This document shows, piece after piece, positions 1-64,000 of a stretch of 64,000 nucleotides of DNA; the stretch's first letter is position 1, and each line of letters starts with the position of its first letter. A program made the position numbers and the translations under genes. Source of the DNA: Pseudobdellovibrionaceae bacterium (GTDB lineage: Bacteria; Bdellovibrionota; Bdellovibrionia; Bdellovibrionales; Bdellovibrionaceae). The notes under the pieces are model-generated. The model saw only the letters and a list, made by a program, of their open reading frames with translations. It did no database searches and was not told where the DNA came from. The stretch is taken from contig CANFQX010000006.1 in NCBI GenBank assembly GCA_947449255.1, positions 62,001 through 126,000 of the forward strand, given 5' to 3'.

Positions 1-325
1 CATACCGACCACTTTCGGCAGCATTGCAAAGGGAATAAGAATCTGAAAATACTTTTAAATCCTCAAAATCACTCACAGTCATACAATTCAACTCTGTTGA
101 GCTATTTTGCCCAGATATTCGAACGACAGTGGATGTTATCAAGTCAATGGAAAGAATCCCCATATTTGATGGAATCTCTAGGGCAATAAAGGGCTGAGTT
201 TGCGTAGTAGTAGCTTTCATATTTGCATCAGCACTTGTCGCCTGTGGGCTCAAGTTGCTCTGACTGCAGTTTTGAAAACCAACCACTAGTCCTGCTATAA
301 TTATAAAGACCCATTTCCTAGACAT
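1..325 (-). CDS. Putative lipoprotein, 3' end cut by window edge
   Basis: The reading frame opens at ATG 325 and stays open to position 1, so about 108 N-terminal residues are visible and the C-terminus is missing. The start MSRKWVFIIIAGLVVGFQNC is a short lipoprotein signal peptide whose lipobox ends FQNC, so the mature protein should begin at Cys20 and sit in a membrane facing the periplasm or outside. The following residues are Ser/Thr/Gln-rich, then a moderately hydrophobic stretch with several Cys. A GGGGGAA Shine-Dalgarno lies 6 nt before the ATG. I recognise no domain. The function is unknown; its lipoprotein nature is fairly sure. Confidence 0.7.
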   Translation of the reverse strand, partial: MSRKWVFIIIAGLVVGFQNCSQSNLSPQATSADANMKATTTQTQPFIALEIPSNMGILSIDLITSTVVRISGQNSSTELNCMTVSDFEDLKVFSDSYSLCNAAESGRY

Positions 326-511
326 AAAGTTCCCCCAAATCCAGAATAACTCAATACATAAGGAAATTCAGAATTTCGTCTTGTTTGTCTCAATTTAAGA
401 CATGAAGTCAGGAAATTGTTCCAAAATGAAACGATCCAAAAACACTCTTAGGAAATGAAATTTCAAAATATGAATAAATAGATGGTGTATTGATGGAGTT
501 TAAAAAAAGGC

Positions 512-546
512 AAAAAAAAAGGGAGCCAAATAGCTCCCTTTTTTTT
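512..546 (-). terminator. Rho-independent terminator after rplM-rpsI (bidirectional form)
   Basis: The arms GGGAGC / GCTCCC (521-538) enclose a CAAATA loop. They are followed by a T-run on the plus strand and by a run of nine Ts on the minus strand. It lies 70 nt beyond the rpsI stop, so it most likely ends the ribosomal-protein transcript. Confidence 0.85.
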
Positions 547-615
547 GCAATATAGAAAACATTTTTCCATACAGGTAAAGCTGAAGTAAATCCAACTTTG
601 CCTGAAATATGAAAA

Positions 616-1014
616 TTAGCGTTTTGAGTATTGGAATCTGCGACGTGCTCCTGCTCGACCGTATTTTTTACGCTCGACCATACGTGGATCACGAGTGATA
701 AATCCTGCTTTCTTAAGAGTTCCTTTGAACTCTGCATTGAAAGCGATCAAAGCGCGAGTGATACCCAAACGGATTGCACCGGCTTGACCAGACTCACCGC
801 CACCTGCAACAGTGATTTTCGCATCAAACTTACCGATTTGGTTTAACAAATCAAGAGGTTGAACGATCACCATGCGAGACTGCATGCGAGTCAAGTAATC
901 TTCAGCTTTTTTGCCGTTGATTGTGATAGTACCTTTACCAGGTTTCAAGAAAACACGTGCTGATGACGTTTTTCTTCTTCCAGTAGCATAAAAGAATTTT
1001 TCAGTTGCTGCCAT
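616..1014 (-). CDS. rpsI: 30S ribosomal protein S9
   Basis: Small-subunit ribosomal protein whose C-terminal tail reaches the P-site tRNA. The 132-aa length is normal. Family marks are [16 protein letters not shown] at the N-terminus, [15 protein letters not shown] in the middle, and the basic end RRRFQYSKR with the conserved SKR terminus. It follows rplM by 15 nt, the usual rplM-rpsI operon order, and precedes a clear terminator. Confidence 0.98.
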
Positions 1015-1029
1015 AGTCTACCTCTCCAA

Positions 1030-1470
1030 TTACTTTTTAGTTGGGAGCGTGAATAGTTCAGGCTTTTGAGCAGCATGAGGATGCTCAGCACCAGGATATG
1101 TCTTCATTTTCATAATGACATGACGAGAAAGCTTATTTGTTGGAAGCATTCCACGCACAGCTTCGTGAATGATGAAAGTTGAATCTTTCTCTTTCGCTTG
1201 TGCTGCTGTCATTTCTTTCATTGAACCAAAGAAACGAGAATGACGATAATACTTTTTGTCTTCCCACTTAGTTCCTGAAAGTTCCATCTTATCCGTATTG
1301 ATAAGGATGACAAAATCACCAGTATCAACATGAGGAGTATAGATAGCTTTGTTTTTTCCACGTAGGATAGTTGCTACTTGAGTAGCTATCCGACCAACCT
1401 TTTGGTTAGCGGCATCAACGATCCACCATTTTCTTTCAACTTCTTCTGCTTTTGCATTGAAAGTTTGCAT
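1030..1470 (-). CDS. rplM: 50S ribosomal protein L13
   Basis: Early-assembling large-subunit protein, 146 aa, normal length. Recognisable segments are WWIVDAANQKVGRIATQVA, GDFVILINTDK (around residues 50-62), YRHSRFFGS and AVRGMLPTNKLSR. First gene of the L13-S9 operon. The leader from 1471 to 1583 separates it from truA on the same strand and should hold the operon promoter, although I saw no clean -35/-10 pair. A GGAG lies upstream of the ATG. Confidence 0.98.
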   Translation of the reverse strand: MQTFNAKAEEVERKWWIVDAANQKVGRIATQVATILRGKNKAIYTPHVDTGDFVILINTDKMELSGTKWEDKKYYRHSRFFGSMKEMTAAQAKEKDSTFIIHEAVRGMLPTNKLSRHVIMKMKTYPGAEHPHAAQKPELFTLPTKK

Positions 1471-1583
1471 TTGTAGAGTCTCCAGTTTGATTTTGAACGC
1501 ATGGTTTTACCGTCCGTGCATTCGGCAAAAAATATGTTTGAGTTTACAACGGGCTCTTACACTGTTTTGCGGGAATGGATGTT

Positions 1584-2396
1584 TTAAAGTTCTAGGCACC
1601 TATTGTCAAGGTCCTCAGGATAATAAACCTTCATCAAATATAAACCCTGAGCTGGGGCCGGTGGCCCGGCCTTCATTCTGTCTTGCGCTAAGATGATTTT
1701 TTTCATCTCATCTGGAGCTTGATTCTTTCTCTCAAGCAGCAGAGAAGTTCCCACAATATTGCGAACCATCTGCTTCAAAAAACCACTCCCGGTCACCGTA
1801 AACTGCAAAACACCCGGGCGGCGCCAACACCACTGAGCCTGATAGATCTCTCGAAGGGTATCTTTGACCTGAGTTCCAACCGACTGAAAACTCTTAAAGT
1901 CTTGATTTCCCAATAGAAATCTTGAACTAGCCTGCAGATGTTCTAGATCAATAGGCAGCCTCGCCCAATCGGCATAACGATTTAGATGGGCACTGGGTCT
2001 TTGGCGGTTCAAAATTAGATACCGATAGGTTTTATGGGTCGCCGACAAGGTGGCATGAAAATCTGGCGGCGCCAGCCAGGCCTTTTTGATGACTATACCA
2101 CTTGGTAAATTGGTGTTTAAAGCCCAGCAAAAGTCCCATTTTTTTTTGGGATCTATCTTGCGTTGCGTAGTAAAATGACAAACTTGGTTTAAAGCATGGA
2201 CGCCCGCATCAGTCCGTCCTGAGGCAAATAAAGAAATTTTTTCATCAAAAACTTTACTAAGGGACTTTTCAATGACTTGCGCGACCGAGACTTGATCCTC
2301 GGGTTTTTGTTTTTGCCAGCCGCAATACCCAGTTCCGTCATAAGAGACTGTAAAACGAATTTTAGTAAGGTCCTGCTTGGATTCTTCTGTTTTCAT
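1584..2396 (-). CDS. truA: tRNA pseudouridine(38-40) synthase TruA
   Basis: Converts uridines 38-40 in the tRNA anticodon stem-loop to pseudouridine. The 270-aa protein begins RFTVSYDGTGYCGWQKQ, the usual TruA opening. It carries the catalytic-Asp motif ASGRTDAGVHALNQ near residues 59-72, and the C-terminal FTVTGSGFLKQMVRNIVG segment. It is on the same strand as the L13-S9 operon but separated by 113 nt, so it may be transcribed independently. Confidence 0.96.
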   Translation of the reverse strand: MKTEESKQDLTKIRFTVSYDGTGYCGWQKQKPEDQVSVAQVIEKSLSKVFDEKISLFASGRTDAGVHALNQVCHFTTQRKIDPKKKWDFCWALNTNLPSGIVIKKAWLAPPDFHATLSATHKTYRYLILNRQRPSAHLNRYADWARLPIDLEHLQASSRFLLGNQDFKSFQSVGTQVKDTLREIYQAQWCWRRPGVLQFTVTGSGFLKQMVRNIVGTSLLLERKNQAPDEMKKIILAQDRMKAGPPAPAQGLYLMKVYYPEDLDNRCLEL

Positions 2397-2448
2397 GATC
2401 TTTCCAATAGCATAAAAAATTTGAAATAATTAAAACAAATGAACCTTA

Positions 2449-3477
2449 TCAGAAATAATCAACACTTATGCCAGCAGAAATAATATTTGAGCTAAAATCA
2501 AGATCCGCATTGAAATTCTTTAAAACACGGTATTCACCTGTGACCCAAAGATTTGAGATGCCGTATTCCTTCTTTAAAACAAAGGCCGTGTCCTTGTCGA
2601 GAGCCGTAATATTAAACATCACTCCACCAGCGCCATAGGCTCCTGGAACGCCAATTCCATGGGGCGTTGAATTGTCATCACGAATCTCAAAGACGGGAAT
2701 GTAAGCCCCACCACCCGCTATATACGGCGCTACCCACTGATGAGTAGTCAAATCCAATCTATAGAGACCTCCCGCCGTCAATGGAACCGCTAAAAAAGTA
2801 TAACTTTCCTTAGCAACCTGCCCATTAATAGTGCAACCGGTATCACAGGCAAAGCGCCCATTTCCGTGAGAGATTAAAAAACCTATGCCTAATTGGATGC
2901 CCAGCCGACCAAAAGATGTAAAGGGCTGCCATTCATAATCAAACATAAAATAAGGAACTGGCGAGCCCTGATACATTGTTTCAAAAGTAGTCTGCCCATC
3001 CTTCGCCAATATTTTCGGCGCATCCATACTCCCAAGGCGAAAAACGCCCGTCTTATTATTATGCCCAACTTGGTCGACATCAGTCTTATATATATACGAG
3101 CCATCTTTTTCTATTCTTATAAGTCCCTTTGCAGCAAGGGGATGTTCAATATATTTTGTTCCTTTTTTTGAATTGTAGACTGGGCTTTCAATTTGAACTG
3201 TCGATTCAATTGGTTGTTCGTCCGCCGTTTCGATCTTAGATTTCTCTATCGGCATTTCGCCGTTGCCTAGCTTCTCAGCTTGGGAGTCCTTCACTTCAGA
3301 CTCAAGGTCTACAGTCGGCCGACTGCCACTTTCGAATTCACTTTCTTCTTGGGTGTAAGGTGGTTCTTGGGGACCTTTATCCTCTTGCTGAGCTAAAACA
3401 AATTGAGAAATCGTTAAAGTGAATAGAATTATGAAAATAACAAAAGTTGATTTCTGAGCCCTTTGATTATGCGTCAC
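2449..3477 (-). CDS. Secreted protein with predicted C-terminal beta-barrel
   Basis: The 342-aa product starts at GTG 3477, preceded by GAGG at 6 nt spacing. A signal peptide (residues ~10-29, ending FVLAQQ) is followed by a long Glu/Ser/Pro-rich acidic stretch to about residue 110. The remainder is rich in alternating aromatic/hydrophobic strands and Gly (YTFLAVPLTAGGLYRL, YIAGGGAYIPVFE) and ends in aromatic F (GISVDYF), as outer-membrane barrels often do. The start overlaps the end of the upstream CFI-box gene by 11 nt, so the two are probably co-expressed at the cell surface. No named family recognised. Confidence 0.75.
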   Translation of the reverse strand: MTHNQRAQKSTFVIFIILFTLTISQFVLAQQEDKGPQEPPYTQEESEFESGSRPTVDLESEVKDSQAEKLGNGEMPIEKSKIETADEQPIESTVQIESPVYNSKKGTKYIEHPLAAKGLIRIEKDGSYIYKTDVDQVGHNNKTGVFRLGSMDAPKILAKDGQTTFETMYQGSPVPYFMFDYEWQPFTSFGRLGIQLGIGFLISHGNGRFACDTGCTINGQVAKESYTFLAVPLTAGGLYRLDLTTHQWVAPYIAGGGAYIPVFEIRDDNSTPHGIGVPGAYGAGGVMFNITALDKDTAFVLKKEYGISNLWVTGEYRVLKNFNADLDFSSNIISAGISVDYF

Positions 3478-4897
3478 TGCTCGCCTCTCGTTTTTTTCTC
3501 TGCTTCAAAAGTTGTCTAAATAGTGAATTGACCAGCAAGAATATCATCGAGACTCCAAAAATCACGACAGAAAGCATTGCCAAGGCCTGCAAAAAACCAT
3601 GATGAGTGGACATTTTTGCAAAATAGAGAACAGGCCATAAAGCACTTCTGACTATCGCTCTGATGCTTTCATTTCTAGAAATCATGGTGGCAAATTTTGG
3701 ACTGTATTTATAATAGAATTTTACAGCCTGCCTGCCCCAGGAAAATGGCAGTAAGAACTGGTTTCTAAACTCACGAAGAGACTGCACTTCTGGAGCCATT
3801 TCGCTCCCAAAGGCTGCTGTGGCGATAAAGCAATGTTTGTCATCTAACAAGCCCACCACTGGCTCTGGTGTTGCACATAGGGTTGAGGCTGCGACTGAAC
3901 TGGGTGTAAAGTAATTTATTAATCCCGTCACATCTTGGGTCGCCATTTTTAAGCAATATCTTGAACCATTGACCAAACCATCAATCCGACTGTCTGCCAC
4001 CGGTGGCGTTGCTGAAACATCAACACCCAATTCAAATCTATCTGACCCATTCGTAATTCTTGCTAATGTTGCTGCATCTGGATCTGCAGTGGCCTTGTCA
4101 GCATCAGTCTGCAACTCATAGAAAAAAATAAGATTTTTATAAAGCACGGCTGAATTGTTCGTCGCAGGAAAGGAGGACGATACGGCGAGGTCACCTGCAT
4201 AGATTTTCTGATCCCCGGCATTGGCGACAAAATGACAAAACCCAACTTTTGCCGTATTTAAGTCATCGGCTGGGCAATCAATATAATTCCAGCCGATCAC
4301 CCCTGCTGCCGTGGTGTCTGCATACCGAGTGGCAATTTTTACAGCTGTTGAAACTTCGCCGCCCGTTCCGCCTGTTGTTCCACCCGCTGATGAAGTCACA
4401 GAAATATACAAATCCAGATCAATATCTTTTTTGCAGGCACTGTCCGAATTGACTGGAGCTTTGCCACAAATATCAGCCCAGTTCGCATTCAGCGTAAAAC
4501 TGCTTGTTCCTGAAGTCCAAGAGACCGTACCCACTGAAAGACCTGTGGCATTGGTGATATGTGCCTCTGGTGCAGTCAATATGGGAACTGACGAAGTGAA
4601 CACAATACTTAAGTTTGTCGTTGAATTGATGTTGTTTGGACTGCAGGGAAACAGTCCCGTGGTCGTTCCAGCTATAATCTCACCCGTACAACTATTGCAA
4701 GAGACATCATTGGATGAGCAAGTTCCGGCAAAACTTCCATAGATGATCGGCGCTGCTGGATTACTCAAGTCAACTGCCGACGAACCCGATGATTGACTGT
4801 AAGTCAAAGTTGCAAATACTGAAGGCGATAAAAGAAAAATCAATGAAGAAAAGAAAAGTCCCAACATATTTCCTATCGGACCATTAGTCGGGGACAT
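3467..4897 (-). CDS. CFI-box C-terminal domain protein, secreted and membrane-anchored
   Basis: About 476 aa. The N-terminus is a signal peptide (LGLFFSSLIFLLSPSVFA). The middle is a long Ser/Thr/Gly-rich region with paired Cys, suggesting an extracytoplasmic disulfide-stabilised domain. Near residue 355 comes CFIATAAFGS, followed by a helical LREFRNQFLLPFSWGRQAV segment. This matches the C-terminal architecture I know as the CFI-box-CTERM type. The end has a strong membrane segment (FLQALAMLSVVIFGVSMIFLLVNSLF) and a basic tail. ATG 4897 was chosen over TTG 4903; ATG 4864 is also possible. The biochemical role of the box is unknown to me. Confidence 0.75.
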   Translation of the reverse strand: MSPTNGPIGNMLGLFFSSLIFLLSPSVFATLTYSQSSGSSAVDLSNPAAPIIYGSFAGTCSSNDVSCNSCTGEIIAGTTTGLFPCSPNNINSTTNLSIVFTSSVPILTAPEAHITNATGLSVGTVSWTSGTSSFTLNANWADICGKAPVNSDSACKKDIDLDLYISVTSSAGGTTGGTGGEVSTAVKIATRYADTTAAGVIGWNYIDCPADDLNTAKVGFCHFVANAGDQKIYAGDLAVSSSFPATNNSAVLYKNLIFFYELQTDADKATADPDAATLARITNGSDRFELGVDVSATPPVADSRIDGLVNGSRYCLKMATQDVTGLINYFTPSSVAASTLCATPEPVVGLLDDKHCFIATAAFGSEMAPEVQSLREFRNQFLLPFSWGRQAVKFYYKYSPKFATMISRNESIRAIVRSALWPVLYFAKMSTHHGFLQALAMLSVVIFGVSMIFLLVNSLFRQLLKQRKKREASSDA

Positions 4898-4901
4898 TGT
4901 C

Positions 4902-4949
4902 AAAAAAACCCAAGGGACTTAAAGCCAGCATAGACTTTAGTCAGTCCCA
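4902..4949 (-). terminator. Terminator-like hairpin after asd
   Basis: Reading on the minus strand, the arms GGGACT (4949-4944) and AGTCCC (4920-4915), with an inner CTAAAG/CTTTA pairing, are followed after TTGGG by seven Ts. It lies 14 nt beyond the asd stop. The T-run reaches almost to the start codon of the CFI-box gene, so it may be partial or act as an attenuator. Confidence 0.5.
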
Positions 4950-4962
4950 TTAGGGATTGAAA

Positions 4963-5982
4963 TTAAAATTTAAAAATTTTCTCGGCTATTTGTATTCCGT
5001 TAAGAGCAGCACCCTTTCGAATGTTATCTGACACCACCCACATCAACCATGTTTTTGGCTGTTCTGGGTCGCGATGAATTCGCCCCACGTACACGGGATC
5101 ATTTCCAGAAACATCACGAGCCAAGGGATAGATACTTTTCTGAGGTTCATCCTGAACAATGAGCCCACTAAAACTTTGCAAAGCATCAACGACTTGATCC
5201 CTGCTGGCTTCTTCCTTTAGAGTAACCCACACAGATTCACTGTGCGCATTCAATGCTGGAATTCGAACGGTAAATGCTGAAATTTTCAGATCAGATTGTC
5301 CCAAGATTTTACGAGTTTCAGTCATAATCTTGACTTCTTCACTGCAAAAACCCTCTTCATTGAACGAACCAATTTGCGGGATGCAATTAAACAATATTTG
5401 ATGAGGGAAAGTCTTTGGAGTGTGATTGATTGAGTCATCCTTTGTCTGAGCGGAAGTCTGAGAAATCAATTCATCATGCCCTTCTTTACCAGCACCACTG
5501 ACGGCTTGATAGGTGCTGACGCGAACATCCTCGATCCCAAATTTATCCATCAATGGCTTCAATGCGACAACCAACTGAATCGTAGAGCAATTTGGATTAG
5601 CAATTATTTGAGGCTTTGAATCACTATGAATTAAATGGCCGTTCACTTCTGGAACAATAAGAACTGTATTTGGATCCATTCTAAAGGCCGCTGAATTATC
5701 GACAGCAAAAGCACCTGATGCGACCGCCTTGGGTGCCCATTCCCTTGATATGTCATCTCCAGATGAAAAAAACACTAAATCAAGACCATCAAAGCAGTTT
5801 TCGCTTAAAACCTGCACTGGCCATAATTTACCCTGAAGCTCAATTTTTTTGCCTAAAGAATTCTCAGAAGCAAAGGGTCGAAGCTCCTCAATTGGAAACT
5901 CCCTCTCTGCGATGATATTCATAAAGGTCTGACCGACCATTCCTGTTGCGCCGACAACACCAACCTTCAGTTTTCTGGTCAT
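4963..5982 (-). CDS. asd: Aspartate-semialdehyde dehydrogenase
   Basis: Reduces aspartyl phosphate to aspartate semialdehyde with NADPH, the branch point to lysine/diaminopimelate, threonine and methionine. The 339-aa length is normal. Motifs are GATGMVGQTF (nucleotide binding), NPNCSTIQ (catalytic Cys), AVSGAGKEG, and RIPALNAHSESV (substrate Arg/His). The ATG at 5982 is preferred over longer in-frame starts: it has AAGG 9 nt upstream, begins directly before MTRKLKVGVVGATG, and lies 1 nt after the pssA stop. This implies translational coupling to pssA. Confidence 0.95.
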   Translation of the reverse strand: MTRKLKVGVVGATGMVGQTFMNIIAEREFPIEELRPFASENSLGKKIELQGKLWPVQVLSENCFDGLDLVFFSSGDDISREWAPKAVASGAFAVDNSAAFRMDPNTVLIVPEVNGHLIHSDSKPQIIANPNCSTIQLVVALKPLMDKFGIEDVRVSTYQAVSGAGKEGHDELISQTSAQTKDDSINHTPKTFPHQILFNCIPQIGSFNEEGFCSEEVKIMTETRKILGQSDLKISAFTVRIPALNAHSESVWVTLKEEASRDQVVDALQSFSGLIVQDEPQKSIYPLARDVSGNDPVYVGRIHRDPEQPKTWLMWVVSDNIRKGAALNGIQIAEKIFKF

Positions 5983-5983
5983 C

Positions 5984-6925
5984 TTATTGAACCTTTCCAC
6001 TTGAGCCATCTCCATGAGGCGACTTTTTTTCGGGTATTTCCTGCTCATTTTGATCGTCATCCTCTAGAACTAGATCACTTTCATGAACAGAAGCTGGAGC
6101 ATAGACACTCGGCTTTATTTTTCGAATGTTTTTACCAAGTTTAAATACACCAAAGATTGCACCCAACAGAGCATATCCCATGAACAAAACAAACAGCATG
6201 ACTTCTGGGCGCAGAGCTACAACAAAAATTACACCGACTCCAAAAATGAGATAACGAAATGGCACACGCTCTTTAAAATCTAAATCCTTGAAGCTCCGAA
6301 AGCGAAAGTTACTGACCATGACTAGCGCTAATAAAATGGTCATAATTAAAAGACCAAAACTCCCCGTCGCATCAAACTCCAAATCCTGAAATGCTAAAAC
6401 TGAGGAAGCCACTATACCTGCTGCCATTGGAATTGGCAGACCCTGAAAATAATTTTTTTCAACAACATTCGCTTGAACATTGAATCGCGCTAATCTTAAA
6501 GCACCACATGTGACATATAAAAAACAGGCTGCCCATCCTAGGCGCCCGAAAGGTTGCAAAGCCCAAAGAAACAGCAATACTCCCGGCGCCATGCCAAAGC
6601 TAACCAGATCACAAAGTGAATCGTATTCTGCCCCAAATTTACTAGTTGAACGAGTTAAACGGGCCAATCGACCATCGAGCTGATCAAAAACGGCTGCCAC
6701 AACAATTGCTATTGCAGCGTACAAATAATTTCCCTTGATGGACTGAATGACCGCATAAAATCCCGAAAATAAATTCCCGGTGGTCATCAGATTAGGAAGT
6801 ATATAGATATACATTGAAAGGCGCTGAGCCCTTGCATCCTCTGAATCTAAATGATCCTGTGATGTCGAATGTGATATTGATGACGAATTAGCGCTGGTTT
6901 TTGTATGACTGACTTCTGTTCCCAT
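5984..6925 (-). CDS. pssA: CDP-diacylglycerol-serine O-phosphatidyltransferase
   Basis: Makes phosphatidylserine from CDP-diacylglycerol and serine, the route to phosphatidylethanolamine, at the inner membrane. The CDP-alcohol phosphatidyltransferase signature is complete: DQLDGRLARL, then KFGAEYDSLCD with the paired Asp residues (around 84-108). Several hydrophobic membrane segments follow. It is 313 aa, longer than usual because of a Ser/Thr-rich N-terminal and an acidic, hydrophilic C-terminal extension. It lies 9 nt downstream of the lipid-kinase-like gene, a sensible phospholipid pairing. Confidence 0.93.
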   Translation of the reverse strand: MGTEVSHTKTSANSSSISHSTSQDHLDSEDARAQRLSMYIYILPNLMTTGNLFSGFYAVIQSIKGNYLYAAIAIVVAAVFDQLDGRLARLTRSTSKFGAEYDSLCDLVSFGMAPGVLLFLWALQPFGRLGWAACFLYVTCGALRLARFNVQANVVEKNYFQGLPIPMAAGIVASSVLAFQDLEFDATGSFGLLIMTILLALVMVSNFRFRSFKDLDFKERVPFRYLIFGVGVIFVVALRPEVMLFVLFMGYALLGAIFGVFKLGKNIRKIKPSVYAPASVHESDLVLEDDDQNEQEIPEKKSPHGDGSSGKVQ

Positions 6926-6934
6926 GAACCAAAT

Positions 6935-7573
6935 CTAGCCGACAATAGCAAAAATTCCAAAGAAATAAAAAAGGATCGAAAGACCCACTGCACTCAAGAC
7001 AGGAAGTGTTAAGTTATCATCAAGCTTACCGATGGGGATCAATTCTGAACAGGCCCCAACCAATCCGGCTAACAAACTGACAACGATCAACCGCCCTGTC
7101 ATCGAACTAAAAAATAAAAAGTAAAAAAATGTAATCCCTACGCAGACAAAAAATGCAGCAATAAAACCTTGAATAGATTTTTGTCCAAAAATCTTATCTT
7201 TGCCATATTTTATACCCACTAAACTTGCGATTGGGTCAGCAAAAGCTAGGAATAAAAGTGTCAATGAAACAATCGGGCGAGGAAATATGATATCGATCAG
7301 CAACACGCCAGTTAACAGATATGTTGTTCCGGCCAATCGCCTCACTTCATTTTGGCGCATAATTGATTTGAATGCATGAATTGCCCACTCATTAATTGCT
7401 GCACTCCTCTGCCGCAAAAAATCAAAAGGAACAAAAAGCACCCACCCAATACCCAGCAAGGATATTGCGACAAGTTCTGATAGATAAATATGCGCAAAAA
7501 ACATAGTTAGGACACCTAACATATGCCATATCTTTCTTGCATAATGAATTTCAGATCGTTTTTTTAATTCCAC
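6935..7573 (-). CDS. Diacylglycerol/polyprenol kinase family membrane protein
   Basis: The 212-aa polytopic protein opens with ARKIWHMLGV, typical of the SEC59 / diacylglycerol-polyprenol kinase family, and carries FADPIASLVGIKYGK around residues 111-125 and GLVGACSELIP near 172. Members use CTP or ATP to phosphorylate a lipid alcohol. The exact substrate cannot be read from sequence. About six hydrophobic segments are visible. The start is GTG 7573 with a distant AAAGG. First gene of a probable run with pssA and asd. Confidence 0.8.
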   Translation of the reverse strand: MELKKRSEIHYARKIWHMLGVLTMFFAHIYLSELVAISLLGIGWVLFVPFDFLRQRSAAINEWAIHAFKSIMRQNEVRRLAGTTYLLTGVLLIDIIFPRPIVSLTLLFLAFADPIASLVGIKYGKDKIFGQKSIQGFIAAFFVCVGITFFYFLFFSSMTGRLIVVSLLAGLVGACSELIPIGKLDDNLTLPVLSAVGLSILFYFFGIFAIVG

Positions 7574-7702
7574 GCTTTATGTAAGCCTTTCAAGTAGGAA
7601 GTTACATTAAAGTCATGAGGGGGTTAAGATCAATTTAATTGGCTCAATCTGGCTTCATGCATTAAGTTAAGCTACACAGACAATGAGGATGGGGCATATA
7701 AA

Positions 7703-7737
7703 TAAAAAACGAGCACTCATACTAATTATGAGGGCTC
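7703..7737 (-). terminator. Rho-independent terminator downstream of the 7756-8283 gene
   Basis: On the minus strand the arms GAGC.CTCATA / TATGAG.GCTC (7711-7737, one mismatch) are followed by TTTTTTATTTAT. It lies 19 nt past the stop of the preceding gene, so it should end the TolQ/ExbD-side transcript. Confidence 0.75.
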
Positions 7738-7755
7738 CTAGCTAATCCCAAATTA

Positions 7756-8283
7756 TTATAAAGTCTCTTTGGAAGAATGGACCTGCAGTGTCTCCTGGCT
7801 TTTTTTGCCGGAAAAATCACGGAATTGAACGGTTATTTTATTCTCGCCTTCTTGAAGCTGAATAAGGTCTGTTTGATATCGATCTGCTCCATTTAAAAAT
7901 ACTGATGCTGTGTATCCGTTGGTCGTATTGGTAATTTCCAATTCAGAGAGGTTAAAGTTTTTTACGCAGCTTTTTCCCTGCATCTGAAAAAGATTACCTT
8001 TTACAACAATATTTTGTTTATTTTTATCTGAGCAATGTAAATCTAAATGCGCGGCATGATCTATTGTGGATAGAGTATGGATAGGTATGTCACTTGAAAT
8101 GCTCGCCGGCATCCGCAAATCTCTTGCCACATCTGGCTTCTGAGAATCTGATGATAACTCCGCAATAGTTGATTCTTCATAATCTTCTGAAATTAGATCA
8201 CGAAAGGTCTGGGCACCCAAAAGTGCAACCACAACCAGCGTAATAGCTATAAAATGAGTGTCAGAAAATTGCCGATTAATCAT
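7756..8283 (-). CDS. Single-pass membrane protein of unknown function
   Basis: About 175 aa from ATG 8283 (an upstream in-frame TTG at 8301 is less likely). One N-terminal signal anchor (FIAITLVVVALLGAQTF) is followed by a Ser/Asp-rich linker and a periplasmic domain of about 100 residues. That domain ends in an Ig-like strand pattern (GENKITVQFRDFSGKKSQETLQV) reminiscent of all-beta adhesion or carbohydrate-binding modules. Two Cys (LHCSD and KSCVKN) could pair. It lies 115 nt downstream of exbD on the same strand and before a terminator. Function unknown. Confidence 0.7.
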   Translation of the reverse strand: MINRQFSDTHFIAITLVVVALLGAQTFRDLISEDYEESTIAELSSDSQKPDVARDLRMPASISSDIPIHTLSTIDHAAHLDLHCSDKNKQNIVVKGNLFQMQGKSCVKNFNLSELEITNTTNGYTASVFLNGADRYQTDLIQLQEGENKITVQFRDFSGKKSQETLQVHSSKETL

Positions 8284-8398
8284 TACGCTTCTTTTCGGCA
8301 ATTTAATCCAGGACTTTAGCAGGAAATTGGCTACACTAACCAGTTCTCAAATTGAGATTAAGAACTAAAAATTTTCCAGATAGTATTATTTTTAGAAA

Positions 8399-8803
8399 TC
8401 ATTTTTTATCAATACTGATTGCAAATTTCTTTACACCAGCAGTTTTGACGATGTCTAAGACTTCGACAACTTTTCCATGAGGCACATCTTTATCGGCTGA
8501 AATAATAGCCTGAATTTCTGCATTTTTTGCAACTTCATCCATTGCACGTTGCTTAACAAGCCCTTCACTCACAAAAGTCCCGTTTAAATTAATTCGACCA
8601 TCCGCAGTAAGAGTGATGTTGAGCTTACTTGGAGCAGTTTTGTCCCCACTAGCAGCTTTGGGCAAATTTACATTAATAGTTGGCTTGAGAAACATTGGTG
8701 CCGTCACCATAAAAATAATAAGGACCACCAAAATAATATCCACGAGGGGAACTACATTGATATCAGAAATAGCTTCATTGTCCTGCCCAGATTTCATTGC
8801 CAT
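8399..8803 (-). CDS. ExbD/TolR family proton-channel partner
   Basis: The 134-aa protein has one N-terminal membrane helix (INVVPLVDIILVVLIIFMV) with the essential Asp in VPLVDI and a periplasmic domain (LNITLTADGRINLNG, IISADKDVPHGKVVEVLD). ExbD/TolR works with ExbB/TolQ to turn proton motive force into mechanical work on TonB or TolA. It follows its TolQ-type partner by 2 nt. No TolA, TolB or Pal is adjacent, so Tol versus Exb assignment is left open. Confidence 0.92.
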   Translation of the reverse strand: MAMKSGQDNEAISDINVVPLVDIILVVLIIFMVTAPMFLKPTINVNLPKAASGDKTAPSKLNITLTADGRINLNGTFVSEGLVKQRAMDEVAKNAEIQAIISADKDVPHGKVVEVLDIVKTAGVKKFAISIDKK

Positions 8804-8805
8804 TT

Positions 8806-9435
8806 TTAAACACCTTTTTTCTTAGCGTAGGCAAGGGTGAGCTCTTTGACACTTTCTAGACTTTGAAAAATGCCTCGAACTTGCTTGTTATAATAATTGT
8901 AAAAAATCACCGCAGGAATCGCAACGAACAATCCCGCGGCGGTAGCCACAAGAGACATTGAAATTCCAGCCATAACTGTTTGCTGACCCGCTTCACTAGC
9001 CTGAGCTAAATCATTAAAAGCTTTCATGATACCCAAAACTGTTCCAAACAATCCAACATAAGGCGCATTGGATCCAACTGTTGCTAAAAAATTGAGTGAT
9101 TTCTCAAGCTCAGGACGCTCTGTCAGGGCAAAAGTATTAAAAATCTCTTCAAGACCCCGACTTCCAGATTCCTTCATGTGTTTCATCGCGTATCCGGCAG
9201 CGCGCCCCTCAAGAGAACTTGGATCCTTCGCTAGATCTTCTACATCTTCCACACTATTACTCTGCAAAGCCAATTTTATTCGTAGCCTGACCCTTTGAGA
9301 CTCGCCAGTGACCTTTTTAAGGGAAAAATACCTCTCAAGAATCATTCCTATACTAACGACACTTAAAGCCAATAGAAACCACAACACAACCTGATCTAAC
9401 AAATGAGCGACCGCAAATATTTTTTCTGCCAGCAT
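8806..9435 (-). CDS. MotA/TolQ/ExbB family proton channel
   Basis: The 209-aa inner-membrane protein has three membrane segments (residues ~14-33, 120-145, 165-185). The conserved TolQ/ExbB core is LNFLATVGSNAPYVGLFGTVLGIMKAF and AGISMSLVATAAGLFVAIPAVI. It forms the proton-conducting pore around ExbD. GGGGAG stands 8-9 nt before the ATG. It is divergent from the sulfatase-like gene across 58 nt, which must hold both promoters. A TonB-like protein is encoded far away at 44.2 kb and may or may not be its client. Confidence 0.93.
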   Translation of the reverse strand: MLAEKIFAVAHLLDQVVLWFLLALSVVSIGMILERYFSLKKVTGESQRVRLRIKLALQSNSVEDVEDLAKDPSSLEGRAAGYAMKHMKESGSRGLEEIFNTFALTERPELEKSLNFLATVGSNAPYVGLFGTVLGIMKAFNDLAQASEAGQQTVMAGISMSLVATAAGLFVAIPAVIFYNYYNKQVRGIFQSLESVKELTLAYAKKKGV

Positions 9436-9493
9436 GATATGAATCTCCCCTTTGACCTTCTACAATTTATCAATCATTATCTCTGGAGCAATA

Positions 9494-11356
9494 ATGCACA
9501 GTCAAGGTATGCTGAGAGTCATTTTAATTCTCACTCTTTTATTTGCGAGTTTAGTCCAGGTTTCATGTCAAATAAATGACAAGAAGTCTGTGTTGATTAT
9601 TGCCGTAGATAAACTCGCAATTTCTGACGTCAATTGTAATGAGGAAACTGAGTCTGGTATTCAAAGCGGAATTCAAAGCGGAATTCAAAGTGGCCTTCAC
9701 ACCCTCTGCAAGGAGTCCGTGCGATTTACACATGCTTATACAACTTCAACAATGAGTGTGCCGGCATTGGCTTCGTTGCTCACTGGGCTCTATCCCTTTG
9801 AACACAAAGTAAGACACAATGGAGGACCAGGCATAGCTCCTGAATTTGAATTGTCTTCGGAAATTGCGATCAAAAATAATTATCGCACGAGCTTTTTTTC
9901 TGGGGGAGCGCCTGTCTTTCGACGTTCTGGCCTCCAACAAGGGTTTGAATTGTTTGATGACGGCTTTAATCCACAATTGAATGCCCTTTTTCGTTCATTT
10001 AAAAAAACTTCTTCTCAATTTATACAGTGGCTAAAAACTGAATCCATGAATGCAGCTTTTTTCAGTGTTATATATGCTCCAGATCTTTCATTCACAACCA
10101 ACATAACAACGACCAGTCTTGGTGAAACACGCAACTTGAGTTTTGAAAGCCAAATTGATGACTTTAATGAAAATCTTTTTGCTTTAATTGGACAGATTAA
10201 AAAACTTGGCCGATGGGATGACACAACCGTCATCTTGGTAGGACTAAATGGGCATAATATTGATGAGAGACTGGGCGAGTTGGAACCAACAAATCTGCAC
10301 AGTGAAAACACACAGGTGGCCTTGCTTATTAAGCTGGCCGCTATAAAAAAGAGAGATGAAGCCATTTACTGGAAAATCGATCAGAACGTTAGCTTGGCTG
10401 ATGTCGGGCGAACTCTCTTTGACCTTTTAGGTGAAGACCTTACTGACAAAAAAGAGAATCAGAACTTTCCAATTCACTCTCTCACTTCAACCTTCAACAA
10501 ACCCATGATAAACTGGCCAGAGGATCGAACTATTCTTATCGAGTCAGGATGGCCAATTTGGAGAAGCATGGGAAGCCTCAAGACTGCAGCCATTTCAAAT
10601 CATATCCTATATATAAATAATGAGTCGCCCCTTCTATACAACACTCTCCTAGATCGCCTCGAAGTGAATCCCTTACCGCTCCTACAAGAAAGCATTCTAC
10701 CCGTAACGAAATCAATTCGCGAGGCACTTCAAGCACATCAATTTCTACCCTATTCTAGTCACGATAGTGATTGGAAAATAAATCTTAGCCTACCATTTAA
10801 TCGGTGGATGAAACCTGAAGAAGAACCACTTTTGCTCCGTGACCTCAAACAACTAAATAGGGCACACACCTTTAATATGGATTTGGTCCACTGGACGGGG
10901 CAAATTGCATTGAATCAAAGAGATTGGGAAACCTTGAAGGAACTTGGTCGAAGATATAAGATTGCTAATTGGCAATATGTTGCAGAGAAAAATTTGAACA
11001 TCAAGGGCGCACACACGTCAGATCCTTGTTTCGAGCTTTTGGGTCTACATCAGCTCGAGTCTTCGAACCTTAAAAAGTGCCCTGATCCTTTGTTTTTAGA
11101 AATGATTGACTGGGTTCGTTCCGATAGTCGAAGTCTGATCAAAGATGCACAAAAAAAGAAATTCGAAAGATCCTATAAATATCAACTCCTCGATCAAATT
11201 ACCGATAGAACAAATATAGCATTAGATCTTAATTGGGATACAAACTTGGAGAGCTCATTCGCTCCTTCGCGTACACAACTCGCTTTAAATCTTCCAGAGC
11301 TCTCAAAGATTCGAGCGGCTTTATATAAATCAATTATGAATGCTGAGGACTTCTAA
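9494..11356 (+). CDS. Sulfatase/alkaline-phosphatase-like lipoprotein, probably catalytically inactive
   Basis: About 620 aa. ATG 9494 is chosen because GGAG lies 6 nt upstream; an earlier ATG at 9452 lacks this. A lipoprotein signal peptide ends LVQVSC. The sulfatase-type N-terminus follows: SVLIIAVDK, then SVRFTHAYTTSTMSVPALAS and LLTGLYPFEHKVRHNG. True sulfatases need C/S-x-P-x-R, but here the motif is S-V-P-A-L with no Arg. The later metal-binding segment reads VILVGLNGHN where SDHGE-like ligands are expected. The fold is therefore likely but hydrolase activity is not. A GIQS repeat lies after the signal peptide. Confidence 0.72.
   Translation: MHSQGMLRVILILTLLFASLVQVSCQINDKKSVLIIAVDKLAISDVNCNEETESGIQSGIQSGIQSGLHTLCKESVRFTHAYTTSTMSVPALASLLTGLYPFEHKVRHNGGPGIAPEFELSSEIAIKNNYRTSFFSGGAPVFRRSGLQQGFELFDDGFNPQLNALFRSFKKTSSQFIQWLKTESMNAAFFSVIYAPDLSFTTNITTTSLGETRNLSFESQIDDFNENLFALIGQIKKLGRWDDTTVILVGLNGHNIDERLGELEPTNLHSENTQVALLIKLAAIKKRDEAIYWKIDQNVSLADVGRTLFDLLGEDLTDKKENQNFPIHSLTSTFNKPMINWPEDRTILIESGWPIWRSMGSLKTAAISNHILYINNESPLLYNTLLDRLEVNPLPLLQESILPVTKSIREALQAHQFLPYSSHDSDWKINLSLPFNRWMKPEEEPLLLRDLKQLNRAHTFNMDLVHWTGQIALNQRDWETLKELGRRYKIANWQYVAEKNLNIKGAHTSDPCFELLGLHQLESSNLKKCPDPLFLEMIDWVRSDSRSLIKDAQKKKFERSYKYQLLDQITDRTNIALDLNWDTNLESSFAPSRTQLALNLPELSKIRAALYKSIMNAEDF
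9655..9694 (+). repeat. In-frame 12-bp tandem repeat (GIQS x3)
   Basis: A unit close to GGAATTCAAAGC is repeated about three times, giving GIQSGIQSGIQSG in the sulfatase-like lipoprotein. The copies are nearly identical in DNA, so the array could change length by slippage without breaking the frame. Confidence 0.8.
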
Positions 11357-11371
11357 GCTTTGATCAAAGCT
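11356..11371. other. Perfect 16-bp palindrome between convergent stop codons
   Basis: AGCTTTGATCAAAGCT equals its own reverse complement. It spans the stop of the plus-strand lipoprotein gene and the TGA of the minus-strand PP2C-like gene. It lacks a T-run, so it is not a classical terminator; it might stabilise both 3' ends. Confidence 0.6.
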
Positions 11372-12044
11372 CAATGATTCCCAGCCAAAAAGGAGAGTCC
11401 GGGGACTCCTGAATCATTAGTTTTGTCACTTCTACCAAGTCTAGCTTACCTGAATTATTAGCCCACAAAGCTGGAGAAATGAAACTGCTTGAAAGCAAAA
11501 TTAATTGATCTTCATTTCCAATGACGGTGCTTCCACACTGAACATTGCACGACATTTCCAAACCCATCAAATGACCTGGCAATGGAGACAATGACCCGCC
11601 AATCTCTTGAAGTTCACTGGATAAATCCTGACAAACGGACAGGGGCTGCAAACGCTGTTGATTCCTTTGTAAATATAGACTTGGACATCCAACCTGAGCC
11701 CATGCAACTTGATTCCCCCGACGAAATAACGCCAAAATTTCAACTCCAGCGAGGTATTGATTTCTATTGCTTCCTCGATACAATATTTCATTGGCGACTA
11801 AAACTCCCGTCCTTGCGTAATTTACTTCATCACTCAAACAGGTTAAAAATTCGAAGGGCGATGTCACTTCAACATCTGACTTTGCGCTATTGATATATTT
11901 AACAACCTCATTCATGGCAATTTGTGCTTGTTCTGGCTGACCCCAGGAATTTGCAACAACCAGCAAAGACCCATCTGGCTCTAAATGAACAAGCGGTCGG
12001 GGGCGAATAACTTTTGTACTGTAGCACCTTTCCTTGAATTTCAT
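11364..12044 (-). CDS. PP2C-like protein lacking metal-binding residues (putative pseudophosphatase)
   Basis: The 226-aa protein keeps the order and spacing of a compact PP2C fold: HLEPDGSLLVVANSWGQPEQ where DGMGG is expected, GVEILALFRRGNQVAWAQVG-like strands followed by PSLYLQRNQQRLQPLS (compare GDSRCYLF...LWQLT in the canonical PP2C at 43.3 kb), and EDQLILLSSS for the DGL segment. The metal-binding Asp residues are absent. No signal peptide. It is the last gene of the FHA operon, 3 nt after the third FHA gene. The PP2C assignment is inferred from motif order and needs a structure-based check. Confidence 0.5.
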   Translation of the reverse strand: MKFKERCYSTKVIRPRPLVHLEPDGSLLVVANSWGQPEQAQIAMNEVVKYINSAKSDVEVTSPFEFLTCLSDEVNYARTGVLVANEILYRGSNRNQYLAGVEILALFRRGNQVAWAQVGCPSLYLQRNQQRLQPLSVCQDLSSELQEIGGSLSPLPGHLMGLEMSCNVQCGSTVIGNEDQLILLSSSFISPALWANNSGKLDLVEVTKLMIQESPDSPFWLGIIEL

Positions 12045-12047
12045 AAC

Positions 12048-14024
12048 CTAATTGGCTCCATATTTTTTTAACTTCAGATAGGCCTTTTTATAGTAATCAC
12101 CATCTGACACATCCTGTTCCAAGATTTTTTTCCACTTGTCTTTAGCACCAGCCTTAGACTCCCCACCGTCAACGTTGCCAAAACTTTCCTCCAGAATACC
12201 CTCTTGATAAAACACCATCATTTTTTTTCTAAGCTCATTGATGTACTGATCAATTTTAGGCATTAATTCGGGATTCTCTGGGTCAACCTGGCGCGCTTTC
12301 CGTAGTGCTAATATTGCGCCTTTCAAATTGGAAGCTGAATACAATTTTTCTGCTTCAGCCTGAAAACTTGCGGTCTTAGAGTTCATCATCTGTCTGATCG
12401 ATGTAATATTGCGTTGGGATCTTGCCTTCAGACGATCTGGATCGGGCAGACTGCTCCGTATAACAGCCTGAAATGCATCAATAACATCGAGGGGGTTATT
12501 TGTGCCTTTTTGCATTTTCTCAGCCTTTGAAAAAATTGTTTTTAGCCGAGCAACATCGACTTGATAGGCACGCTTTTGAGCCTCACTCGCCTGTTTTAGA
12601 GAAACCAATTCTTGAACTTTTTTCCTGAGCGAAAGTATTCTAGGATGATCTGGATCAAACTGGATCACCGGACTTAAACATTCATCCAGTTCAGCCTCAG
12701 TGTAATTTGGATTAACTTTTTTATCGCAAACACTAGCTTGATTTTCAATCTTTGCTGAGGTCTCAGCTTTATCCTTGGCGATCTGATCGATTTTAAGCTG
12801 CTGTTGTTGAATAAATATCGCTTCTTTAGCAAGACGGTCTAAATCTTTAATATCTTCATAATCAGGAATGACCTCCCTGATCTTCATAATTTCATCTTGG
12901 GTAAGTTGATATTTCCCCGCCATATATAGGTTTTTCGAGTCTTTATACCTTTGCCTTATTAACGTTTGTTGCTCTGGCTTTAACTTTAAAAAAGCTTCCT
13001 GAATAGGATTCACTGATGAACTTGGTACTTTATTAGCAGGCTCTTGGCTGTTTCCACCGAACAAATAGGCAACCAACAGTACAACAACGGCTCCTACAAT
13101 AATCTTAGGTCGATGCTTCTCAAAATCGAACCCCGTTTTTTGTTTATTCATTGAAAAAGAGACCGGATTCATCATCGGAGTTACACCCATGAGCGAGTGA
13201 TCCTCAAGCGAATATTGAGCTACCTCCTGCCCCAAACCGCGCCGATATTCTTCCGGCAAAAAACTGACATCTGTATTTTGAGGAGTGCTTAATATGGCCG
13301 CATTAACCAACTGTAGTTGATTCTGAAAGTTTGCATCGTGCAATTCAAAATGAAAATTGTTATCTAAAACCTTTATCGTATCACCACTTTTGATTCTTGT
13401 CGGCTGAGAAGATGATATAGGACTTCCATTCAGATATGTTCCATTAACACTTGCTAAATCCAATATGCTATACTGTGATTGGTTTTTGTGAATTTCGAAT
13501 TGACGACGGCTCACTCTCTGATCACGAATATGAATATGACAAGTCGCATCTCTGCCAGCCAGCCAAGACTCTCCCACTTCAAGTCTAATCAATTCTTGGG
13601 CCTCATTTTCACTATCGACAACTTTAATGAAGGCAATGGCTGAATTTCCACCCACGACAGTATTGTCAAAATCATTTTGCCCCTCCCCTAAACTAACTCC
13701 AACGAGGCTATTTGGAGAAACTGCAAGATCGGAATTCCCTAAAAAATCAAACTCATAGGGTGGCACAGTAAAAGCTGACCCATGTTTCAGTTCAAGAATT
13801 TTAAGCTGCTCCCCATTTTGAATCAATTCACCATATCGTGAGATCATTTCGACATTCCAACTGCCATTAATAAAGGATAACCTAAGGTGTTCTCGTGAAA
13901 TACCCTGTCCCGAGGCAAGAACGATATCGCAATCATCCTTCCGGCCTGCTATATAGGTTCGCTCGTCTGAAAGCTTTAATTCTTGAATTGTCTTTCCTCG
14001 CAGGCGCACTCTAATTTGAGCCAT
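12048..14024 (-). CDS. Membrane protein with two FHA domains and a helical C-terminal region
   Basis: 658 aa from ATG 14024, whose TAATG overlap with the preceding stop and AGGAAGG Shine-Dalgarno decide the start. FHA-a covers ~1-93 (AGRKDDCDIVL, ISREH) and lacks the second Asn-Gly signature. FHA-b covers ~130-230 with all marks (AGRDATCHI, VSRRQFEI, NGTYLNG). FHA domains bind phosphothreonine peptides. A membrane segment (307-324) follows. The remaining ~330 residues are charged helices with TPR-like pieces (AILALRKARQVDPENPELMP), expected to be periplasmic if the FHA domains are cytoplasmic. Third of three consecutive FHA genes. Confidence 0.88.
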   Translation of the reverse strand: MAQIRVRLRGKTIQELKLSDERTYIAGRKDDCDIVLASGQGISREHLRLSFINGSWNVEMISRYGELIQNGEQLKILELKHGSAFTVPPYEFDFLGNSDLAVSPNSLVGVSLGEGQNDFDNTVVGGNSAIAFIKVVDSENEAQELIRLEVGESWLAGRDATCHIHIRDQRVSRRQFEIHKNQSQYSILDLASVNGTYLNGSPISSSQPTRIKSGDTIKVLDNNFHFELHDANFQNQLQLVNAAILSTPQNTDVSFLPEEYRRGLGQEVAQYSLEDHSLMGVTPMMNPVSFSMNKQKTGFDFEKHRPKIIVGAVVVLLVAYLFGGNSQEPANKVPSSSVNPIQEAFLKLKPEQQTLIRQRYKDSKNLYMAGKYQLTQDEIMKIREVIPDYEDIKDLDRLAKEAIFIQQQQLKIDQIAKDKAETSAKIENQASVCDKKVNPNYTEAELDECLSPVIQFDPDHPRILSLRKKVQELVSLKQASEAQKRAYQVDVARLKTIFSKAEKMQKGTNNPLDVIDAFQAVIRSSLPDPDRLKARSQRNITSIRQMMNSKTASFQAEAEKLYSASNLKGAILALRKARQVDPENPELMPKIDQYINELRKKMMVFYQEGILEESFGNVDGGESKAGAKDKWKKILEQDVSDGDYYKKAYLKLKKYGAN

Positions 14025-15190
14025 TAGAACCTTCCTGTTTCTACATTTAAGCTGCATTCCTGGTACAATTGTCTTGCTTCCTTAAATGTTGGGTCATCCT
14101 TTCGACCCTGAAGCATAGTCATGACATTTGAATAGTTTGACTGGCACATGCGCCAATTTCTTTTTTCACGATAGCGATTGCCTTGGATAAGATTAAACTT
14201 TACCAATTCATCAAATTTGATATTCGATAATTGATAGTATCTTTTTGCTAGCTCATTTTCTGGATCTAAATTTAGAACAACTTGAAAAGCTTCTCGAGCC
14301 CTATCGTATTGACCTTGTTGAAAGTCTCTAAAACCTCGAATGAAATTTTCCTGAGCTCTTCTGTATTGAACGGAATCATATTTATCTTTTTTTAATGACA
14401 AGATTTCTTGAGACCTTTTATCTGCATCAGCTACATTTTGCATCACTTCAGAACTTGTCCTAATTGCATTTGGGTCCCTAGAATTTTTTTTCTTTGATGA
14501 TGACAAAAGCAGCCAACCGAAAAATGCAACAACTCCAATAATTAAATAGAATCGCATTTTTTTATTTTCAATCAGGGAGTCGCTAGAAACAGGGCCCCTT
14601 CTTTGAGGTCGTAAAATTTGGGCCTGTGTGGCTTGAGGTCCTGCGAACGGACCCACACCATGACCAATTTCACTGGGAAGACTTCGCACTGAATTTCTCA
14701 ATGGCTGCAATGGCGGAACGGAATCAAGGCTCGTTATTGACTCACTCACCGCGAACGGACTTTTTGTTGATGCGGCCTTTTGAGGAACTGATTCCTTCAA
14801 AACGACAGTCTTAGAGGCTGATTGTTCTAAGTGAATCAGCGAAGTTTTTTGATTGCTATCTATCGATTGTGACGGTGTAAATCTTATTTCAGATCCGCCA
14901 ATCTGAATGAGGGATCCATGCTTAAGTTTTCCTGCTTGAATATTTTCACCATCTAACAAGACAAAGTTTTTTAAACTTAAATTTAATAATACAAACTCAT
15001 CTCCCTGAAATTTAATTTCAGCATGATTTCTGCTGACTCTCGAGTCGCTGCCTAGAGTGATATCATTTTCAGAATCTCGACCAATAGTCACAACATCCTT
15101 TGAAAAGCTTAAAGCAAGTCCGAGATGGGGACCATGGGTAACCTCAATTTGAAATTTCATGAAATCTTTAACTTTAGGGACTGCACTCAT
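14024..15190 (-). CDS. FHA - transmembrane - TPR protein
   Basis: 388 aa. The start ATG 15190 overlaps the preceding stop (ATGA) and has GGGGAA just upstream; Met11 is an alternative. The FHA domain covers ~12-107 (TIGRDSENDITL, VSRNHAEI). A Ser/Pro-rich linker follows, with one membrane segment at ~213-231. The C-terminal half contains TPR-like helices (GFRDFQQGQYDRAREAFQVV, LNLDPENELAKRYYQL). This is the architecture of the next gene with one FHA domain fewer. Translational coupling on both sides suggests the three FHA proteins are made together. Confidence 0.88.
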   Translation of the reverse strand: MSAVPKVKDFMKFQIEVTHGPHLGLALSFSKDVVTIGRDSENDITLGSDSRVSRNHAEIKFQGDEFVLLNLSLKNFVLLDGENIQAGKLKHGSLIQIGGSEIRFTPSQSIDSNQKTSLIHLEQSASKTVVLKESVPQKAASTKSPFAVSESITSLDSVPPLQPLRNSVRSLPSEIGHGVGPFAGPQATQAQILRPQRRGPVSSDSLIENKKMRFYLIIGVVAFFGWLLLSSSKKKNSRDPNAIRTSSEVMQNVADADKRSQEILSLKKDKYDSVQYRRAQENFIRGFRDFQQGQYDRAREAFQVVLNLDPENELAKRYYQLSNIKFDELVKFNLIQGNRYREKRNWRMCQSNYSNVMTMLQGRKDDPTFKEARQLYQECSLNVETGRF

Positions 15191-16794
15191 GAATTCCCCG
15201 CTTCCATTGGTGAAACGGTAATGAGATAGTATTCAACTTCGCTTGCCGAAGTGCACATCGCCTGACAAGTCAATAGGCACATATGACCACTAAACTCCAG
15301 CTGGTCGGAATTCAAAATTTGAAAATTTTCTTTGCTTTTAGAAACAAGATTTTCAAGGTTCTGCTGTAGAGCATTGTCTGGGATAACAGTATACATATGA
15401 CCCTGAAGCGCTAAGATATCAATTCTTACAAATTGAGCGAAGGTCGCATTGCAGGCTATAATTTTCCCATCTTTTGCAATTGCCACTGAAGGGTATCCAA
15501 TCATTTGAACTAAATTCTCCGCTTCAGCATCTTTATTAATGTATTGAGGCGTACCCCCCTCATGATTAACTCCATGGGCGTTTCTTGTTAGCAGACTATT
15601 TATATTTCCAATCAGTGCCTGAAGTGGGGGGAAAATAAAATCAACCTCTGTGCTGTCTTTTTTCTCTCTCATTGCAATATCAAGCTGAGAATTTAGACTT
15701 GATATTGGATATTCAATCAACTTGTACATTAAATAAAAAATCAACAACCCTACAATCGATGAAAAGACCAGAGCCTGCAAAAATAAGCTTATGGTCCTTC
15801 CATCGTCGAAGGCCAAACTCCCCACATCATAGAGCACGATGGCATGAGCCTTTACTGATTGCTCCCCCGTATTCGCATCAAAAAGGCCAATCGGGAAACT
15901 TGCACCAATAGTGCTTGAATCGACTTCGACGGATTGAGGTCGCATTTCACGCCGAGCAACATGAACAAAAGGCAAATCTGGCGTGGTTCCAGCCCTTGTA
16001 GCTGGAGCTAAAATCATTCCATCGGATTGTTGAACAATGAGAACCTGCTTAACTCCATCTTCAGATTCAGCCTGATTTGTTGTCAGATTTGAATAGCTGT
16101 TTTGTAAAATAGCTGCTTGATTTAATACGGCAATGGTCCTTGCAAGAGATCCTGCGCGACGTTTACTTTCACCGATGACACTTGATCTAGAAATAGCAAC
16201 CATCGGTATCATCGCAAGCAGAGTCGTTACAAAAATAAACGCGGCAATAAATCCAAGCAAGACAAGACGAAATTCAATGAGTGTGGGCAGCTTATAAACG
16301 CCCGGCAATACAACCCTATCAATGTAATCTGAAATTTTTTCTATGAGCCCTTTGATTCCTCCGCTTTGGTAGGCTGGTGCCGGTCCAACCGAAATGGGCT
16401 CAGACATTGAGTTTGGAATACCCGGATAATGCGCATTATTAGAATTCGTAGAGGCTCCCAGATTGCGTTGAGCCAAACCCGTGTTTGGAGACTTACGCCT
16501 TCCACTTTCTGAGGGAACAATATCGACAAGGATATTATGAATGCCAATCTTATCGCCGAGCCGTGTAGCTCCAGTTTGCATTCTAACACCATTCAAAAAA
16601 GTGCCATTGCTTGATTTCAAGTCTGTGATAACGATTTTATCCTGATAGACCATTATTTCACTGTGTTCTTTAGAAACTCCGCCACTGTTAATTTTAATAT
16701 CACATTGAGGTGAACGACCTAATAAATTTCGGCCCATCCTCAAATTGAAAAATTCACCAGCCTGTGGTCCTGTCAGAACTCTAATCGCCCACAT
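15187..16794 (-). CDS. FHA - two-helix sensor - PAS protein
   Basis: 535 aa. The N-terminal FHA domain (~1-95) has every key motif: LLGRSPQCDI, SKEHSEI, SSNGTFLNG. A Ser/Asn/Pro linker leads to membrane helix 1 (~176-201), a ~130-residue presumed periplasmic domain with a VLIVQQSDGMILAPATRAG strand pattern, and membrane helix 2 (~334-360). A cytoplasmic C-terminal region ~425-535 reads like a PAS fold (YPSVAIAKDGKIIACNATFA). There is no kinase or cyclase output domain. GGGGGA lies 8 nt before the ATG, which overlaps the DUF192 gene by 14 nt. It looks like a receptor that passes its state to FHA partners. Confidence 0.85.
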   Translation of the reverse strand: MWAIRVLTGPQAGEFFNLRMGRNLLGRSPQCDIKINSGGVSKEHSEIMVYQDKIVITDLKSSNGTFLNGVRMQTGATRLGDKIGIHNILVDIVPSESGRRKSPNTGLAQRNLGASTNSNNAHYPGIPNSMSEPISVGPAPAYQSGGIKGLIEKISDYIDRVVLPGVYKLPTLIEFRLVLLGFIAAFIFVTTLLAMIPMVAISRSSVIGESKRRAGSLARTIAVLNQAAILQNSYSNLTTNQAESEDGVKQVLIVQQSDGMILAPATRAGTTPDLPFVHVARREMRPQSVEVDSSTIGASFPIGLFDANTGEQSVKAHAIVLYDVGSLAFDDGRTISLFLQALVFSSIVGLLIFYLMYKLIEYPISSLNSQLDIAMREKKDSTEVDFIFPPLQALIGNINSLLTRNAHGVNHEGGTPQYINKDAEAENLVQMIGYPSVAIAKDGKIIACNATFAQFVRIDILALQGHMYTVIPDNALQQNLENLVSKSKENFQILNSDQLEFSGHMCLLTCQAMCTSASEVEYYLITVSPMEAGNS

Positions 16795-17128
16795 CGAGTT
16801 GATCCCCCACCTTTATATTGCATCTGCTACTAGCTCCCGCGGCCAACTCGACAACAGAACTTGCCCCCCATACGGGCAAAATGATCCTTCCGGGTTTTAT
16901 ATCAGCCCGGATTGATTTCACTTTCATATTTTTATCTAAAAAAATGCAATCTATTGAGAACTTCATAAAAAATGTATGAATGCTGTTACAGCGTGTAATT
17001 AAAATAGCTTCATCTGAAGTCATTGAAGGACGTCCTAATAAACCAACACCTCTCGTCCACAAGGTATTGGCTACAAATAACTTTTCAAATAAAATTATAT
17101 TTTCAATTTTGTTTTTTAGAACCGCCAT
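16781..17128 (-). CDS. DUF192 family protein
   Basis: 115 aa, typical for the family. Recognisable features are WTRGVGLLGRPSM, MKFSIDCIFLDKNMKVKSI, and SSVVELAAGASSRCNIKVGDQL. DUF192 proteins are small beta-rich domains, some exported, of unknown biochemistry. This copy shows no signal peptide. It sits between tadC (2-nt gap) and the first FHA gene (14-nt overlap), so it is certainly part of that transcript. Confidence 0.9.
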   Translation of the reverse strand: MAVLKNKIENIILFEKLFVANTLWTRGVGLLGRPSMTSDEAILITRCNSIHTFFMKFSIDCIFLDKNMKVKSIRADIKPGRIILPVWGASSVVELAAGASSRCNIKVGDQLDVGD

Positions 17129-17130
17129 TA

Positions 17131-18039
17131 TTATTTACCACCATTCATAAACGAGATGGCTACTGGTCCAAAAACCATTATAAAAACAGCTGGCAATATA
17201 AAAAGCATCAAGGGAATCAAAATTGTTTGCGAGGCTCTCGCTCCAGCTTTTTCTGCACGAACAAAACGCTCTAATCGCATTTGCTCAGTCTGATCCTTTA
17301 AAACTTGAGAAATACTTGCCCCAGTAGCCTCGGCATCAATAAGGACGGCAACAAAGCTTGTGACCTCACTCATATCAAGGCGTTCTGCCAATTCTTTCAA
17401 AGCCTGTGTTTTTGAGGATCCAATTTTTATATCTTTAAGTACAATACCGAGTTCTTCTGCAAGTACACTGTCTGTCCCGCGCGATTTATCTACAATTTTT
17501 TGAATTGCAGAGAAAAAATCTAACCCCGCCTCCACCGAAAGTGCTAAAAGGTCCACAAAGAATGGGAGATCAGCTAGAACAGATTGTACCCTTATTTTTT
17601 TTTGACCGCGGGCATGAATTTGCGGAAGATAAAAACCAATTAATCCTATGCCAACACACACAATAAGAGAGAGACCCAACTGCAAAGAAAAGTTCATCAC
17701 AATCAGGAATAAAGGAAACATCACACCCCATAAAATCTGTAGGCCGATAAATTCATCTTCGTTCAATTCTGAGGAAAGTCCTGATGTTTTAATAAACATC
17801 CGAACTTTCTTACGATAACTTTGACTGCGAATTCTCATTGAATGTTGCAGTGTAAATTGATGAACTAGCGGTCGAGAAAAATTAATGACTGGGTTTTTAG
17901 ACTTAACGGGCTCATCATTATTTGCCCAAGACAACTGAGCCTTGTCAGTATTGCTTGAAAAAATGGCACTCACAAAAAGGAATACCGACACTCCTGCAAG
18001 TGCCAATCCTAAAATGAGCATGAACTCTGCGCTTCCCAT
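17131..18039 (-). CDS. Tad/type II secretion F-family platform protein (TadC-like)
   Basis: 302 aa from ATG 18039, preceded by AAAGAGGC with good spacing; the longer in-frame start at 18060 has none. One N-terminal helix, a pair of central helices (LWGVMFPLFLIVMNFSLQL, LIVCVGIGLIGFYLPQ), then the GspF/TadC domain (DLPFFVDLLALSVEAGLDFF, LAERLDMSEVTSFVAVLI, ILIPLMLFILPAVFIMVFGP). TadC normally pairs with TadB as the inner-membrane base of a Flp pilus. No tadA, tadB, tadZ, secretin or pilin gene lies beside it here. It heads the FHA operon. Confidence 0.88.
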   Translation of the reverse strand: MGSAEFMLILGLALAGVSVFLFVSAIFSSNTDKAQLSWANNDEPVKSKNPVINFSRPLVHQFTLQHSMRIRSQSYRKKVRMFIKTSGLSSELNEDEFIGLQILWGVMFPLFLIVMNFSLQLGLSLIVCVGIGLIGFYLPQIHARGQKKIRVQSVLADLPFFVDLLALSVEAGLDFFSAIQKIVDKSRGTDSVLAEELGIVLKDIKIGSSKTQALKELAERLDMSEVTSFVAVLIDAEATGASISQVLKDQTEQMRLERFVRAEKAGARASQTILIPLMLFILPAVFIMVFGPVAISFMNGGK

Positions 18040-18067
18040 TTTTGCCTCTTTGTGATTCATTAAAATT

Positions 18068-18676
18068 ATGAAACAAGCTCAACCACTTTTGATTCTTGCC
18101 TCTGAATCCCCACGTCGAAAACAGCTCCTTTTGGAGGCTGGATTTCAATTTAGTGTTATTCCATCTAAAGTATCGGAAATTCCTGACGAAAACCTGAATA
18201 TAAATGATCAAATTTTGGATATAGCACGTCGAAAGGCCACTGCCATAACCACAGAGAGCCTTCCACTCCACTCCAGTGAAATACAAGAATTCATTGTTAT
18301 TGCTGCCGACACTGAAGTGATCTTTGCTGGTAAACCTCTGGGCAAGCCCCAAAATAAGGCGGATGCCTTTAGAATCTTAAGACTTTTGTCAGGCAATGCT
18401 CATGAAGTCAAAACTGCGATTTGCCTGATCCATTCGAAGACATTAACCGAAGTGTCTCAAGTCGAGACGACTAAAATTATTTTCAAAAGCTTAAGCGAAG
18501 CGGAAATTTGGTCCTATATTGAGACGGGGGAGCCCTTAGATAAAGCTGGCGCCTACGCAATTCAAGGATTAGGTCGTAATTTTGTCGCTGAATTTGAAGG
18601 TTCTTTCGATAATGTCGTGGGGCTCCCTATACAGGTCTTAAAATTATTACTTGAGCAAATTGGCTTTAAAAGCTGA
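18068..18676 (+). CDS. maf: Maf-like nucleoside triphosphate pyrophosphatase
   Basis: 202 aa. Maf proteins hydrolyse non-canonical or free nucleoside triphosphates to monophosphates and pyrophosphate. The hallmark LASESPRRKQLLLEAGFQF is at residues 10-28, with VIAADTEVIFAGKPLGKP near 78 and DKAGAYAIQG near 160. Length and order are normal. It diverges from tadC across only 28 nt. Family members differ in dTTP/UTP or m7GTP preference, which I cannot decide here. Confidence 0.93.
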   Translation: MKQAQPLLILASESPRRKQLLLEAGFQFSVIPSKVSEIPDENLNINDQILDIARRKATAITTESLPLHSSEIQEFIVIAADTEVIFAGKPLGKPQNKADAFRILRLLSGNAHEVKTAICLIHSKTLTEVSQVETTKIIFKSLSEAEIWSYIETGEPLDKAGAYAIQGLGRNFVAEFEGSFDNVVGLPIQVLKLLLEQIGFKS

Positions 18677-18860
18677 ACAGCAGACTTACTGTCGTTATAA
18701 ACCTTGAGCCCATCTTCAATGCCTTGCGATGGTGTTAAGTTTGATTTTTAAGAAACTGCAGTTTCAAATGACAAATACGCCGCGCATGCCTGTAATCGGA
18801 ATTAAACTTGAAAGTCATCAAGGACAGATTTAAGACTTTAGCATCAACGAAGGAGAGTCT

Positions 18861-19295
18861 ATGCGTAATCTATTAAATTTTTCTAGGGTTTCACTTTTTG
18901 CTGCTGTCATGTCCTTAGTTCTGCCTCTTCAAACTTTTGGTCATGATCATAACAGTCCAATACACCAAAGCATGAAACAACTTGGCCTCCTTTCAAAACA
19001 AGTTGCTGCTACAGTCGGAGATCCAAGTCAAAACCAAGCCAATGCAGCTAATGCAAAAAAAATGATTGAGCTTTTTCAAATATCATTTGATCACGCCTCG
19101 GAGGCCGTTGAGGATTTTCCCGTGAATGAACAGTCTGGCGCCCTCTTAGAAATTCAAAATATGATCAACCAGGAAATTGAAATGGCTTCCGATCTTGAGG
19201 AAGCCTTCATCGCAAATGACAATGCAGCTGCAAAGTTGATCTTAAAAAAGATGGTTGATCTTAAAGAAGAGGGTCATGATAAATACAAGCCCTAA
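18861..19295 (+). CDS. Periplasmic cytochrome b562 family protein
   Basis: 144 aa. A signal peptide (~1-27, ending TFGHDH) precedes a four-helix-bundle sequence whose ends match cytochrome b562: IHQSMKQLGLLSKQV with a Met in the position of the axial ligand Met7, and KKMVDLKEEGHDKYKP with the C-terminal His ligand. The pattern AAAKLILKKMVDLKEE resembles the last helix of CybC. A haem role is therefore plausible but inferred; some members of this fold (CpxP-like, haem-free) bind no haem. AAGGAG lies 7 nt before the ATG. Confidence 0.65.
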   Translation: MRNLLNFSRVSLFAAVMSLVLPLQTFGHDHNSPIHQSMKQLGLLSKQVAATVGDPSQNQANAANAKKMIELFQISFDHASEAVEDFPVNEQSGALLEIQNMINQEIEMASDLEEAFIANDNAAAKLILKKMVDLKEEGHDKYKP

Positions 19296-19388
19296 AGAAA
19301 AAACTCTTACACCTTGAAAAAAGTGTGACCTTGATTGTTCGGCATTATTATTGCTTTTGTCTGAGAGTCAGAAACGGATACAAACAGG

Positions 19389-20966
19389 ATGAAAAAATTC
19401 TCGAAGCACTTTAATGCCAAAATAATTTTACTGCTTTCCTTGCAGATTTTCACTCAGGGCCGTACCGAGGCTTTTGGAATTCAATCCAATGGCGCGACGA
19501 CTGCACTTGATTATCAAGCTCCATTTTATGTACGATCAACACAGCCAAATCAGGTGCAAATTATTCAAAATGGGTTGGGTGGATTGCAGCGGCGAATTGA
19601 AATGATTGAAAAAGCCAGGACAAGCATTGATATAGAATATTTCATTTATAATATGGATCAGGCTGGACGATTAATGACTCAGGCCCTTCTAGCTAAAAAG
19701 AAACAAAACCCCGATATCAAAATTAGACTGCTGGTTGATGCCTCGCCTACTGTTTTGCAAATCACGAGTGCTCTTGTATCAAGACTGACAGATGCAGGAA
19801 TAGAAGTTCGCTTTTACAACGCAACCCCTCTCATCTCATTAATAAAAGTTCAATACCGAGACCACAGAAAGCTTCTTGTGGTGGATGGGCCAGAAGGATT
19901 TGAGGCCATTACTGGCAGCAGAAATATTGCCGACGAGTATTTTGAACTTCATAAAGATTTTAACTTTAGAGATCGAGACATCTGGATCAATGGGCCAATC
20001 ATAAAAGATTTGAAAATGTCTTTCGAGCTCTACTGGAACAATCAACGCGTTTCTATTGCTCAAAAATTGGGTGCACCTCCCAAACTTTCCAGAGACCCAA
20101 AGAATCAAACAGCAGCTGACCTTCAATTTGCATTGCGAACTAGAGAATATAAAAAACAAATTCTCAAAGCAAAGGACTTCATCACTGAAAACAGCTATGA
20201 TCGATTTATTAAAAATCAGGTGAGTGAATTGGGAAAAGCGGCCTTGTCAGAGGCTCAATCTAGGGGTGTTTGTGATAACATGACCTTTGTCACCGATAAG
20301 CCTGGCTTTGACACTGGAAAAAATGCAGGCAGCCCAAAAAGACAAGTTTTGAGGGCCTTATTAACTAGAATTAATAAATTGCAGACTGGAGAGCGACTTT
20401 GGATTGAATCTCCATACTTTATTATTGATGATCACGATGCTCTTGAAACTATGGATTCCTTGGATAAAAAACATATCAAGGCCACCCTTCTGACTAATGG
20501 CTTGAGCTCCACCGATGCATTTTATGTTGCTGCGAACTTTGTACCACGAACCTCATTTTACCAACACATGACCGCAAGTGATATCTATATCTATTCGGGA
20601 GATTCACCCGCTCATTTACCACAAGTTCAAGGCTCCGATGGAAAACCCCTCAATGCTCAATCAGTTTTTGGTCTGCATTCAAAAACCTATATTTTTGGAA
20701 CCAGCGATTTTGGTATCGGAACATTTAATGTGGACCCCCGATCCGCAAATTTAAATTCCGAACTGATGTTGATATGTGAAGATAATTTAGCATTAACAAA
20801 ATATATCACGAGCGATATCGAAGATAGAATTAAACTTAGTAGAGCAATTAAAACCAATGGCCTGGCTGCAGATGGCAGCAGTGTTTTACAAAATGCAGGA
20901 CTTATGAAGCGAATCAAATTTTATCTGTCTCTGATTCCGTCGTCACTCTTTGAGTGTTTAATGTAA
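19389..20966 (+). CDS. Secreted phospholipase D / cardiolipin synthase-like protein
   Basis: 525 aa with a signal peptide (KIILLLSLQIFTQGRTEAFG). Both HKD motifs are intact: DHRKLLVVDG with GSRNIADEYFE (~155-180) and HSKTYIFGTSDFG with GTFNVDPRSANLNSE (~430-460). PLD enzymes use the paired His to form a phosphohistidine and hydrolyse or transfer phosphodiesters. The signal peptide and absence of membrane helices distinguish it from housekeeping cardiolipin synthase (Cls); it resembles ClsC/YmdC-type periplasmic or secreted PLDs. The substrate is not predictable. Confidence 0.9.
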   Translation: MKKFSKHFNAKIILLLSLQIFTQGRTEAFGIQSNGATTALDYQAPFYVRSTQPNQVQIIQNGLGGLQRRIEMIEKARTSIDIEYFIYNMDQAGRLMTQALLAKKKQNPDIKIRLLVDASPTVLQITSALVSRLTDAGIEVRFYNATPLISLIKVQYRDHRKLLVVDGPEGFEAITGSRNIADEYFELHKDFNFRDRDIWINGPIIKDLKMSFELYWNNQRVSIAQKLGAPPKLSRDPKNQTAADLQFALRTREYKKQILKAKDFITENSYDRFIKNQVSELGKAALSEAQSRGVCDNMTFVTDKPGFDTGKNAGSPKRQVLRALLTRINKLQTGERLWIESPYFIIDDHDALETMDSLDKKHIKATLLTNGLSSTDAFYVAANFVPRTSFYQHMTASDIYIYSGDSPAHLPQVQGSDGKPLNAQSVFGLHSKTYIFGTSDFGIGTFNVDPRSANLNSELMLICEDNLALTKYITSDIEDRIKLSRAIKTNGLAADGSSVLQNAGLMKRIKFYLSLIPSSLFECLM

Positions 20967-21120
20967 TCAATTATGGATATGTTTAGAGTCTATGAAAATG
21001 ATCTAGCTATCTGTTGGCCTTTTTCGTCACTTTCCCTTGTTTTCTACCTCTATCTTGCGCTAAATCGATTTGAAATGGCATAAAACTAGCATTTGAGAAG
21101 ACCAAGAGGAGAATCTGAAA

Positions 21121-21531
21121 ATGAAAATAATTAAAACATTAATGACCCTTGGGGTTATCAGCCTATTCATTACAACTGCCCATGCAAACGAGGACGACCT
21201 AAGAGACTTAGAAAACTCAAGAATCGAAGCCGCACAGCTTTCCCAATTGGAGTCCAACGTAGAAAGTATTGACTCTATTTCTAACGGCATTCAACAAATC
21301 GTGGACCAAATCGGACGCGACACAACAGATGAGTCTCATATCATGACAGGCGTCAGCCAGCTCGAAGAGGAAGCGATCAGGCTCAACAATAGCGCACAAC
21401 AGCTAAAATACAGCTGCGAGTCCTCAATGGATGGCCGGATGATCGACAAAGCTTCTTTAGAAGTCCTACAAATAAAAAGCAGGATTCAGGATATTCACTC
21501 GGTATTAATGAAAATCAAAAAGAATCCTTAG
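21121..21531 (+). CDS. Small secreted helical protein, unknown
   Basis: 136 aa. A clean signal peptide (MKIIKTLMTLGVISLFITTAHA) is followed by ~114 residues that look wholly alpha-helical, with coiled-coil-like spacing (LRDLENSRIEAAQLSQLE, SRIQDIHSVLMKIKKNP). Only one Cys remains after cleavage. AGGAG lies about 9 nt upstream. No domain recognised. It sits alone between the PLD gene and rnr. Confidence 0.75.
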   Translation: MKIIKTLMTLGVISLFITTAHANEDDLRDLENSRIEAAQLSQLESNVESIDSISNGIQQIVDQIGRDTTDESHIMTGVSQLEEEAIRLNNSAQQLKYSCESSMDGRMIDKASLEVLQIKSRIQDIHSVLMKIKKNP

Positions 21532-21574
21532 CCTTCAGATTTTTCATTCTTATAAAAAATAACTTAAACCCGCC

Positions 21575-21596
21575 GTCCTAGATCAACGTCTAGGAC
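21575..21596. other. Perfect 8-bp-stem hairpin upstream of rnr
   Basis: GTCCTAGA and TCTAGGAC flank a TCAACG loop, 44 nt after the preceding gene and 74 nt before rnr. No T-run follows in either direction, so it may be a weak terminator, a leader structure for rnr, or a protein-binding site. Confidence 0.45.
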
Positions 21597-21669
21597 CCGA
21601 ATCCTTTAAAACATTATGTTTACAGCCCTAAGTTGTGTTAGAATTTAAAAAAGGATAAACATCTAAGTC

Positions 21670-24276
21670 ATGCAAAAGAAAAAAATTCTATCCGGCACTA
21701 TTAAAAGACATCCCGACGGTTTTGGTTTTTTCGTCGCCGATGATAAAGAACAACCTGATGTCTATATTCCCCGCCATTCCATGGAAGGCATAATGACCAA
21801 CGATAAGGTCGTGGCTGAAATTTATGCAGAAAAGGGTGGTGAGCGCTTTAGAGGTGATATCGTAAAAGTCACCCAAAGAGGAACTAAAACCTTCGTCGGC
21901 CGCTTTTTAAAACTCAATGATAAATATGGCATTCTTCGTGATGAAGGCAAAGGTTGGGGGCAGGATCTTCGAATTAAAATTGAAGATTCACTAGCCGCAA
22001 AAGATCAGGAATTGGTTGCAGCAGAAGTCATTTCATACCCCGCTGATGGCAAACAATTTACGGGCAAGGTCACTTCAATCATCGGAAATGCCCTCGATCC
22101 GCTCACTGATATCAAACGAGTCATCCTCTCCAGCAACATACCTCAAGAATTTTCTAAATCTACTTTAGAAGAATCAAAGCACTTTAAAGAAATTCCCGAT
22201 GAAAAAGACTTTAAGGGCAGGAAAGATCTCCGACACTTAAACTTGATTACCATAGATGGCGCCACCGCAAAAGATTTTGATGATGCTGTTTATGTGGAGC
22301 TCAATGAACGTGGATTTTTATTGTTTGTTGCAATTGCCGACGTCAGTCATTACGTCAAGAATGGCACTGCCATTGACCGTGATGCTTATGAGAGAGGCAC
22401 CTCGGTTTATTTTCCCAATTTTGTTGTTCCAATGCTCCCTGAAGTTCTTAGTAATGGCCTTTGTTCATTAAATCCTCATGTCCCACGACTTTGCATGGTT
22501 GCAGAAATGCAATTTGATTTTACGGGCGAGCTTATGACCTCTGACTTCTATGAAGCGATCATGGAAAGCAAATCACGTGTGACCTATGGTGAGGCTCAAG
22601 AAGTTATTGATGGAAGCGTTCCTGAAAAACATCAGCATATAAAAGAAAACATTTTACACCTTGCTGATTTGGCGAAGATTTTAATGGCTAAGAGGTTTAA
22701 AGATGGATCACTCGATTTAGAGATCCCAGAAACCGAATTGGTCATTGATGGCGCTGGAGTGCCCATTGATATTCAAAGATCCGAAAGATTATTCGCGCAC
22801 CGCTTGATTGAAGAAATGATGCTGGCCGCAAACGTGGCTGTCGCTAAATTTTTACACAGCCGAAATATACCAGCACTTTATAGAATTCATGAACCACCCA
22901 ATGAACAAGCCATTGCTCTGTTAGAAAAGTATATGCTGACCTTTGGTGGTAAAGTTAAATTGAATCAAGGCAAGCTGCAAAAACGACTGACGAAAGCTCT
23001 TGAAGAATTCAAAGGTCGTCCAGAAGCACAAATCTTAAATATTTTAACTCTTCGATCAATGAGTCAGGCAAAATACAGCCCCAACAATCTAGGCCATTTT
23101 GGCTTGGGTTTTGAATTTTACGCCCACTTTACGTCACCTATTCGACGTTATCCGGATTTAATAATTCACAGACTTCTTAAAAGTCAGGTTGTTAAAGGTC
23201 CCACCTACCGTACAATTAATGAAGACGACTTGGCTTCCGCAGGCACCATTTTGTCAGCTGCTGAACAGAGATCCACAAAGGCAGAACGCCAAGTTCAATC
23301 CATCAAAAAAGCCCGCTTCATGGAAAAATTTGTTGGCCAAGAGTTTGATGGCATCATCAGCTCAGTTGCCAAATTTGGGGTTTTTGTCATGCTGCGCGAG
23401 TATGACTGCGATGGCTTAATTCGAATTGATGACCTCGGTAAAGACAAATTTGAATTTGATGAGCAAAGTTTAAAGCTGATTGCTCGAAGATCTGGTTTTA
23501 CCTACAGCATTGGCGACACACTTCGCATTCAAGTGGCCGCTGCTGATCCAGAGCTTGGACAGGTCAATTTTGTTAAGGCTGGCGAAGAGTACAACAAACA
23601 GCCAGAAAGTCGCAGTCGCTCAACCTCACGTGGAGACACTAAAAATGCTCCAAGAGCTCGAGAGAAATTCAGGACCACCAAGTCAACAACTCAATCGACG
23701 ACTGCACCAGCAAAAGCAAAAAGTGCTGAGTATTCATTTAAGAAAGATCGAGATCAAAAGAAATTGAATTCAAAACCTGAACGATCTCGAGGCGATGAAG
23801 CTCAGCCAAAAAAGTCTCGCTTCTTTGCAGATTCTCGAGCTGAAAAATCGGGTCAGGAATTCAAACAGCAGAAGGCGAATCAGTTTAATAAATCTTCTGG
23901 AAAACCTGAAAAGAAACGGACCGGTATTGAAAGACCGCCTCTTCAAAAGAAGCTCAGAGCCGTCCCAATGTCTGATGAAGAAATAAAGGGACCCGACGAA
24001 AATCTAATGAAGATGATCTTAGGTCCAGACAAATACCAGAAGTCGAGAACTGAGAGCTCTACCAAGGACAAAGCGAAGCAGAGCAGAAAATTGGTGTTTG
24101 CCGAAAATTCTAAACTTCGAGATAATGATGAAACCTCGGAGAAAAACAGTGACAGCTTTAAAGACCGGCAGTCAAATCGGAAAGACGTTGAAGAACGCAG
24201 CACGACTAAAAACGATAGTCGGGGTGTTCGCAAAACACGGCTTTCACCAAATCGCGGAAAAGGCAAATCTCGGTAA
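21670..24276 (+). CDS. rnr: Ribonuclease R
   Basis: 868 aa, a 3'-to-5' exoribonuclease of the RNase II/RNB family. An N-terminal OB/cold-shock domain (IKRHPDGFGFFVADDKEQPD) is followed by the RNB catalytic core with its Asp cluster (IDGATAKDFDDAVY, ~195-208) and SPIRRYPDLIIHR (~490). An S1 domain lies at ~550-640 (FDGIISSVAKFGVFVML). The last ~225 residues are a low-complexity Lys/Arg/Ser-rich tail, longer than that of E. coli RNase R and probably RNA-binding. Its final ~50 codons overlap the next gene in another frame. Confidence 0.95.
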   Translation: MQKKKILSGTIKRHPDGFGFFVADDKEQPDVYIPRHSMEGIMTNDKVVAEIYAEKGGERFRGDIVKVTQRGTKTFVGRFLKLNDKYGILRDEGKGWGQDLRIKIEDSLAAKDQELVAAEVISYPADGKQFTGKVTSIIGNALDPLTDIKRVILSSNIPQEFSKSTLEESKHFKEIPDEKDFKGRKDLRHLNLITIDGATAKDFDDAVYVELNERGFLLFVAIADVSHYVKNGTAIDRDAYERGTSVYFPNFVVPMLPEVLSNGLCSLNPHVPRLCMVAEMQFDFTGELMTSDFYEAIMESKSRVTYGEAQEVIDGSVPEKHQHIKENILHLADLAKILMAKRFKDGSLDLEIPETELVIDGAGVPIDIQRSERLFAHRLIEEMMLAANVAVAKFLHSRNIPALYRIHEPPNEQAIALLEKYMLTFGGKVKLNQGKLQKRLTKALEEFKGRPEAQILNILTLRSMSQAKYSPNNLGHFGLGFEFYAHFTSPIRRYPDLIIHRLLKSQVVKGPTYRTINEDDLASAGTILSAAEQRSTKAERQVQSIKKARFMEKFVGQEFDGIISSVAKFGVFVMLREYDCDGLIRIDDLGKDKFEFDEQSLKLIARRSGFTYSIGDTLRIQVAAADPELGQVNFVKAGEEYNKQPESRSRSTSRGDTKNAPRAREKFRTTKSTTQSTTAPAKAKSAEYSFKKDRDQKKLNSKPERSRGDEAQPKKSRFFADSRAEKSGQEFKQQKANQFNKSSGKPEKKRTGIERPPLQKKLRAVPMSDEEIKGPDENLMKMILGPDKYQKSRTESSTKDKAKQSRKLVFAENSKLRDNDETSEKNSDSFKDRQSNRKDVEERSTTKNDSRGVRKTRLSPNRGKGKSR

Positions 24277-25825
24277 ATTTATATTTGAAAGACTCAGTTC
24301 AGAATCTGAAATTGAGTCTTTCTCTATGCCCGAGAGGGTGAGGATGAGCTTTGAGGAGCTTGGCCCCACTTTTGTGAAGCTAGGTCAACTCTTAGCCACT
24401 CGCCCAGATTTAGTTCCTGAAGAATACGTCGTTGAATTTGAAAAGTTGCACGACAGAGTTCACTCCTTGCCCTTTTCAGTGATCGAAAACGTACTCAAAG
24501 AAGAATTTGGCCGTGAGCTTTATCAAAAGTTTTCAGCCATCGAAGCTGAACCCATTGGCGCAGCAAGTATAGCCCAAGTTCATAAAGCCCGCCTCCTTAC
24601 AGGAGAGCACGTCGTCGTGAAGGTACAACGTCCTGGCATCTTACAAACCATCAATGACGACCTCAATGTTCTCTATTTTCTGGCGGAACTTTTAGTCGCT
24701 TATGTCCCTGAGACTCGCCCCTTTAATCCACTCGGGATTGTTGATGAATACTTTAAAACCTTAGAGCTCGAAACAAACTTTATCGTTGAAGCCAATAACA
24801 TTCGCAGATTTCAAGAAAACTTTGTTGGCATGGAATCCGTAAAAATCCCTCACGTTTATCTTAATTTTACTACAGAGCGAGTGCTGACAATGGAAGCACT
24901 GCCTGGAATTCCATTGAGTCAAGAAGGCTCGCTGCAACAGGCCGGTGTTATTCCCGGGGAAGTTATCAGAGAGGCCTTAAGTGTTTACCTTAAGATGATC
25001 TTTCAAGATGGACTTTTTCATGGCGACCTTCATGCTGGGAATTTTTTTATTCTTCCCAACAATCTGATTGGATTGATTGATTTTGGTGTCGTCGGACGAC
25101 TCAATCCAAAAACACAAACAGCGATAGCAAATATGTTGCTAGCACTTTCCAAAGAAGACTACGAGCGCTTGGCCTTTGAATATGTTGATCTTGCCCCTTT
25201 TTCAGAGGATGTGAATGTCGATTTATTTGCCAAAGAGCTCCGAGAATTGGTTGCACCCTTTTACGGACTCACACTCAAAAATGTAAACTTAGGCAAAATT
25301 CTCATGAAGTCTTCGAATGTGGCCGCTCGTCACCGCGTGCATGTGCCCACCGAGTTGATGTTGTTTTTTAAATCCATCATCTCCTTCGAGGGCATTGGCA
25401 GAAAATTAGACAAAGATTTTGATTTTTTGAAATACTCTTTAGAGTTTGCAGGTGACTTAGCAAAAACTCAGCTCGACCCCAACCGTATGATGTCAGACAT
25501 GTCGCAACTGTTGAGGGAATCCAGGTCCTTCCTGAATTCCCTGCCAAGGCAGCTCAACTTTTTCTTTAAGAAAATAAACAGTCCCACACACGCGATTAAA
25601 ATTCAAATTGCTGAAATTACGGATCTGCGTAGATCGATCGAGGTTTCATTCAATTTGCTTTTTTTAGGGACTATTATTTCATCTCTTATTTTGAGCGGAT
25701 CCTTTGTTTTGGTCCATCCATCCGAAAACTTAATTGCAGGCATTCCTGCAATCAGCTTCATTTGCTATACCCTTGCAGGAAGCTTGGGACTGATCGCCTT
25801 TGTAAACTACATTAGGAAACCCTAG
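24128..25825 (+). CDS. ABC1/UbiB/AarF family atypical kinase
   Basis: About 565 aa. The UbiB-family marks are FVKLGQLLATRPDLVPEEY, PIGAASIAQVHKARL (Ala-rich loop), VVVKVQRPG (Lys), FHGDLHAGNFF and LIDFGVVGRL. Two C-terminal membrane helices follow. UbiB/COQ8 proteins are ATPases supporting isoprenoid-quinone metabolism; this organism makes menaquinone, so ubiquinone synthesis need not be implied. The conserved N-terminal RLKTIVGVFAKHGFHQIAEK lies inside the rnr tail, so the 149-nt overlap is real coding. Alternative starts are ATG 24125 and TTG 24098; ATG 24128 has GAGA at ~5 nt. Confidence 0.9.
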   Translation: MKPRRKTVTALKTGSQIGKTLKNAARLKTIVGVFAKHGFHQIAEKANLGKFIFERLSSESEIESFSMPERVRMSFEELGPTFVKLGQLLATRPDLVPEEYVVEFEKLHDRVHSLPFSVIENVLKEEFGRELYQKFSAIEAEPIGAASIAQVHKARLLTGEHVVVKVQRPGILQTINDDLNVLYFLAELLVAYVPETRPFNPLGIVDEYFKTLELETNFIVEANNIRRFQENFVGMESVKIPHVYLNFTTERVLTMEALPGIPLSQEGSLQQAGVIPGEVIREALSVYLKMIFQDGLFHGDLHAGNFFILPNNLIGLIDFGVVGRLNPKTQTAIANMLLALSKEDYERLAFEYVDLAPFSEDVNVDLFAKELRELVAPFYGLTLKNVNLGKILMKSSNVAARHRVHVPTELMLFFKSIISFEGIGRKLDKDFDFLKYSLEFAGDLAKTQLDPNRMMSDMSQLLRESRSFLNSLPRQLNFFFKKINSPTHAIKIQIAEITDLRRSIEVSFNLLFLGTIISSLILSGSFVLVHPSENLIAGIPAISFICYTLAGSLGLIAFVNYIRKP

Positions 25826-25838
25826 ATAAAGATAAACA

Positions 25839-28400
25839 CTATTTATTAAAGGACTTCCCCATAGACATGAATTTTGCCATGTTACGCATATTGTAATCTC
25901 TGAATGCGCAGATACGTTCTGAATGATTCATCGACTTCTTCATTTGTACTGAAAGACTTGCATCATTGAAATGCTCAGCTAATTTTTGATCATAAGACAT
26001 ATTCATTGAAACCATATCTTTGCCTAAGGGACTTTTCAAGACAGCACCACGACAAATATTTCGTATCGCGTTTTGATCGTAAAAAGCCAAAGACTGAATG
26101 CATAATTGCGCCTTTACGTTTTCGGCATCCTGAAATTCACTTTGAGGGCTGTTTTTGATGTCATTAGTTGAATAAACATAACGATCTGAATGGTTTATCC
26201 AAAAGGAAAAAGAGTTAAAAATCTCTTTCGAAAGGGCATAGGGCTCAGAAATCCACAGACTTTTTTCGTACCACGTTTTCCCAGCCATATTTTCTTCATG
26301 CTGATCCTTGACCACGCTTTTGAGTGCACCAAACAAAGAAGCTTTTCCGTCATTCTTAATTATATCCAATTCAGTGATTGTTCTAATCATGCTGTCTTTT
26401 AAGAGCATTTCTAAAGCTTCAATATTTCCCTTATTAATTCTTAATGCCATGTTCAGATCTGTCTGAATATTTGCAGGATTGCCATTGTACATTTGCATCA
26501 TCTTATCCATCGCAGCCATCCCTGTCGCATTGTACAGTTCTTGCTGATAAGGAGTGAAGTCCACCTTGTTCTTAATGAGCATAATATAGTCTTCGTAAAC
26601 AAAATTCACCATTCGGTTAGCAATAAATCCAGATCGTGACTGCATGACATTGAACTGCTCATAAACTAGATTCACCAATTTCTCATAAGCATTGGCGGTG
26701 TCTTGAACTTGTTTTTCATTTTGGCTTAGACTGTTTATATCATTGAGAGTGATAGTTCCAAGTTTATCAAGTTCATCATAACCCTTTAGAACTGAATTGA
26801 TTCGGATCTGAGTATCCACAATTGTGGGAACAATGGATTTGTTTCCTGAGTACTTTAAAATCCGTTTTTTCTCGGCTTCTAAATATTCGTTCACTGCTTT
26901 TAGACTGTCTTGAACAGTGTAATTGATATCTATTGTGGATTCATTAACAAGAGCTGCCTTGTCAACAATATACCATTTATTGAAGTATTCGATAGCGGAG
27001 ATATTTGCAGATCTAATAATTTCTTGCATATTGCGACCGATAGTCTCAGCCAAAGCCAAAGGATCCTTGAACACCTGAAGATCCTGCATGTTAGCCTGAT
27101 ACCATTGATCAAAGGACATTTGCGGCATGGCTTTTCCTGAGACTTGATCTGGCACTCCCATGCCAACCAAATCAAAAGGAATTCTCATTGGGTTTTTACT
27201 CATTGTGAAGAAATTAGTGTGCTCACTGTCTTGACGTGAAAACCCTCCAGATTCTCCGCTCATAGATTCCGATACTTTTACGAGTAATTTTAAAACAGCA
27301 TTTTGCTTAGCCTCAAAGCTTTGCATCGATTTGATTGTCAATAAGCTTGAGTTGTAATCACCAATGAGAGTCTTAACTCCTTTATAGAAATCAGCAACTT
27401 CCTGTTGAATCTTATTCTGAAAAATTGCATCCGTTGGCAATTTAGGATCAACTCCTATTTGGATTTTTTGCAGCCATTTAGTGATATTCGGTACATGAGT
27501 ATTTAGAATGTAATAACCAACAAAGGGTCCTCCGGACTTAACATCTGTTCCAGTATTTTCACGCCCAGTTAAATCTTCCATTCCTTTTTTAAATAACTGC
27601 ATCCCAACTCTTGCTTGGCAATAAGACTCACTGGTCACTTCCATTAAACAAGACATTGAGGACAGAAATTCCTGCTTATTTAATTTTCTCAGAATTTTTG
27701 AATACTTTTGGTCACGAACCAAAGTTGTTAACTTCGAAACGGTTGTCGCAAGCTGACTCCCCGTTGCATCCTGGCCAGAAGAAGCAAAAGCAGAAGCCAC
27801 TTGAACCGCTGTTGCTATCGCTGATCCCACAGCTTGCTGATTATCTTCAGCTAAACATTCCGTGAGCTTAGGAATTGAATCGACCACATCATTAAGTATG
27901 GATAAACCCGTCTTAGTACTTTGCTGAATTCGCGAGCCAAAATCGGAAATACCCTGGGACATCATTCCCACATCTTGCCCGACCTGCGCTGATAAGGTCG
28001 CACTTTCTATGGATTTGTCCATCATGACTCTTAAGACTTGCTGTTTTAAATCTGGAGCGCTGGTCAAAAAGCTTCTTAATGCCCCAATTTCTTGTGGCAA
28101 CTGTGACAGTCTGGCTACTCGAGCAGGAGAGTCCGAAGCTCTATTGATCGCTGATTCAAGATTTTGAATCGAGGCCTGAATCGATGTCCCCATTGCCCTG
28201 CAATTTGGATCATCCCTGAGTTGAAGAGCGACTTTACGTAAATTCTGAGTGGCTGATAAGGCCGTTTGCGTCCAGACACCTTGAGAGGCACATGCTCCAC
28301 CAAAAGAGTAAGGGGATGACATCCCTGGCTCTTGCCCCAGGGAACTTTGCGCTAAAAAAAGCAATAATGAAACTGCAAAAATCTGTTTAGAATTCATCAT
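25839..28400 (-). CDS. Large secreted, mainly helical protein, unknown
   Basis: About 853 aa from ATG 28400 (ATG 28397 equally possible; a TTG at 28433 is less likely). The signal peptide is KQIFAVSLLLFLAQSSLGQ. The mature protein is almost entirely predicted helix with heptad-like stretches (SIQASIQNLESAINRAS, RINSVLKGYDELDKL) and a few scattered Cys (GACAS, PNCRAMG, TECLAE, SSMSCLME, AQLCIQS, RNICRGA, ERICAF), enough for several disulfides. No membrane helix apart from the signal. I recognise no family. It converges with the UbiB gene, 13 nt apart. Confidence 0.8.
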   Translation of the reverse strand: MMNSKQIFAVSLLLFLAQSSLGQEPGMSSPYSFGGACASQGVWTQTALSATQNLRKVALQLRDDPNCRAMGTSIQASIQNLESAINRASDSPARVARLSQLPQEIGALRSFLTSAPDLKQQVLRVMMDKSIESATLSAQVGQDVGMMSQGISDFGSRIQQSTKTGLSILNDVVDSIPKLTECLAEDNQQAVGSAIATAVQVASAFASSGQDATGSQLATTVSKLTTLVRDQKYSKILRKLNKQEFLSSMSCLMEVTSESYCQARVGMQLFKKGMEDLTGRENTGTDVKSGGPFVGYYILNTHVPNITKWLQKIQIGVDPKLPTDAIFQNKIQQEVADFYKGVKTLIGDYNSSLLTIKSMQSFEAKQNAVLKLLVKVSESMSGESGGFSRQDSEHTNFFTMSKNPMRIPFDLVGMGVPDQVSGKAMPQMSFDQWYQANMQDLQVFKDPLALAETIGRNMQEIIRSANISAIEYFNKWYIVDKAALVNESTIDINYTVQDSLKAVNEYLEAEKKRILKYSGNKSIVPTIVDTQIRINSVLKGYDELDKLGTITLNDINSLSQNEKQVQDTANAYEKLVNLVYEQFNVMQSRSGFIANRMVNFVYEDYIMLIKNKVDFTPYQQELYNATGMAAMDKMMQMYNGNPANIQTDLNMALRINKGNIEALEMLLKDSMIRTITELDIIKNDGKASLFGALKSVVKDQHEENMAGKTWYEKSLWISEPYALSKEIFNSFSFWINHSDRYVYSTNDIKNSPQSEFQDAENVKAQLCIQSLAFYDQNAIRNICRGAVLKSPLGKDMVSMNMSYDQKLAEHFNDASLSVQMKKSMNHSERICAFRDYNMRNMAKFMSMGKSFNK

Positions 28401-28720
28401 ATTTTTATATCGAATATCAATTCCTCCACTCAAACCAACGCTCTCAGTTCGTCCAGCCGAAATTTCAATCCAAACTCCTCGAGTTCATCCTTGCTATTTG
28501 TATTCCAACCAAGGGGCCTCTATTTTCGACTTGGGCCAAAGAAACTAGACTGTAATTGGGCCTCTGACCTAAATTGGGCCCTACTGAAAAAAAGTTAGAC
28601 AGTGGGGCTATCCAAAAAATTCTTGCCTCTTAAATATCGCCAATTTTACTTGGTCCAGTTGAGCAACTGATAGCTTTTCAAATAGTTGTTTTTCATTTTA
28701 TTGGCTGTCAAAATACTCGA
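28401..28720. promoter_or_regulatory. Divergent intergenic region, 320 nt
   Basis: It separates the large secreted protein (minus) from the porin-like gene (plus) and must contain both promoters. It has a short AT/GGGCC-rich stretch with AATTGGGCC twice (about 28554 and 28575). I see no ORF, RNA gene or convincing operator. Confidence 0.4.
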
Positions 28721-30040
28721 ATGCCAAAGTCATCAAAACTAGGACAAAAATTAAAAGCCGCCATAATTATAAGCTTCATTTCCTTCTGCACAATTCTACA
28801 CGCTGAGGGCCCAAAGTCGTATTCAAGTGTGTCGCATACAAATAAAAATGAAACACTGCTGGCGTTAGATAGCATCGGGGAACTGCCCCATGAAAATGAA
28901 AAATGGTTTCAACACAATGAAGAGCTAAGGATGAGCTATGAAAATGATTCTGAAGCGTTGAACGCTCGACTGCGAGCAGGGCTTAGTCTCAACCTGGCCG
29001 ACCAATGGAATGTTAAATTTGTGCCGCAGCTGAATGGAATTCTTCTTCCTTCAGGGCGCGAATCAAATATTTTTTCAAATAAAACCAATTTTAATTCAAT
29101 ACAAACCAACCTACGCATTCACGAAGGCTTCGGAGAATTCGACAATGACCACTTTCGATTGAGAGTTGGGCGACAAGAGCTAAATATTGCTCAAGGGCAT
29201 TTATTGGGGCCAGACGATGCGAGTCCTTTGGGGCGATCTTTTGATGCTTTGAAGCTTGATTATTTTAAGGGCTTAGAAAATTTTTCCTTTTTCTACTCAA
29301 TAATAAATAGCCAATCTGGCGCATTAAATCTGAGCCTACCTAGGCACGAATTCCTCGGGCTAACTTACACTATCCAAGACTCCTTTTCGGATCAGTTGGA
29401 TATCTATGTATTAAACAATTCTAACCAGGGGCTCTTTTTACCACAAAGTAATGAGACTAATTTCTCATTATTAAGTGTTGGCTTGTTTTCTAAAAAAAGA
29501 TGGAGCCAATTCACTCTGAGCTTCGATGGTGTATATCAAAGCGACTCTACTTCAGATCCAAAAATAAATGCAGAGTCTCAGGTTGATGTCGAAGCAAACT
29601 ACAGATTTATTGACCAGCCAGGTCTGTCAGCTGGTTTTGAGTATTCAAGAACATCACCAGAATTTAATACTCTTTTTCAGAATTCTCGAGGCCTCATAGG
29701 CTTGTTTGATTATTTTTCACCGCGAAACCTGCAAGATTTAGCCTTCCATCTTTTAAAAAAGACGGAAAACAAGTTTACCTTCGGGCTTGATATTCATACT
29801 TTTACTGTTTTAAAAAATGACCCCAATCACCTTGTCGTTTCGCCAAATGGATCAGAAGTTTTTACTGGAAAACCAGGAGAAAATAGATTAGGCGAAGAAT
29901 TAGATTTTTCCATTGGAAAAAAAATTAGAAATCTTGCACTCACGGGTGGAATTACATTTTTTAAATTGGGCCCCTATTTAGACAGCCAAAACCATGTGGA
30001 CGACAAATACCACTGGATCATTCTAACTTATAACCAATAA
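28721..30040 (+). CDS. Alginate-export-type outer-membrane porin
   Basis: 439 aa with a signal peptide (AAIIISFISFCTILHAEG). The central segment FRLRVGRQELNIAQGHLLGP followed by DDASPLGRSFDALKLDYF matches the alginate_exp (AlgE-like) beta-barrel family. Alternating aromatic strands continue to the C-terminus. Members form ~18-strand channels for anionic polymers or small substrates; alginate itself is not implied, as no alginate genes are nearby. It is followed 12 nt later by a small secreted protein, probably in one transcript. Confidence 0.82.
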   Translation: MPKSSKLGQKLKAAIIISFISFCTILHAEGPKSYSSVSHTNKNETLLALDSIGELPHENEKWFQHNEELRMSYENDSEALNARLRAGLSLNLADQWNVKFVPQLNGILLPSGRESNIFSNKTNFNSIQTNLRIHEGFGEFDNDHFRLRVGRQELNIAQGHLLGPDDASPLGRSFDALKLDYFKGLENFSFFYSIINSQSGALNLSLPRHEFLGLTYTIQDSFSDQLDIYVLNNSNQGLFLPQSNETNFSLLSVGLFSKKRWSQFTLSFDGVYQSDSTSDPKINAESQVDVEANYRFIDQPGLSAGFEYSRTSPEFNTLFQNSRGLIGLFDYFSPRNLQDLAFHLLKKTENKFTFGLDIHTFTVLKNDPNHLVVSPNGSEVFTGKPGENRLGEELDFSIGKKIRNLALTGGITFFKLGPYLDSQNHVDDKYHWIILTYNQ

Positions 30041-30052
30041 AAAAGGCAAACC

Positions 30053-30568
30053 ATGCGACACCAATCAAATTTTCTGGCGATCTTTTCAATTCTAGCCCTC
30101 CTCGGTGGCACATTTTCAGCTCAGGCCGCAACCTCAGCTTACTCCCCATCCGCAGACTTCGTAGGAACCTACTCAGTGCCAGTACAGCATGAATTATCGG
30201 CCTATGCTGAGTGGAAACTAAAAGACTTAAAGTGGTTCCGTAATAATAAAAACATATCGGCCCAATATCAGCTCACTGAGCTTTTACTTGATGAAGGCAG
30301 CCAAGAAATGAAGTTGACGGGAAAAATTGACGAAAAAAGTGCCTTTTTTTCAATGAGTGGGCCTACAGCCCACGCATCTTGCACCGAGCTGAAACCAGAT
30401 CAATTCATTTGTTTAGTTCACTTCCAAAAGGAAAAACTCAAGTTCAGAAATGACAAAGCCTTTTTCACAAAAACCTTTAAGGATGCCAATGAGGCACAAA
30501 AACGCTTTGAAGTTGCCCTGGTGTTTTCAACCGACCCTATTGGCATTTTGCGTATTGAAAAGCGCTAA
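30053..30568 (+). CDS. Small secreted protein downstream of the porin, unknown
   Basis: 171 aa with a signal peptide (FLAIFSILALLGGTFSAQA). The mature part alternates short strands (ISAQYQLTELLLDEGSQEMK, IDEKSAFFSMSG) with two Cys likely to pair (HASCTELKPDQFICLV). The beta pattern vaguely recalls YceI-like lipocalin folds, but no defining motif is present. AAGG precedes the ATG. Its last 42 nt overlap the 3' end of the convergent regulator gene. Confidence 0.7.
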   Translation: MRHQSNFLAIFSILALLGGTFSAQAATSAYSPSADFVGTYSVPVQHELSAYAEWKLKDLKWFRNNKNISAQYQLTELLLDEGSQEMKLTGKIDEKSAFFSMSGPTAHASCTELKPDQFICLVHFQKEKLKFRNDKAFFTKTFKDANEAQKRFEVALVFSTDPIGILRIEKR

Positions 30569-32437
30569 TGTGTATTTAGTTGCCCGCGCTTTACCCAGTC
30601 GAGATATCATGTTCCTCTTAAAGAGATCTGACAAATCTCGGCTGGCAGTGATTGGTGAAACCTGAAATAATTCTTGGCAGATTTGAATATCAACAAACGT
30701 ATTTTTATCAAGAAATTGAAGAATTTGAATCTGTCTGTGATTCAAATCATCCATTAACATTTCCTTATTTGGCGATTTCAATGATGATGGCCCCGGCATT
30801 AGATGTGCCGATGCCGATTGTGCTACTGGAAATGTTAATTTTGATGGCGATAAACTTGAAGAACCAGTCCCAAGATCCTTATTGTGTTTAGCATGCATTG
30901 CTCTGATATCGATGTCGGATCTAAGACTGTAGCCCTCTTCTGTCAGCAGCAAAAAATCACGATAGTCCCCCAGTAGGTTTCTGAAACGGTTCAAAGTGGC
31001 ATGAATGAGTGGATCATGTAACAATGGATTGTATTCATATTGCCATATTTTTTGAACAAGTGCTTCCTTACTAAAACTCAGTCGTGACTGTTGACCACTT
31101 TCAAAAATCAAGATGAGTTTTCTCAATGTTTCTGTCAACATTTCGGGCTGATGATCCACTTCTCCTTGGTAAAAAATCGTCAAAGATTTAGGAGCTAGGT
31201 CTAAATAAAGACAAGGCCGAAAGTCGTTGATCTTCAAATGCTTTCGTAAGAGTCCTAAATAACCGCTGTCTATGACTTCGTGGACCGCCTTTTTTGTATC
31301 AGAAATATCCATAAGATCACCAATAAGGTCCTCATCAGATTTCCACTTGGTAAGGTTATTTAATTTGACTCGGTTATGAATCCTAAGATTTTTATAATCA
31401 CCTGTTAATTCAAGTATATTATCAAAAGAAATTCTAGCACTTTCAAAACGGCTTTTTTCAGTCTGCAAAGTGGCCAAGATCTGAAGCTCATTGCTAAGAA
31501 TTTCCAAAAGCAGCGGCTTATCGACAATGGGATCTGCAAGCCGAAGGCAAAGCTGCAAAGAGGCCAACGCTTCACTGTAACTTCCAGATAAAATTTGCAA
31601 CTGTGACAGTTTCAAATTGAGCATAATTTCATGTCGTCGATTTTTTGTTTCATAGATAAACTGAGAAGCCTGATCCAGGCAATTGCGTGCCTTTCTACAT
31701 TGTCCCATATTGGTATGAACTTCAGCTAGTTCTAAAAGCAAACTCGATTTTGAATAATTGTCATTTGCAAATTCTAGAGTTTTACTTTTATTCAAAAGTC
31801 GCACGGCTTTTGCTGCATTCATTTTATATTTTGCATTTGTAATTGCTATAGCAATGTCTACTGACTTTTCAATACCAGTGGAGCCTAATGTAAATGCTTT
31901 TTCTTTTGCATCTCTCAAGTTTTTAAGACCGGATGAAATTTCACCACGACGAATCTCACAGTGACCTAATAAGTCTGTTGAAAGCAACTGGCCAAAATAA
32001 AAATTTATTTGATGCGCAAAATAGTAGGCTTTTTTTGCCTTTGCATAAGCAGACTTGTACCTGCCACAGATAAATCGATAGAAGCCAATTCCCTGATAAA
32101 TAAAAAATAAGGACTCTGCTGAATGCGTAGATTTAACTGCAATAAGGTTCTGATAAATATACCGTCTTGCCTCTGTGTATTTAGAAATGCGAATCATTCC
32201 TATCGCAAGGTAAAATCTGCATTCAATATTTAAGCTGTTTTCTATATCATTAGCATCTACTCGGTACCCTTGATAGATATCCAGAGCTTGGTAAATATCT
32301 CCTGATAGGCTTAAGGCACCAATAATCTCAGCTAAACAGACCTTCTTAAGCGAAGCATCATTTTGCCAACATTCAATGACCTTGGCATTTAAGCCACTAT
32401 AAAAATAGTTTTTGATTTTATTTATTTTTGTTTCCAC
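30527..32437 (-). CDS. TPR-repeat regulator with two winged-helix domains
   Basis: 636 aa from GTG 32437. Residues ~1-400 are degenerate TPR-like helices (GSYSEALASLQLCLRLADPI, GRYKSAYAKAKKAYYFA). A segment at ~455-510 (SKEALVQKIWQYEYNPLLHD, RFRNLLGDYRDFLLLTEEGY) matches the OmpR-type winged helix. The C-terminus (LNHRQIQILQFLDKN, FQVSPITASRDLSDLFKRNM) resembles a DeoR/MarR-type helix-turn-helix. A cytosolic DNA-binding regulator sensing protein partners or ligands through TPRs is the natural reading; targets are unknown. It lies downstream of the ABC transporter genes on the same strand. Confidence 0.75.
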   Translation of the reverse strand: METKINKIKNYFYSGLNAKVIECWQNDASLKKVCLAEIIGALSLSGDIYQALDIYQGYRVDANDIENSLNIECRFYLAIGMIRISKYTEARRYIYQNLIAVKSTHSAESLFFIYQGIGFYRFICGRYKSAYAKAKKAYYFAHQINFYFGQLLSTDLLGHCEIRRGEISSGLKNLRDAKEKAFTLGSTGIEKSVDIAIAITNAKYKMNAAKAVRLLNKSKTLEFANDNYSKSSLLLELAEVHTNMGQCRKARNCLDQASQFIYETKNRRHEIMLNLKLSQLQILSGSYSEALASLQLCLRLADPIVDKPLLLEILSNELQILATLQTEKSRFESARISFDNILELTGDYKNLRIHNRVKLNNLTKWKSDEDLIGDLMDISDTKKAVHEVIDSGYLGLLRKHLKINDFRPCLYLDLAPKSLTIFYQGEVDHQPEMLTETLRKLILIFESGQQSRLSFSKEALVQKIWQYEYNPLLHDPLIHATLNRFRNLLGDYRDFLLLTEEGYSLRSDIDIRAMHAKHNKDLGTGSSSLSPSKLTFPVAQSASAHLMPGPSSLKSPNKEMLMDDLNHRQIQILQFLDKNTFVDIQICQELFQVSPITASRDLSDLFKRNMISRLGKARATKYTLALFNTQNANRVG

Positions 32438-32581
32438 ACATATTTATTGTATTTGAAGTCACGTCAAATCACATCAAGATACAGGTGCTCATCTGGAAAT
32501 TTAGTACCAAAGTAAGGATGCTTCTAACAACGGATACCATGGTGTTTAATAATGAGACATGCGAACCCCATCGCAAGCAAT

Positions 32582-33889
32582 CTAAACCTCTTGCCCAACA
32601 TCTAGATATATAGACTTAGTATTGTCATTGTATCCAAAGTACTCAGCGTATCGACCCCAGGAAATTAAGATATCAACAATCTTATCCGGATTTTCATTAG
32701 GCAGCCACTCACTGACTTTTTCTTTTAATTCTGAAACAGGAATTCGCACATTTTCACTTTCCCTCAGAAGTTCACTTGTCTTTTTCACAATAGCCAATTG
32801 GCCAAAATGTTCATTCAACATTTTTTTGCGTTCATTGACATCTGCCTTGGCGAACATTTGTCCGGTTTTTGTTAAGATCACCTGCTGTTTTGGAGTATCC
32901 ACCAAATCAAGCAGCTCGGCGGCCTTGACCAGATAAAGAGTATGACCAAAATCTTTTCTAATTTCAGACGAAAGTACAAAGACGTCCACGGCATCGCCTT
33001 CTGCTGCTATCGCCTCAACAACACCAACGACATCAATGAGGTGAACATCTGGTAAAATTTCTACCGAAACTTGTCTGAGACGCTTCTCTGCAACGCTATT
33101 AGATAATGGCACTGTATCTGGAATGTAGGCCTCAGTGATCAAGCCATGAATCTTAGAGACTAGATTCATAAATGGAACCGTATCCGGTATGCGAGGATAA
33201 GGCAGACGGTTTTCAAATTCAGCCCGAATGCGACCTGGATTTGAGCTCATCACCAAAATTCGGTCTGCCATGATGACGGCTTCTTGAATATTATGTGTCA
33301 CAACAACCATGGAGCGTGTTTTAGTTTTTTTGCTCATGAAAATTTTCATGATCTCATCGCGCAAAGTATCCGTCGTCAATACATCCAAGGCACTAAAGGG
33401 CTCATCTAAAAAAAGAATAGGCCGTTCCATAGCAAGAGCTCGCGCAACACCAACTCGCTGCTTCATTCCACCAGACAACTCGCGAGGATAAGCTTCCTCA
33501 AATCCCTCAAGACCGACGATGTCGATCGCATTCTTGACTCGAGCTTTTAGAATTGAAGGGTCCAAGTTAAGTGGCAATAATGAAATTTCAATATTTCTTT
33601 TGATCGTCTCCCACGGAAAAAGTGCAAAGGATTGAAAGACCATGGAGACGTCAGAATTGATCCCCTCTAAAGGATGCTGTTGAGCAAAAACCTCACCCTC
33701 GGAGGCATTCTGCAATCCACACATAATGCGCAAGCAAGTGGACTTACCTGAACCCGAAGGACCAAGAAGACCCAAGACCTCGCCCTCTTTTAGACCAATA
33801 TTTATTTGATCAAGAACAATAATCTCTTTGCCAGATTCTAGTACAAAAGTTTTAGAGACGTCCTTTAATTCAAGGATATTTTCTGCCAT
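32582..33889 (-). CDS. NitT/TauT-type ABC transporter ATPase with AAA-associated C-terminal domain
   Basis: About 435 aa. ATG 33889 is preferred (AAGGA at 9 nt); upstream ATG 33895 and TTG 33898 are in frame. The ATPase half (~1-240) has GPSGSGKST (Walker A), LSGGMKQRVGVARALAME (signature) and ILFLDEPFSALD (Walker B). The extra ~170 residues (LIDVVGVVEAIAAEGDAVDV, ADVNERKKMLNEHFGQLAIV) match the AAA-associated domain found on some nitrate/sulfonate/taurine-like ATPases. It follows the permease gene by 12 nt. Substrate unknown. Confidence 0.92.
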   Translation of the reverse strand: MAENILELKDVSKTFVLESGKEIIVLDQINIGLKEGEVLGLLGPSGSGKSTCLRIMCGLQNASEGEVFAQQHPLEGINSDVSMVFQSFALFPWETIKRNIEISLLPLNLDPSILKARVKNAIDIVGLEGFEEAYPRELSGGMKQRVGVARALAMERPILFLDEPFSALDVLTTDTLRDEIMKIFMSKKTKTRSMVVVTHNIQEAVIMADRILVMSSNPGRIRAEFENRLPYPRIPDTVPFMNLVSKIHGLITEAYIPDTVPLSNSVAEKRLRQVSVEILPDVHLIDVVGVVEAIAAEGDAVDVFVLSSEIRKDFGHTLYLVKAAELLDLVDTPKQQVILTKTGQMFAKADVNERKKMLNEHFGQLAIVKKTSELLRESENVRIPVSELKEKVSEWLPNENPDKIVDILISWGRYAEYFGYNDNTKSIYLDVGQEV

Positions 33890-33901
33890 CTTCATCAATC
33901 C

Positions 33902-35629
33902 TTATAAATCCATGCGAAAACGAACTTGGGCAACTTTATACATTTTTGACCAAAAAGTTCTATTTAAGATCACAACAAAAATCACCATCACAGTCAGACA
34001 TGCCGCTAGTTTTGCGAAATTGCCATGTTCCGCAGCTTGGCTGATCAATGCCCCAAGTCCTTGTGCCTTAAGCACTTGTCCCTTGTAGACAACCAACTCA
34101 GCAACAATACTCGCATTCCAAGCGCCGCCAGCGGCCGTCACCCATCCAGTAACCAGCGCCGGCAATACACTGGGAATATATAAATACCGCCATTGCTGCC
34201 ATTTGCTGGAATTCATTAAATTCATCGACATCTGAAGCTCCGATGGAATTCTTAATGCTCCGGCCAAGACATTGAAAAGTATATACCATTGAACACCCAA
34301 TAACATCAAAAGCATCGACCCAAACTCAAAGTCGAACTTAAAATAGAGAAACACAGCGATAGCTAAGGGATACAGCATAGGCGCTGGAAAGGAGGCCATA
34401 AGTTGAACAATGGGCTGCATAATCTGTAATCGGCGTGGCGATTGAGCAATCCAAATGGCTGCTGGCGTCGCCCATAATGTTCCAATGACAACGGCAACCA
34501 CAACCCGACCAAAAGTGAAAGCCGTATCACGAAGAATTTCGAGCCACTCCATTAAACTTAAAACTGACAGTACCCTTAAAAGATTTACCGCCAAATATCC
34601 AATCATTGAAATGACGACCAAATACATCGGATATCTTAAATACTTTAACGGATGCCCAAGAATGGCCCAGAGTTTAAACTGCCTCATTTCTCTAGCAGGG
34701 GCCTGTATTCGTTTACTTAATCGTGTCCTATTTTTATTTAAAAAATATTGAAGGACTTTAGTTACGCGCATCACAGAGGATCTTTTTATCAAAAGTTGAA
34801 TCAAAGGCTCTTCAAGTTTTTGATTCTGATTGTCCTCAAGGCGAAAACGATGTGCCCAGACCAAGGCTGGTCTCCACAAAATAATATCATAAGTCAAAAT
34901 CACAAAAGCCATGGCTAATATTCCAGCAACAATGGCTTGTCCCTCGCCAGTTTCGATAGCTACAGCCATATATGCACCCAAACCTGGCAAGCGATAAGTT
35001 TGGTTGCCTAATGTAAAGGCTTCGCATACCGTAAGAAAAAACCATCCCCCAGCCATTGACATCACGCTATTCCAGGTCAAATTCATCGCAGAAAAAGGTA
35101 ATTCTAAATACTTCAATCTTTGGCTCCAGCTGAGCTTCATGACCGTCGCTGATTCTTTTAAATCTGTGGGCACCGATTTAAGTGAAGAATAAAAAGCAAA
35201 CGTCATATTCCATACTTGGCCTGTAAAAATCATCAATATGGACGCAAGCTCCAAACCAACATTGGTTTTTGGAAAAATAGCAACCAAGCCAAGAACCAGG
35301 CCAGGTAAAAAGCCCAGTACGGGTATGCTTTGCATGATATCCAAAAAAGGAAGAATGATCCTTTCAGCTTTAGCTGACTTTGCCGCCCAGTAACCAATGC
35401 ATATTGTGAAAGTTAATGAGATCAGATAGGCAATCAAACCACGTAAAGCTGAGAAAGCTGTATAAACGACCAAGGACCCCATCGAGGTGCTAATTTGAGA
35501 GGTTGGATTGAAGCTAGCCTCCCACTGATGCCCAAATATCGTCAGGCTATAGATAAAGGCACCTATAAGAATAAGCACCGCGCTGTCGGCTAATAATGAC
35601 GAAGGTCTAGAAAATGAAATTTGCCTCAT
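33902..35629 (-). CDS. Fused double permease of a NitT/TauT-type ABC transporter
   Basis: 575 aa with two tandem BPD_transp_1 units in one chain, roughly residues 60-270 and 345-570, each with about five to six membrane helices and an EAA-like loop (ESATVMKLSWSQRLKYLELP; MNLMNSSKWQQWRYLYIP). Such fusions occur in nitrate/sulfonate-family importers with two-domain permeases. It is the first gene of the pair with the ATPase. No periplasmic binding-protein gene lies on either side. Confidence 0.9.
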   Translation of the reverse strand: MRQISFSRPSSLLADSAVLILIGAFIYSLTIFGHQWEASFNPTSQISTSMGSLVVYTAFSALRGLIAYLISLTFTICIGYWAAKSAKAERIILPFLDIMQSIPVLGFLPGLVLGLVAIFPKTNVGLELASILMIFTGQVWNMTFAFYSSLKSVPTDLKESATVMKLSWSQRLKYLELPFSAMNLTWNSVMSMAGGWFFLTVCEAFTLGNQTYRLPGLGAYMAVAIETGEGQAIVAGILAMAFVILTYDIILWRPALVWAHRFRLEDNQNQKLEEPLIQLLIKRSSVMRVTKVLQYFLNKNRTRLSKRIQAPAREMRQFKLWAILGHPLKYLRYPMYLVVISMIGYLAVNLLRVLSVLSLMEWLEILRDTAFTFGRVVVAVVIGTLWATPAAIWIAQSPRRLQIMQPIVQLMASFPAPMLYPLAIAVFLYFKFDFEFGSMLLMLLGVQWYILFNVLAGALRIPSELQMSMNLMNSSKWQQWRYLYIPSVLPALVTGWVTAAGGAWNASIVAELVVYKGQVLKAQGLGALISQAAEHGNFAKLAACLTVMVIFVVILNRTFWSKMYKVAQVRFRMDL

Positions 35630-35796
35630 AACTTTGACCCTCCACTCTTTTTATTTCGACAGCACAATCCAAAGATCTGTTTCGCCATTTTGTACGGACA
35701 AGTCAAAAAGATAAACACAATACATGAAAAAACTCGCAAATTGCTTTTTCCACGAGTTTACTTCTTCGGCTTTTTTTTAAAAAAATTTACTTTAAA

Positions 35797-35836
35797 TAAA
35801 AAAAGGCAGCTTTTGATTTACAAAGCTGCCTTTTTA
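35797..35836 (-). terminator. Rho-independent terminator after the first flagellin gene
   Basis: The arms GGCAGCTTT / AAAGCTGCC (35805-35830) have an A-run on the left and a T-run on the right, so the hairpin can work in both directions. It lies 85 nt past the flagellin stop and upstream of the ABC permease gene. Confidence 0.85.
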
Positions 35837-35920
35837 AACACGACCTTTTTAATTCAGTTTAGCTTTTTAGCGCTCAAAGAAGAGTTTATGACTCATCCAT
35901 GAGGGCTAAATTTTCTCGAA

Positions 35921-36754
35921 TTAGCCCAAAAGCTTCATCGCTAGCTGCTGCGACTGATTCGCTTGTCCAAGTACTGAAACACCTGCTTGTAGCAATATAT
36001 TACTTCTTGTCATTTCAGAAGTTTCTGATGCTACGTCTGTGTCACGAATCCGTGAATTTGCGGCCGACAAGTTTTCGTCAGCAACCAACAAATTGCTTGA
36101 AGTGGATTGCAATCTATTTTGCAAGGCACCCAAGTTCGCACGAATCGCGTTCACTGAGGTCAAGGCTGTATCAATGGTTCCCAAGCTGAGCTGAGCACTA
36201 TTCTTTGAGCTTACCGTCTCTGCAGACAAACCCAGAGCTTCCAATGAAGCATTTGCTGCGCCTGAATCGAAACTGATTCGATCTTGAAATGCATCGTTAT
36301 GCACGCCAACTTGTATGTCCATTTTTCCGCCAGTTCCATTCAGCAGATCATAACCATTGAAGTTTGTTGATTCAGTGATTCGCTGAACCTCTGACTTCAA
36401 TTGTTGATACTCCACGTCCAAGAACCCTCTTTCAGTGTCTCCTAAAGTATCAGAAGAGGCTTGAACACCTAACTCCCTCAAACGAATGAGCATGTTAGAA
36501 ACTTCGGTCAAACCACCCTCAGCAACTTGCACTAAGGAAATACCATCGTTGGCATTTCTATTTGCTTGTCTCAATCCGCGAATTTGACCTTTTAGTCTTT
36601 CGCTGATCGCAAGTCCCGCAGCATCATCTGAAGCTTGATTAATTCTATTTCCAGAGGCCAATCTTGCCATTGAACGGTCAGCGGTTATGCGATTTGCATA
36701 AAGAGTCCTCTGCGCATTCAAAGCCGTGATATTTGTTCCAATTCGTAATCCCAT
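35921..36754 (-). CDS. fliC: Flagellin (copy 1)
   Basis: 277 aa from ATG 36754, fixed by GGGAGG 7 nt upstream; a longer in-frame opening lacks flagellin homology. The conserved D0/D1 N-terminus (MGLRIGTNITALNAQRTLYA, LASGNRINQASDDAAGLAI) and C-terminus (IRDTDVASETSEMTRSNILL, GVSVLGQANQSQQLAMKLL) are complete, with a short central domain, so it is a minimal flagellin without D2/D3. It is about as long as the short flagellins of Bdellovibrio. Followed by its own terminator and separated from flagellin copy 2 by 530 nt. Confidence 0.96.
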   Translation of the reverse strand: MGLRIGTNITALNAQRTLYANRITADRSMARLASGNRINQASDDAAGLAISERLKGQIRGLRQANRNANDGISLVQVAEGGLTEVSNMLIRLRELGVQASSDTLGDTERGFLDVEYQQLKSEVQRITESTNFNGYDLLNGTGGKMDIQVGVHNDAFQDRISFDSGAANASLEALGLSAETVSSKNSAQLSLGTIDTALTSVNAIRANLGALQNRLQSTSSNLLVADENLSAANSRIRDTDVASETSEMTRSNILLQAGVSVLGQANQSQQLAMKLLG

Positions 36755-37109
36755 TCTATCCTCCCTGCATAAGTTTCTTCCTCCGTGAAGTTTAGCCATC
36801 CATTGGCCGAAGGCGCGATCCGTGCGCCCGTTAGTTAATAATATGGAGCCCACTTAAAATTAATTATGAGTTATGCTCCGCTCATTTATTCGACAAAAAA
36901 CGTGAACTTCTTGAGTCCAGTTTTATTTATTTTTCTTTTTTTATTTAATTATTTTATTTATCAACAGACATTAAAAATGCCATGAATGATGATCAGTGAA
37001 GATCACATGAAGGCTCAGAAATTAAAAAAATTTCTGGCGAAAACTTTGTTTTCAATAAAATCAAATCGACGCACATAGAATGCATCTTCTTAATTCAAAA
37101 AAATATTTT
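36755..37109. promoter_or_regulatory. Leader and promoter region of flagellin copy 1
   Basis: This stretch, continuing to the copy 2 terminator, has no plausible gene. It holds a GGCGC/GCGCC hairpin (about 36814-36830) in the probable 5' leader, a very T-rich stretch (36918-36960), and a perfect CAGAAATT/AATTTCTG hairpin with five-A loop (37016-37036). No clear sigma-28 promoter could be picked out. Confidence 0.45.
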
Positions 37110-37145
37110 ATCAATAAAAGTGGCCGCCATAAAAATGGCGACCAC
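37110..37145 (-). terminator. Rho-independent terminator after flagellin copy 2
   Basis: On the minus strand GTGG.CGCCAT / ATGGCG.CCAC (37120-37145, one mismatch) is followed by TTTTATTG. It lies about 140 nt beyond the stop of flagellin copy 2. Confidence 0.7.
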
Positions 37146-37171
37146 GATCGCAGGAAACAGATCGTTGTCAG

Positions 37172-37290
37172 CTCTAATATAGAGCTTTTCGGACTACACC
37201 AGAACCACCACTTGGGCAGTTCTTATGAGGGTGATCTTGTGTTATAGGCAAGATCGTAAACCATCGTCATTTAAAGGTTAATAATTAACC
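37172..37290 (-). other. Structured 3' region of flagellin copy 2
   Basis: Three further inverted repeats precede the terminator: GGTTAAT.ATTAACC (37276-37290, overlapping the stop codon), GATCTTG/CAAGATC (about 37232-37254), and AGCTCTA.ATA.TAGAGCT (about 37173-37189). They suggest a folded 3' UTR, perhaps stabilising the abundant flagellin mRNA. Confidence 0.5.
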
Positions 37291-38133
37291 TTGGAATGAC
37301 TTGTTCAAGAGTCCAAGTGCTACATTTGCTTGTTGGTTCGCCTGTGCTAGTACACTAGTACCTGCTTGCAACAAAATATTATTTCTAGTCATTTCTGATG
37401 TCTCTTCAGCTATGTCCACATCTCTAATACGAGAGTTTGCAGCTGACATATTTTCCATAGACACTTGAATGTTCGAAACTGTCGATTGGAGACGATTTTG
37501 AATCGCACCAAAATCAGCTCGCATTGCGGAAACACTGACGATGGCTTGATCTATCGCTGCAAGCGCATTTTGCGCCGAAGCTTTATCTGCCACCGAAGTC
37601 AGATTCACGCCTAGAGCCGCTGAATTTGCATCGGCTTTAGAAGCATCGAATGAGATTCGATCAATTTCAGGATTATTTCTAGTCCCGACTTGGAAGTCCA
37701 AGATTGATCCGACACCCGCAAGCAACTGAGTTCCATTGAACTCTGTTCCTTCTGAGATACGATCGACCTCTGAAACTAGCTGATCATATTCCACATTAAG
37801 GAACTGACGCTCTGTCGGTCCGACGGTATCAGAAGCAGCTTGCACTGACAACTCTCTCAGACGAATGAGGATCCCAGAGATCTCATTCATCGATCCCTCG
37901 GCCACTTGCACCAGAGAGATACCATCTTGAGCATTTCTTGAAGCTTGCTTTAGACCATGAACCTGAGCTTTTAAATTCTCAGAGATCGCTAATCCTGCAG
38001 CATCATCGCCTGCTCTGTTAATTCGGAAACCTGATGCTAGCTTTTCCATGCTCTTATCAAGTCCTGCCTTCGTACCCCAGAGTACCCTCTGGGCATTTAA
38101 CGAAGCTGTATTCGTATTAATGCGCAAACCCAT
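37285..38133 (-). CDS. fliC: Flagellin (copy 2)
   Basis: 282 aa from ATG 38133, marked by AAGGAGGAGG 6 nt upstream. The N-terminus (MGLRINTNTASLNAQRVLWG, LASGFRINRAGDDAAGLAI) and C-terminus (IRDVDIAEETSEMTRNNILL, GTSVLAQANQQANVALGLL) are typical. It is clearly paralogous to copy 1 but diverged in the centre, so it is not a recent duplication. A palindrome and a sigma-28-like -10 element lie upstream. Confidence 0.96.
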   Translation of the reverse strand: MGLRINTNTASLNAQRVLWGTKAGLDKSMEKLASGFRINRAGDDAAGLAISENLKAQVHGLKQASRNAQDGISLVQVAEGSMNEISGILIRLRELSVQAASDTVGPTERQFLNVEYDQLVSEVDRISEGTEFNGTQLLAGVGSILDFQVGTRNNPEIDRISFDASKADANSAALGVNLTSVADKASAQNALAAIDQAIVSVSAMRADFGAIQNRLQSTVSNIQVSMENMSAANSRIRDVDIAEETSEMTRNNILLQAGTSVLAQANQQANVALGLLNKSFQG

Positions 38134-38224
38134 ATTTCCTCCTCCTTGAAGATTTGCTGAGTTTCTATCCTTGAAACTCAGGACACCAACCATGATGTCG
38201 ATGGGCAATTCGTTCTTAGCCTAC

Positions 38225-38264
38225 TCATCGGTGCATTTAAAAATTCCTAAAGTGATACGTATCA
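38225..38264 (-). promoter_or_regulatory. Putative flagellin copy 2 promoter and 12-bp palindrome
   Basis: On the minus strand ACCGATGA (38232-38225) resembles the sigma-28 -10 box GCCGATAA. Upstream of it lies the perfect palindrome TGATACGTATCA (38253-38264), a possible operator. No good TAAA -35 box is found at the proper spacing, so the promoter call is weak. Confidence 0.35.
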
Positions 38265-38298
38265 AAAAAGTTCATTTCTAGTCCAAAATCCAGGTTTT

Positions 38299-38320
38299 AA
38301 GGTACCTTTTTGCCACTCGC
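38299..38320 (-). repeat. REP-like element, copy A (short)
   Basis: Read on the minus strand: GCGAGTGGC, five As, then GGTACCTT. It shares GAGTG.CAAAAAGGTAC with copies B and C but lacks the inner GGCGTAC, so its palindrome is the bare GGTACC. It lies 8 nt beyond the stop of the REP-associated transposase gene. Confidence 0.65.
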
Positions 38321-38327
38321 TGCGTTA

Positions 38328-38966
38328 CTAGACAATATTGTCTTCCAAAAAGTGAATTCGCTGAGTTGTTTCATCTCGAGGAAATGAAAACTCTGCTCTA
38401 CGAAGCGCATATCGAATAGCTGCTTGCATTTCAGGCTGATACTCTTCATTCAGCCAAGCCAACTGTTTGTGAGGATTGTGTATGAGATGTAAATTGTCAT
38501 AGGCCGGAATATGAAGATATTCCAAGCCCAACAACCCCCTCAGCGTACTGTAGGGATAGTCTTGGACCGTATCGGAAAGCCCCGCATGAATTGGATTTCG
38601 ATAGATATATTTATAGGCATGATGATAATGCACGGAATTCTTAATGACAGTCCAGTGGTATGGACCTCCAAATATTTGATTTATTCGACCAGATTTTTCT
38701 CCAATTCGTTTGCTAACCTCCCTTAATAAATAATTCATTGCTATATCAAGATTTCCACTTGGAGTCGTAATGAGCATATGAAAGTGATTGCTCATCAGAA
38801 CAAAGCTATGAATTCGGACATCATAAACTCGCCATATGAAATGAAGGTAGTCGGCAAAGACACACCATACGTACTCAATGGGCACTCCAAACCACTCTTT
38901 ATTGGTTGTTCTGGCCGTGACATGATAGGGAAACTCAGTGGTTCGATAAAATTTTTTTCTAGGCAT
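38328..38966 (-). CDS. REP-associated tyrosine transposase (RAYT, Y1/HUH family)
   Basis: 212 aa from ATG 38966 (a longer frame begins at 38996). The IS200-like Y1 core is intact: YHVTARTTNKEWF, the HUH motif in MSNHFHMLITTP (around residue 65), and the catalytic-Tyr helix region HHAYKYIYRNPIHAGL. These single-strand nucleases act on REP palindromes and are usually single-copy and domesticated, without IS ends. Here it is flanked by two inverted copies of a palindromic element (38299 and 39122), the arrangement expected of a REP/RAYT unit. Confidence 0.9.
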   Translation of the reverse strand: MPRKKFYRTTEFPYHVTARTTNKEWFGVPIEYVWCVFADYLHFIWRVYDVRIHSFVLMSNHFHMLITTPSGNLDIAMNYLLREVSKRIGEKSGRINQIFGGPYHWTVIKNSVHYHHAYKYIYRNPIHAGLSDTVQDYPYSTLRGLLGLEYLHIPAYDNLHLIHNPHKQLAWLNEEYQPEMQAAIRYALRRAEFSFPRDETTQRIHFLEDNIV

Positions 38967-39118
38967 ATCCCGGGTGTACATCAATCTATGGGCCAACCCT
39001 TGCTGGTCTTCACTATGGGTAGGTGGCCTTATTTAATTCCGAAGTCCGGTCTGGCACACAGTTGACAGACAATACATCAAGTTCGATAAACTATTCATTC
39101 AGAGCCAAAAATTATTCG

Positions 39119-39146
39119 GCGTGTGGCAAAAAGGTACGGCGTACCT
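39119..39146 (+). repeat. REP-like element, copy B
   Basis: GTGTGGC followed by AAAAAGGTACGGCGTACC. Its orientation is opposite to copy A, and the pair encloses the transposase gene. It ends 1 nt before the GGAGG of the HD-domain gene, so it sits in that gene's leader. Confidence 0.7.
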
Positions 39147-39156
39147 CGGAGGATTA

Positions 39157-40473
39157 ATGGAAATTCGGGATCCTGTTCATGGTTCGATTTATTATGCTGA
39201 TCCTGAGGTTGCAATTCTTGAGACGGCTGAGTATCAAAGACTCCGAGCAATCAAGCAGCTTGGCTTTTCTGAGTTTAGCTTTCCTGGAGCCACTCACAAC
39301 CGTTATATTCATTCCATTGGCGTAGCCCATTTAGCAACCTTGGTGTTTGAGTCTATATTTAGAGTCTATCCTTTTTCAAAACCCGCAAATAAGGCTAGAT
39401 TTAAGCAAACCGTTCGCTTAGCAGCACTTCTGCACGACGTTGGTCATGGCCCCTTAAGCCATACAACAGAACAGGTGATGCCCCAACTTTCTGATCTTCA
39501 AATAAAAGTTTACGACGAAGAAGAACAATATGGCGATGCCACTCACATGGTCATGTATAAAAATCGCAAGGCTAATCATGAAGATTACACTATTAAATAC
39601 GTCACCGACTCCACAATCGCGGATACAATAAAAAAACAATTTTCTGATATTTTACCCATTCATGTGGCTTGCCTCATCGATAAGGCCCTTCACTGTCCTG
39701 ATGATTTTTTTATTGAGGGTGGCGTTGACCTTCGGCCCATACTTTCACAACTTATTAGCAGCGAAATTGATGCGGATCGAATGGATTATCTTGATCGAGA
39801 TTCCTATTTTTGTGGAACAAACTATGGGAAAATTGATTCTAATTGGCTGATTCAGAATATGACTTTTCATCGCGTAGAAAATCAACTTTTTTTAGCAATG
39901 AATCGTCGTGCACTCTATTCCTTCGATGATTTTTTAATTTCCCGCCATCATATGCATTTAATGGTTTATGGCCATCATAAAAGTATTATCTATGAAGAAA
40001 TGCTTAACCGCTATTTGACATCTCCTGAGTGCACTTTCAAACTTCCAGGCGATATCAACGAATACACAAACTACAATGACTATCGGCTCCACGAGCACCT
40101 CAGAAGTGCTTCTAGCCCTTGGGCGCGCCGAATTGCAGAACGCAGACCTTTTAAGGTCTTACTCGAACAACACAATACGACGGAGTCCGAACGCCCCGAG
40201 TTTATGAAGAAAATATTGGAAAATGAAGGCCTTGAGGTTATTTGGGCCAGCTCTAAGGCGCGTTTATCAAAATATCATACGGCCTCTCCCGAGGAACGAG
40301 CTGCCCAGATCTTTGTCGTGGATCAATTTGACCCTTGGAGCAAACCAACACCAATCAATCAATCCACCGAAATTTTCAAACGATATGAGGGCACACGCAT
40401 CATTGATCGAATTTATGTGGCTCCTGAAGAATTCGTGAATGCTGAAAAAATTTTCAAATCTATGAAATTTTAG
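39157..40473 (+). CDS. HD superfamily phosphohydrolase
   Basis: 438 aa. ATG 39157 with GGAGG 6 nt upstream begins MEIRDPVHGSIYY, a typical opening of the YwfO/SAMHD1-like HD family; the upstream in-frame GTG would translate the REP element. The HD metal motif is RLAALLHDVGHGPLSHTTEQ (~95-115), followed by EIDADRMDYLDRDSYF (~205-220). Members act as dNTP triphosphohydrolases or related phosphohydrolases. The element in its leader may affect expression. Confidence 0.9.
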   Translation: MEIRDPVHGSIYYADPEVAILETAEYQRLRAIKQLGFSEFSFPGATHNRYIHSIGVAHLATLVFESIFRVYPFSKPANKARFKQTVRLAALLHDVGHGPLSHTTEQVMPQLSDLQIKVYDEEEQYGDATHMVMYKNRKANHEDYTIKYVTDSTIADTIKKQFSDILPIHVACLIDKALHCPDDFFIEGGVDLRPILSQLISSEIDADRMDYLDRDSYFCGTNYGKIDSNWLIQNMTFHRVENQLFLAMNRRALYSFDDFLISRHHMHLMVYGHHKSIIYEEMLNRYLTSPECTFKLPGDINEYTNYNDYRLHEHLRSASSPWARRIAERRPFKVLLEQHNTTESERPEFMKKILENEGLEVIWASSKARLSKYHTASPEERAAQIFVVDQFDPWSKPTPINQSTEIFKRYEGTRIIDRIYVAPEEFVNAEKIFKSMKF

Positions 40474-40485
40474 GTCAATTTGATT

Positions 40486-40535
40486 TTGAAAAAAACCATA
40501 TAAGCGCCTCCTCGAAGGAAGTACTTATATGGTTT
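40486..40535 (-). terminator. Long-stem terminator between HD and SDR genes
   Basis: Perfect 12-bp arms AAACCATATAAG / CTTATATGGTTT (40493-40535) enclose a loop that itself can pair (TCCT.CGA.AGGA). On the minus strand the stem runs into seven Ts, so it terminates the SDR gene. On the plus strand it follows the HD gene without a T-run. Confidence 0.75.
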
Positions 40536-40559
40536 AGATGTTACTAGTAAGTGTGATCC

Positions 40560-41333
40560 CTATGACAATTCAAAATTTTGTCCATTTAATGTGGCCCCCA
40601 TGGGGCTCACTATAAATGCGACTGTCTGTGAAACCTTATCGGCCTCAGTGACTTTCATGTAAGGATCAATAACCTTGATCTTTTCCATTGCCTCTTTGAT
40701 CGTTTTTGAATCTGGGTCATGAGCTAAAATATACTCTTCAGTCAAAGCAATCGACAAAGTATTCACAGTGACATTAAACTCGCTGGCCTGTCTAGCTAAA
40801 GCTTTCGAAAAATTGATAAGACCTGACCGAACCGCGGCCCCTACGATATCTAATTTTATTTTGGCCGCTGGAGATTGATTTAATAAATAAATAACTCGAC
40901 CTCTCTTGCGACTTTTCAAATAAGCCATCACATTTTGAGTTAACATCAGTGGCAACTTCAGATGCTTGTCAATTAAGCCATCATAGTTTTCAATCGATCC
41001 ATCATAGCTCATGGGTGTTGGTCCTTGAATCATCAAGGCATCAATGAAAATGTCTAAGCCACCAAAAGACTGTGCGGCCCTTCCAACGGCATCCTTAACA
41101 TCCTCAGCAGTTTTGAAATCACTCTGAATAACCATTGCTCGCCCAAATTTACTATTCACTTCATGACCATCATTAATTTGGTTAATGAAAGATGATAAAA
41201 CGGACTTATCGGGATCAAGAATGACACAATCAGCACCCAATCGAGTGAGACTTAAAACAATGCTAGCAACCGTTGTTGACATTGGACCTGCAATCAAAAC
41301 GACTCGTTGATGCAAGTTCATAATATTTTCCAT
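40560..41333 (-). CDS. Short-chain dehydrogenase/reductase-like protein with degenerate active site
   Basis: About 257 aa from ATG 41333 (GTG 41342 and ATG 41318 are equally weak starts). The Rossmann order is kept: VVLIAGPMSTTVASIVLSL, IQSDFKTAEDVKDAV, GGLDIFIDALMIQG, RGRVIYLLNQSP, FNVTVNTLSIAL. The TGxxxGxG cofactor loop has become AGPMSTTV. The Tyr-xxx-Lys catalytic pair aligns to IVGAAVRSGL with neither residue present. A cofactor-poor, non-catalytic or highly divergent role is likely. A REP-like element and a thiolase remnant lie just upstream. Confidence 0.75.
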   Translation of the reverse strand: MENIMNLHQRVVLIAGPMSTTVASIVLSLTRLGADCVILDPDKSVLSSFINQINDGHEVNSKFGRAMVIQSDFKTAEDVKDAVGRAAQSFGGLDIFIDALMIQGPTPMSYDGSIENYDGLIDKHLKLPLMLTQNVMAYLKSRKRGRVIYLLNQSPAAKIKLDIVGAAVRSGLINFSKALARQASEFNVTVNTLSIALTEEYILAHDPDSKTIKEAMEKIKVIDPYMKVTEADKVSQTVAFIVSPMGATLNGQNFELS

Positions 41334-41370
41334 GAAATTCACTTTCTTTCAGCCCTTTGATTATTTTTTT

Positions 41371-41405
41371 GACACACCGAGTGTCAAAAAGGTACGGCGT
41401 ACCTT
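41371..41405 (+). repeat. REP-like element, copy C
   Basis: GACAC.ACCGA.GTGTC hairpin, then AAAAAGGTACGGCGTACC and TTA. It is the fullest of the three copies. It lies between the SDR start and the stop codon of the thiolase remnant, 2.2 kb from copy B. Confidence 0.7.
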
Positions 41406-41410
41406 AAGGA

Positions 41411-41512
41411 TTAAACAGCGTCAGCTGCAGACTGAATAACATTTCCAAACACCACGTGATCAGTCAATTCAAACGCTGTTCTTTTTCCAGATATAAATAC
41501 TATTTTTTCCAT
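41411..41512 (-). pseudogene. Thiolase (acetyl-CoA acetyltransferase) remnant, 33 codons
   Basis: ATG 41512 to TAA 41413-41411 encodes a peptide starting MEKIVFISGKRTAF and continuing ELT-DHVVFGNVIQSAADA. Both pieces match the first ~55 residues of thiolase II family enzymes, but the ~30 residues normally between them (GGSL...LG...AL) are missing and everything after the Asn-Val-Ile-Gln strand is lost. It keeps its own start codon and ends 5 nt before REP-like copy C. I read it as a decayed gene with an in-frame deletion. Too short for most gene callers. Confidence 0.65.
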
Positions 41513-41530
41513 GGATAAAGGGTAGGACTC

Positions 41531-42103
41531 TTACCACGGCCAGGCAAGGCCAATCATTGAAAAATCTTGGTCTTTATTCGACTCATGTTTAAGTGATAAA
41601 ACCTTATCGCTAAAAATCTTTTCAGATAGCGAAACTATCGTCGATGCCACTCTAATATTGTAGTTAATAGATGCGTCAAGCCAACCTGAATATTCCATTT
41701 TTGCAAGAGATTGAAAAGCCTCCAACTGCACGGTAAATTTATGCGTTGTTCCCGCTTTTTCTTCTGGCAGAAGTACAAGATCTGACCTGAGTTTCTCTTT
41801 TGTCTTTTCTGCCATTCGAGCTAAGGCCGTCTCCTTCAATTGTGAAGTACTAAAAAGATAACCCAAAGTACGATCTGCTATCTTTGAAGCCACCTCAGTC
41901 GAAGTTGAGCCCGGAACTAAAGATTTATATGGAATCATTTTCGAGACATCATCATTGGTTAATTTAGGAGTAAAATTATCGATAGGAAAGGATACCGGTT
42001 GAGTTGACTCTAGGTCCAGGTGAGCATGACAAAGCGAATTCAAACTCAAGATACTCATTAAGACTATAGCTAGATTTTTTGTAATTCTTAATCCAATGTC
42101 CAT
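41531..42103 (-). CDS. Secreted protein, unknown
   Basis: About 190 aa from ATG 42103; ATG 42127 is in frame. Signal peptide ITKNLAIVLMSILSLNSLCHA. The mature part has a Pro-rich opening (TQPVSFPIDNFTPKL), a helical TLGYLFSTSQLKETALARMA segment, and a beta-like end (YSGWLDASINYNIRVASTIV). Only one Cys, inside the signal. No family recognised. It stands 196 nt downstream of the M23 peptidase gene on the same strand. Confidence 0.65.
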   Translation of the reverse strand: MDIGLRITKNLAIVLMSILSLNSLCHAHLDLESTQPVSFPIDNFTPKLTNDDVSKMIPYKSLVPGSTSTEVASKIADRTLGYLFSTSQLKETALARMAEKTKEKLRSDLVLLPEEKAGTTHKFTVQLEAFQSLAKMEYSGWLDASINYNIRVASTIVSLSEKIFSDKVLSLKHESNKDQDFSMIGLAWPW

Positions 42104-42298
42104 AACAGATGTATCTTCAATTCCCATTCCATCGCGAATTTGTCTATGAAACTACAAAGGACTTAAAAACCAATTTAATGGAAATGAAAATGATGAGAAC
42201 TTTGGGGACAAAAATTGCCATCCAATACAATCAACATTTTTACAGGTGTAGAACTTTTTGACGGGCCTTAATTAATCCCAGCTGCCGCAACCGAAACT

Positions 42299-43303
42299 CT
42301 ATTCATCAAGAATATAATTGATTGGATCAACGGGAGTACCATTGATGCGAACTTCATAATGAAGATGTGGACCAGTCGATCGACCTGTATTCCCCACGGC
42401 CCCCAGGACATCCCATTTAGTAATTCGCTGTCCAACTTGGACATAAATCTGTGACATATGACCAAATCTAGTGCTGACGCCATACCCATGGTCGACGCTC
42501 ACAAGCTTCCCGTAGCCTTCATCATAGCTTGCAAAGGTAACTACGCCATCTGCTGGGGCGTATACGGGGGAACCTGGCGCAGCCGCTATATCCAAACCAG
42601 CATGTAAAATTGATTTCCCTGAAAAGGGCGACATACGATAGCCAAATCTTGAGGTGAACCACCCCTTTGCAGGTTTTATATTTGGTGTCGCGCTCAGCAA
42701 ACTTTGTCGCTCGGATAAGCCTTCCCATAGATCAATAACGCTTTGTTCTTTGAGCTGAGTCTCTTTTACGGCACGCTCAATTCGAATGACTAGAGAGGCA
42801 TAATCCTTGTCAGCAACTTCTTGCGCCAATTCGCCAGCTTGGTCATTTAGAGGCTTTTTATTTACAAAAACTTGATCCTGCTTAGTCAGGGTTTCTGTAT
42901 CTGCCCTTTGCTCCATGGGTTCATATTCTTCTACTTGCTGACCTGCTGAAGGTTTTGCACCGACGGTCAATTTAGTAATACGATCCGTTGAATCAATATT
43001 AGTGATTAATTTCAATTTACTGGTAAATGTCTTTACCCTCTCAAGTGAGTTTTCAAGCGCGCTGACCTTACTTTCAACAATTTGAAACTGCTTTATCAAC
43101 TGAGCATTCTCAACCTTAAGTCTTTTATTTTCCATAGCTTGCAAGAGTAAACCAAAATAATCGACTAAACCCGCGGCAAAAATAACAATCAGCACCGCAC
43201 AAATAAAAGAAAGTGCCTTCAACCAGACAGCTGAAAGAACAATTTTATGAGTTCCACCACTTTGGTTATTAACGATAAATAATGTAACTTTCTTTTTATC
43301 CAA
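42299..43303 (-). CDS. M23 family metallopeptidase, inner-membrane anchored
   Basis: 334 aa. Membrane helix at ~25-50 (WLKALSFICAVLIVIFAAGL), coiled coil to ~115 (RLKVENAQLIKQFQIVESKV), linker, then a LytM domain at ~215-330. The zinc ligands are present: HAGLDIAAAPG, HGYGVSTRFGHMS, GPHLHYEVRING. Such proteins cut peptidoglycan cross-links, often at the division site or cell poles. It follows the PP2C gene by 10 nt and is probably co-transcribed. Confidence 0.93.
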   Translation of the reverse strand: MDKKKVTLFIVNNQSGGTHKIVLSAVWLKALSFICAVLIVIFAAGLVDYFGLLLQAMENKRLKVENAQLIKQFQIVESKVSALENSLERVKTFTSKLKLITNIDSTDRITKLTVGAKPSAGQQVEEYEPMEQRADTETLTKQDQVFVNKKPLNDQAGELAQEVADKDYASLVIRIERAVKETQLKEQSVIDLWEGLSERQSLLSATPNIKPAKGWFTSRFGYRMSPFSGKSILHAGLDIAAAPGSPVYAPADGVVTFASYDEGYGKLVSVDHGYGVSTRFGHMSQIYVQVGQRITKWDVLGAVGNTGRSTGPHLHYEVRINGTPVDPINYILDE

Positions 43304-43313
43304 AATACGGTCC

Positions 43314-44039
43314 CTATTCGTAGAAATGCACTATCATTACAGTGACATTATCATGTCCACCATTTGCTAAAGCTTGGTCAACACATTCTTTCACTGCTTT
43401 TTCAGGATTATTATTATTTAGAATTTCTGTTATTCGCTGATCAGTCACCAAACCAGAAAGCCCATCTGAGCAGAGCAAAAATATTTCACCAGCTTTGATT
43501 TCCCTCTCGATAATATCGGGAACCACATCACGCTCAAATCCAACGCTTCTCGTAATCACATTCCTACCGATGAGCTGATTTACTTGCTCTTCGCTCATGA
43601 CTCCAGCGCGCAACTGCTCATTAATAAGTGAATGATCTTCAGTAAGTTGCCATAAATTATGGTTTTCAAATAGATAACAACGAGAATCACCCACATTTCC
43701 AATATATAAGGTATCTTTTGAAATATAGGCAAGAACCATTGTCGTACCCATTCCTAAGAGCTCGGGGCTTTCATTTAAAGTTCTATCAAAGATTCTTCTT
43801 GATGCCTCTTCAAAGGTCATCTTGATGAGCTCTCTGGCGGACATCCTTGAATCGCCAAATCGCAAAATGACCTCTTCGACAACTGATACGGCCATTGCGG
43901 AGGCCACTTCACCGCCAGAATGACCACCCATCCCATCAGCGACTATAAAAAGGCCAAGGTCCTTATTGATCAATAAGGAATCTTGATTTGATTCACGTCG
44001 GAGTCCCTTATCTGTTAAATACCAGCAGTCAAATTTCAT
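43314..44039 (-). CDS. PP2C-type Ser/Thr protein phosphatase
   Basis: 241 aa from ATG 44039, which begins MKFDCWYLTDKGLRRESNQD, the normal PppA/PrpC-like start. All metal motifs are present: ESNQDSLLIN, IVADGMGGHSGGEVAS, YIGNVGDSRCYLF, EIFLLCSDGLSGLV, GHDNVTVMIV. It removes phosphate from Ser/Thr and is the obvious counterpart to kinases that would feed FHA domains, although no Ser/Thr kinase is in the window. It contrasts with the degenerate homologue at 11.4 kb. Confidence 0.94.
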   Translation of the reverse strand: MKFDCWYLTDKGLRRESNQDSLLINKDLGLFIVADGMGGHSGGEVASAMAVSVVEEVILRFGDSRMSARELIKMTFEEASRRIFDRTLNESPELLGMGTTMVLAYISKDTLYIGNVGDSRCYLFENHNLWQLTEDHSLINEQLRAGVMSEEQVNQLIGRNVITRSVGFERDVVPDIIEREIKAGEIFLLCSDGLSGLVTDQRITEILNNNNPEKAVKECVDQALANGGHDNVTVMIVHFYE

Positions 44040-44194
44040 AGTTGTCTCATTTTCACTCAAGTTAATACCAACAGTCAAATTTTGGCCTATAAGTTCAATA
44101 AACTTGACTCGACCTCAGTCGAATTATTTTAACACTTGATCACCCAAACCTCATTTTAATGTGTCATAATGCCGATAGCGAAGGATGAGGTGCC

Positions 44195-45181
44195 ATGAAG
44201 AAGTCATCATCTTTCAAAAAGTTTGTGTCTCTATCCTTTGTAGTCCACGTTGTAGTCCTTGGAGGGCTCTTTCTTTTTGAAAAAAAAGACATTTTAAATT
44301 CAGAAAACAAAAGCGTAAGTATTGATTTGCTTATGAATGAGGCGCCATTAAAAATAGCTGTCGCGCCCAAGGACATCCAAAAGAATCCAAAATATCAACC
44401 AAAAAATCAAATTGTTGAACAGAGCGAGAACTCAGTGAACGAAAAAGAGCGCATCGATGCGCGCTATTTGAGTGCAAAAAATCAGAGCGTCACAAAAGAA
44501 ACTATTGCTGCAAACAAGGGACAATTTCAAAACTTGAAGGAAAGCACAAAAGTACAAATTAAAATTGGAGATGGGAAAGCTAAATCGCTCGGACCATCGC
44601 CGGCCAAAGAAATTCAACCCAAAATAACCAAATCAGAGCAGATAAATAAAAATCTATTCGAAGGATTTAACCCCACAGCTGCGCATGAGCAAAAAAAGCA
44701 AAATATATCAAATGGGGGAAGTGATGCCCCATTGGGTAAAGGACTAGGTCAAAGCGACCACGAAATGAACGTCGGTGCTGATGCAAGTCGAACAAATGAT
44801 TACCTCAAAGACGTTGATAACGGCCTAGAGACAATGCTCAACACCAGAGAATTTAAATATTATTCTTACTATAACAGGATTCGACGACAACTCACTCAAC
44901 ATTGGGAAAGCCGAGTGCGTGAAAAGCTCACTAAAATGTTTAGAGAAGGCCGAGCTCCTGCATCTTCTGGGCAAGACAGAATGACCAAGTTGATGATTCA
45001 CTTAGATACTAATGGCACACTAGTTAAGATTCAGGTTTTATTTGATTCTGGAGTTCGAGACCTAGATGATGCTGCTATTGATGCCTTTAGAGCTGCAGCA
45101 CCATTCCCAAACCCACCCAAGGGAATCATCGAGAACGATGGTACAGTAAAAATTAGATGGGATTTTGTGCTTGAGAGCTGA
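44195..45181 (+). CDS. TonB-like energy transducer
   Basis: 328 aa. N-terminal membrane anchor (~10-28, FVSLSFVVHVVVLGGLFLFE), a long Lys/Gln/Asn-rich linker, and a C-terminal TonB domain (~235-328: KLMIHLDTNGTLVKIQVLFD, ALDDAAIDAFRAAAPFP-like DDAAIDAFRAAAPFPNPP, IRWDFVLES). TonB spans the periplasm to open outer-membrane receptors using ExbB/ExbD energy; this copy is far from the TolQ/ExbD pair at 8.4-9.4 kb. GAGG lies 4 nt before the ATG. Divergent from the PP2C gene. Confidence 0.85.
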   Translation: MKKSSSFKKFVSLSFVVHVVVLGGLFLFEKKDILNSENKSVSIDLLMNEAPLKIAVAPKDIQKNPKYQPKNQIVEQSENSVNEKERIDARYLSAKNQSVTKETIAANKGQFQNLKESTKVQIKIGDGKAKSLGPSPAKEIQPKITKSEQINKNLFEGFNPTAAHEQKKQNISNGGSDAPLGKGLGQSDHEMNVGADASRTNDYLKDVDNGLETMLNTREFKYYSYYNRIRRQLTQHWESRVREKLTKMFREGRAPASSGQDRMTKLMIHLDTNGTLVKIQVLFDSGVRDLDDAAIDAFRAAAPFPNPPKGIIENDGTVKIRWDFVLES

Positions 45182-45203
45182 GTAGGTGAAGGAGAGCTTC
45201 GAC

Positions 45204-45235
45204 CTAAAGCCGTGGCTCAGCTTTAGCTTTTATTC
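45204..45235 (+). terminator. Terminator after the TonB-like gene
   Basis: The arms CTAAAGC / GCTTTAG (45204-45226), with a GGCTC-containing loop, are followed by CTTTTATTC. It lies 22 nt past the stop. The T-tract is interrupted, so termination may be partial. Confidence 0.6.
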
Positions 45236-45270
45236 TAAAAAGCCTTCTGCTGAACCACCAAAAACAATTT

Positions 45271-46329
45271 CTAGTCATGACTTCGATCATTGAGATGCTT
45301 TAAAATATCACCCGCAATCCGGTCCAGGGGAAGAATTTTTTCAATTCCACCAAGAGCCACTGCTGAACCAGGCATTCCATAAACAACACAAGTTTCTTCA
45401 TTCTGGGCTATAGTGTAAGATCCAGCTTTATTCATTTCCAAGATGCCTTCAGCACCATCTTTACCCATACCCGTCAAAACTACGCCAATCGCATTTTTAC
45501 CAACATGTTTCGCCACGGATTTCATTAGATAATCTGCTGCAGGGCGCACATTGTGCAATGTTGCCGCTTGATTCAAAGTCACATAATAAAAGGCACCGCT
45601 CCTTACAATTTCCATGTGATAATTTCCTGGAGCTAACAGGACTCGACCAGGGACAATTTGATCACCCTCTTGGGCTTCTTTGACTTCGAATGGAAAAAGA
45701 TTATTCAGCGCGCTAGAAAAGGATTTTGTAAACCCTGGGGGCATATGTTGCACAATAACCGTTCCAGGAATATTAGTAGGCATTCCGGCAAGAAAAACTT
45801 TGAGTGCCTCCGTACCACCTGTCGATGAAGCAATGGCAATCATTTGATGCGTAGTCTTTGCCATAGAAGTGGTATTTTTAGGAACATTTAGGCGCGTCGT
45901 GGGCATTTTTTTAAGGGGAATAAATCGAGCCTTAGCGACCTCTCGAATCTTATCAACCAGATTTTTAGATTGCTCTTCTAAAGAATGCGAAACGTCCAAA
46001 GACGGCTTCTCCATGATTTCAATTGCACCGGCTTCTAGCGCCCCAAAATAAGTCTCTGAGCCCGCCTTTGCTAAGCTCGAAAATATTATTGTCCTGGTTG
46101 GAAAATGCTCCATCACTTTAGTTAAAAAGCTGATTCCATCCATACGAGGCATCTCTACATCTAAAATCATGACATCTGGCTTGAGTTCCACTAATTTATC
46201 ACGCCCGATGTAGGGATCTGAAGCTGTCCCCACAACTTCAATATCTGTGGTGTTCGTGAATATTTTCTCTAAAAATCTTCTAATAACAGCAGAATCATCA
46301 ACGATCAGGACTCTTATTTTTTGCGCCAT
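45271..46329 (-). CDS. cheB: Chemotaxis protein-glutamate methylesterase CheB
   Basis: 352 aa. Receiver domain ~5-125 (LIVDDSAVIRRFL, MILDVEMPRMDGISFL). Methylesterase domain ~165-350 with the catalytic triad segments IASSTGGTEALKVFL (Ser), VQHMPPGFTKSF (His) and GVVLTGMGKDGAEG (Asp). Demethylates or deamidates chemoreceptors when phosphorylated by CheA, working against CheR. Last gene of cheA-cheR-cheB, 12 nt after cheR. Confidence 0.97.
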   Translation of the reverse strand: MAQKIRVLIVDDSAVIRRFLEKIFTNTTDIEVVGTASDPYIGRDKLVELKPDVMILDVEMPRMDGISFLTKVMEHFPTRTIIFSSLAKAGSETYFGALEAGAIEIMEKPSLDVSHSLEEQSKNLVDKIREVAKARFIPLKKMPTTRLNVPKNTTSMAKTTHQMIAIASSTGGTEALKVFLAGMPTNIPGTVIVQHMPPGFTKSFSSALNNLFPFEVKEAQEGDQIVPGRVLLAPGNYHMEIVRSGAFYYVTLNQAATLHNVRPAADYLMKSVAKHVGKNAIGVVLTGMGKDGAEGILEMNKAGSYTIAQNEETCVVYGMPGSAVALGGIEKILPLDRIAGDILKHLNDRSHD

Positions 46330-46341
46330 GGTGAAATCCTT

Positions 46342-47205
46342 TTATATTTTTTTAAAAACTGCAAGTGATAAAGGCATTAATCTTGGGTGCCTCATATTAC
46401 CTGATTCGGAATGTCCCAATATCAAATAACCGCCTACTTCAAGGGCTTTAGTCAAATTATCAACCACCTTGTTTTTGGTCTCATCATCAAAATAAATCAA
46501 AACGTTTCGACAGAAAATAACATGGAACTTCTGCTTAAATTCATATTGTTCATTCATCAAATTGAATGGAGCGAAAGTCAGCAACTTACTGACTTGTTTC
46601 TTAATTCTCCAGGAGTCCTCACCCTTTGTCCTTGTCTTATCAAAATACTTCTGTCGCATGAGAGGATCAAGACCTTCCATCTCGCGATTATTGTACTCAC
46701 CCGCTGCAGCTTTTTTCAAAACCTGCAAATCAATATCTGTTGCTAGCACACGCACCGGAGAAAAATGAGTCTCTCCATGGGCTTCAGAAATCGTTATTGC
46801 AATAGTGTAGGGCTCTTGCCCTGTGCTTGATGCCGCACACCATATTCTGAGATCTGTGCCAAATTTATTAGTTAAAATGGGAAGTGTCTTTGTAAGAAAT
46901 TCGAAGTGACTTTCTTCTCTATAGAAGGAAGTCATGTTTGTCGTCAATGCTGATGTGAACTCAGAAATTCTATCTGTGCCACCCACTTCAAGATAGTCCC
47001 AATACTCTTCGAATGAATTCAGGGAATGGGTACGCAATAGTTTGACGATCCTATTCTGAACCAAAGATTCATTTTTAGGCGTAAAAGGCAGGTGAACACC
47101 CGAAATTTGATACATTTTTTCAGCAAATTTCGTAAACATTTTTTCTGATATTTTTTTTCTTTCGACTTCCTCACCAAGTTGTTCTTTTTTTCTGGCTAAG
47201 CTCAT
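46342..47205 (-). CDS. cheR: Chemotaxis protein methyltransferase CheR
   Basis: 287 aa. Methylates receptor glutamates with S-adenosylmethionine. Family marks are TSFYREESHFEFL, RIWCAASSTGQEPYTIAI, RVLATDIDLQVLKKA and IFCRNVLIYFDDETK. The ATG at 47205 overlaps the cheA stop (ATGA), so translation is coupled. No C-terminal TPR extension. Confidence 0.97.
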   Translation of the reverse strand: MSLARKKEQLGEEVERKKISEKMFTKFAEKMYQISGVHLPFTPKNESLVQNRIVKLLRTHSLNSFEEYWDYLEVGGTDRISEFTSALTTNMTSFYREESHFEFLTKTLPILTNKFGTDLRIWCAASSTGQEPYTIAITISEAHGETHFSPVRVLATDIDLQVLKKAAAGEYNNREMEGLDPLMRQKYFDKTRTKGEDSWRIKKQVSKLLTFAPFNLMNEQYEFKQKFHVIFCRNVLIYFDDETKNKVVDNLTKALEVGGYLILGHSESGNMRHPRLMPLSLAVFKKI

Positions 47206-49409
47206 GCTGACATCTCCGAAACTTTCATCACGTGATTAATCAAAGCACTGGGATCCAAAATTAATACGGTTCGTCCATCACCTAAGATGGCCGCTCCAGA
47301 AACTTCAGGAATATAATGACCGGTCGAAATGGGCTTAACGACTACCTGTGCCTGTCCAAGGACATCATCAACTGGGAAGGCCATTTGTCCTACCATTGAC
47401 TCAATAATCACCAACATGGTCTCTTCTCGACGTTCGCTCAAAGAGCCATCTCGTCTCTTGTCTGAAGTCTGTCCCTCTAGATTAAGTGCCCAATTTATAG
47501 TTCCCAAAGTGGTTGAAACGTCGATAACGGGCAGTAAATGGCCCCTTATATTTGCGACTTTTCCAGCATTTGAAACATTTGTATAGTCCTTTGGAACCAC
47601 ACGAACAATTTCTCGAATGGAATGAATTGGCAGAATATACCTTGCTCCATCGAGCGCCACTATAATTCCATCAGTAATAGCTGTCGTTAATGGAATAGTT
47701 AATCGGAAAGTTGTCCCCAATCCAGCTTTTGATTGAATATTAATTTTCCCATTTATTTTGTCTAGATTTGATTTAACAACATCAAGACCAACCCCTCGAC
47801 CCGATAGATCTGAGATTTTGTCAGCTGTTGAAAATCCAGGTTGAAATATAAATTGAAAAACACTTTCATCGGCCAGGGAAGCTGGGTCAACACCATGAGG
47901 AACTAGTCCTCTTTCAATAGCTTTTCCCAGCACTCTTTCTCGATTGATTCCACCACCATCATCAATGATCTCAATGATAACGTTTCCACCACTTTGTTTT
48001 GCAGAGACTGTCACCTTAGATACGGCAGACTTTCCGCGTTGCTGACGAAGTGTCTTGTTTTCAATTCCATGATCCATAGAATTACGAACTAGATGGACAA
48101 GAGGATCCCCAAGCAATTCAAAAACTGTTCGTTCAACCTCTGTCTCCTCACCAATTAAATTGAGGTCCACTGGCTTTTCCAAAGTTATTGATAAGTCCCT
48201 TACGATCCTTTGAATCTTTACAAACATTGACTTTAAAGGGGTCATTCGAATGCTCAATGTCTTTTCGTAGAGCTCTCTCACCGCTTTGTCTAGCTGATCA
48301 ACAATGGCTTCTAATCTCAAATTTGAACCATTATGAACTGTTTCATCATGAACCAACTGATTTTTCAAAACAACCAACTCGCCAACCGCATCAAGCACTG
48401 AATCGACACGACCAGTATCAACTTTAATTACGCTGTGGGCACCTTTCAGTGGTGCCTTACCCGATGGTTTTCCATGGCCATCCGAATTGGAGCTGTCGCC
48501 TTTTTCTTTAGCAACGACTTTTAATGGAGCGACTGGAGTTGGTGCTGGTTTTGATGCTGTTACAACAGCAACCACAGGAGGACTTTCTGGCGAAGGCTCC
48601 GCAGATGCAACATGTGGAGCTATCACTGGAGGATTTGGTTTTGCGGACTGAGCAAATAAATCTTCAAGTGATCCATCAGTCATAAAAAGAGGAACAGGAC
48701 TTTCCTCTAATTTTGGCATTGGCAAGTCTACTGTTGTTGAAACTACAGGTGCTACTTTCGGCTGTTCTGACTGCTCATACTTTATCTGCTCTTCTTGAGG
48801 CATTTGGGAAAGCAATTCTGCCAGAAGCTCATAGTTTGTAAAGTCCTCTACCAATTCAGTGGGATCAGTGACTTTGTAATCCTTCTGATATTCTTTTGAA
48901 AATTCTGTAGCAATTTCTGCTGCAGGATCGAAGGACATCGAAAAAAAGTCATCCGATGTCGGCGCTGGCTTTACAGGTTCAACACCATGACCGTGAGATT
49001 TCTCCTGACCGGAAAGTGATTCGGTGAGCGCAATAAGTTCAGCGACTAAGGCTGAAGTATCCCATGGTCCATTTTCATTTCTTTGAAGTGCAGAAATACG
49101 ATTTTTAAGTTCGTCCCCTGAGGTTAACAAAAGAGATATGACATTGGCGTTCACCAGAGATGGCTGCGATCGCAATAAATCCAGCAAATCTTCCATAACA
49201 TGGGCGAACTTCGCTAGATCTAGCAAGCCAACTGCAGCAGCTCCTCCCTTGACGGAATGTGCTACCCTAAAAATATCAGTCAAATCCTTTGCAGGTTCTT
49301 CGCTGTTTTCTAGCTTCATCATGGATTCTTCATATTGTTCAAACATGAAAGAAGATTCATTTAAAAAATCAGATTGCAACTCTTCAAAGAAAGCACTATC
49401 TCCGCTCAT
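47202..49409 (-). CDS. cheA: Chemotaxis histidine kinase CheA
   Basis: 735 aa. Hpt domain at the N-terminus with phospho-accepting His in RVAHSVKGGAAAVGL (~48-62). A long Pro/Ala/Ser-rich linker (~170-320), where a P2 domain is not obvious, is followed by the dimerisation segment (VDSVLDAVGELVVLKNQLV), HATPase (VHLVRNSMDHGIENKTLR, GRGVGLDVVKSNLDKI), and a CheW-like P5 (ILPIHSIREIVRVVPKD). First gene of the cheA-R-B run, divergent from cheW. No cheY lies in the window. Confidence 0.96.
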   Translation of the reverse strand: MSGDSAFFEELQSDFLNESSFMFEQYEESMMKLENSEEPAKDLTDIFRVAHSVKGGAAAVGLLDLAKFAHVMEDLLDLLRSQPSLVNANVISLLLTSGDELKNRISALQRNENGPWDTSALVAELIALTESLSGQEKSHGHGVEPVKPAPTSDDFFSMSFDPAAEIATEFSKEYQKDYKVTDPTELVEDFTNYELLAELLSQMPQEEQIKYEQSEQPKVAPVVSTTVDLPMPKLEESPVPLFMTDGSLEDLFAQSAKPNPPVIAPHVASAEPSPESPPVVAVVTASKPAPTPVAPLKVVAKEKGDSSNSDGHGKPSGKAPLKGAHSVIKVDTGRVDSVLDAVGELVVLKNQLVHDETVHNGSNLRLEAIVDQLDKAVRELYEKTLSIRMTPLKSMFVKIQRIVRDLSITLEKPVDLNLIGEETEVERTVFELLGDPLVHLVRNSMDHGIENKTLRQQRGKSAVSKVTVSAKQSGGNVIIEIIDDGGGINRERVLGKAIERGLVPHGVDPASLADESVFQFIFQPGFSTADKISDLSGRGVGLDVVKSNLDKINGKINIQSKAGLGTTFRLTIPLTTAITDGIIVALDGARYILPIHSIREIVRVVPKDYTNVSNAGKVANIRGHLLPVIDVSTTLGTINWALNLEGQTSDKRRDGSLSERREETMLVIIESMVGQMAFPVDDVLGQAQVVVKPISTGHYIPEVSGAAILGDGRTVLILDPSALINHVMKVSEMSA

Positions 49410-49764
49410 CTACTGGCTCCAAAACTTCATGCTAATGCAAGTTAGTCAATTATGAACATTCTTATTCAATGGCACTATCGGAAATTGCGTTTAATTTCTA
49501 TTTACTTCCTAAGTCCAGAGTGAAGAACCCAAATTAAAATCTAGACATTTGGATAGTCAGAATAGGCGATTCATAAAAAATAAGATTTAGAGATAGATAC
49601 TGATAGCCATTTAGACCAGACATAGACTAACGGACTGAATTGAGCTCTAAATATCAAAATGAGACATAATATAATAAAATAAAAAAAAAATTTAAGTCTT
49701 TGCCTAAAATTTACGACAAGGGTAGTGATTGCATTCTTTTTACTTTGAAAGGCGAACAAATAAT
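49410..49764. promoter_or_regulatory. cheA/cheW divergent intergenic region, 355 nt
   Basis: An AT-rich stretch with a poly-A run near 49680-49690 and no plausible gene on either strand. It should hold the promoters of cheA and cheW. I could not pick a clear sigma-28 or sigma-70 element. Confidence 0.4.
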
Positions 49765-50265
49765 ATGAGCGAAGTTTTTACAAAAGCAAAACCGGGTCAA
49801 TATCTAACCTTCCAACTAATGGAAGAACAATATGGTGTCGCAATTGAGACGGTTAGGGAAATCAATCAGTTTGGGGACATCACTCCGGTACCAAGAACTC
49901 CTGAATATGTAAAGGGAGTCATGAACCTTCGTGGAAAAATAATTCCAGTTGTCAATCTTCGCATTAAATTTGGTATGGAAGCAAAAAACACCACACGTGA
50001 TACATGCATCATCGTGATCGACACTGAAATAGGTCAGGTTGGAATGATCGTGGATTCAGTCAAAGAGGTTGTAGATCTCCAAGAAGCGCAAATTGAACCA
50101 TCTCCAGTACTGGGAAACCAACAAGCGATGTCGTTTGTTCGTGGCATGGGTAAGGTTGAAAATTTGGTTGTCATCCTGGTTGATATTGTTTCTGCCTTTT
50201 CTGCAGATCAAATGGGCCAAATGGCTCAACATACTTCAGGGATTTCAACACCAGAAGCTGCTTAG
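49765..50265 (+). CDS. cheW: Chemotaxis coupling protein CheW
   Basis: 166 aa from ATG 49765 (MSEVFTKAKPGQYLTFQ); an upstream TTG frame is not supported. Typical segments are EQYGVAIETVREI, VPRTPEYVKGVMNLRGKIIP, VVNLRIKFGME, TCIIVIDTEIGQVGMIVDSV. Links receptors to CheA. Transcribed away from cheA and followed by a strong terminator. Confidence 0.96.
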   Translation: MSEVFTKAKPGQYLTFQLMEEQYGVAIETVREINQFGDITPVPRTPEYVKGVMNLRGKIIPVVNLRIKFGMEAKNTTRDTCIIVIDTEIGQVGMIVDSVKEVVDLQEAQIEPSPVLGNQQAMSFVRGMGKVENLVVILVDIVSAFSADQMGQMAQHTSGISTPEAA

Positions 50266-50300
50266 GTTTTTTAAGATATAATTCGCTATTATTAAGTAAT

Positions 50301-50342
50301 AAAAAAAAGGAGCGCTGAATCCAGCCGCTCCTTTTTTATTTT
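50301..50342. terminator. Bidirectional terminator between cheW and the transketolase gene
   Basis: GGAGCGCTG.AATC.CAG.C.CGCTCC (50309-50331) is flanked by an A-run and a T-run. It separates convergent cheW and the transketolase-like gene and should serve both. Confidence 0.88.
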
Positions 50343-50363
50343 AATCGAGTGAATTAATAAAAT

Positions 50364-52370
50364 TTAAATCGATGCCTTCACTATTGATGCAGAATCGATT
50401 CCGTGCTTTTTATATAGCTCCAAAGCTGTATAAGAACTTTGACCAAATTCACCTTGAACACCTAAAGCCTTTAATTTGAACTCTAGTCCTGCCTGTAAAA
50501 GCGCATGGGTAAGAATCTGACTAAATCCACCAATAATTTGATGGTCTTCAACTGTCACCAGACTTCCATGACTCTTGGATAAAGCCAATTTAAAGGTCTC
50601 TAAATCAATAAAATTTACGTTTGGACAATTCAATACTATGGCGCCGATGCCCTGTTGCTCTAGTTGCTTTGCCGCTTCTAAGGCCTGCAAAACCAGCGAG
50701 CCGGTTGTGGCGATGGTCACAACCTTAGCTCTGCCATTTGAGTTATCCAAAAGCACTTGTGCTTTCTTAAGTTCATAAGTGGCACCTGCAACATAATTTT
50801 TGGGAAAGTTTTCACGCCCCAAAAAGAAAACTGAACTATTTGGTACTTTACCTAACTTACGATCTTTCGCAAAATTTTCAAGAACTGCACTCATCAAAAC
50901 ATCAGCTTCTTCGCTGCATGAAAGCGAATATACATCCACATGAGGAATCGAAGAGACCATAGCCAGATAGCTCAAGGCTTGGTGAGAAGCCCCATCTGCA
51001 GCATCTTGAAAACCCGTGTGCGAAAATACGGCAATGATAGGAGCCTCAGACAATGCACCCATAATTAAGGGCAAAGCACCTTTCGTCACACCAAATTGTG
51101 CAAACGTATCCACTACCGGTATATAGCCTAATTTTGACAAGCCTGCTGCTACAGAGACCATATTGCTTTCAGCTATTCCTACATCGATAGAGTCCAGTGG
51201 AAATTCTTTTCTAAATCCCGCAACTCCTGTTGAACCAGGCAGATCAGATGTCACACTCAATAGCGGCAATCCAGCTTTTCTTGCTTTGATCATCGCCGAA
51301 GAAATGCCCATCTGTATTTTTTCACCTGTGTCTTTAATTCCATGAGCCTTAATATCTGCTTCCCAATTTAATAGCTCTGCTATCCATTGATTAAATTCAT
51401 GTGGGTAAGCCTCGCCGCTATATATTTCAGTTAAAAAAGCAGCCATTTCAGACGGCGATTTTAATGGAAATCCATGTCCGCCCGAAGAAGACTCTGCCGT
51501 TTTTTTGGTACCAATACCCTTAATGGTTTTGGCGTGGATGACGACAGGAACTTTTGGATTGGACTTAGCACTTTCAATGGCCTCGGTAATGGCATCATAA
51601 CACTTCTGTAGATTATTTCCTTCAGGGAGGGATATAACTTTCCATCCCAAAGTCTCAAGGGATTGAAATGTCGGTGCCATTGCAAATGACTCTTGATCTA
51701 TGCGACCGGAAAGTTTTGTATTGTTGTCGCTCACAATCAAAACATAAGGTCCCATTTTTCCATTTTTAGCAAATCCAGGAATTGCTGTAAGCGACTCCTT
51801 AGCTTCACCCTCCATGCAGGCGCCATCAGAAATAGCCGTGACCGTGATGCGATTTCTTCCTGACAAGGCTTCACCCATTGCCAGACCTTGAGTTTGTGGA
51901 AATGCCGATCCCAGTGGTCCATTTGAAAGGAAAACTCCCTCGGAAAAACAATGCACTTCGCCATGCCCCGTCAGTCCACTTTCGATGGAGCGAAATTTCT
52001 TAAGGCTTTCTATGGTCAAACCTGCCATTTTATAATTTGCCTTAAGAGCATATAGTCCATTTTCACAGTGACCAGCATCATTAACCACATGGAAAAGATC
52101 AAACCACTGTTTCTTTTCGCTCAGAGAAATATCAAAAATATAGCCATGCAAGGCAGACATCAACTCAGCAAAGGCAGCTGGGCCACCATAATGTGAAGCT
52201 GCACCGCCCAAGACTGCATTCATATCCATCAAAGATACGAGGGCGCGAGTCGAGCGAGGATCAACAACCGGAATAGTCCGACCGTCTTTGCTTTTTAAAA
52301 AGCTTTTGTATTGGGGTTCTTGTATTGGATTGCCTGCAAGTTTTGTTTTTATTTGTATAGGTTCTGTCAT
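50364..52370 (-). CDS. Transketolase family enzyme
   Basis: 668 aa, near transketolase length. The ThDP-binding segment reads SDGACMEGEAKESL followed by VLIVSDNN, the pyrimidine domain has SVTSDLPGSTGV, DVGIAESNMVSVAAGLSKLG and VDTFAQFGVTKGALP, and the C-terminal domain follows. The otherwise invariant GSLGQG loop reads GPLGSAFPQTQGLAMG, so the substrate pocket is divergent. Transketolase moves C2 units between sugar phosphates. I call the family with confidence, the exact reaction less so. Divergent from the adenosine deaminase gene. Confidence 0.85.
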   Translation of the reverse strand: MTEPIQIKTKLAGNPIQEPQYKSFLKSKDGRTIPVVDPRSTRALVSLMDMNAVLGGAASHYGGPAAFAELMSALHGYIFDISLSEKKQWFDLFHVVNDAGHCENGLYALKANYKMAGLTIESLKKFRSIESGLTGHGEVHCFSEGVFLSNGPLGSAFPQTQGLAMGEALSGRNRITVTAISDGACMEGEAKESLTAIPGFAKNGKMGPYVLIVSDNNTKLSGRIDQESFAMAPTFQSLETLGWKVISLPEGNNLQKCYDAITEAIESAKSNPKVPVVIHAKTIKGIGTKKTAESSSGGHGFPLKSPSEMAAFLTEIYSGEAYPHEFNQWIAELLNWEADIKAHGIKDTGEKIQMGISSAMIKARKAGLPLLSVTSDLPGSTGVAGFRKEFPLDSIDVGIAESNMVSVAAGLSKLGYIPVVDTFAQFGVTKGALPLIMGALSEAPIIAVFSHTGFQDAADGASHQALSYLAMVSSIPHVDVYSLSCSEEADVLMSAVLENFAKDRKLGKVPNSSVFFLGRENFPKNYVAGATYELKKAQVLLDNSNGRAKVVTIATTGSLVLQALEAAKQLEQQGIGAIVLNCPNVNFIDLETFKLALSKSHGSLVTVEDHQIIGGFSQILTHALLQAGLEFKLKALGVQGEFGQSSYTALELYKKHGIDSASIVKASI

Positions 52371-52439
52371 AGTTTTATGTTTTACTTCTCAAAAACAAGA
52401 ACTTCAAATGCAAAAAAACAAATGCGATCGAAAAAAATC

Positions 52440-53468
52440 ATGAATAAAAAAAATCTGTTTTCTCATAATATTCGCTCTCTTCCAAAAGTTGACCTCCATC
52501 GGCACCTTGACTGCTCGGTGCGTTGGAGCACATTGGTCGAGCTTGCCCCCCAATTTGGGATCAGCCTACCCAATACGGCAGGCTGTCAATTTGATGAATT
52601 TCTTATTTTAGAACCCATGAAAGACTTAGCCTCAGTCTTAAAGAAGTTCACAAATGCTCAAAAAGTATTGGCGAGCGAAGAAATCTTAACTCGTATTGCC
52701 TTTGAAGCCTGCGAAGATGCTTATAATGATGGAGTCCGTGTATTGGAACTTCGCTACGCCCCAACATTTATTGCTGATGGTCATCCTCAACTTGATTTTA
52801 ATAAAATACACAACTCACTTCAACGCGGAATCTCAATGGCAAAATCTAAATTTCCAATGGCGATTGGAATGATTTGCATTGTTCAGCGCACAAAATCTTA
52901 TGAAATTGCAAAAAAGGTCATAGAGTTTGCAGTGAATCAAAATGGAGGCTTCATTGCCGTAGATTTGGCTGACAATGAAGAAGGATTTGATCCCAAAATT
53001 TTTGCCCCCCTGTTTCAATTTGCGAAAAAAGAAGGTCTTCACATTACTATTCACTCAGGAGAATCACCATGCGATCTTGCCGCTCAATGGGTGAAGGATT
53101 CCATAGATTTTCTCGGAGCTGAACGAATAGGGCATGGAATTCAAGTTGTTCGAAATATGGATGTTCTAAATTATGTACAGGAAAAAAAGATTCCATTGGA
53201 AGTCTGTCCCATCAGTAACTTTTTGACTCAATCTTTTCCAACTTATGAAAGTCATCCAATTCGATCTTTAATGAACTTGGGACTTCAAGTGACTATTAAT
53301 TGCGATGATCCAGGTGTTTTTGGCACGACTCTAAGTGATGATTATGAAGTCCTTCATCGTGTTCATGGTTTTGATTCTGAGGACTTTAGAAGTTGCAATC
53401 AAGTCGCCTTTAATGCGAGCTTTATTTCTGATTCCGAGAAACAAATATTTAGAGATAACTTTTTCTAA
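52440..53468 (+). CDS. add: Adenosine deaminase
   Basis: About 342 aa from ATG 52440; ATG 52422 is in frame and neither has a clear Shine-Dalgarno. Zinc motif LPKVDLHRHLDCSVRW near residues 14-29, then ITIHSGE, AERIGHGIQVV (catalytic His region), LEVCPISNFLTQ and NCDDPGVFGTTLSDDY. Converts adenosine to inosine for purine salvage, fitting an organism that takes up nucleosides. Some family members deaminate adenine instead. Confidence 0.9.
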   Translation: MNKKNLFSHNIRSLPKVDLHRHLDCSVRWSTLVELAPQFGISLPNTAGCQFDEFLILEPMKDLASVLKKFTNAQKVLASEEILTRIAFEACEDAYNDGVRVLELRYAPTFIADGHPQLDFNKIHNSLQRGISMAKSKFPMAIGMICIVQRTKSYEIAKKVIEFAVNQNGGFIAVDLADNEEGFDPKIFAPLFQFAKKEGLHITIHSGESPCDLAAQWVKDSIDFLGAERIGHGIQVVRNMDVLNYVQEKKIPLEVCPISNFLTQSFPTYESHPIRSLMNLGLQVTINCDDPGVFGTTLSDDYEVLHRVHGFDSEDFRSCNQVAFNASFISDSEKQIFRDNFF

Positions 53469-53513
53469 TCGAAATTTAGTTACTGCAAAAAATATAGGAC
53501 TTTAATACCTAGA

Positions 53514-54485
53514 ATGGACACTTCAATGAACCAGAAACTCAATGATTTTTTTCCCCCAATTGAACCCTACAATCAAGGCCACTTGAAGGTTTCAGAAATA
53601 CATTCCTTGTATTTCGAGGAGTCCGGAAACCCCCAAGGTCAACCGGTCGTTTTTCTTCACGGTGGACCTGGAAGTGGAACTTCTCCTGATAATCGTCGTT
53701 TTTTTGATCCTAAATCTTATAGAATCATCCTTCTTGACCAAAGAGGTTCAGGAAGATCAACACCTTGTGCTGAGTTGCGCGAAAATACAACCTGGGACCT
53801 GGTCGCTGATATTGAAACACTTCGTGAGCTATTAAAAATTGAAAAGTGGGTTGTATTCGGTGGCAGCTGGGGTTCAACTTTAGCTCTGGCATATTCAATC
53901 ACCCACACCGAAAAGGTCAAAGCGCTCATACTGCGAGGTATTTTCCTTTGTCGTCCCACTGAAATAAAATGGTTTTATCAAGAAGGAGCTTCTCAAATTT
54001 TTCCAGACATTTGGGATGATTATTTGAAGCCAATCCCCGCCATTGAGCAGGGCGATTTAGTTGCAGCTTACTATAAGCGATTAATTCATGAAGATATTGA
54101 GGTTCGCTTGGAGGCCGCTAAAGCCTGGAGCAAATGGGAAGCTTCCACTGCACGTTTGTTTGTAGATTTTAAAGCCATCGAAGAATTTGACGAACCCGAA
54201 TTAGCATTGAGCTTTGCGAGAATCGAATGCCATTATTTTACCCATGGCGCCTTTTTTGATACGCCAAATTGGATCTTAGAAAACATATCAAAAATTCGAC
54301 ATATTCCAGGTTTCATCGTTCAAGGCCGATATGATGTTATCTGTCCATCCACGTCAGCTTGGGATCTTCACAAAGCCTGGCCGGAAGCAAAAATTACAAT
54401 AATTTCAGATGCAGGACACTCGGCCTCAGAGCCAGGGATAAAATCTTCACTCATAGAGTTCACTGAAGTATGTAAAAAATTGTAA
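53514..54485 (+). CDS. pip: Proline iminopeptidase
   Basis: 323 aa, alpha/beta-hydrolase S33 family. HGGPGSGTSPDNRRFFDP (~41-58) and DQRGSGRSTPC, nucleophile elbow VFGGSWGSTLALAY, Asp in VQGRYDVICP and His in DAGHSASEPG. Releases N-terminal proline from peptides in the cytoplasm. No signal peptide. It follows the adenosine deaminase gene by 45 nt. Confidence 0.94.
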   Translation: MDTSMNQKLNDFFPPIEPYNQGHLKVSEIHSLYFEESGNPQGQPVVFLHGGPGSGTSPDNRRFFDPKSYRIILLDQRGSGRSTPCAELRENTTWDLVADIETLRELLKIEKWVVFGGSWGSTLALAYSITHTEKVKALILRGIFLCRPTEIKWFYQEGASQIFPDIWDDYLKPIPAIEQGDLVAAYYKRLIHEDIEVRLEAAKAWSKWEASTARLFVDFKAIEEFDEPELALSFARIECHYFTHGAFFDTPNWILENISKIRHIPGFIVQGRYDVICPSTSAWDLHKAWPEAKITIISDAGHSASEPGIKSSLIEFTEVCKKL

Positions 54486-54617
54486 AACCCCCTTTGAGAA
54501 AAATTATTCTTGCAAAGTGGTTCCAAATTGGGTCTATTGCGGCTGCTTCGGACTTGTGCAATGAACAAGTTCATTTAGCCGACATAGACCAGAGCAATTG
54601 GAATATAGGATGGTTCA

Positions 54618-55619
54618 GTGGAATTAAGAAAAAGTTTTCAAAGAAGTCTTTTTGTCAGCTTTCTTTCAATGATTTCCTTGGGTGGGTGCGGCCTTCAAGG
54701 ACCTGTTACAGATTCTCAAATCTCTCAGCTTAACATTTCAAAATCTGACAATTTAGGAATTATTGCTGGGGCCAATGTTGGCTCCCAAGAAGAGCTATCT
54801 AGACATACAGTTGCCCTATTTAGCAGGCATCAAGGCAGCGATCCAGGAGGAGCCATTTGCACAGGTTCATTACTTCCAGGAAATTTAGTTCTCACAGCGG
54901 CACATTGTATCGACAATTTAATGGTTGTTGTTTTCTCACAAGACTTCGATTCAGCACAGAGCAGTCAAATTTTTCCAGTAGATAAAACATCTGTATCAAA
55001 TTTTTGGAGTTCACGAAGAAGTGCCGACAAAGACCATGGTGATATTGCATTAATTCATTTCCAAGGCACTGTCCCTGAGGGTTTCAGCCCCGTCAAACTG
55101 ATTGGAGATGCGTCCCTTTTAAAAAATGGCAATCCCGTTATACTTGCTGGATACGGCGTAAGTCATGTCGCTGAAACTCCCATTGATGAACGAACATACC
55201 CTGACCTCATTAAATCAGTTGAAACTGGCAAAGTAGTTTGCGATGACCCAAAAACGCTAACAAACTGTGCGCAAGTTGATATGACGGGAGCTGGTTTATT
55301 ACGGAAAACCACCGTCACAATCGCCGATAAGAATTTTGCGCAGTCAGAAATACTATTAGATCAAACAAAAGGAACTGGGGCATGTCATGGTGACTCTGGT
55401 GGACCAGCCTACATTTCAGTCGATGGCTCCCTTTACCTTTGGGGTGTCACGAGCCGGGGCGAAAGAGATCCAAAAAATGATTGCTCGCAATATGCTGTTT
55501 ACACGAATGTGCTCTACTATCGCGACTGGATTGACAAAACCAGCCAAAAGATTTTTGCATCAGAGGCAAGTGTAAGAAAAATTCAAATTATTCATCCTAG
55601 AAAATTAAATTACTGGTAA
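54618..55619 (+). CDS. Trypsin-like serine protease, lipoprotein
   Basis: 333 aa from GTG 54618 with AGGA 8 nt upstream. The lipoprotein signal ends ISLGGC. S1 chymotrypsin-fold triad: LTAAHCID, DHGDIALIHF and GACHGDSGGPAY. Probably an exported, membrane-tethered protease. The catalytic residues are complete. It lies alone after pip with 132 nt between. Confidence 0.92.
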   Translation: MELRKSFQRSLFVSFLSMISLGGCGLQGPVTDSQISQLNISKSDNLGIIAGANVGSQEELSRHTVALFSRHQGSDPGGAICTGSLLPGNLVLTAAHCIDNLMVVVFSQDFDSAQSSQIFPVDKTSVSNFWSSRRSADKDHGDIALIHFQGTVPEGFSPVKLIGDASLLKNGNPVILAGYGVSHVAETPIDERTYPDLIKSVETGKVVCDDPKTLTNCAQVDMTGAGLLRKTTVTIADKNFAQSEILLDQTKGTGACHGDSGGPAYISVDGSLYLWGVTSRGERDPKNDCSQYAVYTNVLYYRDWIDKTSQKIFASEASVRKIQIIHPRKLNYW

Positions 55620-55642
55620 TAGTGATCGCTAGAAATTCAAAG

Positions 55643-56440
55643 TTAGGCAATAGCACCTTTTAAGTTTTGCAAGACTTTTTGAATCTCACCAACTAGACCC
55701 TGAGGCTGATCAAACATCACACGATGGGAAGCTTCAGGGATGACTATCAAATCCAACTCAGGAAGCAACTCTTTGAGTTTTTTGGACAACTGCAAAAACT
55801 TTGCGTCCCTCTCCCCGACCATCCATCGTACCTTGCTCGTATGATTTGCCAGGAATGGCCGAAAATTTTTCTGTTTTGATAATGACCATTGGCTCAGTGC
55901 CAATGACAAATAGCTTCGATTAAAATCACTTTCTTTTCGCCTTGGCTCATTTAAGCTGCCATTAAAAACTGCCTGAGAGTTCCACTCGGCCAGTAATTCA
56001 TTCCACTCAAAATTTAAAAATTTTTCGGACCAACTGGTGTCCTGTAAAATTCTTGCTTCTCGCTCAGAAGATTGAAAGTTCTCTGCACAATCTTTTGAAT
56101 TTTCGTCATAGCTGTCATCAAATCCAGGATTCGCTGAAATCAAGATGCTGCTTTTCCATAACCAAGGATCCAATTCCAATGAATGGAGCGCCAGACGGCC
56201 TCCTAATGAATAACCAATGAGGATATTATGGTCACCTTCTTGCACCCTCTTTTTAACATATTCATTAAAATGAACTGCCCACATTGAAAAATTATTGTCC
56301 GGAGTAAGCCCTACATCTGCAAAACAATCCACAGCAAAAACTTTGACCGAAAATTTATTGGAAATCTTATCTCTTATGAAATCCCAGTCTTCTGGCTTCC
56401 CTAAAAAACCGTGCACAAAAAATAAATTTATAGCGACCAC
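55643..56440 (-). CDS. menH: MenH-like 2-succinyl-6-hydroxy-cyclohexadiene-carboxylate synthase
   Basis: 265 aa alpha/beta hydrolase. FFVHGFLGKPEDW at the N-terminus, nucleophile ILIGYSLGGRLALHS (~92-106), Asp region WMVGERDAKF, His in IPEASHRVMFDQP. Its position after menD, overlapping it by 13 nt, is the main evidence for the MenH reaction: elimination of pyruvate from the MenD product. Confidence 0.85.
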   Translation of the reverse strand: MVAINLFFVHGFLGKPEDWDFIRDKISNKFSVKVFAVDCFADVGLTPDNNFSMWAVHFNEYVKKRVQEGDHNILIGYSLGGRLALHSLELDPWLWKSSILISANPGFDDSYDENSKDCAENFQSSEREARILQDTSWSEKFLNFEWNELLAEWNSQAVFNGSLNEPRRKESDFNRSYLSLALSQWSLSKQKNFRPFLANHTSKVRWMVGERDAKFLQLSKKLKELLPELDLIVIPEASHRVMFDQPQGLVGEIQKVLQNLKGAIA

Positions 56441-58002
56441 AATTTTTCCAATTCATTCCAAAATAATTTCGTTTGAACAGGATCTGGACGAACTTCGATA
56501 ATTTGTTGAGCATCTAAGCTGATTCCTTCAGGAATACTGGTCCAACATTGATAGGGCCAATTCCACATCTTCGCCCAGAACTCGAACGAAACATTATGCT
56601 TATTAATAAAAATATCCTTATTAAACATCCTTGAAAAAATCTGACCGCCACCATTATTGATTACGATGATCTTTAGCTTTTTAGCATCCATTTGGGACGT
56701 CACCCAGAGTGAAGATAAATCATACATAGCAGTGAGATCACCAATCAGACACCAATTTTCAAAATCGATATGGGCCCATCCTAAAAAGGTTGAAATCTGC
56801 CCATCAATTCCATTTGCACCGCGATTTGCCAATAAACTTTGGGGTAAGGCTGACTGATCAGCACACAAATCCCACTCTCGAATGGGCATGGAATTTCCAA
56901 GATAAACCCTGCCACCCTTCATTAGCTTAGATAAAGAATAGACCATTCCTTGCTCTGAGCTCGGATGCCTTTCTAGCAAATTCTTAATTTTCTTTGCTTG
57001 CACTTTATCTAATTCAAGTGTTTTGGCAATTGTCTCTTTATTTGAATTTATCTTTATTTGGCCTAATATTGAGAGCGAACTCAAATGTTGAATTGGGCGA
57101 CTTAGACCGCTGAATTGATTGAAACCTACTGAGTAAACTTGAACACCCTTGTGCTTAGTTTCAAGATCTCGCCATATCCTAGCCGTGGGGACTCCGCCAA
57201 TCCTTAGCACTGAATCACAGGCTGCGGTTTTCAAAAGGTGTTCAATCATCGGCTCTCCGGATTGAATCAGAAAATCAGCCAAATCAAGACTTCCTCTCAA
57301 GCCCGAAATGCTTTCAGCATAAATGGGCGCCTTTAAGCGCCTTAGAAAATCTAAAACAACAACAGATTCTGCATCAGGCAGTGACCCCAAGAGCACAAGG
57401 GGATGACTCTGCTCTAAAAAGTTCTCAAGACTTTCAATGTTTTTATCATGTGCAAATGAACTTGTTTTTTTTTCTATAGTTAAAGTTGGAATGATCAGTT
57501 TTTCCACTGGGCCATCAATCAAGGGCTCTTCAAAACAAATATTCACCTGCAATGGACCCTTCGAAGTCCATTTTTTAAGCGAGAAATTTGCATCCGAAAA
57601 ATCTAAATCGAATGAGCACTCTACATAGGATGAAAATAGACCAACCTGTTCAATGGCCTGTGGAGCACCTGTCCCACGATAAACTTTGGGTCGATCCGCT
57701 GTCACTAGAATTAGGGGTAGAGATGAATATGTTGCCTCAACAGCTGCCGGCAATAGCTCAGCAACTGCTGTTCCAGAAGTTGTTATTACTGCCACGGGTT
57801 TTCTAGTTTTTGCAATGCGACCCAAAGCAAAAAATGCGGCTGATCGTTCTTCAAAAAATGAATAAATTTTTAGATTTTTGTTTTCATCTAAAATATGTAC
57901 AAGGGGACTATTTCTGGCCCCAGCACACAAGATAAATTCCTCGACACCTGAATTTAAAAGCTCTTGAACTAAGTTGGCGCCAAGCTGCATATTTGTCATC
58001 AT
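56428..58002 (-). CDS. menD: Menaquinone biosynthesis protein MenD (SEPHCHC synthase)
   Basis: 524 aa, ThDP-dependent. NSGVEEFILCAGARNSPL, FFEERSAAFFALGR (activating Glu), VITTSGTAVAELLPAAVEA and LILVTADRP are typical, with the ThDP-binding end WCLIGDLTAMYDLSSLW and IVINNGGGQIFS. Adds succinic semialdehyde from 2-oxoglutarate to isochorismate. Starts with ATGA overlap at the menF stop and overlaps menH downstream. Confidence 0.95.
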   Translation of the reverse strand: MMTNMQLGANLVQELLNSGVEEFILCAGARNSPLVHILDENKNLKIYSFFEERSAAFFALGRIAKTRKPVAVITTSGTAVAELLPAAVEATYSSLPLILVTADRPKVYRGTGAPQAIEQVGLFSSYVECSFDLDFSDANFSLKKWTSKGPLQVNICFEEPLIDGPVEKLIIPTLTIEKKTSSFAHDKNIESLENFLEQSHPLVLLGSLPDAESVVVLDFLRRLKAPIYAESISGLRGSLDLADFLIQSGEPMIEHLLKTAACDSVLRIGGVPTARIWRDLETKHKGVQVYSVGFNQFSGLSRPIQHLSSLSILGQIKINSNKETIAKTLELDKVQAKKIKNLLERHPSSEQGMVYSLSKLMKGGRVYLGNSMPIREWDLCADQSALPQSLLANRGANGIDGQISTFLGWAHIDFENWCLIGDLTAMYDLSSLWVTSQMDAKKLKIIVINNGGGQIFSRMFNKDIFINKHNVSFEFWAKMWNWPYQCWTSIPEGISLDAQQIIEVRPDPVQTKLFWNELEKLWSL

Positions 58003-59120
58003 TCTAGCCCCAAAATTTTCTTTACTGAATATCGTTTTTGCTTAAGTTCATTCCACTCACGTTCCATCTGACTTGCCTCGACAATTCCACATCCAGAACC
58101 AATCATGACCTCTTTGCTGGTCCATTGCAAATTTCGAATGGCGACAAGGCATATTGCCTTGTCCTTTTCGATAAAGGCAAAAGGCCCTCCAAATCCGCGG
58201 CGATTTTCTTGCCCAGGATATTCTGATAGCCAGTTAAAACCGAAGGAGCGTGGCGCAACACCCAATGCGGGGGTTGGATGCAAATCATAAATCAATTCAA
58301 TAAATTCTGGAATCGACTGACAAGAAACTTCAAAATCAGTTTTTAAATGGCACAACAAAGGCAAATCTAAAACAAATGGTCCAGAAGTGGTTATTCTTCC
58401 CCATTTTTCTAATCGGGCTTTGAGATCCTCAACGACGAAATTGTGCTCAGAAATTTCCTTAGGATCACTGAGCAGTTGATTAAAATAAAAACTAAATTGA
58501 GCAGCCGAACTGTTTTCTATTTTTGCTAATGTGCCAGCTAGGGCCATGGTTTTAAGCTTGAAATTTTCAAAACTAAATAAAATCTCTGGCGTAGCCCCCA
58601 AAACACCTTCACCATTTTGCCAAAATCCGAAAACATATAAGCTTTCAGGAGCCTTTCTAAGGCACACCAAAAGCTGCACCAAATCTTGAGGGCTCAGAGT
58701 TTGTGAGCTGCGACTGAAAACAACTGGGACAGCTTTTTTAATTTGATCGCTCTGAATTTTGGCTAAAATCGATTCAAAGGTGTTTACAAAATCAGCCAAA
58801 GATGGTTCCAACCAAGGAGCCTTGGACAGTGGTTTTGAAAAACCTGACGCTTGTTTTTGCAAATAGTTCTCGATAACCGCAAAAAAGCCAGCATCATCAA
58901 GAACAAAAACTGCAGATCCCTGCAAGAGCTGACCTTTGTCTAAATCATAAAAATCTGGCCAATACACTGAAACCACTGAACTATTGGCTTTCTCCACATC
59001 TTTAAATGGTCCAACAATAAGGGTCCACAGCCCCTCATGTCGTAAAAGTGCTCCAGATTGCAAAAAGTTAGCAAAGCTATTTGTAAAGCTCTGAATCGTT
59101 ATGCTATTGTCGTGATCCAC
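57999..59120 (-). CDS. menF: Isochorismate synthase MenF
   Basis: 373 aa from GTG 59120 (GAGG 7 nt upstream). Chorismate-binding enzyme: LLCHLKTDFEV, LHPTPALGVAPR, RRGFGGPFAFIEKDKAICL, IGSGCGIVEASQMEREWNE. Converts chorismate to isochorismate, the first committed step. Somewhat shorter than E. coli MenF. The menF-menD-menH order and overlaps indicate one operon, divergent from aroF. Confidence 0.93.
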   Translation of the reverse strand: MDHDNSITIQSFTNSFANFLQSGALLRHEGLWTLIVGPFKDVEKANSSVVSVYWPDFYDLDKGQLLQGSAVFVLDDAGFFAVIENYLQKQASGFSKPLSKAPWLEPSLADFVNTFESILAKIQSDQIKKAVPVVFSRSSQTLSPQDLVQLLVCLRKAPESLYVFGFWQNGEGVLGATPEILFSFENFKLKTMALAGTLAKIENSSAAQFSFYFNQLLSDPKEISEHNFVVEDLKARLEKWGRITTSGPFVLDLPLLCHLKTDFEVSCQSIPEFIELIYDLHPTPALGVAPRSFGFNWLSEYPGQENRRGFGGPFAFIEKDKAICLVAIRNLQWTSKEVMIGSGCGIVEASQMEREWNELKQKRYSVKKILGLE

Positions 59121-59163
59121 ATTAAGACCTCAATTTCATTAGTGAACAGAAGAAGTTCGTATT

Positions 59164-59988
59164 ATGGAAAATCAAACTATGCAAATAAGTCCCTCAACCC
59201 AAATAGTCAATATCGGTGGGTTTGATATTGGTGGTCCAAACTTTACAGTTGTAGCAGGCCCATGCTCAATTGAAAGCCCAGAACAGTTTTCTGAAACGGC
59301 TCACGGAGTAAAAGCCTCTGGAGCTCATTTACTTCGGGGTGGTATATGGAAAATGCGAACCTCGTCGCGAGACTTTCAGGGGTTGGGTACTTCAGCTTTT
59401 GAATTCATAAAAAAAGTCTGTAAAGAAACCAACATGTCGTTGATCTCAGAGGTCACCGATATTCGACAAATTGAAGAGGTCTATGACCTTGTGGGTTGCT
59501 TCCAAGTTGGATCAAGAAGTATGCAAAATTATGAACTTTTGCGCGAACTCGGCAAGCAAGATAAGCCCGTGCTTTTAAAGCGTGGCCTGGCAGCCTATAT
59601 CAATGAGTGGATCAAAGCCTCTGAGTACATCACCAAGGGTGGAAATCCAAATGTGATCTTATGTGAACGTGGTATTCGAACATTTGAAACTGCAACCCGC
59701 AACACTCTTGATCTTAATGCGGTTGCCTTTGCTAAGAAAAATTCTCCGTTGCCTGTTATTGTTGATCCCTCTCATGCTGTAGGTATTCGCGCCCTTGTTC
59801 CTGATTTGGCTTGCGCAGCTGCAGCCGTGGGCGCAGACGGCATCATCGTGGAAGTCCATCCTCGTCCAGAAGAAGCCCTTTCAGATGGCATGCAAGCACT
59901 TACACTCGCTGACTTTAGCTTGATGATGAAAAGACTTGATAAAATTTTGAATGCTATTGAACGACCACTTCATAAGGCGAAAATATAA
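59164..59988 (+). CDS. aroF: 3-deoxy-7-phosphoheptulonate synthase, type I beta
   Basis: 274 aa. Makes DAHP from phosphoenolpyruvate and erythrose 4-phosphate, the first shikimate step. Hallmarks are VVAGPCSIESPEQF, LRGGIWKMRTSSRDFQGLG, VLLKRGLAAYINEW, VILCERGIRTF, and VIVDPSHAVGIR. No regulatory ACT or chorismate mutase domain is fused. Divergent from menF across 43 nt, with menG overlapping its stop, so chorismate supply is linked to menaquinone synthesis. Confidence 0.94.
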   Translation: MENQTMQISPSTQIVNIGGFDIGGPNFTVVAGPCSIESPEQFSETAHGVKASGAHLLRGGIWKMRTSSRDFQGLGTSAFEFIKKVCKETNMSLISEVTDIRQIEEVYDLVGCFQVGSRSMQNYELLRELGKQDKPVLLKRGLAAYINEWIKASEYITKGGNPNVILCERGIRTFETATRNTLDLNAVAFAKKNSPLPVIVDPSHAVGIRALVPDLACAAAAVGADGIIVEVHPRPEEALSDGMQALTLADFSLMMKRLDKILNAIERPLHKAKI

Positions 59989-60725
59989 TGAAAACTAAAG
60001 TTCAACCTAGTCTTCAAACCAAACAGTCTCCTAATCCTGAAATTATTCGCACGATGTTTTCAAAGGTTGCTGCTAACTATGACAAGGGCAACAATGTTTT
60101 ATCTATGGGTATCCACCATCTTTGGAGAAAAAAACTGGTCAAATATGCTGGCTCAAAAAAGGGCGACAAGGTTCTAGACTGCGCAACTGGGACTGGAGAT
60201 CTAGCCATTGAGTTTAAAAAAAATGTAGGCTCCGAAGGTGAAGTTATAGGAACCGATTTTTGTGCCGAAATGCTCATACCGGCCCCCGGCAAGGCTATAG
60301 ATCGCAGCCTTGAAATTAAATTTGAACAAGCTGACGTAACAAAACTGCAATATGCCGACAGCACCTTTGATATTACAAGTATTTCATTTGGAATACGCAA
60401 CGTCAGTGATCCTGTTCTTGCACTTCAAGAAATGGCAAGAGTTACAAAATCAAATGGCAAAGTCTTGATCCTTGAGTTCGGACAAATGGATATTCCCATT
60501 TTGGGAAATCTGTATAATTTCTATTCACAAAATATTCTGCCAAAAATTGGTGGGCTTGTAACAGGCCAAAAAGAAGCCTATGAGTATTTGCAAAAATCCT
60601 CAGCTGCTTTTCCATGTAAAAGTAAATTTGTGGAGTTGATGAAGCAAACTGGTCAATTTTCCGAGATTGAATACATCAACCTTACAGGCGGAATTGCCTA
60701 TATTTACAAAGGCACTGTTAAATAA
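59988..60725 (+). CDS. menG: Demethylmenaquinone methyltransferase
   Basis: 245 aa SAM-dependent methyltransferase (UbiE/MenG). Starts inside the aroF stop (TAATG). Family motifs are MFSKVAANYDKGNNVLSMGI, KVLDCATGTGDLAIEF, IGTDFCAEML, SFGIRNVSDPVLALQEM, and VLILEFGQ. Last step of menaquinone synthesis. In this context the menaquinone role is favoured over ubiquinone. Confidence 0.94.
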   Translation: MKTKVQPSLQTKQSPNPEIIRTMFSKVAANYDKGNNVLSMGIHHLWRKKLVKYAGSKKGDKVLDCATGTGDLAIEFKKNVGSEGEVIGTDFCAEMLIPAPGKAIDRSLEIKFEQADVTKLQYADSTFDITSISFGIRNVSDPVLALQEMARVTKSNGKVLILEFGQMDIPILGNLYNFYSQNILPKIGGLVTGQKEAYEYLQKSSAAFPCKSKFVELMKQTGQFSEIEYINLTGGIAYIYKGTVK

Positions 60726-60738
60726 GGTTAAGACATTG

Positions 60739-61008
60739 TCAGGCTAGCATTTTCACAAACCAGGGTGCTGGTCCAACCAGCGGAGCCTCTCCCTTTAGAA
60801 TATAAATTACGTCCCGCCAATTATATACCAACTGAAAGTTGGAACACCTGATAGTTTTCCCAACAATTTGATTTTCCTGCAACACCTGAGGCTGTGGCCT
60901 CAGAGGGTCCGGAATATACCTCCGAGTTGGACAACCCCACAGCGCGCCGATAATTAATATAAATATCAAAAGAATATAAAAATTGCCGAAAAATATATTC
61001 CATTTCAT
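60739..61008 (-). CDS. Small putative lipoprotein, unknown
   Basis: 89 aa. N-terminal hydrophobic stretch FYILLIFILIIGALWGC with a lipobox-like end at Cys26, then a short Arg/Pro-rich region (CPTRRYIPDPLRPQPQ) and ~45 residues. It lies 78 nt downstream of menB on the same strand and converges with menG. The Shine-Dalgarno is poor and the length small, so it may be a real lipoprotein or a chance frame. Confidence 0.45.
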   Translation of the reverse strand: MKWNIFFGNFYILLIFILIIGALWGCPTRRYIPDPLRPQPQVLQENQIVGKTIRCSNFQLVYNWRDVIYILKGEAPLVGPAPWFVKMLA

Positions 61009-61086
61009 GAAACTATCTTCTGCTCTTTATATTTTTAATCCAGATGTATTAAAACAGCGCTTTATAACCTTAAATTTTAGAAATCA

Positions 61087-61986
61087 TCAGTAGTGCCAAG
61101 GGAATTTCGAGAAATCTTTGGGTCTTTTTTCCACAAATGAATTGCGACCTTCCGTGGCTTCTTCCGTACCATAAGCCAGTCGAGTGGCTTCGCCAGCAAA
61201 CAGCTGTTGCCCCACAAGGCCGTCATCAATCATATTGAATCCATATTTTAGCATTCTCATTGCCGTTGGACTTTTGGAATTCATTTCTTGAGCCCATTCC
61301 AAAGCAACTTTTTCTAAATCTTGATGTGGAATGACAGCATTAACCATCCCCATATCAAAGGCCTCTTGTGCTGAATAATTTCTACCTAGAAAAAATATTT
61401 CACGAGCTCTTTTTTGACCGACCATCCTGGCCAAATAAGCAGATCCATAACCACTGTCAAAACTGGCAACGTCAGGATCTGTTTGCTTAAATATTGCATG
61501 TTCTTTACTGGCTAATGTTAAATCACAGACAACATGCAATGAATGCCCTCCTCCAACAGCCCAGCCTGGAACCACGGCCATAACTATTTTAGGCATGAAA
61601 CGAATCAGCCTCTGAACCTCAAGAATATGAAGTCGACCTAGGCGCGCTTGATCCGCTTTTCCTGCAGCCTCTTTATCCTCATACTTGTATCCATCTTTAC
61701 CGCGAATGCGCTGATCGCCACCTGAACAAAAGGCCCAACCACCATCTTTAGGCGATGGCCCATTGCCAGTTATAATAACAACTCCAACATCTGGTGTGAT
61801 GCGAGCGTCTTCTAAGGCAAAGTAAAGCTCGTCTACGGTCTGCGGTCTAAAAGCATTACGAACTTCTGGACGATTAAAGGCAATACGGACTGTCCCCTGA
61901 TCCTTTGCTCGGTGATAAGTGATATCACTAAAATTAAATCCTGGAACCTCTAGCCACAAATCTGAATTAAAAATATCAGAAATCAT
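61087..61986 (-). CDS. menB: 1,4-dihydroxy-2-naphthoyl-CoA synthase
   Basis: 299 aa crotonase family. ITYHRAKDQGTVRIAFNRPE, AFCSGGDQRIRGKDGY (oxyanion loop), PGWAVGGGHSLHVVCDLTLA, SFDSGYGSAYLARMVGQ and NAVIPHQDLE are characteristic of MenB. Cyclises o-succinylbenzoyl-CoA. AGGAG precedes the ATG. Read towards menG, separated from it by the small lipoprotein gene. Confidence 0.96.
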   Translation of the reverse strand: MISDIFNSDLWLEVPGFNFSDITYHRAKDQGTVRIAFNRPEVRNAFRPQTVDELYFALEDARITPDVGVVIITGNGPSPKDGGWAFCSGGDQRIRGKDGYKYEDKEAAGKADQARLGRLHILEVQRLIRFMPKIVMAVVPGWAVGGGHSLHVVCDLTLASKEHAIFKQTDPDVASFDSGYGSAYLARMVGQKRAREIFFLGRNYSAQEAFDMGMVNAVIPHQDLEKVALEWAQEMNSKSPTAMRMLKYGFNMIDDGLVGQQLFAGEATRLAYGTEEATEGRNSFVEKRPKDFSKFPWHY

Positions 61987-62017
61987 ATCTCTCCTAGCAC
62001 GAATGCAATTAAATTCA

Positions 62018-62737
62018 TTATTTCAAATTCCAATCCACCTCAGAAATGCCTTTGGATCTTAGATAGGCATTAGCACTTGAAAATGGCTTGGTACCAAAAA
62101 AACCACGATGGGCGGAAAGCGGGGAAGGATGAACGGATTCAATGACAAAATGTTTTTGCCGATCAACAAATGCCGCCTTCTTTTGGGCATAAGCACCCCA
62201 TAAAATAAAAACAACATGGTCACATTCATCATTTATAATGTGAATTATTTTGTCTGTGAATTGCTCCCATCCTTTTCCTTGGTGTGAGGCGGCTTGCCCC
62301 TGCTCTACGGTAAGGACAGCATTCAACAAAAGAACACCGTGATCTGCCCAGTGCTTAAGTGAACCACTTCCCGGGATGGCTAAACCCAAATCCTCATGAA
62401 GTTCTTTTAATATATTTCTCAGAGACGGTGGGAATCGAACCCCTGGCTCGACCGAAAAACTCAGCCCGTGAGCTTGTCCTGGACCGTGATAGGGATCTTG
62501 TCCAACAATGACAACCTTAACTTGATTTAAGGGGGTTAACACAAAGGCCTTAAAACAATCATCTATTTTTGGATAGATCACCTTTGATTTTTGAAGCTCC
62601 TGATTTAGAAAAGAACTCAATTTCTTCATGTATTCTTTTGCAGTTTCGCCCTTGAGACTTTCCATCCAATCTGTCGGCAATTTAAAATCAAAAATCAATT
62701 CCTGTGGGTTCTCAATTTTAGACGTATTTGCCTGCAT
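62018..62737 (-). CDS. ung: Uracil-DNA glycosylase, family 1
   Basis: 239 aa. VIVGQDPYHGPGQAHGLSFS with the catalytic Asp (~80-99), FPPSLRNILKEL, VLLLNAVLTVEQGQAASHQG, and HPSPLSAHRGFFG with the catalytic His. Removes uracil from DNA in base-excision repair. It lies 31 nt upstream of menB on the same strand. Confidence 0.97.
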   Translation of the reverse strand: MQANTSKIENPQELIFDFKLPTDWMESLKGETAKEYMKKLSSFLNQELQKSKVIYPKIDDCFKAFVLTPLNQVKVVIVGQDPYHGPGQAHGLSFSVEPGVRFPPSLRNILKELHEDLGLAIPGSGSLKHWADHGVLLLNAVLTVEQGQAASHQGKGWEQFTDKIIHIINDECDHVVFILWGAYAQKKAAFVDRQKHFVIESVHPSPLSAHRGFFGTKPFSSANAYLRSKGISEVDWNLK

Positions 62738-62881
62738 ATTTAAAATCCTATAATGAGGCTCATTTTTGAGCTGAATTGACCATTTCTATTATTTCCAAGG
62801 TCCAGGTTCGAGACTTTAAATCAAACCTATTGGTTTTCAATTAAATTTTCATGCCAGCCGGAACTTGACCAGACAAAATTC

Positions 62882-62898
62882 ATAACCAAGGTTATAAT
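62882..62898 (+). promoter_or_regulatory. Consensus -10 box overlapped by a 14-bp inverted repeat
   Basis: TATAAT at 62893-62898 is partly covered by ATAACC.AA.GGTTAT (62882-62895, perfect 6-bp arms). TTGACC lies at 62865-62870 but is 22 nt away, too far for a usual sigma-70 spacing. An operator over the -10 box is likely. Confidence 0.5.
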
Positions 62899-62926
62899 AG
62901 AGCTAACAGGATAAAGGAGGCTAAAA

Positions 62927-63328
62927 ATGAAGACCCTTCTCAACCCAGGATTGGAACTTCTTGAAAAAAATCCGGAAGTTAAATCATTCATTTATCAACA
63001 GATCTCGGAGTTCGATCAATTTGTAACACCTGAGACCGTCGTCACCGTTGTCTCCAGGGACCCAAAAAAGCTGGCACTTCAATATGAGACAGAAGGTAAG
63101 GAATTTACCAAGCAACAATTATCCAAACTCTACCGCATTGCAATTCTGCTTACTGAAGGCAAGACAAAGCTCGAAGCAGAAGGTATAAATGAGAATATCT
63201 TTGAAGCTGTAAGAATGGCAAAAGATAGTCTTATGCAAAAAATGCTACTGATTCAAGACTCTGTTGTGAGCCACCAAGATCGCCTGATTGAGATCAATCA
63301 CTACCTTCAAAATCGCGGACTACACTAG
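62927..63328 (+). CDS. Small cytosolic helical protein, unknown
   Basis: 133 aa, no signal peptide or membrane segment. It has a strong AAAGGAGG 6 nt before the ATG and a consensus -10 box, so it is probably well expressed. Sequence is charged and mostly helical (FTKQQLSKLYRIAILLTEGK, KLEAEGINENIFEAVRMA, QDSVVSHQDRLIEINHYL), with no Cys. No family recognised. Confidence 0.75.
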   Translation: MKTLLNPGLELLEKNPEVKSFIYQQISEFDQFVTPETVVTVVSRDPKKLALQYETEGKEFTKQQLSKLYRIAILLTEGKTKLEAEGINENIFEAVRMAKDSLMQKMLLIQDSVVSHQDRLIEINHYLQNRGLH

Positions 63329-63330
63329 TT

Positions 63331-63360
63331 AAGATGGTTCCTTTAAAAGAACCATCTTTC
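63331..63360 (+). terminator. Hairpin between the 62927 gene and the peptidase gene
   Basis: Perfect 10-bp arms AAGATGGTTC / GAACCATCTT (63331-63358) lie directly after the stop of the plus-strand gene and also directly after the minus-strand peptidase stop. The T-run is short, so termination may be inefficient. Confidence 0.6.
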
Positions 63361-63362
63361 GA

Positions 63363-64000
63363 CTATTTTTCTGAAAGCAAAGAAAGGTACTTGGAAGAAG
63401 GCTCTTCAACATTCACAGTTGCTCTTCTACTTTCAAGCTTAACCAATGTCCCAATGATATCTTGAAGCTTTTCAAATGGACCAAAGTTTGGTGGAAGATT
63501 TTCTTTCAGCTCCATTGTTAAAACTGGAGTGTTTCTTTCCATCCACATGTAACGCCCAAGACTTCCAGGGAAGCTACCTAAGCTTTTCCAGGGCAGATAA
63601 TCATACTTTGGAGGTGAGGCTATCTTGGGCCCATCGAAATCTAACACTTTTAAAGGTGTATGTACGGACACGATGAAGTCTGGCTTAAACTCTTCGATAT
63701 GATGTATAGCGCATTTTGTTTCAGGTTCGCTTCCGGCTTCTTTACCCGGAAATCGTCGTATATTTCCACCTGTAGATTTTTTCCAATTGGAAACCGCTGA
63801 GGACTCCCAATCTTTTGTGGGGAAATTTCTATTCACATCAATTTTATTGGCATTTGTTCTCGTCTTATATTTAACGCCATCTGGATTAAGAACCGGAACA
63901 ACCCGCCAAGAGTTCCGAGGGGCAATAGCTTCAAGTCTTTCCATCCAATATCTACCGACGGTCCCAGCCGGAGTCTCATCGCCATGGATAAGACTGAATA
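63363..64000 (-). CDS. M14 zinc carboxypeptidase, MpaA-like, 5' end outside window
   Basis: The frame is open to position 64000, so this is the last ~211 residues of a longer gene; the Met at 63944 is internal. The zinc motif HGDETPAG lies upstream of that Met, followed by VVPVLNPDGVKYKTRTNAN, KIDVNRNFPTKDW, third ligand His in FIVSVHTPLK, and catalytic Glu in VLTMELKENLPP. Murein-peptide amidase A and relatives release diaminopimelate from peptidoglycan fragments, fitting a recycling or digestion role. Confidence 0.85.
   Translation of the reverse strand, partial: FSLIHGDETPAGTVGRYWMERLEAIAPRNSWRVVPVLNPDGVKYKTRTNANKIDVNRNFPTKDWESSAVSNWKKSTGGNIRRFPGKEAGSEPETKCAIHHIEEFKPDFIVSVHTPLKVLDFDGPKIASPPKYDYLPWKSLGSFPGSLGRYMWMERNTPVLTMELKENLPPNFGPFEKLQDIIGTLVKLESRRATVNVEEPSSKYLSLLSEK

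Follow-up and report, generated by a model that had tools for sequence, protein, structure and literature searches.

The window, by which we mean the whole 64,000-nucleotide stretch of DNA that was analysed, very probably carries a Bdellovibrio REPtron, a locus at which a single HUH nuclease would act in trans on its cognate repeats, moving or rewriting them at slots that are used again and again. The nuclease gene, a RAYT, lies between the inverted copies A and B of a short element, and a third copy, C, lies 2.2 kb away (Table 1). The first-pass annotation had proposed a single-copy Y1 RAYT enclosed by A and B, three elements with a common motif, a contracted copy A with GGTACC, and positions of B and C just 5' of gene starts, all of which were borne out; it added that B and C may also affect expression. 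Exactly one Y1_Tnp gene, the window's RAYT, was found in the window's genome (G000; 3,210,094 bases, 3.21 Mb, on 34 contigs), both brackets were recovered, and the motif exceeds chance in the window as well as in the genome.

Table 1 Features of the RAYT locus, in window coordinates
Feature	Position	Strand	Sequence	Basis or remark
Flagellin gene	37285..38208	(-)		Conserved neighbour, other side of the unit
Copy A	38301-38327	(-)	TAACGCAGCGAGTGGCAAAAAGGTACC	Contracted; sequence and match to the genome-wide consensus
RAYT gene, HUH/Y1 nuclease	38328..38966	(-)		Pfam Y1_Tnp, 4ER8, 25-homologue alignment, AF2 model
Copy B	39112-39146	(+)	TTATTCGGCGTGTGGCAAAAAGGTACGGCGTACCT	Full element, inverted relative to A
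HD-domain hydrolase gene	39157..40473	(+)		Conserved neighbour; locus comparison in 24 genomes
Copy C	41370-41404	(+)	TGACACACCGAGTGTCAAAAAGGTACGGCGTACCT	Full element

The RAYT protein

The RAYT comprises 212 aa from the conserved MPRK at 38966, which, by the alignment of 25 homologues, is most likely its start in place of the TTG at 38996, from which residues are numbered here. It matches Pfam Y1_Tnp (PF01797) with 25.7 bits, above the cut-off of 23, and NCBIfam REP_Tyr_transpos (NF047646) with 64.3 bits, below the curated cut-off of 80. N70-H71-F72-H73 forms the HUH motif, and the catalytic Y130 stands in Y---NP (Y130-I-Y-R-N-P); in the 25 homologues NHFH is intact and nearly invariant and Y130 is invariant. 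TnpA-REP 4ER8 is the only solved relative found by sequence (E 5e-9). It is also the best fold match of an AlphaFold (AF2) model built with 25 family sequences as input (pLDDT 90), with a Foldseek E of 3e-9 and a VIA Z of 16.1 over 157 residues (rmsd 2.9), and the IS608 fold scores far lower (VIA Z 9.8). We disregarded the Foldseek and VIA matches to Thg1, ribosomal S6 and viral Rep as due to a common ferredoxin-like fold.

In E. coli TnpA-REP, the residues that contact GTAG are W94, Q95, E100 and H101 (PMC6006769). Aligned to 4ER8, the RAYT has F, G, a gap, T and K at the positions of W94, Q95, E100, H101 and R104; the GTAG residues are not conserved, in keeping with an element that lacks GTAG. 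Neither a GTAG nor a GGAG foot was found at the base of the palindrome, where GNGTGGC-AAAAA precedes the stem. Because no class tabulated in PMC6006769 matches its HUH, W and Y signatures exactly, we claim no published subclass for the RAYT. The initial REP/RAYT reading is largely right with regard to the Y1/HUH protein, 4ER8 as its nearest relative, the inverted brackets and the dispersed repeat, but does not extend to a REP of the GTAG type, and it is qualified by the NCBIfam score of 64 against 80 and by a population of only 31 copies.

The element and its population in the genome

Within the window, AAAAAGGTAC occurs three times against 0.20 expected, a count that 0 of 100 shuffles reached. 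Aligned G000 sites define a 35-nt unit, TAAYGC-NNY-GNGTGGC-AAAAA-GGTACGGCGTACC(T), whose information content stands out sharply between -21 and +13 around GGTAC and drops to background beyond these limits in three independent genomes; the unit is longer than described at first pass. Copy A begins right after the RAYT stop codon and has lost 7 bp between two GTAC repeats, leaving GGTACC in place of GGTACGGCGTACC, and the palindrome is shortened or altered in a few other copies as well. A left element orthologous to copy A was found in the six genomes of the genus that possess the RAYT. The end of copy B lies 1 nt ahead of the GGAGG that serves the HD gene as ribosome site; this gene starts not at the GTG inside copy B but at ATG 39157, a start that aligns in 24/24 genomes. 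REPs are defined as palindromic, extragenic, multi-copy sequences of 20-40 nt, and the unit agrees with this definition at 35 nt with a 5-bp stem and a 3-nt loop. As DNA, the palindrome of a single element folds weakly (about -2.6 kcal/mol), and copies of the form AAAAA-stem-TTTTT fold at -7.1 kcal/mol. We rejected a stable fold of the whole element, as only the 5-bp stem is general among the copies; copy C has a further stem on its 5' side (GACAC..GTGTC), which the other copies lack.

Across the whole G000 genome, the 31 true sites of YGNGTGNCAAAAAGGTAC are spread over 13 contigs, and AAAAAGGTACGGCGTACC with up to two mismatches gives 37 matches, which include both strands of some single palindromes, versus 0 for the reversed control. 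REPs typically number more than 100 copies, and 31 is modest. Outside ORFs of at least 70 aa (mechanical calls, not curated genes) lie 28 of the 31 copies, in both orientations and often with the palindrome side 0-50 nt from a stop or start codon. In reverse orientation, many follow a stop codon by 0-20 nt, and about as many are found 5' of starts in the other. The G000 copies are singlets or direct tandems, with no inverted dimers of the REPIN kind among the 31, and inverted dimers of the element are present in the relatives G010, G018 and G025. Two repeat-rich islands of G000 (L062, C24:1-5100; L063, C33) contain 150-250 bp units repeated 3-6 times and toxin-antitoxin-like small ORFs together with 8 of the 31 elements, several of which share longer flanks and so were probably spread by duplication of the larger unit.

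Co-occurrence of element and RAYT in the genus

The HD neighbour was located in 24/24 genomes of the genus and the locus compared. Between flagellin and HD, the RAYT and its inverted elements are present in six (G000, G010, G018, G020, G024 and G025; the right-hand element of G025 is disrupted), and neither was found there in the other 18. One gene at the same locus in six species is not the pattern of an autonomous multi-copy IS200/IS605 element. The window has two tandem flagellin genes adjoining the unit (35921-38208), the nearer of which is kept here in most of the genus. The sisters G020 and G021 share 86% DNA identity at the locus; G021 has lost the RAYT and retains decayed brackets (GATACGCCGCACCCTTTTGAATTGCAGTGCGCCA) and about 14 dispersed matches. 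The left bracket of G020 (L246) lies within the end of the upstream gene, where it encodes RYAVPF and the stop, and this RYAVPF reading survives at the end of the upstream gene in G021 (L278) after the loss of the RAYT.

Matches to an 18-mer core were counted with one mismatch allowed, such that palindromes with A-runs on both sides may count twice, and G000 was entered with its 31 distinct sites. The six RAYT-bearing genomes have 11-37 matches, and the 18 others have 0, 0, 0, 0, 0, 0, 0, 1, 0, 1, 0, 0, 6, 6, 22, 14, 1 and 5, i.e., mostly 0 or 1 (Mann-Whitney p 2.3e-4, with no phylogenetic correction for genomes that share ancestry). For instance, 32 matches were counted in G018, against 1-6 in its close sisters without the RAYT, G013, G016 and G023. 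As a counterpoint, G021, G019, G017 and G016 keep 6-22 matches without an orthologous RAYT, and we read all four as cases of recent loss. G019 and G021 are drafts of more than 500 contigs; given this fragmentation and tags like those of RAYT-bearing relatives, recent loss of the RAYT is the simplest reading for these two. The scan of the genome and its relatives proposed at first pass returned 31 dispersed sites in G000 and a copy number that follows the orthologous RAYT. Neither of the two outcomes named beforehand as contrary was seen: the copy number is far above chance, and the element, which might instead have been abundant without the RAYT at a fixed distance from promoters, tracks the RAYT and occurs in both orientations at varied distances.

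Lineage tags at orthologous sites

From genome to genome the palindrome and A-run stay the same, and the nucleotides just 5' of them vary. We refer to the 6-7 nt before the palindrome and A-run as the tag, which reads GNGTGGC in G000, GCAATTC or GCGTTTC in G024, GCACTTC or GCAATTC in G020, GCACCCCC in G018, GCACTCC in G010, GAGCCTC plus GCATCGC in G025 and GCATCCG in G017. Leave-one-out tests on the 9 nt before the A-run traced the copy to the right genome in 116 of 138 cases (chance about 22%), and the copies that bracket the RAYT bear the tag of their own genome.

By comparison of flanks, 19 sites are common to at least two genomes. The copy C site is occupied in five, each with its own tag (GAGTGTC in G000, GCATCCG in G017, GCACCCCC in G018, GCACCCC in G019 and GCACTTC in G020). 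At orthologous sites the own tag beat the partner's in 67 of 73 comparisons, which 0 of 2000 permutations matched; RAYT brackets were excluded here and each tag profile was built without the site under test. Upstream of trmO (L318-L341), an intact or decayed element stands in the same register behind TTGACGC in 23/24 genomes, with differing tags. TTGACGC itself, at the 5' edge of the element, is invariant in 24/24 genus genomes and may be a -35 box that the element forms or adjoins, in which case the register at trmO could also be held by promoter selection.

Slots and their re-use

Thirteen G018 sites were sought in the RAYT-less sisters G013, G016 and G023. Alignment revealed empty sites for L205 in all three sisters and for L213 and L218 in G016 and G023, and the remaining slots hold decayed elements or other sequence. 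Compared with the repeats that flank the other RAYTs of G013, G016 and G023, 6 of 29 sister slots hold a repeat of one of the sister's own other RAYTs, as against 0 of 779 control windows at the same loci; one example is AAAAGGCGCCAGCCGGTT of G023, at a slot where G018 has the window-type element. The slot thus outlasts its occupant, and both the occupant and its tag change with whichever RAYT is resident. Such turnover could come about by repeated insertion at permissive gaps or by conversion in place. In G018, L213 and L218 are composites: a window-type element is fused to a repeat of the GGTGCCAGGTCC type, which belongs to another RAYT family, and the composite is inserted at an intergenic gap of near zero length (CAT/TAG).

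RAYT loci in the wider Bdellovibrionota

REP/RAYT systems have been described mostly in Gammaproteobacteria. Our literature search on Bdellovibrio with RAYT/REP or palindromic repeats returned nothing relevant, and the published RAYT surveys that we compared make no mention of Bdellovibrio. Inverted repeats with a score of at least 17 surround 49 of 60 scorable Bdellovibrionota RAYT loci and 0 of 46 control genes. Their common outward layout is a tag, an A-run or AAAAG, and last a block with GTACC or GCACC at its end; among 20 arms examined, this block is palindromic solely in the window's subclade, with a terminal stem of 1-2 bp elsewhere. In a second clade (RAYT of G003, L074), the non-palindromic CAAAAGTAAGCAGGTACC has 23-30 dispersed matches per genome in G003, G006, G009 and G010, including 16 inverted pairs at exactly 49 bp from start to start. 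CAAAAGTAAGCAGGTACC makes up a REPIN-like Bdellovibrio population whose monomer is not palindromic; in this phylum, therefore, a repeat can form a dispersed population even if its monomer has no palindrome. The RAYT of G049 (L076) has HFY in place of HFH in its HUH motif and may have lost catalysis; strong inverted repeats still flank the gene.

Alternative explanations and proposed mechanism

Some of these patterns could arise without mobility. Non-mobile regulator sites, the regulator possibly being the RAYT itself, that co-evolve by point mutation would explain conserved positions at orthologous genes and the single register of the trmO element in 23/24 genomes behind its -35-like TTGACGC, and the tag changes do mimic factor-site co-evolution. 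We nevertheless consider this explanation improbable in view of elements that occur in either orientation, near starts as well as stops and at varied distances, of the clean empty slots in close sisters, of tandem and inverted dimers, and of the re-use of slots by unrelated RAYT repeats. Selection for intrinsic terminators or mRNA-end hairpins could likewise have amplified the elements independently of the RAYT, as GGTACGCCGTACC-TTTTT in reverse orientation resembles a terminator, many copies follow a stop codon within 20 nt in that orientation, and AAAAA-stem-TTTTT copies fold at the -7.1 kcal/mol given above. However, a similar number of copies precede gene starts and have the other orientation, the variable tag is left unexplained, and copy number follows the presence of the RAYT, which makes this origin very unlikely. 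Both the regulator-site and the terminator readings were rejected on gene context, which fails to fit half the copies. Equally hard to sustain is the view that the elements are what decay has left of the ends of an IS200-like transposon, once present in many copies, whose last, inactive copy is the RAYT: inverted ends do bracket the gene and it is missing from 18/24 genomes, but a single gene occupies one conserved locus in six species with catalytic residues intact, the copies are alike and show the tags now in use in their lineage, and no other transposase remnants were found in G000.

The observations comprise the unit itself, the number of its copies and their position between genes, their joint occurrence with the RAYT, differences in which sites are filled, changes of tag at orthologous sites, and the re-use of slots by other RAYT families. 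On the preferred REPtron reading, the RAYT is a single-copy, vertically inherited, domesticated nuclease of the IS200/IS605 HUH type, whose cognate repeat brackets its own gene and is scattered over intergenic gaps. The most likely mechanism would be as follows. It would recognise the element as single-stranded DNA by the fixed palindrome, the A-run and the 5' lineage tag, and its HUH/Tyr centre would cut and rejoin that strand. Elements would thereby be copied or rewritten in trans at recurring intergenic slots, through re-insertion or in-place conversion. We propose that the variable tag may act as a guide or recognition sequence. By analogy, the foot of the REP helps TnpA-REP to choose the cleavage site, and a changed foot led to a predictable change of that site in one system (PMC8266576).

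More tentatively, and with doubts of our own, slots might be conserved addresses that the resident RAYT keeps rewritten, so that drift of its specificity converts tags in place, and loss or replacement of the RAYT leads to decay or to refilling by the repeat of another resident RAYT. If so, the RAYT would be a genome-wide, sequence-specific enzyme that homogenises elements, and not only a source of new insertions. The phylum-wide set offers a natural series of presence and absence, sites that are orthologous between genomes, and a palindrome that stays the same beside a tag that can be exchanged, which makes it testable what in the RAYT reads the repeat, and whether new elements are inserted or old ones maintained.

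Comparison with known systems

The closest likeness is to the REPtron/RAYT systems of E. coli, Stenotrophomonas and Pseudomonas (PMC2817692, PMC8266576, PMC6006769), which share the single-copy class 2 Y1 HUH protein with Y---NP, inverted brackets, dispersed extragenic cognate repeats, vertical inheritance, co-evolution of RAYT and flanking REPs, and the nearest structure, 4ER8. Unlike GTAG REPs, the element has no GTAG/GGAG foot, and W94/Q95/E100/H101 are not conserved, the RAYT reading F-G-G-P-Y-H-W-T in this part. Its tag stands about 5 nt from the palindrome, and here the palindrome is fixed and the tag variable, the reverse of GTAG REPs. TIRtron/TIRYT systems (PMC3733652; mostly subclass 2.1 of PMC6006769) are similar in their Y1 protein of ~220 aa with NH[YF]H and in inverted repeats that are unrelated to GTAG REPs and moderately abundant in some species. 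The GGGGWSAS that marks most, although not all, published TIRs (PMC3733652) is absent from the element consensus, and no REP-like repeats are reported for subclass 2.1 (PMC6006769), whereas here a genome-wide repeat population tracks the gene. REPINs (PMC8049555) find a counterpart in the inverted dimers of relatives and in the second Bdellovibrio family with its 49-bp spacing, in contrast to the singlets or direct tandems of G000. IS200/IS605 elements (IS608, ISDra2) share the HUH/Y1 fold (Z 8.5-9.8), but the RAYT is not multi-copy, has Y---NP and not Y----Q, and its gene does not move as a unit. Relative to known REP/RAYT systems, the differences lie in the foot sequence, the palindrome and the mode of divergence.
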